Shown here in pieces: positions 1 to 20,199 of a stretch of 20,199 nucleotides of DNA (within the stretch, counting starts at the first letter, position 1; each line of letters starts with the position of its first letter). Origin of the DNA: a virus; IMG/VR virus record IMGVR_UViG_3300028548_000520, positions 1 through 20,199 of that record; one strand, given 5' to 3'. The notes below the pieces were generated by a model. It saw only the letters and a program-made list of their open reading frames with translations. It was not told the DNA's origin and ran no database searches. The translations under genes and the position numbers were made by a program.

Positions 1-1
1 G

Positions 2-1357
2 TCTGCTTTACTGGCAAGTACCACAGGGCATGAAAACGTAGCCGTAGGCATAGAATCTCAGGCAGCAACAACGACAGGTGGTCACAACACATCCGTGGGT
101 AAAGGTTCTTTAAATGCTAACACCACAGCTTCAAACAACACAGCAGTTGGTTCTGGTTCTTTAGCATTGAACACCACGGGACCGGGTAATGTTGCGGTAG
201 GGTTTAACGCACTAGATTCAAATACGACAGGAGAATACAACACAGCCTTGGGTTTTGGCGCAGCAGGACTTAATACTACAGGTGCAGGAATTGTTGCAGT
301 GGGTTCAGGTGCGTATTCAGCAGGGACTACTGGTTCACACAACATAGCAGTTGGTGGTAGTTCTTTAGGAGCTAACACTACAGGTCATTCAAATGTTGTA
401 ATGGGTCATAATGCAATGGACGCATGTACTACAGGACACTCAAATGTTGCTGTTGGATTTAATGCAGGAGGAGCTGTAACATCAGGAACAAGCAATGTTC
501 TTTTAGGAATAAACTCAGGAGATGCTATAACTACAGGTGCAGTTAATACTGCAATTGGTGATGGCTCTTTAAGTGCATTAACAGCCTCCACTGCTCCTAA
601 TGTTGCTGTTGGTGGAAATTCACTTATCACAATGACAGGTGGTGATGGTGGAAACACAGCATGTGGTTATAGAACATTAGAAGCATTAACAACTGGTTCA
701 GGCAACACAGCAGTTGGGTTGACAACAGCACTTGCTTTAACTACAGCAACTAATACTACGCTACTTGGAGTTTCCGCAGGAACAGCAATTACAACAGGTG
801 GAGATAACAATTGTCTGGGGAACGCTTCAGGGTCAGCTATAACATCAGGAGCTAATAATGTTTGTTTAGGTACTTCATCAGGTACAGCTAATAATCCGGG
901 TGGTGCAATAACTACAGGTTCAAATCAAATAGCCATAGGTAATGCTTCATCAGCAAATGCACACATACAGATTGATTGGACAGTAGCCTCTGATAAACGT
1001 GATAAAACAGATGTAACACCATTAGACATGGGATTAGATTTCATTAATAAATTAGAACCAGTAACTTATAAATGGGATAAACGTGCCAAGTACGAAGAAG
1101 GAAATACTCCTGACGGAACGCACAAAGAAAGTTGGACTGATGTTGGTTTCTTAGCACAAGATGTTGAAGAAATAGAAGCAGAATATGGTCACAAGATAGA
1201 TGATGAAACTAACTTAACAACGTACATGAGCGAAGATAAAGATTCTTATGGTCTTACTTACGCTAAGTTTGTACCAATGTTAGTTAAAGCAGTACAAGAA
1301 CTTACGGCAAAAGTCGAAGAATTAGAAAATAAACTTAATAATAAAGGAGAAAAATAA
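2..1357 (+). CDS. Tail fibre protein with beta-repeat shaft and C-terminal S74 intramolecular chaperone (5' partial)
   Basis: The reading frame is open from base 2, so the gene starts before the window; the ATG at 95 lies inside the repeat and is not the start. 451 residues are visible. The first two thirds are repeats of about 17 residues (pattern N-x-A-V-G-x-x-x-L-x-x-N-T-T-G-x-x), resembling beta-roll heads of trimeric adhesins. From about residue 330 (base 989) comes SDKRDK, matching the S-D-x-R-x-K motif of Peptidase_S74 / endosialidase chaperone domains, followed by LEPVTYKW and GFLAQDVEE, also typical of this family. The last 25 residues are a predicted coiled coil. Known for the family: the domain drives trimerisation of phage fibres, then cuts itself off before the Ser of the motif. 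Inferred role: host recognition at the virion surface. The stop overlaps the next ATG (TAATG). Confidence 0.88.
   Translation, partial: SALLASTTGHENVAVGIESQAATTTGGHNTSVGKGSLNANTTASNNTAVGSGSLALNTTGPGNVAVGFNALDSNTTGEYNTALGFGAAGLNTTGAGIVAVGSGAYSAGTTGSHNIAVGGSSLGANTTGHSNVVMGHNAMDACTTGHSNVAVGFNAGGAVTSGTSNVLLGINSGDAITTGAVNTAIGDGSLSALTASTAPNVAVGGNSLITMTGGDGGNTACGYRTLEALTTGSGNTAVGLTTALALTTATNTTLLGVSAGTAITTGGDNNCLGNASGSAITSGANNVCLGTSSGTANNPGGAITTGSNQIAIGNASSANAHIQIDWTVASDKRDKTDVTPLDMGLDFINKLEPVTYKWDKRAKYEEGNTPDGTHKESWTDVGFLAQDVEEIEAEYGHKIDDETNLTTYMSEDKDSYGLTYAKFVPMLVKAVQELTAKVEELENKLNNKGEK
35..960 (+). repeat. 51-bp-period coding tandem repeat in the tail fibre
   Basis: About 17 imperfect copies of a 17-codon unit run through the fibre shaft. 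Each starts near N-[TV]-A-[VL]-G and ends near T-T-G. Most copies are exactly 17 residues; a few are 16, 18 or 22. The conservation is at protein level and the DNA copies have drifted. It is a structural repeat, not a CRISPR. Confidence 0.85.
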
Positions 1358-1638
1358 TGGCAACAGTAACAGAATGTTTAGCAGCAGCAACAGATTCAGT
1401 AACACTTATAAACGATATAAACACAAACGGCTCGTCCTCTGATTATGCATCAACGTGTGCAGACCAAGCCGAGATAAATGAAATGATACAACGTAATGTT
1501 GACCACCTTTCAACTATCTTGCTTTACGAACCTGTAGATGGTGACGATACGCCAAATGTAAAAGGAGCAGCAAGTAATTTAAAAACTACTCACGTTACAG
1601 CAGTTACAACTGGCACAGATTACATAGCAGCAAACTAG
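1357..1638 (+). CDS. Small protein downstream of tail fibre, function unknown
   Basis: 93 residues, beginning MATVTECLAAATDSV. The ATG overlaps the tail fibre stop and is preceded by a strong AAGGAG ribosome binding site. It has no signal peptide, no membrane segment and no motif I recognise; it is soluble, slightly acidic and rich in Thr/Ala/Asp with two Cys. The position directly behind the fibre gene fits a fibre accessory or minor structural protein, but that is inference only. Confidence 0.75.
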   Translation: MATVTECLAAATDSVTLINDINTNGSSSDYASTCADQAEINEMIQRNVDHLSTILLYEPVDGDDTPNVKGAASNLKTTHVTAVTTGTDYIAAN

Positions 1639-1647
1639 GACAACATT

Positions 1648-1755
1648 ATGGACTTTATAATAGGATTAATAATTGTAAGTGTTATAGCTTGCGTAATTAT
1701 AAGTAAAAAGAAACCTGAATGGGTAGAGCTTGTTAAATCTAAAATCAAAAAGTAA
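1648..1755 (+). CDS. 35-residue single-pass membrane peptide
   Basis: ATG at 1648 with AGGA seven bases upstream; the stop at 1755 lies 11 bases before the next gene. The first 18 residues (MDFIIGLIIVSVIACVII) form one hydrophobic helix. It is followed by a basic tail (SKKKPEWVELVKSKIKK), so the likely topology is N-out/C-in by the positive-inside rule. Function unknown; small one-helix peptides of this kind are common in phages, sometimes with lysis roles, but nothing here proves that. Confidence 0.6.
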   Translation: MDFIIGLIIVSVIACVIISKKKPEWVELVKSKIKK

Positions 1756-1766
1756 AAGGAAACAAC

Positions 1767-2009
1767 ATGGAGCTTTCAGGATATATATTGTGGAATGTGT
1801 TTTTAACACTTATTGTAGCTCCAATACTTTACAGCATTCGTGGAAACACAAGTGAACTAAAAAGGCTTGATATTTTGATGAACAAAACAAGAGAAGAAAT
1901 AGCTAAAGAATACGTAACTAAATCAGAACTCTCAGATGGAATGAACAGAGTGTTTGATACACTAGATAAAATAGAAGAGAAACTGGACAAACTGTTCGAG
2001 GTTAAATAA
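1767..2009 (+). CDS. Membrane-anchored coiled-coil protein, unknown function
   Basis: 80 residues with an AAGGAAA ribosome binding site. Residues 5-24 are a hydrophobic helix (YILWNVFLTLIVAPILYSI). The rest is charged and helical with heptad-like spacing, ending IEEKLDKLFEVK. The layout (one membrane helix, then a coiled coil) is shared with the 122-residue protein at 17016 and with inner-membrane spanins of the Rz type, though I see no specific Rz signature. Its stop overlaps the start of the next gene (TAATG at 2007-2011), so the two are probably translationally coupled. Confidence 0.7.
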   Translation: MELSGYILWNVFLTLIVAPILYSIRGNTSELKRLDILMNKTREEIAKEYVTKSELSDGMNRVFDTLDKIEEKLDKLFEVK

Positions 2010-4138
2010 TGAAGAATATGAAAAAACAAAGGAAGCGTTATAACAAAGGTACTCGTCAAGATTATACAGCAGGTGGTCGTGTAGGTTATGCGGTTGGAGA
2101 TATTGTTAATTATGGTAATGAGGATGAACGTAAAACAGGTGCAGAAAATGAAGATAATGCTCAAGCACCTGTTGACGAAACTAATGAAGATACTAACTCA
2201 ACAGACAACACTAACACTAACACTGATACACCTACACCAGAGGATACACCTACACCAGATGATACACTTACACCTCCGCCTTTAGTTGATCCGGAAGAAA
2301 GAAGAAAAAGAATTGAAGCAGCAGGTAAGACTGTAACAGACGCAGCTACTGGTATTGTTCCGACACCTGCAGTAATTCCTGATGTTACAAAAGTTGACGA
2401 AACCATAGAAGCTGACGTAAAACAAATGACAGACGAAGATTTGTCAGTAGCAGTAGCAGGTAAAGCTTCCGCAGGTGTTGCTCCCACAGCCGCTACAGGA
2501 ACAGCTTCTACTACAGATGCTCCTGCTTCAGTAACTGCACAAGGGTATACAGCAGACACCACAGGTTCAGCGACAGCGACAGGCGAGACAGGTACGTTAT
2601 CTGAAGGCGCTGACATGACAGAGGATGAAATTGCAGCGGCAGCAAATGTAGCAGACGTTGCGCCTATTGTAGGTGTTGATGTTGACATTCCTGCAGGCGC
2701 TTTAGCAGCAAGAGTTATTGGTAAAATAAGTCCCGAAGCTATATCAGTAGCTGCTCAAAATACAGGATCAAGCTTACGAAAACTTTCTAGAGCTAAAAAA
2801 CAATTAAGAAAAGCAGGCTTAACAGAAGATCAAATTTCTACTATCGGAGATGATATAGAAGATTTAGAAGATAGGCTAGACGATTTTACAGAAGAAGAAA
2901 GAGGGTTAATAGCAGGTCTTGATAAAGATACATTAGTAGATGCTCAAATGAGTAGGTTACTAGATGGAATGCAAAATGGTGAGATGCCTATGTGGGCTTC
3001 TCCTGCAGTTTCTAAAGTAGAACAGATGTTAGCATCACGAGGTTTATCAGCTTCTTCTGTTGGACAAGCAGCATTAACTAATGCAATTATTCAAGCAGCT
3101 TTACCAATGGCGCAAAGCAATGCTACTGCACTACAAGGAGCAGCTACGCAACAAAGAGATATTGAAGCTAGAGAATCTGAAGCAAATGCACAAAGATCAC
3201 AACAAACAGCGTTATCAAATGCTAGTACTGTTTTTCAAATGGACATGGCACAATTTACTGCCGATCAACAAAGAACATTGTCTAACAGTAAATTCATGCA
3301 AACTGTAAGTTTAACTAATGCAAGCAATGATCAACAGGCTGCGATACAAAATGCAGTAATACAATCACAAATTAATTTAGCAGAAGCTAATTCAATAACT
3401 AGACTAACTTCACAGAACGCATCTGCGTTTTTACAAATGGACATGTCAAACTTGTCTAATGATCAACAAGCTACAATGTTTACAGCTCAAGCAAAACAAC
3501 AAGCTATGTTAAGTAATCAAGCTGCAAGTAATGCTTCTAAGCAATTTAATGCTGCTAGTGAAAATCAAACTAATCAGTTTATGGCTAACTTAGCAACAAA
3601 CGTAGCTTTAGATAATACTAGACAAAAGAATGCTATGGAAACATTTAATGCACAACAAAAAAATGTTAACGCTGCACAAAATGCAAACAGAGCAGCAGAC
3701 GTTAGCAAGCTTAATGCTCAGCTTGAAACACAAATTGATCAATATAATTCGCAACAAGAATTTTCTAAAAATCAATGGAACGTACAAAATTCACAAGCTA
3801 TTGAACAAGCAAATACACAGTGGCGAAGACAGTCAAATACAATAAACAGTGCTGCACAAAATGCTGTTAATCAACAGAACGCACAGAATGCTTTTGGTTT
3901 AAGTTCACAGGCTACAAGTTTTTTATGGCAAGAGTTAAGAGATCAGGCTGACTTTGATTTTAAAGCTTCTGAAAATGAACTGCAACGTAAAGCTTCGTTA
4001 ACCATAGCTGCGTTAGGTAATGATGGTTTAATCTACAAAGGTAGAAATGTTGAATCTTCTTTAAAAGCAGCAATGGGAATTTTAAATGGTTATTCAACTA
4101 CACCTACAGGAAACCCTGCTGGTCCAGATGGTAGATAA
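2009..4138 (+). CDS. Large Gln/Asn/Ala-rich helical virion protein (putative internal or tail structural protein)
   Basis: 709 residues. Residues 1-30 are basic with the tag RKRYNKG...GGRVGY. Residues 45-95 are acidic and Thr/Pro-rich with short PTPEDT-like repeats. Residues 100-240 are Ala/Thr-rich, probably disordered. Residues 255-300 look like a charged helical hairpin. Residues 350-650 are a long Gln/Asn/Ala/Ser-rich helical region containing a repeat: ASTVFQMDMAQFTADQQ at 405 and ASAFLQMDMSNLSNDQQ at 471. The C-terminal segment (residues 655-700) has TIAALGNDGLIYKG. I recall similar Gln/Asn repeats with 'QMD..NLSN.QQ' in marine phage structural proteins, but cannot name a family. Its place between the tail fibre and the ejected proteins supports a virion role. 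The stop codon of the preceding gene overlaps its ATG; a second ATG at 2018 is an alternative start. Confidence 0.75.
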   Translation: MKNMKKQRKRYNKGTRQDYTAGGRVGYAVGDIVNYGNEDERKTGAENEDNAQAPVDETNEDTNSTDNTNTNTDTPTPEDTPTPDDTLTPPPLVDPEERRKRIEAAGKTVTDAATGIVPTPAVIPDVTKVDETIEADVKQMTDEDLSVAVAGKASAGVAPTAATGTASTTDAPASVTAQGYTADTTGSATATGETGTLSEGADMTEDEIAAAANVADVAPIVGVDVDIPAGALAARVIGKISPEAISVAAQNTGSSLRKLSRAKKQLRKAGLTEDQISTIGDDIEDLEDRLDDFTEEERGLIAGLDKDTLVDAQMSRLLDGMQNGEMPMWASPAVSKVEQMLASRGLSASSVGQAALTNAIIQAALPMAQSNATALQGAATQQRDIEARESEANAQRSQQTALSNASTVFQMDMAQFTADQQRTLSNSKFMQTVSLTNASNDQQAAIQNAVIQSQINLAEANSITRLTSQNASAFLQMDMSNLSNDQQATMFTAQAKQQAMLSNQAASNASKQFNAASENQTNQFMANLATNVALDNTRQKNAMETFNAQQKNVNAAQNANRAADVSKLNAQLETQIDQYNSQQEFSKNQWNVQNSQAIEQANTQWRRQSNTINSAAQNAVNQQNAQNAFGLSSQATSFLWQELRDQADFDFKASENELQRKASLTIAALGNDGLIYKGRNVESSLKAAMGILNGYSTTPTGNPAGPDGR

Positions 4139-4153
4139 AAAAGGAAATAAGAA

Positions 4154-5275
4154 ATGAAAAAATTTATTAAAAAGATTGGTAAAGGAATAAAAAAAGTTGG
4201 TAAGGCTATTGGTAAACCTTTTAAAAAATTAATGAAAACTAAAATTGGTAAAATCATAGGTACTATTGGTATGATGATGATGGGTGGTTGGATGCTAGGA
4301 GGAGCAAAAACTTTTATAGGAAGTATGTTTACTACTGGAAATGTAGGAACAGCTTTTACTAACACTATGGCTTCAATGGGTGCGGAACTTGGTACTGCAT
4401 ACAGTAGTGTAACTGGTGCTGTTAAAGGAATGTTTACAGGTGGTGGAACAAACAGCGTAGTAGCAGGATCAGAAGCAGCAGCAGCAAGAGTTATGACAGC
4501 AGCAGATGCAGCAGCAGCAGCAGGTACAACAGCCCCAACAATAGTTGGTGGAGAAACAATATTAGCACAGGCAGATGCAGCAGCAGCAGCAGAAGCAGCA
4601 AAAAACACAATTGTTAAACTTCCTGAAGCAACAAATACATCTAAAGTTACAATAGGAGCAGATGGTCTAGGCGAAAGTGTAAGTGGTCGTGTTCTTGAAG
4701 GAGCTGCAGAAACAACTAAAACTGTAGGTAAAGGACTTCCTGTTCCAGACGTTACACTTGATCCTACTCTTGTAGATGTTAGTAAAACAAATTTACTTGA
4801 TCCTACGACAGCATTTACTCCTGATGTAACAGCAGTAGGAGACATTCTAAATCCGGCAGATGCTAAGAAACTTAGTTGGGCGCAAAGAAATATACCAAGA
4901 CTTGCCGATGCTTTTGGTGAAGCAGGAAGTGTAAGTGAATTGTATGATAATACATTAGGTATCAAACCTTTTGGTAATATGCCTAATGCTCCTAAATTTG
5001 TGCAGGGTACAGACTTAGCAGAATTAAAAACAGGCTACACTTTGTTACAGAAACCTGAAGAACAATATCAACAAGGAGCTAGTGATATGTCAGGAGCATA
5101 CGCAGCATTAGATGCTAATTCACAAAGACTGTATACAGGCAACACTCCTTCAATGGCTACACTAATGGATGGCAGAACAAGCATACCTAGTCCTTCAGTT
5201 GTAGGCACAGCAGCCTACACACGACTAGCTAAGGACGCAAGTTTCTTATATGATAGTACTTTACTAGCATCATAA
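4154..5275 (+). CDS. Structural/ejection-type protein with basic amphipathic and membrane-like N-terminus
   Basis: 373 residues, preceded by AAGGAAAT. Residues 1-32 are extremely Lys-rich with hydrophobic residues every third or fourth position (MKKFIKKIGKGIKKVGKAIG), an amphipathic cationic helix. Residues 33-60 are hydrophobic with four consecutive Met, then GGWMLGG, suggesting membrane insertion. Residues 100-150 are Ala-rich and come from GCA repeats. The C-terminal third has Tyr/Gln/Asp-rich segments (residues 295-373) and no catalytic motif I know. Lying between two helical virion proteins, it may be a small internal virion protein that contacts or crosses the host membrane during DNA delivery. 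That is an inference from composition and context. Confidence 0.7.
   Translation: MKKFIKKIGKGIKKVGKAIGKPFKKLMKTKIGKIIGTIGMMMMGGWMLGGAKTFIGSMFTTGNVGTAFTNTMASMGAELGTAYSSVTGAVKGMFTGGGTNSVVAGSEAAAARVMTAADAAAAAGTTAPTIVGGETILAQADAAAAAEAAKNTIVKLPEATNTSKVTIGADGLGESVSGRVLEGAAETTKTVGKGLPVPDVTLDPTLVDVSKTNLLDPTTAFTPDVTAVGDILNPADAKKLSWAQRNIPRLADAFGEAGSVSELYDNTLGIKPFGNMPNAPKFVQGTDLAELKTGYTLLQKPEEQYQQGASDMSGAYAALDANSQRLYTGNTPSMATLMDGRTSIPSPSVVGTAAYTRLAKDASFLYDSTLLAS
4459..4603 (+). repeat. GCA trinucleotide tracts with a 22-bp exact direct repeat
   Basis: Several runs of GCA encode poly-Ala. The stretches at 4502-4523 and 4571-4592 are identical over 22 bases (a GCAGAT followed by a CAG/GCA run) and are offset by 69 bases, exactly 23 codons. 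Slippage or recombination between them would delete in frame. Confidence 0.8.
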
Positions 5276-5290
5276 TAACGGAGAATACAA

Positions 5291-5926
5291 ATGTCAATAA
5301 ATCCTGATGAACTTATAAATATAGAAGGTATGGGAGGAATTACTCCTTTCGAAAGACCAGTAGCCGGACAATCTTTAACAAATGATCCTGACTCAAAATA
5401 TCCTTGGGAGAAACCGCCTGAGTTTACAGAAGTTCAAGGAGCAATAATGTCTATACTTGCAGATTCATATGAGAAAGAAACTTATGAAATGATTGCTTTA
5501 AGTATTGCTGATGGTATGCCTGTAGGAGATTTAACTTCTATGATTTTACAAGCAGGTTTTCAAGAAGGTAAATGGAACCCTGATTTAATGTTAATGTTAA
5601 TAGAACCTACAATGTATATATTAGCTTCTATTGCAGAACAATGTGACATTGATTATTTGTTATACAGAGGAGATAGTTTAGAATCTTATGACAATGAAAA
5701 CGAAGAAGAAACAGAAGAAAAAGAATTAGAAGTTTTAAAAAAAATAAAGCAAGAAGGCGAAGACAAGTTAAATTTTAAAGATGTTAAAATTAAAAAAATA
5801 ACTGCTGAGTCAGTTCCTGAAAAGGCATTAGAAGTTATAGAAGATTTTGAACCGCCTAAAGAATTGGTTAGTTTATTAGCTAGAAAAAAAGAAGAAAGTA
5901 ATAATAGTTTATTAGAGAGAACATAA
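5291..5926 (+). CDS. Acidic phage protein with PWEKPPEF motif, probable virion-associated, function unknown
   Basis: 211 residues; ACGGAG precedes the ATG. The N-terminal part holds Y-P-W-E-K-P-P-E-F at residues 37-45, a motif I recall from uncharacterised proteins of marine phages, including cyanophages. A compact, mostly helical domain follows at residues 48-128, with hydrophobic stretches (LMLMLIEPTMYILASIAEQ). Residues 130-160 are strongly acidic, then Lys-rich helical sequence runs to the C-terminus. No signal peptide and no enzyme motif are seen. The gene sits one base before the 887-residue protein, so co-expression is likely. A chaperone or minor structural role would fit; neither is shown. 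Confidence 0.65.
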   Translation: MSINPDELINIEGMGGITPFERPVAGQSLTNDPDSKYPWEKPPEFTEVQGAIMSILADSYEKETYEMIALSIADGMPVGDLTSMILQAGFQEGKWNPDLMLMLIEPTMYILASIAEQCDIDYLLYRGDSLESYDNENEEETEEKELEVLKKIKQEGEDKLNFKDVKIKKITAESVPEKALEVIEDFEPPKELVSLLARKKEESNNSLLERT

Positions 5927-5927
5927 C

Positions 5928-8591
5928 ATGGTAGATAAAATAGACCCAACTAATCAAACTTCTGTAGAGTACGGACAGTCTTTATTAGGGCGTAAGTATA
6001 AACAAGAAGAAAAATTTAGAAAAGATTCTAAAAAAGATGCTCGGACAAGATATGCTACTGAATTTCTTAGTGGTGTAGATAACCTTATTAAAAATCGTGC
6101 CGAAAGAAATATGCAAGAAAGGGCAACTAGTTTTGCACCTGTGATTGCTAGAGAAAAAGCTGAAATTCTTGCTAACAACAAAGAGTTTAAAAGTCAAGAA
6201 GGTTGGAGGGCTGCTGAAAAAGGTATGGGTATAGAGTCTTATGCGCAACAACAAGCAGATGATTTTCTTATGGCTAATAAATATTCGGATGTAAAAGATT
6301 TAGCATACCTTAGAGATACTAAAGAAGACTTGTATGATCAATTTGTAAGAGATCGTAATTTAATGGCTAAATATAAAATAGATCAATACAAAAATAATAA
6401 AGTTAGCAAAGAAATAAACGAAGTAGAATATTTAGCTAACTTAAGAAAGTCTAGAGATTACAGACCTAGATCAGGATTGTTGAAAGAAATGGGGGATATC
6501 TTTGGTATAAATAAAGATAAAGCAGAAATAGCTATGGCTGATTTACTTGATCCTAAGGGTGAAAAATACTCAAATAATTTAGTTCGCGATCCTGTGGCTA
6601 TGGAAAAATTATTAAGTGCTAAAGATAGTAAAGGTAATCTTATTTATAATTCAGAAGAACAAGAAACTTTAAGAAAAGGATTGGTAGGGAAAGTAAAAGA
6701 TAGAGTAAAAGAAAGCAGAGAAGAAGGCACAATAAGTTTTGTAACATTTGGAGAGGCTAATACGGTTAAGACTACAAAAGTAACAAGAGAGAGTCAGTAT
6801 GGTAAAGATGTAGTTCTCGAAATAGACAATAGTTTATTTAATAACTCTACTGGTAAAATTTTACCGCGTAAGAAACAAAGTTTAGAAGAATTAGCTGTTT
6901 CTGAGTTGTCTAAATACTCCGCTGAGTTTACAGAAAAAGAAAAAATAAATCAATTACGAGAAGACAACTATGATCTTTACTCTCGTTTGGTTTCTTTTCA
7001 AAGTAAGTTAATTCCAACAGGTTTTAAAACTCCTACTGTTACTGATCAACAAAGAACCAGTGCAGGTAATTTTATACGAAGTACTTTAATAGCAAATTCT
7101 GAAGACAGTGCACAGTCTAAAGATTTACTTACTAACTTTTTTGGAGTAAACAGGCAAGGTGACGCTACAACAGATCAAAACGAAGATGTGTTGTTAAAAG
7201 AATTTGCAAACTCTGTTGCTATCAGTACTCAGTTTTATGTAGAGCAAGACTTCAGAATAGAAAGAGCACAAGAACTTGCTTTTGCAGAACAGTCAAGAGG
7301 TCTTAAGCAGCATACTACAAAGGGTCAATGGGTAGATACAAATGAGTGGTTATTTACAAGACAAAGACCCGGAGCAGGAATAAATAATGTTAAAAAAATT
7401 AAGGAGTTTGAAGATTTACCTAAAACAAAAATAGAAAATAACTCAACCGTTACTAGCGTTGTTAATCCTACTATAGAATTACAAAGAGGAACACAAGAAG
7501 AAAGAGAAGAGAGTGCAACAAAATTACAAGCTAACTCTACATTTATGAGTGAATATACACGTGCTTCTTTTAGTGTTAAAAATAAAATGTTAGATTCCTA
7601 TTCTTTAACTACAAAGAACCCAAGAGTTTCAATGGAAGATTTTGTACCTAACGGAGAAAGCGTAAGACTGGAAAACAATAATGGCTATATAACGTGGAAT
7701 GGTTCTCAGTTTGAACAAAGTGGAGTTGTTGCTGCGTTTGGAGCTTTAGAAGGAACAAATAAAGAATTGACATTTGCTTCTGTTCCGGAAGGACCTATGA
7801 AAGATTTAGTAAGAGAAAAAGTTTTAGATGTTTATACAGAGTTTGTTGAAGACTATCCGGAAGCAATTAATAATCCTTCGTTATTATTTAAAAGAATACC
7901 TCCGGCAGAAGCTGTAAATAATTTAATAGATGCTGCAGGTGTTTCCTTTTTAGGAGCCACTAGTGGAGATACTAAAATAATTCAAAAGTTTGCTTTAGAT
8001 GCTTTACAAGACATTTTGCCTAAAGATCAAATAGTCAAAACTTCTATTAACGTACCTCCAAAAAAAGATAACTTTGATGAGGAAAAAAACACTGCTGTTG
8101 ATAGCAAGTTAGTTACTCCTCTTGCTCAAGGTAATGACATTACAGAACAAGCTATCAACAAAGTGAGTGACATCTTTGGGGATGGAGAAAATGAAAAACA
8201 ATTTATGAGTAGACTTGTAAACTACGAAAGTTCTAACGGAACTGCTGCTAATACCTTTAGAACTACAGGTACAGATGGGCGTGGTTTAGCACAAGTTTCT
8301 CCTATAGCTTTTAAAGAAATTCAACGGAGAATATCTGAAGGTGGAAACCTTGCACAATATGTAGATGTTATTAAAAAAGAAACCGGTATTGATATAACTA
8401 CACTAGATTATGATACAGATGTTCAAAAACCTTTACATAATATTTTAATGGCTCGGTTGTATTTAAAAATAAACCCTGAAGAAATTCCTAGTTCTTTAGA
8501 AGAACAAGGAGTTTATTATAAAAATAATTATAACTCAAATTCTAAAAAAGCTTTAGGTACTCCTGAAGGTTTTGTAGAAAAAAATATTTAA
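5928..8591 (+). CDS. Internal/ejected virion protein with C-terminal lysozyme-fold transglycosylase domain
   Basis: 887 residues. The first about 740 residues are mostly charged helix with no recognisable domain; a Tyr/Lys-rich N-terminus includes LLGRKYKQEEKF. Residues about 757-886 look like a soluble lytic transglycosylase: the likely catalytic Glu767 in NYESSNG, then GTDGRGLAQVSPIAF (residues 781-795), and a C-terminal YYKNNYNSNSKKALGTPEGF similar to the end of such domains. The glycine-rich 'GRGLAQVSP' resembles the G-x-x-Q-x-x-P motif of these enzymes. Known for tailed phages: virion transglycosylases open the peptidoglycan during DNA entry (T7 gp16 carries its domain at the N-terminus, here it is at the C-terminus). 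It pairs in context with the 1214-residue gene four bases downstream. Confidence 0.75.
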   Translation: MVDKIDPTNQTSVEYGQSLLGRKYKQEEKFRKDSKKDARTRYATEFLSGVDNLIKNRAERNMQERATSFAPVIAREKAEILANNKEFKSQEGWRAAEKGMGIESYAQQQADDFLMANKYSDVKDLAYLRDTKEDLYDQFVRDRNLMAKYKIDQYKNNKVSKEINEVEYLANLRKSRDYRPRSGLLKEMGDIFGINKDKAEIAMADLLDPKGEKYSNNLVRDPVAMEKLLSAKDSKGNLIYNSEEQETLRKGLVGKVKDRVKESREEGTISFVTFGEANTVKTTKVTRESQYGKDVVLEIDNSLFNNSTGKILPRKKQSLEELAVSELSKYSAEFTEKEKINQLREDNYDLYSRLVSFQSKLIPTGFKTPTVTDQQRTSAGNFIRSTLIANSEDSAQSKDLLTNFFGVNRQGDATTDQNEDVLLKEFANSVAISTQFYVEQDFRIERAQELAFAEQSRGLKQHTTKGQWVDTNEWLFTRQRPGAGINNVKKIKEFEDLPKTKIENNSTVTSVVNPTIELQRGTQEEREESATKLQANSTFMSEYTRASFSVKNKMLDSYSLTTKNPRVSMEDFVPNGESVRLENNNGYITWNGSQFEQSGVVAAFGALEGTNKELTFASVPEGPMKDLVREKVLDVYTEFVEDYPEAINNPSLLFKRIPPAEAVNNLIDAAGVSFLGATSGDTKIIQKFALDALQDILPKDQIVKTSINVPPKKDNFDEEKNTAVDSKLVTPLAQGNDITEQAINKVSDIFGDGENEKQFMSRLVNYESSNGTAANTFRTTGTDGRGLAQVSPIAFKEIQRRISEGGNLAQYVDVIKKETGIDITTLDYDTDVQKPLHNILMARLYLKINPEEIPSSLEEQGVYYKNNYNSNSKKALGTPEGFVEKNI

Positions 8592-8594
8592 TTT

Positions 8595-11500
8595 ATGTCT
8601 GTTAATTACACTGATGAATACTCTTACTTGTTTAAAGACAACGAGCAAGAAATATTAACTAATAATAATTTAGAATTAACGGAAGAAGAGGAAGAACAAA
8701 AAAGAAAAGAAGAAGAAGAAGAAGAAAATAAAACTCAAACGTACAACGATTCTTACTCTTATTTATTTAATGAAGATAACAACGAAAGTTTACAGGCTTT
8801 TAATATGCAAGCTTCAACTGATGAAAAAGTTGACGCAGAAAAAGAACCTTCGTTTGCTCGTAAATTTGATTATGGTTTAGAGCAAGAACAAACAATACTA
8901 GGTAACCTTGCACAATCTTTTGTAGCAGGAGCTAAGGCACTTACTCGCTCAGGTCTTTCTTTTGAAAAAGCTTTAAGAGAGTCTGAAAGACAAAGACAGG
9001 AAGATATATTTGAAGAATACCCTGAGTTTAAAAACAGACCAGAGGATGCTGCTGTTACGACAGGAAGGATAGCACAAGCTTTAGTTGATCCTATACCTTG
9101 GCTCGTTCCTTGGACTAAAATTGCTCAAGTCGGTAGGGCAGCTACTGTGACTGCAGGTGCAGGATTTGCTGTAGGAGATGTTGCCTTACGAGAAAAAGTA
9201 TTATATGGTAGGGTAGACCCCTCTAGTGTTTTAATGGCAGGTGTGTTTGGAGCAGGTGCAACATATGGTGCAGATGTAATAGCCCGTAGATTTACAAATA
9301 AAAATACAATTAAAGAAATTGATTTTGTAGATGAAACAGGGACTACTAAAACTTTGGCTAGTAAAATAAAAGATGAGCCTGAATTTACTGCTAATGCTGC
9401 TGAAATAGATGCTGTTGAAGAAGTAGGTAACGCTAGATTAAAAAAAGAAATGAATAGTATTTTGGATGATGGTCCAGAAAACTCAGAATTTCTTTTAAGT
9501 GCTACAGCAAAAATAAAAGCTTATGAAGAGTTAGATACTGCTGCAAAAATAACATCTAAATTGAAAGAGTTTAAAAATGTAGGTGTTAATATAACAAGAA
9601 AAGAACTAGAACGTCAAGCAACAGTATTAAAAATAGAAGCTAAGAAAGCAAAATTAAGTATTAGCTCTCAAACACAAAGGTTAATGGGCAATATAGATGA
9701 TGGTGTTGCTAAAAACTTAGAAGACCTTGAGACTATAGGTACAAAAATTACATTAAGTGATGGGTTTATTAGAAAATTTGTTTATGAAGCAACTCGTCCA
9801 ATTTTTGGAGGAGCTAGTGGGGCTATTGCCTATTCTTACATGGGAGAGGAAGATGATACTGCTCTTATGTGGACTATAATAGGAGGAAGCGCAGCGTTAG
9901 GTTTCTGGCAAGGCAGGGTTCAACGTAGTAAGTTTTTAACTAAACCTCAAAAAGAAGTTATAAAAGATGTATTATATCAAGAAGCTAGTCTTACTAGAAA
10001 TACATGGACTAAAATAAATACTGCCGGTTCACATGCTGAAAGATTAAATGCTTGGGGAGGATCGTCTGCAATGGTTAGTAAGCTTATGTATAAACAACAA
10101 GGAGCTTCTCTTACAGGAAGAGTCAACATGCCTGTAGAGTCTAGGTCAACAGATAAAAAAGTTAAGTTATTTAATTTTATACACAACAAAGTTTTAAATG
10201 ATGTTCCTCCAAACATGCGTGAGGACTTAGGTAAATTACGAAATGGCTTTGTTTCACTAGATGAATTAGCTAAAAAATATAATGCTTCAGAGTTAGAAAT
10301 TTTAAAAAATTCTTCTGTTAAAATTAAAGAGTTTACAAATTCTTTAGGCGAAGCTGTAAGTGGAGTAGGTATAAAGTATAAAGAACTAGAAAACTATGGT
10401 CTTACTCAAATGTGGGATTGGGGAAAAATAGGAGCAGACAGCGATAAATTTAGTTACCTTTTAAAAAATGCATGGGCTGTTCAAAAATATAAATTAGACC
10501 CTACAGATATTAAAGGAATTGAAGCCTCTATTAAAAGCGGAGGAAAACAATTTGAAGATGAAGTTAATCAAGTAGCTATAGGGTTAAGTGGGCAAAGAGC
10601 AACAAGCGTATTTGATGCAGATGGTAATTTTGTTTTACCTCTTGTTAAAAACTATGAAAAAAGCAGGGTTATTACAGATCAGAACTCACGAAAAATGTTA
10701 CAAGAATTTATTGTTAATGACCCACAACAAACTTTAGCTCATCTTGTAGTGCAAACTGTTCCTAGTTTAGAGTTTGCTAGAACTTGGGGAGCAAATGGTG
10801 AGTTATTACGTACTGTTAGAAGAGACATACATAACAAATACAACGCAATAAACAAAGGAAGAAATGTTGATAAGTTAAAACAAAAAGAATTACAACATAT
10901 TAATGACAGTATGAATGCTTTTTTTGGCTTGTATGGAAATAGATTAACAAACGAAACAGGACATGTGATGATGGCAGGATTAACTGCATTAGGTAATAGT
11001 ACAATGTTAACTCGTGTTTCTGTGCCTAGTATTGGTGACCTTATACAACCATTACAAAATAGCGGTTTTATGCCAGTAATAAAATCTTACGCAAGTGCTG
11101 CTAAATCTATTAAATTACTAGGAGGAAAACAAGATAGTTTTTCTGTAGAGGGTTTAGGTATAGCACATCTAAATGTTTTAGACAGTGAATTAAAAGCTAT
11201 AAATTTTGGATTAGACCCTGCTAATAAAATAGGTCAAAAAATAGGAGCTTGGAATGAGTTCTTTTTTAAAATAGTAGGACTTAAAAAAATTACTGAACTA
11301 GCAAAAGCAAGAGCGTATGATGCAGGAGTTTATCGTGCGTATGCTATTTCTAAAAAAGTTACTAGTGGTAAAAAAATATCTGAAAGTTTACAAGATGAAA
11401 TAAACGCTTTAAGTTTAAGTACAGAAGACATGCGTAAAATTGCTAGTTTTAAAAACACTCGTTTAGCATATGATAATAAAGAAACTAAAAAAGCTTTACA

Positions 11501-12239
11501 CATTGCAGGTTTTAATTCAGCAGAAAGAGATGCTATCACTCCTACAGTAGGGAATCGTTTACTTTTTGCACAGTCTAATAATCCTTTGGTAAGATCATTA
11601 GGGCAATTCTTGTCGTGGGCACAGGCTAAAACTTCACAAACAAATGCTTTAATTACTAGAATTGAAGATGGTGATGCTGCTTTAGCACTTAGAATGTTAG
11701 CTGCCTTATCTATTTATGGAGGTGTTAGAGAGCTACAGATAGCAATGAGTCCTTCAAAATATTATGATGAGGAAAAAAATGTTCCTGAACGAGGCTCGTT
11801 TAAATATATAACTGAAGCAATGCGGTTGTCAGGAAACATAATGCCTTTTCAACTAGACAAAGCACTTTCTTTGGTAACTGGTGCAGGTGCATCTGAAGGT
11901 CTTGGTGGAGCTATTCCGTCTTTAGGATTGGTTGAAGATTTTATAAAGTTTGTACCCAATACAGCAGCTAATGTATGGGTAGAAGGCGATGGACTAGGTG
12001 TAGTAGCAGATACAATGGACCTTGTGCCTTTTGGTAAAGATTTAAAAAATATTTTATCTGAAGACAAGTTAGGTATTATAAATATCGAAGACGCTCCCCG
12101 AGGAAGAAGGAAGCGTTCAAACAGAAGAGGGTTTGCAGAAGGACACGAGGTTACAGATGTTCCGTATGTAAAAGAAAATCCCGAAGAAAGAATTAATCCT
12201 AGAACAGGCGAGCCTTACACAGCTATTTATAAAAGATAA
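8595..12239 (+). CDS. Very large putative ejected internal virion protein
   Basis: 1214 residues, the longest gene here. The ATG follows the previous stop by three bases with no clear Shine-Dalgarno sequence, suggesting coupling to the gene before. The N-terminus has a duplicated Y-S-Y-L-F motif (residues 9-13 and 54-58) separated by a Glu-rich run. Hydrophobic or glycine-rich stretches lie near 183-225 and 403-437 (GGASGAIAYSYM and WTIIGGSAALGFW), either of which could insert in a membrane. Most of the remainder is helical. Residues 988-1056 (LLFAQSNNPLVRSLGQFLSW onward) are the kind of conserved C-terminal region I associate with large phage core proteins. The end is basic (RRKRSNRRG) and finishes with NPRTGEPYTAIYKR. 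By size, order and composition it resembles the large core protein that follows DNA into the host, as T7 gp16 does; no enzymatic motif was seen. Confidence 0.7.
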   Translation: MSVNYTDEYSYLFKDNEQEILTNNNLELTEEEEEQKRKEEEEEENKTQTYNDSYSYLFNEDNNESLQAFNMQASTDEKVDAEKEPSFARKFDYGLEQEQTILGNLAQSFVAGAKALTRSGLSFEKALRESERQRQEDIFEEYPEFKNRPEDAAVTTGRIAQALVDPIPWLVPWTKIAQVGRAATVTAGAGFAVGDVALREKVLYGRVDPSSVLMAGVFGAGATYGADVIARRFTNKNTIKEIDFVDETGTTKTLASKIKDEPEFTANAAEIDAVEEVGNARLKKEMNSILDDGPENSEFLLSATAKIKAYEELDTAAKITSKLKEFKNVGVNITRKELERQATVLKIEAKKAKLSISSQTQRLMGNIDDGVAKNLEDLETIGTKITLSDGFIRKFVYEATRPIFGGASGAIAYSYMGEEDDTALMWTIIGGSAALGFWQGRVQRSKFLTKPQKEVIKDVLYQEASLTRNTWTKINTAGSHAERLNAWGGSSAMVSKLMYKQQGASLTGRVNMPVESRSTDKKVKLFNFIHNKVLNDVPPNMREDLGKLRNGFVSLDELAKKYNASELEILKNSSVKIKEFTNSLGEAVSGVGIKYKELENYGLTQMWDWGKIGADSDKFSYLLKNAWAVQKYKLDPTDIKGIEASIKSGGKQFEDEVNQVAIGLSGQRATSVFDADGNFVLPLVKNYEKSRVITDQNSRKMLQEFIVNDPQQTLAHLVVQTVPSLEFARTWGANGELLRTVRRDIHNKYNAINKGRNVDKLKQKELQHINDSMNAFFGLYGNRLTNETGHVMMAGLTALGNSTMLTRVSVPSIGDLIQPLQNSGFMPVIKSYASAAKSIKLLGGKQDSFSVEGLGIAHLNVLDSELKAINFGLDPANKIGQKIGAWNEFFFKIVGLKKITELAKARAYDAGVYRAYAISKKVTSGKKISESLQDEINALSLSTEDMRKIASFKNTRLAYDNKETKKALHIAGFNSAERDAITPTVGNRLLFAQSNNPLVRSLGQFLSWAQAKTSQTNALITRIEDGDAALALRMLAALSIYGGVRELQIAMSPSKYYDEEKNVPERGSFKYITEAMRLSGNIMPFQLDKALSLVTGAGASEGLGGAIPSLGLVEDFIKFVPNTAANVWVEGDGLGVVADTMDLVPFGKDLKNILSEDKLGIINIEDAPRGRRKRSNRRGFAEGHEVTDVPYVKENPEERINPRTGEPYTAIYKR

Positions 12240-12697
12240 TGTACAATCACTTCCTAGAACACCTTGAACTTAGAGAAGGTAACGTAGAGTACGTTTATCT
12301 TGACAGTCTAGGCAAGCTTACATGTGGTGTAGGACATCTTTTAACTCAAGACGAATGTAGTTTATATTATATAGACCAAGTTATTGATAAAGAAATAAGA
12401 AATCAATGGTTAAAAGAAGACGCACAAAAAGCATGGGATGCTGCAGCACAACAAATTCAAGACCTAAGCATAGAGGATACAGGATTTATAATTGCACTAG
12501 GCTCAGTAAACTTTCAACTAGGCACACGATGGATGAATAAATTTCCGTCAGCTTACAAAGCCCTGTCTAGTAAAGACTACGATGAAGCAATTCGTCAAGT
12601 ATCTACAGGCTCTGGTAAAGACGGACAATCTAAATGGAAAGAACAAACACCAGTTAGAGTAGAAGATTTCGTAGGCGCTATTAAAAATTTAACTTGA
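12239..12697 (+). CDS. T4-type endolysin (muramidase, GH24)
   Basis: 152 residues. It cleaves the glycan chains of peptidoglycan at the end of infection. The catalytic triad is plain: Glu13 in LELREG, Asp22 in YLDSLGK and Thr28 in LTCGVGHLL. Spacing (9 and 6 residues) equals Glu11/Asp20/Thr26 of T4 lysozyme. VNFQLGTRW at about residue 99 and KWKEQTPVRVEDFV near the end match the conserved C-terminal lobe. Length is close to T4 lysozyme (164). There is no signal peptide or anchor at the N-terminus, so export through a holin is expected, and a holin-like gene lies 172 bases downstream. The ATG overlaps the stop of the preceding gene as TAATG. Confidence 0.93.
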   Translation: MYNHFLEHLELREGNVEYVYLDSLGKLTCGVGHLLTQDECSLYYIDQVIDKEIRNQWLKEDAQKAWDAAAQQIQDLSIEDTGFIIALGSVNFQLGTRWMNKFPSAYKALSSKDYDEAIRQVSTGSGKDGQSKWKEQTPVRVEDFVGAIKNLT

Positions 12698-12721
12698 CAA
12701 AATTACACAGGGGAGTATAAT
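12694..12721 (+). promoter_or_regulatory. Perfect-consensus sigma-70-type promoter between endolysin and holin
   Basis: TTGACA at 12694-12699 and TATAAT at 12716-12721 are both exact consensus hexamers, 16 bases apart. The -35 box overlaps the endolysin stop codon and the -10 box overlaps the start codon of the 50-residue gene (ATG at 12720). Transcription would begin near 12728, inside that gene, so its main product would be the holin-like gene at 12869 and what follows. There is no extended -10 TG. Confidence 0.5.
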
Positions 12722-12872
12722 GATATTATATCTAGAAGATCAATTAGAAGCATGTTACAGACAATACTGTTTACATCAAGTAAGACAAGACATGCCCTTT
12801 ATGACTTTAGATAATTTTAGAGATATGTTTGAAGATTTAATGGAAGTAATATATAAGGACGAAGAAGTATGA
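12720..12872 (+). CDS. 50-residue acidic phage protein, unknown function
   Basis: ATG at 12720 with GGGGAG five to ten bases upstream; it ends by a 4-base ATGA overlap with the holin-like gene. The sequence begins MILYLEDQLEACYRQYC and ends DLMEVIYKDEEV. It has two Cys (12 and 17), is helical and acidic, and has no membrane segment. I recall short proteins of this look (E-x-Q-L-E-A-C-Y-R, then F-R-D-[ML]-[FY]-E-x-L-M-E) near lysis genes in marine phages, without known function. The 4-base overlap suggests coupled translation with the holin; a regulatory or antiholin role is speculation. Confidence 0.7.
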   Translation: MILYLEDQLEACYRQYCLHQVRQDMPFMTLDNFRDMFEDLMEVIYKDEEV

Positions 12873-13348
12873 AACTAGGTGGAATATTAACAAGTGTAAT
12901 TGGGGCTGTTGCTCCTACGCTAGGTACTGCTTTAGGTGGACCAATGGGTGGAATGGCTGCGAAAATGATAGCCGAAGTGTTGGGTGTTCCTAACACACCA
13001 AAAGCTATAGAAAAAGCTATGGCTGAAGCAACCCCTGAACAAATGTTAGAGCTTAAAAAAACTGAACAAGCTTTTGAATTACAAATGAAAGAGCTTGAAG
13101 TAGATGTGTTTGCGTTAGAAACAGCAGACATACAAGATGCGAGAGGAAAGTTTAGTAAAGACTGGACTGCTCGTATTATAGGTGTTCTTGTTGTGGGTGG
13201 ATTTATGGGTTATATATTTTTAGTGACTCTTCAACCTCCAGAACAGAACTCAGAAGCATTAATCAATCTAGTACTAGGTTACTTAGGTGGTCTAGCTAGT
13301 GCAATTATAAGTTTTTATTTTGGGGCATCACACAAACAAGACTCATGA
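12869..13348 (+). CDS. Holin-like membrane protein
   Basis: 159 residues. A glycine/alanine-rich hydrophobic N-terminus (residues 1-39, with GTALGGPMGGMAAK) is followed by an amphipathic helical section. Two clear transmembrane helices lie at about 101-121 (IIGVLVVGGFMGYIFLVTL) and 131-152 (LINLVLGYLGGLASAIISFY), ending in the FGAS-basic tail common in phage holins. The overall pattern (LGG-rich start, ATPEQ-x-x-x-LKK, D-A-R before the membrane helices) is that of the three-helix holin family found in gene transfer agents and many proteobacterial phages. It would form the inner-membrane lesions that release the downstream-acting endolysin. It starts within the ATGA overlap with the 50-residue gene and ends in an ATGA overlap with the next gene. 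Confidence 0.75.
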   Translation: MKLGGILTSVIGAVAPTLGTALGGPMGGMAAKMIAEVLGVPNTPKAIEKAMAEATPEQMLELKKTEQAFELQMKELEVDVFALETADIQDARGKFSKDWTARIIGVLVVGGFMGYIFLVTLQPPEQNSEALINLVLGYLGGLASAIISFYFGASHKQDS

Positions 13349-13545
13349 AAAAGGAAAACACATTAAAAGACGTAATCAAAAACGGAAGATGGAATTGGTT
13401 CGGAATAGAAGAAGAACCAGAAGAAGAGCCAATATCAAGTAATTGCTATAAAGGATTATTTTGGGACATGGACACAATGGAGTTCCTTAGATGGAACGAA
13501 TTAAAAAAGGAAGGAAAATCAACTGAAAGGAAAAGCACAGAGTAG
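13345..13545 (+). CDS. 66-residue hypothetical protein of the lysis block
   Basis: The ATG at 13345 overlaps the holin stop (ATGA). The sequence starts MKKENTLKDVIKNGRWNWFG, has an acidic run (EEEPEEEP) in the middle, then FWDMDTMEFLRWNELKKEG and a charged Ser/Lys/Glu tail. Trp is unusually frequent (four in 66). There is no membrane segment, and no family recognised. Near its 3' end lies A-AAA-AAG followed by AAGGAAGG, which may serve as the ribosome binding site of a short frame beginning at 13523. Confidence 0.6.
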   Translation: MKKENTLKDVIKNGRWNWFGIEEEPEEEPISSNCYKGLFWDMDTMEFLRWNELKKEGKSTERKSTE

Positions 13546-13612
13546 CCTCTGCGTTTTATGTATTGTTGGTTGGACGTATTTGGTAGGTTCGGGATACTAC
13601 TACTACTTCTAA
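13523..13612 (+). CDS. Possible 29-residue membrane peptide with CTG start
   Basis: The open frame reads LKGKAQSSLCVLCIVGWTYL and then VGSGYYYYF before TAA at 13610. It is a basic start, one hydrophobic helix and an aromatic end, quite unlike random frame reading in this AT-rich DNA. No ATG, GTG or TTG precedes the helix; the first plausible start is CTG at 13523, with AAGGAAGG about eight bases upstream. It overlaps the end of the 66-residue gene. It could instead be reached by a +1 shift from that gene, or be untranslated. Confidence 0.3.
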   Translation: MKGKAQSSLCVLCIVGWTYLVGSGYYYYF

Positions 13613-13658
13613 TCACTACTTAGACTAGAAAAGCAAGACCCTAAAGAGAGCTATTGTT

Positions 13659-13674
13659 AGTTCTACGGGGAACT
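13659..13674 (+). promoter_or_regulatory. Short inverted repeat in the intergenic gap before the secreted cassette
   Basis: AGTTC and GAACT form a 5-bp stem around a six-base loop, followed by TGTAAT. TTGTTA (13654) and TGTAAT (13675) could also be read as a weak promoter, though 15 bases apart. The gap from 13613 to 13696 is the longest clear non-coding stretch in the window. The function of this site is not established. Confidence 0.2.
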
Positions 13675-13696
13675 TGTAATTAAAAATTGGAGAGTT

Positions 13697-14749
13697 ATGA
13701 AAAAATTATTAGGCACAATAGTTTTAGGTTTATTAAGCATGTCTGCATTTACTGTAGAACAAACAGGTACAGGGTGTGCTAATGGTACACAATATTGTGA
13801 GAACAATACGTTAGATACTACTAACGAAACAACTACAACTAATACCAATACAAATAATAATACCAATACGAATACCAATACAAACAATAATACAAACGTC
13901 AATACTAATACAAATAATAATACAAATGTAAACAGCAATACTAACGCTAATACAAATGTAAATAATAATACGAGTACTAATAGCAATACCAATGCTAATA
14001 CAAATGTAAACAGTAATACTTCGGATGCAACTTCTAACAATACAAACTCTAATACAAATGTTAATAGTTCTACCAGTACCAACAACTCGACAGTTAATCA
14101 AACTGTAAACAATACAAGTAGCAATACAAACAATAACAATTCCGTATCCTCAAATACAAACAGCAACACCAATACAAATAACTCTACCTCCGATTCCAAT
14201 GTCAAAAGTAATAACACGAATAGTAATACCAATAACAACAATTCTGTATCTGATAGTACTAATCGAAATATTAATGAGTCTAACTCTACCCAAACTGTAA
14301 ATCAAAACGTAACTACAAAAGCTCCTCCTGCTAGTGCTATTGCACCAAGCATCATGAGTTACTCGCAAGACCTTTGTACTGTTGGACGTTCAGGAGCTTA
14401 TCAAGGACAAGTCTTTGGTTTTTCTACAGGTGGTACAGTTATTGACCAGAACTGTGAGCGTTTAAAACTTTCCAAGTATTTATATGATACAGGCATGAAG
14501 GTTGCTAGTGTATCTATCTTATGTCAAGACTCCAGAGTTTTTCAAGCTATGGAAATGGCAGGAACTCCTTGTCCTTGGATGGGTAAAGTTGGTAAAGAAG
14601 CATCCTTAGGTTGGAAAGCTAACAAAGAAGAAAGACCTGACTTTGAAAAAGTTAAAAAGAAATATGTAAAGTCTTGTAAACGTACAAGAAATACAAAGGG
14701 TAAATTAAAATCAAAGAGTACATGTGTTAAAGAATTTATTAATAGCTAG
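13697..14749 (+). CDS. Secreted Asn/Thr-rich repeat protein with Cys-containing C-terminal domain
   Basis: 350 residues, with GGAG seven bases before the ATG. Residues 1-18 are a Sec-type signal peptide (MKKLLGTIVLGLLSMSAF), so the protein should leave the cytoplasm. Residues 36-207 are low complexity: Asn at nearly every second position alternating with Thr, Ser or Val (NTNVNSNTNANTNVNN). Residues 208-350 form a conserved-looking domain with six Cys (227, 253, 276, 292, 327, 343), including DLCTVGRSGAYQGQVFGFS and NCERLKLSKYLYDTGMKVAS, ending in a Lys-rich tail. I recall this C-terminal domain from uncharacterised marine phage proteins. The function is unknown. Its 3' end overlaps the next secreted protein by 26 bases. 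Confidence 0.8.
   Translation: MKKLLGTIVLGLLSMSAFTVEQTGTGCANGTQYCENNTLDTTNETTTTNTNTNNNTNTNTNTNNNTNVNTNTNNNTNVNSNTNANTNVNNNTSTNSNTNANTNVNSNTSDATSNNTNSNTNVNSSTSTNNSTVNQTVNNTSSNTNNNNSVSSNTNSNTNTNNSTSDSNVKSNNTNSNTNNNNSVSDSTNRNINESNSTQTVNQNVTTKAPPASAIAPSIMSYSQDLCTVGRSGAYQGQVFGFSTGGTVIDQNCERLKLSKYLYDTGMKVASVSILCQDSRVFQAMEMAGTPCPWMGKVGKEASLGWKANKEERPDFEKVKKKYVKSCKRTRNTKGKLKSKSTCVKEFINS
13802..14317 (+). repeat. AAT-ACN low-complexity coding repeat
   Basis: About 170 codons of imperfect AAT-ACA / AAT-ACC / AAT-AAT repeats encode the alternating Asn tract. Units of about 10-14 residues around NTNVN recur, for example near 13895, 13923, 13955 and 14003. The tract is poor in G and slippage-prone. Confidence 0.8.
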
Positions 14750-16928
14750 TCTTTTCTTCCTAGCGTCAACAGTCCAGTCTTCGTATGGCTATCAAGACAA
14801 TCAAAGTCTTATAGACTTAACAGGTGTATCAGGTACAACAAATCTCGGTGCTTCTGATGATGGAGTATCGGGTGCATTCAACCTAGACTTTACGTTTGAT
14901 TACTACGGGCAAGAGTTTACACAAGCAAGAGTAGCTACTAATGGTTGCTTACACTTTAAAACTTCAGGAGCTTACTGCAACGACTTTACTCCTGACCCTA
15001 TATCAGGACAACACACCTACACTATGTATCCTTTTTGGACAGACCTTATAAGGGATAATGGGTCTTCGGTACTTGCTAAAAGCTACTCAGACAAGACAGT
15101 CTTTGGGTGGTACGACATGAAAGAATATGGTCGTAACAATACCAACAACAGCTTTGAAGTTATCTTGTGGGGCAATGACACATTTGAATATCGGTACGGA
15201 GCGTTAGATATAGAAAAACATGATGTGCTAATAGGTGAGATAGGAAGCAGTACTTCAGAATCATATCAGTACTTTTTTCATGACCAATGTAGTACAGGAA
15301 CAACTAATTTATCTGGCTGTGTTAGTAGCACTTGGAACAACGCAGATATAAATACAACCCTAGAGAATGGTGGTTCTTTATTAGGTGTAGGAACAGGTAA
15401 CTCTATAGACTGTAGTGACCCACTTAATAATTCAAGTTGTTCAGGTTATGCTTCTGCATACTTGAGTCAAGAGTGTGGATTAACACAATTGCATAGCGAA
15501 GAATGTCCTAACTATTGGGATGCCTATGACGATTTACAATGCGATGAGAACCCACAGTATGCTCCGTTCTGTCCAAGTTACAGACACGAAGATAACATTG
15601 CATACTATAGTGAAGAAGAAGATTATGGTTATACCGAAGAAGACATGTGGTATGACGAAGAGTATGACGAGTGGTTAGACCCTAACGACCCATGCTATGA
15701 GAACAGGTGTGAAGGATTCACAGACGCAGATTGGTACGCACTTGATGCTGAACAGTTTGGTCAGGAGCAGGTAGACGAATGGTTCGGAACTGATATAGCT
15801 TTTGGGGATGATGGTATGGTAGATTTTGAATCTACACCTATGATTTCCTACGAAGACTTAGATGTCTTAATGGATGTTTGGGACACAGAACAAGAACATT
15901 ATCAGATGGCTACGTATGACATGCTACCTATGGATACAACTGTAATGGCACATGAATTAATAATAAGAGAGGAAATAGAAAATGAAATTGTATATGAAGA
16001 AAATGAAAGAGAAGTCTTTGAAACTATGGAAGAACTTGAAGAGTGGTTTGAAGAAGAAACGCTTGAAGCTGAAGAAAGTATTGAAGAAATACTGGCAGTT
16101 GTTAACGAAGAAACTGAAGAGTCTATTCGTGAAGAAACCCGTGAAGAGGAAGTACACGAAGAAAACGAAAGTGTAGTTGAAGAATTGTTTGCGGAGGAAG
16201 ATGAGAGTAGACCCGATGACGAGCGTAAAAGTTCTGTCCGAGTGTCTGCTTTAGACATTATAGCCGGTACAATTAGAACAGCTTCTAATAGTGTTAGTTC
16301 CTCTAGCTACACAAGTACTAGTTCAAATAGCTTAAGTTCCTCTACGGGCTCGTATGGAGCTTCTAGTGGTACTTCTGGGGGTGGTGTAAGTACTTCTAAT
16401 TCTCCCAGTATGTCTGACCAAATATCCTCTGCCAACATCCAGACTAATCAGGTTTTATCAATGAGTGTTGGAGGAAGTTCTTCTGTTGGAGGTTCATCCT
16501 CATTTAGTATTACACCGATGCCTACACTTGACGATTCTCCACAGGTAGTAATGGCAGATGTACAGGTTCAAGACATGCAAGGTGAGATTAATACAGCAGT
16601 TTCAGGAGTCATGACAGCCTCTGAAGCTGACCAAGTAGCTGATAAGATAATTGCTAACAATATCAAAGAGCAACAGGAAGAAGCTGAACAAGAACAGGAA
16701 GATACAGGTGAGTACGGAGATAGGTCAACGCTTGTTGCCTATATAGGATACGTTGCAGGGTTTAATAGCTATAGAGATGCTCAGATACCTCAGCAAGAAA
16801 CGTGGTATGAACCTCGTGCAATTTACGCAGGTGTGACTATCAATGATAACACACAGGCTTTTTACGGATTAGCAGGTGCTAGTCTTAATACGTTAGGTAG
16901 CATGATAAGTATGCAACCAAATCTGTAA
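14724..16928 (+). CDS. Secreted nidogen-like-domain protein with Cys-rich and Glu-rich regions
   Basis: 734 residues from a GTG start at 14724, the first codon that gives a full signal peptide (MLKNLLIASLFFLASTVQS, cleavage near residue 19-22). Residues about 45-190 resemble a nidogen-like (NIDO) domain: FNLDFTFDYYGQEFTQARVA, NGCLHF, YPFWTDL, VFGWYDM and NSFEVILWGNDTFEYRYG appear in the usual order. Residues 230-330 hold about ten Cys within an acidic, Tyr-rich stretch. Residues 410-500 are an almost pure Glu-rich helix. Residues 503-600 are Ser/Gly-rich after VSALDIIAGTIRTASNS. Residues 668-734 form a compact tail with YIGYVAGF and ETWYEPRAIY. NIDO domains occur in extracellular adhesive proteins, so a role outside the inner membrane is inferred. 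The 26-base overlap with the previous gene implies co-expression. Confidence 0.75.
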   Translation: MLKNLLIASLFFLASTVQSSYGYQDNQSLIDLTGVSGTTNLGASDDGVSGAFNLDFTFDYYGQEFTQARVATNGCLHFKTSGAYCNDFTPDPISGQHTYTMYPFWTDLIRDNGSSVLAKSYSDKTVFGWYDMKEYGRNNTNNSFEVILWGNDTFEYRYGALDIEKHDVLIGEIGSSTSESYQYFFHDQCSTGTTNLSGCVSSTWNNADINTTLENGGSLLGVGTGNSIDCSDPLNNSSCSGYASAYLSQECGLTQLHSEECPNYWDAYDDLQCDENPQYAPFCPSYRHEDNIAYYSEEEDYGYTEEDMWYDEEYDEWLDPNDPCYENRCEGFTDADWYALDAEQFGQEQVDEWFGTDIAFGDDGMVDFESTPMISYEDLDVLMDVWDTEQEHYQMATYDMLPMDTTVMAHELIIREEIENEIVYEENEREVFETMEELEEWFEEETLEAEESIEEILAVVNEETEESIREETREEEVHEENESVVEELFAEEDESRPDDERKSSVRVSALDIIAGTIRTASNSVSSSSYTSTSSNSLSSSTGSYGASSGTSGGGVSTSNSPSMSDQISSANIQTNQVLSMSVGGSSSVGGSSSFSITPMPTLDDSPQVVMADVQVQDMQGEINTAVSGVMTASEADQVADKIIANNIKEQQEEAEQEQEDTGEYGDRSTLVAYIGYVAGFNSYRDAQIPQQETWYEPRAIYAGVTINDNTQAFYGLAGASLNTLGSMISMQPNL

Positions 16929-17014
16929 TGAAAGATTTATTAATAGACTTTATTATTTACACAATCTATTGTATTGGATGGTTAAAAATAATTTTAGTTA
17001 CAATTGGAGAATAG
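16928..17014 (+). CDS. 28-residue membrane peptide
   Basis: The ATG at 16928 overlaps the stop of the nidogen-like gene (TAATG) and the frame ends at TAG 17012-17014, just before the next ATG at 17016. The sequence starts MKDLLIDFIIYTIYCIGWLK and ends IILVTIGE. It is mostly hydrophobic with one Lys in the middle. The neat packing between two genes favours a real gene; nothing points to a function. Confidence 0.5.
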   Translation: MKDLLIDFIIYTIYCIGWLKIILVTIGE

Positions 17015-17015
17015 T

Positions 17016-17384
17016 ATGGAATGGTTTGAAAATAAAACAACACAGATAATAGCTTTGGTGGGTATCGTAGGTACGTTGGCAGGGTTTGGGTACACAGGTG
17101 CTACCTATGTGAACCGGTTAGAGAACCTAGAGGCACAAATTGGTGGGATAGGTGATACAGAGAATGCTCAACAGATTATAGAAGAAAGGTTTGTGGGTAT
17201 TGAAACTTCTGTAGAGTACATTAATAAAAGTATTGATGGTGGAATTAATCCTTCTCTAAATGTGATGGCTGAAAATGCTAATGGCATGGGGAAAGATATT
17301 GTAGCATTACAAAAAGAAATAGAGTACCTACAAGAAAGTATAGATACTCTTAAAGATGATAATAAAAATCCTTTATCTAATTAG
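17016..17384 (+). CDS. Membrane-anchored coiled-coil protein at the end of the plus-strand block
   Basis: 122 residues. I choose the ATG at 17016 (MEWFENK) over a TTG at 17004 because GGAG lies six bases before it. Residues 9-30 are a membrane helix (TQIIALVGIVGTLAGFGYTG). The remainder alternates coiled-coil stretches (YVNRLENLEAQIGG; IVALQKEIEYLQESIDTLKD) with a Gly/Asn-rich hinge. The layout fits a protein anchored in the inner membrane with its coil in the periplasm, as in inner-membrane spanins, but no Rz-specific motif is present and no outer-membrane lipoprotein partner is visible. It may belong functionally to the secreted cassette before it. Its 3' end overlaps the opposing 77-residue gene by 8 bases. 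Confidence 0.65.
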   Translation: MEWFENKTTQIIALVGIVGTLAGFGYTGATYVNRLENLEAQIGGIGDTENAQQIIEERFVGIETSVEYINKSIDGGINPSLNVMAENANGMGKDIVALQKEIEYLQESIDTLKDDNKNPLSN

Positions 17385-17610
17385 TTTTAATATTAGCATT
17401 AAGGGCATCCAGTTCTGACTCCAATTCATTATGGATGTTTAATATTTTTCGTCTTGCTTCTCGTATAACTGTTTCAATTATTTTTAAATCTGTTCCTTTA
17501 AATAATTTACTAGCTTGTGATATAGGAAGACCATTAGTTTCTGTAACCAGTCTTCCTTTAGAATCGAAAAGGATATGGAAGGATAATAAATTAGCTTCCG
17601 TTGCTTTCAT
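17377..17610 (-). CDS. 77-residue hypothetical protein downstream of nrdB
   Basis: The start is at 17610 with a GGAG site inside the end of nrdB, which it overlaps by 20 bases. Residues 1-40 look globular (FHILFDSKGRLVTETNGLPI, two or three short strands). Residues 43-77 are helical and charged (TVIREARRKILNIHNELESE). There is no Cys pair, so it is not a glutaredoxin or thioredoxin, which often accompany phage reductases. Function unknown; co-transcription with the reductase genes is likely. Confidence 0.65.
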   Translation of the reverse strand: MKATEANLLSFHILFDSKGRLVTETNGLPISQASKLFKGTDLKIIETVIREARRKILNIHNELESELDALNANIKTN

Positions 17611-18580
17611 TTTGTATCTCCGTAAATGTTATTTTATCTTGCTTACCTCGCAGTCCTGCTTTCATGTAAGCTGTTGCTCTACCTTCAAAGAAGTTTTGAT
17701 GTTCAACACCAAGCACTTCATCTAACCAAGGTAAAGGGTTATCTCTTTGATCAAAGTTAGTTTTTAATCCAAGTTGTAAAAGTCTTCTGTCCGCTATGTA
17801 TCTATTATACGCATACATATCTTTCTTGGTAAGTCCTTTCATGTCTCCAAACTGAAACACTAAGTCTAAGAACTTATCTTCTAACTCTACCATCTCTCTG
17901 CATATCTGATATATCTCAGCTTTAAAATCGTCTGTCCATATCTCTATGTTCTCTTGTATAAATTCTCTAAAGAGTTTAGTCATAGCTTCAACATGTAAAG
18001 ATTCATCACGTATAGAATACGTAACAATCTGCCCCATCCCTTTCATCTTACCAAACCTTGGAAAGTTTAACAAGATTGCAAAGCTACTAAAGAGTTGCAA
18101 GCCTTCTGTAAATCCTGAGTAGACTGCTAATGTTTTAGCAATCTCCCTTTTGTTTTTACGTGTAGGTTTAAAGTCTTTAATGTAGTCATGCTTGTTAGCC
18201 ATCTCTTCATACTCAGAGAAAGCTTTATACTCTATGTCTGGCATACCAACTGTATCAAGTAGTAAGCTGTAGGCATGTTGGTGTATAGACTCCATGTTTG
18301 CAAAGGAGCACATCATCATACGTGCTTCAGGTTTCTTAAATATTCTCATATACTTATCTATATAACCTGAACCAACATCTACATCTGATTGTGTAAACAA
18401 TCTAAATATCTGTGTTAATAAATTTCTTTCTTCGACTGAAAGTTCTTGCCAATCTTTAACGTCTGTGTGTAGTGGTACAGATTCGGGTAGCCAATGCATT
18501 TGATTCTGCTCTACGTATTTCTCAAACATCCAAGGATGATCAAAGGGTTTGTAATAATCTCTTGTGCTTAATAAGCTCAT
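17591..18580 (-). CDS. nrdB: Class I ribonucleotide reductase, small (beta) subunit
   Basis: 329 residues. The subunit generates and stores the tyrosyl radical used by the large subunit to make deoxynucleotides. All expected metal ligands are present: Asp66, Glu97 and His100 (ESIH), Glu159 (FTEGL), Glu193 and His196 (RDESLH). The radical Tyr is Tyr104, seven residues after Glu97. The spacings (31 between the first two ligands, 34 between Glu159 and Glu193) equal those of E. coli NrdB. The tail ends FTEIQNESNGS and lacks the hydrophobic/aromatic end seen in many NrdB that docks on NrdA. AAGGAG precedes the ATG, whose first bases overlap the stop of the 56-residue gene (ATGA). Expression should follow that of nrdA. 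Confidence 0.95.
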   Translation of the reverse strand: MSLLSTRDYYKPFDHPWMFEKYVEQNQMHWLPESVPLHTDVKDWQELSVEERNLLTQIFRLFTQSDVDVGSGYIDKYMRIFKKPEARMMMCSFANMESIHQHAYSLLLDTVGMPDIEYKAFSEYEEMANKHDYIKDFKPTRKNKREIAKTLAVYSGFTEGLQLFSSFAILLNFPRFGKMKGMGQIVTYSIRDESLHVEAMTKLFREFIQENIEIWTDDFKAEIYQICREMVELEDKFLDLVFQFGDMKGLTKKDMYAYNRYIADRRLLQLGLKTNFDQRDNPLPWLDEVLGVEHQNFFEGRATAYMKAGLRGKQDKITFTEIQNESNGS

Positions 18581-18747
18581 GTGTTCTCCTTTTCTAATAT
18601 TAAATAGTCGGCATACTTTTTAAGTAGCCATTTGTTAAAATGTTTTTTAAATTCTTTTTCTGTGTAAAAAACAGATTGTCCTGTTTTATTTTCATCACAA
18701 TAGTCTAGCCACTTTCTGCTGCAAAACTGTTCAAAGGTATTGCTCAC
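18577..18747 (-). CDS. 56-residue protein encoded between nrdA and nrdB
   Basis: GTG start at 18747 within a GTGA overlap with the nrdA stop, and TGA stop within an ATGA overlap with the nrdB start. The frame is open throughout the only gap of the reductase operon. It starts MSNTFEQFCSRKWLDYCDEN, has two Cys (9 and 17), is aromatic and Lys-rich, and ends KYADYLILEKENT. No membrane segment or known motif. Double 4-base overlaps are strong evidence for a translated, co-regulated gene. A role with the reductase is inferred only from place; the Cys are not in a CxxC redox motif. Confidence 0.7.
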   Translation of the reverse strand: MSNTFEQFCSRKWLDYCDENKTGQSVFYTEKEFKKHFNKWLLKKYADYLILEKENT

Positions 18748-20199
18748 CCTTCACAACTCAAACATTCTACATCTTCAAGTCTAACTCGTTCTACTTTAAC
18801 ATTCACGTTCTCAGCATTACGAGCAGCATCTGATCTAAAATAATATAATGATTTTAATTTTTTCATCGCATACCAATGTACATCATTGACGTATTGTAAG
18901 TACTCATCATGTACTGCTTGAGACTCAGTAGCTTTAGGCATAGTGAAAAATAAATTAACACTCTGGCTTTGGCAAACATATTGTTGACGCATGTGTGCAT
19001 GTTCAACTATATAAATTTGATTAATCTCATTAGCAGTTTTAAATACTTCCTTCTCCTCGTCTGTTAGAACATCTATACCTTGGGCTGATCCACTAGCAAT
19101 CGTTATATCTTTCCAAATCTTTTCTCTTTCTTCAAGGCTCAGTCCTTTTTTCTTAAGAACTTTTTCCAAGTACTTGTTCCGCACTTGATACGAGCCTGAT
19201 AAAGTTTTGTGCGTAAACGAGTTAGCACGATATGGTTCAATACTAGGGGAAGTACCGCCACATATAATAGAACTACTGGCATTAGGAGCAATAGCCAGAA
19301 GATGAGCGTTACGCTTATTGCTACCATGTATATCAGGAGCTTCCCCACGTTCTGCACTAAGTCTTTCAGTTGCTGCCACAGCTTTCCCTTTAATGTGGGA
19401 GAACGCAACATTATTAGTGCTAGTAGCGAGTAGCCCTTGGAAAGGTACTCCTTTGCTTTGGAGTAGAGCATGAAAGCCCATCGCTCCAAGACCCACCGAC
19501 CTCTCCCTATACGCTGAATAAGCAGCTTTAACCAGTCCTTCTTTTTCTTCTCTAACATATTTCTTAAACCTCTCAAAATTTGCACTGTACCCACCAATTC
19601 TACTGGTGTCCACAATGTCTTCTATAAAATGCTCTAACACATTGTCAAGCATTGTAATTAAATCATCAATGAACTTATCATCTTTCTTCCACTTATCAAA
19701 GTGTTCTAAGTTGACACTCGACAAACAACATACAGCAGTACGTTCTTCGTTAGTAGGTAATACTATCTCTGAACATAAGTTACTTTGATTTATTTTTAAA
19801 CCTAAATCTTTCTGTCCTTGTGGTAAAAATTCATTACATGTGTCTATGTTTATCATGTATGGCTCGCCTGTCTCTGCTCTTGCGTTCAACATCTGCCACC
19901 ACAAATCTCTAGCAACAACTATCTTAACAGCTTCCCCACTCTTGGGGTCAATCAGTCTCCACTCTGCATCTTTTTGTACAGCATCTAGAAATTCATTGGT
20001 TAAATTTATTCCGTTGTGTATGTTTAAACACTTTCGATTTATATCCCCACCAGATTCTTTACGCATGTTAATAAACTCTTCAATCTCTGGGTGATTAATA
20101 TCCATGTACGCAGCATATGAACCTCGCCTAGTAACACCCTGATTGAATGCTAACATTTGAGAGTCTACTACATGCATGAATGGGATTGAACCAGTAGAA
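18744..20199 (-). CDS. nrdA: Class I ribonucleotide reductase, large (alpha) subunit, 5' partial
   Basis: The frame stays open to the window edge (STGSIPF precedes the Met at 20177), so the N-terminal part, including the ATP-cone region if present, lies outside. 484 residues are visible. The catalytic loop NLCSEI carries the thiyl-radical Cys (codon at 19773-19775) with the flanking Asn and Glu; TAVCCLSSVNLEH holds the second active-site Cys; KSLYYFRSD near the end has the Tyr pair of the radical path; the C-terminus CLSCEG holds the Cys pair that passes electrons from thioredoxin or glutaredoxin. FNQGVTRRGSYAAYMDINHP is typical of class I alpha subunits of phages. It converts ribonucleotides to deoxyribonucleotides with NrdB, supplying phage replication. 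The stop overlaps the GTG of the 56-residue gene. Confidence 0.95.
   Translation of the reverse strand, partial: STGSIPFMHVVDSQMLAFNQGVTRRGSYAAYMDINHPEIEEFINMRKESGGDINRKCLNIHNGINLTNEFLDAVQKDAEWRLIDPKSGEAVKIVVARDLWWQMLNARAETGEPYMINIDTCNEFLPQGQKDLGLKINQSNLCSEIVLPTNEERTAVCCLSSVNLEHFDKWKKDDKFIDDLITMLDNVLEHFIEDIVDTSRIGGYSANFERFKKYVREEKEGLVKAAYSAYRERSVGLGAMGFHALLQSKGVPFQGLLATSTNNVAFSHIKGKAVAATERLSAERGEAPDIHGSNKRNAHLLAIAPNASSSIICGGTSPSIEPYRANSFTHKTLSGSYQVRNKYLEKVLKKKGLSLEEREKIWKDITIASGSAQGIDVLTDEEKEVFKTANEINQIYIVEHAHMRQQYVCQSQSVNLFFTMPKATESQAVHDEYLQYVNDVHWYAMKKLKSLYYFRSDAARNAENVNVKVERVRLEDVECLSCEG

What the first reader, a model, noticed from the sequence alone, without database searches (positions are those of the whole stretch)
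13697..17384. Four-gene phage cassette aimed at the host envelope, placed after the lysis genes
Two adjoining genes each begin with a clear Sec signal peptide, overlap by 26 bases, and are followed by a 28-residue membrane peptide (TAATG overlap) and a membrane-anchored coiled coil. Virion proteins normally have no signal peptides, so these products should reach the periplasm or surface before lysis. Possible roles are a surface or periplasmic filament, superinfection exclusion, a spanin-like outer-membrane disruption system, or a structure that decorates released particles or debris. The signal peptides and overlaps are seen directly; the joint role is inference.
Basis: partly seen in the sequence, partly recalled or inferred. 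Interest (0 to 1): 0.75.

Follow-up and report, generated by a model that had tools for sequence, protein, structure and literature searches.

The report
Conserved secreted envelope module of marine phages
Many ocean phages, including ones that infect the very abundant SAR11 bacteria, carry an undescribed three-gene unit, usually beside their cell-bursting genes, that appears to export two proteins and anchor a partner in the inner membrane, which suggests that they remodel the host's surface late in infection, although the exact role is unproven.

Summary
Gene A (13697-14749) and gene B (14724-16928) both start with Sec-type signal peptides and overlap by 26 bases. A membrane-anchored coiled coil, D (17016-17384), follows. 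The 28-residue peptide C is real but almost never conserved, so this is a three-gene module, not four. Among 90 non-redundant relatives with enough sequence, B follows A in 89 and a D-type gene ending in 'NPL' follows in 87. The phages are unrelated: podoviruses, a T7 relative, T4-like myophages, roseophages. A is SP + Asn/Thr-rich linker + a conserved four-cysteine domain. B is SP + exchangeable beta-sandwich head (RemA-adhesin-like here, CBM-like elsewhere) + long, very acidic disordered stretch + conserved C-terminal motif. The head has moved between phages independently of the rest. Lysis genes lie nearby in 34 of 48 cases, but 15 loci also carry a genuine Rz/Rz1-type spanin pair, so A-B-D is not simply the spanin. 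It is not curli either: no CsgG. Best reading: a late, Sec-exported, inner-membrane-tethered adhesin complex that engages the host's own envelope (receptor masking, superinfection exclusion or debris protection). The architecture is well supported; the role is inference.

The parts
13697..14749 (+). Gene A: secreted protein, 350 aa. Signal peptide about 13697-13756; Asn/Thr/Ser-rich low-complexity linker about 13808-14320; conserved Cys domain about 14357-14660 (D-C...D-x-N-C-E-R-x-K...L-C-Q-D...A-G-T-P-C-P)
   Evidence: 52 sequences; invariant C20, C46, C69, C85, numbered from window base 14318; phrog_20531, unknown function, E 3.4e-13; AF2 mean pLDDT 75, hairpin plus helices
14724..16928 (+). 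Gene B: secreted protein, 734 aa, net charge -114. Signal peptide about 14724-14789; beta-sandwich head about 14811-15293; acidic disordered stretch about 15621-16238; Ser-rich linker; conserved C-terminal motif (WYEPxxIY...DN...QPNL) about 16701-16925
   Evidence: head resembles chain 8gl6_D 'RemA', E 5e-10; AF2 head mostly pLDDT 80-93, the rest low; C-terminal motif homologous to pelagiphage-type B, hhalign probability 94%, E 1.7e-7
16928..17014 (+). Peptide C: 28-aa hydrophobic peptide between B and D; not conserved, probably dispensable
   Evidence: a similar peptide only in L088
17016..17384 (+). Gene D: inner-membrane protein, 122 aa; transmembrane segment about 17046-17102, coiled coil, C-terminal NPL tag at 17367-17375
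   Evidence: NPL-ending D accompanies A-B in 87 of 90 non-redundant loci
12239..12697 (+). Endolysin (Phage_lysozyme), genomic context
   Evidence: PF00959 E 2.5e-6
12869..13348 (+). Membrane protein of phrog_1544, holin-like by position and transmembrane segments, genomic context; also found directly after D in other loci
   Evidence: phrog_1544 E 1.1e-24; synteny

Best explanation
A-B-D encodes a late, Sec-exported, inner-membrane-tethered adhesin complex acting on the infected cell's own envelope. D sits in the inner membrane (N-in) with a coiled coil in the periplasm and presents an invariant C-terminal NPL tag, which I infer is gripped by the conserved Cys domain of A and/or the conserved C-terminus of B. 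B carries an exchangeable lectin-like beta-sandwich head on a long, acidic, flexible tether; A adds an Asn/Thr-rich spacer. The most likely use is to occupy surface glycans or receptors of the dying host and its membrane fragments. That would keep out competing phages and stop progeny being lost on debris, with expression timed together with lysis. Shown by sequence: conserved synteny, signal-peptide character, NPL tag, head swapping, co-location with lysis genes. Inferred: the A/B-D contact, the ligand of the head, and the biological purpose.
For: Co-occurrence: B in 89/90 and NPL-ending D in 87/90 non-redundant loci; NPL-type endings are otherwise very rare (135 of 3846 ORFs of 60-220 aa end this way, only 9 of them not D hits, 3 of those TM/coiled-coil genes beside A). 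Signal-peptide character of A and B versus background. The head of window-type B resembles a gliding-adhesin-family protein (8gl6_D; [quoted passage not shown] pelagiphage-type heads are CBM_4_9-like (weak, E 0.009). Head swapping: S28-C10 versus HTVC033P, Baldr and HTVC202P share 64-65% in the head but 34-38% in A, 25-31% in the B C-terminus and 31-35% in D; HTVC023P versus HTVC033P share 72% in A and 76% in D but 34% in the head. Several head classes in 119 loci. Lysis genes within about 3 kb in 34/48. Coexistence with spanins argues for a job other than outer-membrane disruption.
Against: No ligand, expression or localisation data. Window-type heads are conserved among themselves, less variable than expected of a fast-evolving recognition domain. 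There is no evidence for contact between D and A or B beyond co-occurrence. About 30% of tested cassettes have no recognised lysis gene close by, although the seeds undercount (CRP-810 has an annotated lysozyme right after D). The fold search of the whole B model against the PDB gave nothing significant.
Confidence: 0.35

Rival explanations
1. A-B-D is an auxiliary outer-membrane lysis system: D acts as an i-spanin-like anchor and A/B as the periplasmic or outer-membrane partners that help break or fuse the outer membrane.
For: D has i-spanin architecture (N-terminal TM plus periplasmic coiled coil) and weak, repeated similarity to the Rz-like profile phrog_739 (not specific: the control also rings in all 14 genomes). 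The cassette lies among endolysin and holin-like genes. In a T7 relative (L004) it sits between a holin-like gene and TerL, as Rz/Rz1 do in T7. No lipoprotein gene was found near the cassette in most loci, with the T7 control recovered. In CRP-207 and two relatives a small lipoprotein with A-like sequence precedes A.
Against: Fifteen loci carry a genuine Rz-like i-spanin plus o-spanin lipoprotein next to A-B-D, matching phrog_739 and phrog_812 in the three loci tested. A and B have no lipobox. A, B and D are about 1200 aa in all, far larger than spanins.
Confidence: 0.22
2. The module builds a phage-coded surface filament or adhesive coat that clumps infected cells or captures neighbours (the 'sibling capture' idea proposed for pelagiphage curli).
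For: Secreted Asn/Thr-rich repeat protein plus adhesin-like head. Pelagiphages are already known to carry curli genes (PMC9599517, PMC7029224). HTVC008M has CsgG but no A, whereas Mosig has A-B-D but no CsgG.
Against: No CsgG in any A-B-D record tested; no curlin repeat match. The linker is short (about 40 aa) in most pelagiphages, so it is not obviously a fibre subunit. No outer-membrane exporter is visible in the cassette.
Confidence: 0.15
3. Lysis-timing sensor like T4 T/RI: periplasmic A/B bind the periplasmic part of D and set or delay lysis in response to an envelope signal such as superinfection.
For: Membrane protein with periplasmic coiled coil plus secreted Cys-stabilised helical protein, encoded beside endolysin and holin-like genes.
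Against: No sequence or fold match to T, RI or RIII was found. Separate holin-like genes are usually present, so D need not be the holin. Resemblance is from memory only.
Confidence: 0.12
4. A and B are particle-associated proteins (decorations or tail appendages) that happen to have signal-like N-termini.
For: They lie downstream of internal virion and tail genes in the window; carbohydrate-binding-type domains are common on virions.
Against: Consistent Sec-type signal peptides across highly divergent homologues; fixed partnership with an inner-membrane protein; cassette positions vary between phages.
Confidence: 0.08

Closest known systems
Two-component spanins (Rz/Rz1; phrog_739 + phrog_812)
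   Same: Inner-membrane N-in coiled-coil protein, exported partner, usually among lysis genes; same slot before TerL as T7 18.5/18.7 in the T7 relative L004
   Different: No outer-membrane lipoprotein, much larger, two secreted proteins, and true spanins coexist in 15 loci
Pelagiphage curli / type VIII secretion genes (CsgG/CsgF/CsgA-B; PMC9599517, PMC7029224, PMC9004378)
   Same: Phage-coded secreted, Asn-rich proteins acting at the envelope of SAR11 hosts that lack them
   Different: No CsgG/CsgF, no curlin repeats, has an inner-membrane NPL protein; not found in the same record
T5 Llp / Cor-type superinfection-exclusion lipoproteins (PMC9586334)
   Same: Working analogy only: exported phage protein acting on host surface receptors
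   Different: Not lipoproteins, three genes, no sequence similarity found, placed with late genes (Llp is expressed early)
RemA/RemZ gliding-adhesin family of Flavobacterium (8gl6_D)
   Same: N-terminal beta-sandwich head of window-type B (E 5e-10 over about 145 residues)
   Different: Rest of B unrelated; only the head matched
phrog_20531
   Same: Gene A belongs here (E 3.4e-13)
   Different: Family of unknown function; no system described

Membership tests
Two-component spanin | i-spanin: N-terminal TM and periplasmic coiled coil | tested here: met
   D sequence and alignment; phrog_739 only weak, E 0.005
Two-component spanin | o-spanin: outer-membrane lipoprotein with lipobox, embedded, overlapping or adjacent | tested here: not met
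   Lipoprotein scan finds none in the window, T7 18.7 recovered as control; A and B have no lipobox
Two-component spanin | It is the spanin of the phage (no other spanin pair present) | tested here: not met
   Genuine i/o-spanin pairs beside A-B-D in 15 loci, e.g. L022, L028, L025, L123
Curli / type VIII secretion | CsgG outer-membrane pore | tested here: not met
   PF03783 absent from 27 A-B-D or control records, present in HTVC008M
Curli / type VIII secretion | Curlin repeats in the secreted subunit | tested here: not met
   No Pfam family at E 0.1 for A
Superinfection-exclusion lipoprotein (Llp, Cor) | Small outer-membrane lipoprotein | tested here: not met
   No lipobox in A or B; no NCBIfam match for B and none relevant for A and D
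Superinfection-exclusion system | Blocks infection by a second phage | not testable with these tools
   Needs expression and infection assays
RemA-like adhesin | N-terminal beta-sandwich domain | tested here: met
   hmmsearch E 5.3e-10 over profile 15-160
RemA-like adhesin | T9SS C-terminal domain and lectin repeats | tested here: not met
   Only the head aligns to 8gl6_D
T4 T/RI lysis-inhibition pair | Sequence or fold similarity to T or RI, and lysis-inhibition phenotype | tested here: inconclusive
   No PHROG, PDB-sequence or PDB-fold match for A; phenotype not testable
Virion structural protein | Present in purified particles | not testable with these tools
   Signal peptides argue against

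The most novel reading that the evidence does not exclude
A previously undescribed, ocean-wide phage system: an inner-membrane NPL-tagged coiled coil tethers two secreted proteins, one with a plug-in adhesin head, so that infected cells and their debris are coated or masked from within shortly before lysis. It would be a functional class separate from holins, endolysins, spanins, curli and known exclusion proteins.
Probability: 0.35. Interest if true: 0.8.

Novelty: categorically new. Interest (0 to 1): 0.62.

Why it matters
SAR11 and its phages are among the most abundant biological entities in the sea. A widespread envelope-targeting module in those phages, shared across unrelated phage types and undescribed in the literature searched, would say how they manage competition, release or progeny loss in very dilute water. 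The invariant NPL tag and the exchangeable head make it directly testable. It also corrects an easy misreading: a coiled-coil membrane gene beside lysis genes would otherwise be annotated as a spanin.

Tried and rejected
Spanin replacement: looked attractive from D and the T7-like slot, then weakened when Rz/Rz1-type pairs were found beside the cassette. Curli: rejected. Defence or toxin-antitoxin: no meaningful PADLOC or NCBIfam match, only coiled-coil noise. PF03245 search: one sub-threshold hit inside a long ORF, no use. phrog_739 genome search is not specific, as all 14 control genomes ring. Direct tblastn of B, or of its C-terminus, against cultured phages: nothing; the relationship appeared only through synteny and profile comparison. 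Fold search of A and of the whole B model against the PDB: nothing significant; against BFVD A matches only uncharacterised phage proteins. A weak A-like domain in Achromobacter phage phiAxp-2 was not pursued. A genome-contig scan with B found nothing; with A it found 14 loci in marine MAG/SAG contigs, and the four inspected (L114, L116, L119, L123) look like phage sequence. My first lipobox pattern was too strict and missed real o-spanins; it was loosened.
Full report
CHECKING THE OBSERVATION. A (13697-14749) and B (GTG 14724-16928) overlap by 26 bases. The peptide C begins in a TAATG overlap at 16928. D ends at 17384. For D, the ATG at 17016 is preferred over the TTG at 17004, because a GGAG lies six bases upstream and homologues begin MEWF/MDWF. 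Upstream lie an endolysin (PF00959) and a phrog_1544 membrane protein. SignalP was not available; a simple rule scored 113/118 A and 47/49 B homologues as signal-peptide-like, against 245 of 1077 other ORFs of at least 100 aa. The N-termini are divergent in sequence but constant in character.

HOW CONSERVED IS IT. tblastn of A found only about ten cultured phages, mostly pelagiphages, by its C-terminal domain; B found none. IMG/VR, however, gave hundreds of tblastn matches for A (466 stretches; some may reflect the low-complexity repeat), of which the best 80 loci were kept and all contain the A C-terminal domain. A second query from HTVC023P gave 80 more. After removing duplicates and contigs ending too soon, 90 loci could be tested: 89 have a long ORF right after A, and 87 have a TM/coiled-coil ORF ending in NPL plus 0-5 residues, two of these on the opposite strand. 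The three exceptions appear to have the motif a little further from the end. NPL endings are otherwise rare: of 135 such ORFs among 3846, only 9 are not D-family hits, and 3 of those 9 are coiled-coil membrane genes beside A. The peptide C is not conserved.

A PARALOGUE SHARPENS THE POINT. Pelagiphages HTVC010P, HTVC103P and HTVC106P lack A and carry a D-like gene ending NGKNY or similar. In L126, L127, L129, L178 and L180 both types occur: the non-NPL type between A and B and the NPL type after B. The NPL tag therefore tracks the A-B pair, which suggests it is a docking tag for A or B. This is inference.

ANATOMY. A: signal peptide, Asn/Thr-rich linker (about 170 residues here, about 40 in many pelagiphages), then a domain with four invariant cysteines and a LCQD...AGTPCP signature (52-sequence alignment). 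AlphaFold2 gives a hairpin plus a helical part (mean pLDDT 75) with no PDB fold match. B: signal peptide, beta-sandwich head (pLDDT mostly 80-93 over residues about 30-190), then mostly disordered, very acidic sequence (net -84 to -169 in window-type, -46 to -77 in the seven closest pelagiphage-type homologues). The window-type head matches the PDB chain 8gl6_D named RemA (E 5e-10); [quoted passage not shown] Pelagiphage heads are CBM-like at best (E 0.009). Although the heads are unrelated, the C-terminal motifs of the two B types are homologous (hhalign 94%, E 1.7e-7).

HEAD SWAPPING. Between the T7-like phage S28-C10 and HTVC033P, Baldr or HTVC202P the head is 64-65% identical, while A (34-38%), the B C-terminus (25-31%) and D (31-35%) are not. 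Between HTVC023P and HTVC033P the reverse holds: A 72%, D 76%, head 34%. The head thus travels as a module, as recognition domains do. In 119 loci the heads fall into classes of 51, 43 and 19 plus small ones.

GENOMIC SETTING. In 34 of 48 loci with enough flank, an endolysin, holin-like or spanin gene lies within about 3 kb. This suggested a spanin role, and the slot in the T7-like L004 (before TerL) resembles that of T7 18.5/18.7. The test went the other way: 15 loci carry a real overlapping i-spanin/o-spanin pair next to A-B-D, including a T4-like phage (L123), and the three pairs checked match phrog_739 and phrog_812. A-B-D therefore is not simply the spanin. It is also not curli: CsgG is absent from every A-B-D record tested and present in HTVC008M, which lacks A.

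MECHANISM. Shown: conserved three-gene unit, export signals, inner-membrane partner with an invariant tag, exchangeable head, frequent late/lysis neighbourhood, coexistence with true spanins. Inferred: D holds A/B through the NPL tag; B's head binds a host surface ligand; the complex masks receptors on the infected cell and later on debris, or otherwise excludes rivals. T5 Llp (PMC9586334) shows that phages block their own receptor with an exported protein, but Llp is an early lipoprotein and not a relative. An auxiliary outer-membrane lysis role remains the strongest rival. In three phages (CRP-207, CRP-810 and a spring-water phage, L010) a small lipoprotein with A-like sequence precedes A, which keeps an outer-membrane link for the A domain open.

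NOVELTY. Gene A belongs to phrog_20531 (unknown function); no description of the module was found in the open-access literature searched. Subscription papers were not covered. 'Categorically new' refers to the module as a unit that fails the tests for spanins, curli and known exclusion lipoproteins; its function could still turn out to be of a known kind. Everything here is computational.

Noticed in passing
L066:5647-6015, L067:6634-7002, L072:4721-5089: In one phage type D lies on the opposite strand to A and B, immediately after B, still with its NPL tag: a small inversion that would separate D from A-B transcription.
   Followed up: no
L009:1725-1940, L010:886-1101, L098 about 4771-5031: Small lipoproteins (lipobox LLAGC / LVAAC / LLSAC) precede A in two roseophages and a spring-water phage; those of CRP-207 and L010 share the A-domain signature.
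   Followed up: partly
L096:25223-25585, L093:21142-21507, L097:11706-12083: D-family paralogue ending NGKNY or similar (phrog_20984) in pelagiphages without A-B; no o-spanin-like lipoprotein was found in the HTVC010P and HTVC106P records, so what disrupts their outer membrane is unknown.
   Followed up: partly
L022:3464-3859 and similar: A family (phrog_10198, 'RFGGDMDRNEVEIDLNKFM...AWFGLY') directly upstream of A in many loci looks like a holin-type membrane protein but is listed as unknown function.
   Followed up: no
L025:4284-4877: A methyltransferase-like gene is inserted between B and D.
   Followed up: no
L002 (HTVC115P gp46) and L093 (HTVC103P gp34): Pelagiphages carry an annotated toxin-activating lysine-acyltransferase (HlyC-like) gene; in HTVC115P it lies a few genes after the cassette.
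   Followed up: no
window 2-1357: Tail-fibre-like protein with YadA-head-type repeats and what looks like an S74-type C-terminal chaperone, cut by the window edge.
   Followed up: no
L056:3211-3477, L040:292-561, L045:3971-4240: An 88-89 aa lipoprotein (SCASVGAVI...) occurs between B and D or upstream of A in some loci.
   Followed up: no

Follow-up and report, generated by a model that had tools for sequence, protein, structure and literature searches.

A conserved three-gene cassette of marine phages encodes a probable three-part envelope device with an exchangeable adhesin-like head

Results

A nidogen-like protein is encoded downstream of an endolysin gene

The window, by which we mean the whole 20,199-nucleotide stretch analysed (IMG/VR virus record IMGVR_UViG_3300028548_000520, positions 1 to 20,199), carries an endolysin gene, a gene for a membrane protein and then three genes that we call A, B and C, of which B is our main finding. 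The features are:

12239..12697, plus strand: endolysin (Phage_lysozyme), upstream of the cassette; PF00959, E 2.5e-6; phrog_7 endolysin
12869..13348, plus strand: membrane protein, holin-like by topology only, two C-terminal hydrophobic segments; phrog_1544, function unknown
13697..14749, plus strand: gene A; signal-peptide-like N-terminus, Asn/Thr/Ser-rich repeat tract, Cys-containing C-terminal domain; phrog_20531
14360..14647, plus strand: conserved domain of A, C..CER..L..LCQD..CP, from its identity to cultured copies in an alignment
14724..16928, plus strand: gene B; GTG start, 734 aa
14724..14783, plus strand: B signal peptide, residues 1-20, from hydropathy
14784..15293, plus strand: B head, residues 21-190, divergent NIDO-like all-beta domain, from AlphaFold and a RemA profile match
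15294..15623, plus strand: B Cys-repeat part, residues 191-300, units PL....C.GY..AY..QQC, from invariant alignment columns
15624..15923, plus strand: B acidic Tyr-rich part, residues 301-400, from composition and conservation
15936..16238, plus strand: B Glu-rich predicted helix/spacer, residues 405-505, from model and composition
16266..16523, plus strand: B Ser/Gly linker, residues 515-600, from composition
16704..16925, plus strand: B conserved C-terminal motif, residues 661-734, WYxPxxIY...DN, common to B with other heads
17016..17384, plus strand: gene C; one membrane segment, then a coiled coil
17367..17381, plus strand: NPLSN tail at the C-terminal end of C

The B open reading frame is real and has the layout given by an earlier, sequence-only reading of this DNA: composition agrees with the module order claimed there (hydrophobic residues 1-20, head, Cys, acidic Tyr, Glu and Ser/Gly parts). 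Its start overlaps the end of gene A by 26 nt (14724-14749), and the protein has a net charge of -114. A chance reading frame is ruled out: all 101 of the matches to a sequence pattern found among viral contigs encode relatives. Identity to the window protein is 38-82% among 41 aligned representatives, and the head domain is present in at least 582 relatives from marine phage contigs. Codon differences between the B head and that of relative L003 (18, 13 and 45 at positions 1, 2 and 3) lie mostly at third positions. Median identity is highest in the acidic Tyr-rich part (74%) and the head (72%) and, the signal peptide excepted, lowest in the Glu tract (43%). Window B gave no significant match to Pfam or PHROGs and 0 matches in 50,697 phage records, and B of locus L191 used as query likewise matched none of the phage records. 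The description of the protein as unlike any phage family holds for named families, but its relatives in viral contigs number in the hundreds. The full-length AlphaFold model has a mean pLDDT of 51, and its fold matches were discarded as meaningless.

The proposed secretion of B is supported by hydropathy (not SignalP): of 62 NIDO-type members with a complete 5′ end, 57 have an N-terminal hydrophobic segment, and an export-type segment is present in 131 of 139 B ORFs compared with 263 of 681 other ORFs. The product of B is apparently delivered by marine phages to the envelope of their host.

The head is a divergent relative of NIDO domains

The head (AlphaFold model of residues 19-190: pLDDT 90.9, pTM 0.90) resembles the N-terminal region of the Flavobacterium gliding adhesins RemA/RemZ, the sole solved chain matched by the head family profile being RemA 8gl6_D (E 1e-8, chain residues 48-171). 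We take 8gl6 to be the structure entry of the RemZ paper. PMC10994853 gives RemZ as well resolved in its C-terminal domain only, and a title in the reference list there names RemA a 'mobile cell surface lectin'. Unlike B, RemA/RemZ is a T9SS substrate of Bacteroidota, a route that would be unexpected in the likely alphaproteobacterial host.

Like the Pfam NIDO family (PF06119), the head is all-beta and of extracellular type, with the motif order YG..F....TNG..F ... PFWTD ... W ... NSFEV ... Y. Unlike that family, it has no Pfam match in the window (nothing at E <= 1 with the protein, nothing at E <= 10 with the isolated head); among 52 isolated head domains of relatives 10 match, with a best E of 5e-4, the window's own not among them. 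By the Pfam cut-off of 25 bits the window head is thus not a member. The head profile, on the other side, hits L196 with 25.0 bits and L198 with 21.6 bits, two bacterial proteins that themselves pass the Pfam cut-off, by which the head is related in sequence to accepted NIDO proteins, and two more NIDO proteins only at E 0.004-0.009 (small ORF set, filters off). Taken together, these comparisons support a divergent NIDO relative and not a clean Pfam member: the NIDO-like assignment of the sequence-only reading keeps its backing from the RemA chain and the bacterial proteins but gains none from Pfam for the window head itself. The alternative set beforehand against it, a tail or baseplate fold, was not found, as the head model has no fold match in the PDB at E <= 0.001. 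VIA gave a best Z of 4.5, within the range of common arrangements, and none of the four BFVD matches at E <= 0.001 has an informative function; the best, at 30% identity, is A0A6J5P7T5 from an uncultured phage.

The acidic part of B is a probable spacer

Residues 191-300 contain 7 Cys, and this part is enlarged in L191; matches of 29 of 42 members to the Plasmodium Cys domain CPW_WPC (best E 0.0033) were dismissed as a short Cys motif. Beyond it, residues 286-400 are 33% Asp plus Glu and 10% Tyr, residues 405-505 are 40% Glu, with a helix over 403-473 in the AlphaFold model at low confidence, and residues 515-600 are 51% Ser plus Gly. An acidic spacer occurs in 103 of 133 B proteins and in 9 of 317 other long ORFs, those 9 being B genes missed by the classification rule.

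The suggestion that the acidic part binds calcium is not supported: B matched neither an EF-hand family nor any other family of cation-binding domains, and in B of L129, L135, L145, L146 and L152 a Pro/Val/Ile-rich tract, low in acid, stands in its place. Such an exchange between related proteins points to a spacer role. The C-terminal part had been called a compact domain; it is conserved, but AlphaFold confidence there is low, so that compactness rests on conservation and has no backing from the model.

B is flanked by constant partners

Where there is room for the neighboring gene, A precedes NIDO-type B in 48 of 48 and 64 of 64 loci (112/112), and C follows it in 55 of 57 and 54 of 56 (109/113), the two locus sets overlapping in some contigs. 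The three genes recur as a conserved cassette in marine phages with differing neighbours, found in hundreds of marine viral contigs (at least about 600 matches listed, twice) and in cultured SAR11 phages. The sequence-only reading covered one third of the system and overlooked the constant partners A and C. Loci with A in metagenome-assembled genomes are read as putative phage contigs binned with bacteria. No function is assigned to A, B or C in Pfam or PHROGs scans.

The conserved domain of A has 54-60% identity to its counterparts in six cultured Pelagibacter phages. C has a single membrane segment close to its N-terminus in 78 of 96 proteins; the N-terminal side of this segment is the more positively charged in 55, the less in 20 and equal in 21 of the 96, so that charge points to a cytoplasmic N-terminus in the 55. 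An NPL (Asn-Pro-Leu) tail ends C in 94 of 104 loci, compared with 5 of 1,351 other small ORFs. The window's C likely starts at ATG 17016, while the ORF list begins it at TTG 17004.

Heads and spacers of B vary among relatives

The cassette is also present in HTVC202P (gp24-26), HTVC033P (gp46-44), Mosig (00202-00200), Baldr (001/003/004), HTVC023P (gp45/46/48), HTVC115P (gp54-52) and MedDCM S28-C10. Gene order is the same and B is again Glu-rich with a signal peptide, but its head is carbohydrate-binding-like or of another kind, not NIDO-like. CBM_4_9 (PF02018) matches the B heads of HTVC202P and S28-C10 at 15.7 and 16.8 bits, below the 25.9-bit cut-off, and has no match in B of HTVC033P, Mosig or HTVC023P. 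The C proteins of cultured phages are homologous to those described above (hhalign probability 98.3%, E 2e-14). Among the contigs, L183 has a B with a different head and the same C-terminal motif (E 1.2e-8), and B of L191 combines this C-terminus with a NIDO-like head and many Cys repeats.

Across these sets A, C and the C-terminal motif of B persist, while B exchanges its head (NIDO-like or carbohydrate-binding-like) and its spacer (Glu-rich or Pro/Val-rich). The homology of B C-termini across heads comes from an iterated search through bridging sequences, in which drift is possible: direct hhalign of the C-termini of the window and cultured families gives a probability of 3.3%, and a profile comparison of whole B families aligns 17 columns only. 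The iterated search drew in 11 of 696 other ORFs, all 11 at 544-908 nt behind an A gene, and missed 10 of 136 B C-termini, that of S28-C10 included.

The cassette lies near lysis or terminase genes in five of seven named phages

A phrog_1544-type holin-like gene adjoins the cassette, on either side, in many loci, and 5 of the 7 named phages that carry all three genes have the cassette near an endolysin or terminase gene. It lies immediately upstream of the large terminase gene in HTVC202P, Baldr and S28-C10, about where T7 has its lysis genes; an M15 peptidase gene is directly 3′ of C in HTVC023P, and a lysozyme gene is four genes ahead of A in HTVC033P. HTVC115P and Mosig have no lysis gene beside the cassette in the stretch examined, and of 169 loci, on contigs that are often cut, only 30 have the one and 14 the other of two known-endolysin clusters close to A.

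Discussion

The constant placing of B between A and C, together with its exchangeable adhesin-like head, indicates that B probably belongs to an undescribed envelope device with three components. Tentatively, at less than even confidence, we favor a model in which B is the arm of a device that is built late in infection in the host cell envelope. A and B are predicted to be exported by the Sec route, and C to be held in the inner membrane by its one segment with the coiled coil in the periplasm, its topology being uncertain. The NPL tail of C might dock with the C-terminal motif of B or the Cys domain of A; the long spacer would bring the head across the periplasm, where it could grip peptidoglycan, the outer membrane or their sugars. 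The most likely use would be a bridge between the membranes in the final step of lysis, perhaps replacing Rz/Rz1 spanins.

C resembles spanins in its predicted N-terminal membrane segment and coiled coil. The cassette differs from Rz/Rz1 in the extra gene A, the adhesin-like head on B and the lack of a visible lipoprotein partner or sequence relation; inspection by eye found no lipobox in A or B, neither in the window nor in the seven named sets, so that an outer-membrane anchor of the o-spanin kind is unlikely. A spanin would not be expected to bear a swappable head of sugar-binding type. No match to Rz (PF03245) above the cut-off was found in the 10 records searched, which says little because spanins diverge fast. 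A match of C to phrog_739 (E 0.0055) counts as no evidence of spanin identity, since phrog_739 also matches 11 of 14 control genomes. It is a possibility, though a doubtful one, that the cassette is a new lysis or envelope-bridging machine, shared by podovirus- and myovirus-type phages that infect the most abundant bacteria of the sea, in which a membrane-anchored arm spans the periplasm and holds the outer envelope through an exchangeable adhesin-like head and not a lipid anchor.

An exported head might instead bind a host glycan or receptor late in infection, barring other phages and stopping progeny from sticking to the cell or its debris. The adhesin or lectin type of the heads, with the RemA match, would suit such receptor capping or superinfection exclusion, as would the report of Mizuno et al. 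2014 (PMC3909814) that genes of carbohydrate-binding type rank first in frequency among the identifiable genes of variable islands in marine phages. Of 50,697 phage records, however, only 4 contain a relative of the S28-C10 B, one of them being the query's own, so the genes of that report may mostly be something else; moreover, no way through the outer membrane is visible in A, B or C, the NIDO head is conserved, unlike one chasing variable glycans, and a late gene position is late for exclusion. We consider this reading unlikely.

That B is a receptor-binding or tail-associated virion protein we regard as improbable. Tail proteins are assembled in the cytoplasm, whereas B bears the export-type segment described above; it is also constantly paired with the membrane protein C and has no tail or baseplate match by family or fold. 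In its favor are the adhesin-like head, a tail-fiber gene that precedes the cassette in some loci and the inference of Mizuno et al. (PMC3909814), who place marine phage proteins with carbohydrate-binding domains under host recognition. A surface fiber or aggregation module, in which the tract of A forms fibers and B adheres to neighbors, is very improbable: A is repetitive with an export-type start and there is a precedent in the phage curli (T8SS) clusters, likewise phage-encoded exported multigene sets common to several phage families, which Wittmers et al. 2022 (PMC9599517) describe as having moved between pelagiphage families, with aggregation or defense proposed, but A-B-C are different genes, neither A with its domain nor B or C matches CsgG or CsgF in Pfam, the cassette has no pore gene and the repeat tract of A is short in cultured copies.

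In the mostly open-access literature on nidogen/NIDO, pelagiphages and spanins we found no description of the A-B-C cassette. With the head of B, an adhesion domain familiar from animals and from gliding bacteria is placed in phages. A conserved export-type gene set whose partners are constant and whose heads can be swapped makes it testable in cultured phages how pelagiphage progeny exit through the envelope, or how the occupied cell is marked.

Gene B is conserved and lies between two partner genes

The window, a virus record of 20,199 bases, carries three adjacent genes, A, B and C, which we refer to as the cassette:

13697-14749, plus strand: gene A, with a signal-peptide-like start, an Asn/Thr/Ser-rich tract and a Cys domain
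14724-16928, plus strand: gene B, 734 aa, GTG start
17016-17384, plus strand: gene C, downstream of B

The start of gene B overlaps the end of the preceding ORF by 26 nt. The composition of its product agrees with the layout proposed in the sequence-only reading, namely an export-type N-terminus, a head (residues 21-190), a Cys-rich part (7 Cys within residues 191-300), an acidic Tyr-rich part, a Glu-rich tract (40% Glu, residues 405-505), a Ser/Gly linker (51%, residues 515-600) and a C-terminal part. In a single-sequence scan of viral contigs, B relatives were encoded by 101 of 101 matches, from which 80 loci (52 of them complete) were kept; identity to the window protein ranges from 38 to 82% across 41 aligned relatives. 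A scan with the head alignment found at least 582 stretches with B relatives (582 of the 599 listed). Judged by this sequence conservation, gene B is a real, conserved protein. Among 50,697 phage records nothing matched the window protein at E 0.01, and no near DNA match to the whole window was found.

Conservation is uneven along B, with a median identity of 72% in the head, 64% in the Cys part, 74% in the acidic Tyr part and 43% in the poorly conserved Glu tract. Compared with relative L003, the window has 45/170 changed third positions in the head and 3/101 in the Glu tract; compared with relative L009, changed residues number 12/170 in the head and 32/89 in the Glu tract. Such divergence within the gene is as part exchange, or intragenic recombination, would be expected to give. 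The divergence of head and Glu tract runs in opposite directions in these two close relatives.

A lies directly upstream of B in all loci with room (48/48 in a first set, 64/64 in a second), and C lies downstream in 55/57 and 54/56, respectively, where the first set is limited to the 72 of 80 loci in which the head model matched, and the second comprises 72 new loci among 80 listed from the head-alignment scan, contigs being partly common to both. In four of these loci (L021, L060, L061 and L064) C is still next to B but is encoded on the other strand, so that the two genes are convergent. Neighbours outside the cassette vary: one group has lysozyme, nrdB and nrdA, as in the window, and another has a holin-like gene and different structural genes. 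Gene A corresponds to phrog_20531 (E 3.4e-13; labelled function unknown), and a scan of viral contigs with its domain found at least 598 relatives (598 of the 600 listed). The domain is also present at 23 loci (L173-L195) from MAGs and one single-cell genome assigned to many phyla; most of these resemble phage contigs that ended up in bacterial bins. A phrog_3704 protein (216 aa, labelled ferredoxin; e.g. L118:3922-4569) is encoded upstream of A in 62/169 loci, often ~1.2 kb before it, in loci without NIDO-type B.

The head of B is a divergent NIDO-like domain

Pfam NIDO (PF06119) matched neither the window protein nor its isolated head, and matched 10/52 isolated heads (best E 5e-4). The family profile matched chain 8gl6_D, named RemA, with E 3.9e-7 at full length and 1e-8 for the head alone, for which this chain was the sole match at E <= 10. 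As a positive control we used proteins over the NIDO cut-off, present in 4/150 bacterial genomes; against the head profile, two of these four scored 25.0 and 21.6 bits, and the other two gave E 0.004-0.009. An AlphaFold model of the head from 52 sequences is all beta (pLDDT 90.9, pTM 0.90). Foldseek gave no match to this model in the PDB at E <= 0.001, VIA gave a best Z of 4.5, and among viral predicted proteins there were four matches at E <= 0.001 (best 5.7e-11). The absence of a RemA fold match would be explained if 8gl6 is, as we presume, the structure from the RemZ paper. That paper describes the C-terminal domain alone as well resolved (PMC10994853). The head is best termed a divergent member of the NIDO-like type. 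To that extent the earlier proposal of a nidogen-like domain is supported by the RemA and control matches; Pfam gave no direct match to the window protein. The domain type is already known.

B proteins have a modular make-up

Sequence comparison indicates that B is a modular protein. Of the 139 B ORFs located behind A, the head is NIDO-like in 62, of the type seen in the cultured group in 42, and neither in 35, a tally that is no census, as 80 loci were picked for NIDO-type B. The cultured head matched Pfam CBM_4_9 below the cut-off; two B proteins of this type were named carbohydrate binding by their depositors. The B protein of locus L183 joins a different head to the same C-terminal motif (E 1.2e-8), and a B-like protein of L191 (8405-10543) joins a NIDO-like head to the same C-terminus. 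In the L191 protein, Cys repeats of the PL....C.GY..A type form a very long array. Direct comparison of B C-termini without bridging sequences fails, whereas an iterated profile bridged by L183 and L191 reaches 126/136 of them. It also draws in 11/696 other ORFs, each 544-908 nt behind an A gene; these are B genes with a small gene between A and B.

A stretch of 80 residues with D+E at 40% or more is present in 103/133 B proteins versus 9/317 other long ORFs, all nine being missed B genes. In L129, L145 and others the tract is Pro/Val/Ile-rich in place of acidic. A spacer role fits both kinds of tract, which specific calcium binding, first suggested for the acidic region, does not.

The cassette occurs in cultured phages

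Among 50,697 phage records, 11 contain the A domain, and six of these belong to Pelagibacter phages. A B-like protein and then a small C-like protein follow A in HTVC202P, HTVC033P, Mosig, Baldr, HTVC023P, HTVC115P and fosmid phage MedDCM S28-C10, and the B-like protein has a signal peptide, a beta domain and a Glu-rich tract. The same full set was not seen in Roseobacter phage CRP-810 or ctXG6705; inspection covered the A-domain records other than CRP-207 and a second Manatee Spring record. Homology links the environmental C family to C of the seven phages (hhalign 98.3%, E 2e-14). Behind B, 94/104 loci have an ORF in which no more than four residues separate NPL from the end, versus 5/1,351 other small ORFs, and by this comparison the NPL tail is a mark of C. 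The other 10 loci comprise four with C on the other strand, three with NPL further in and three without NPL, including HTVC115P. One membrane segment, near the N-terminus, is present in 78/96 C proteins.

Two further observations concern other genes. A small membrane coiled-coil protein at 1767-2009 of the window shares the stretch IAKEYVTK with gp54 of CRP-810, which directly precedes that phage's A homologue, gp53. A 'toxin-activating lysine-acyltransferase' is annotated in HTVC103P and HTVC115P (L082:30003-30452, L083:11394-11843), in HTVC115P among late-region genes.

We found no description of the cassette in the literature searched. Phage curli genes are described by Wittmers et al. 2022 (PMC9599517) and in the Melnitz paper (PMC9004378), and the cassette differs from the curli system presented there. 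According to Mizuno et al. (PMC3909814), genes annotated as carbohydrate-binding are the most frequent identifiable ones in marine-phage variable islands. The S28-C10 B protein bears the annotation name used there, and overlap with those genes is uncertain because its relatives occur in only 4 phage records, itself included.

A possible role of B at lysis

An export-type N-terminal hydrophobic segment is present in 57/62 NIDO-type B proteins and in 131/139 B ORFs, versus 263/681 others. In several phages the location of the cassette speaks for a role in lysis. In the window, an endolysin gene (PF00959) and a holin-like gene lie upstream of the cassette. HTVC202P, Baldr and S28-C10 have the large terminase gene immediately or almost immediately downstream. 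In HTVC023P the gene next after C encodes an M15 peptidase, and in HTVC033P a lysozyme gene precedes A by four genes. In HTVC115P and Mosig the position lends no support to such a role. The main rival reading is that B serves in receptor capping or exclusion. The Rz spanin family had no match over the cut-off in the 10 records searched. An Rz-like PHROG weakly matched by C is uninformative, as it also matches 11/14 control genomes.

We tentatively propose, as a reading that is possible and somewhat short of probable, that B is an envelope-bridging arm used at lysis. In the simplest picture of such an arm, B would belong to a periplasmic assembly that C tethers to the inner membrane; the C-terminal motif of B would sit at the inner-membrane end and the head at the opposite end.
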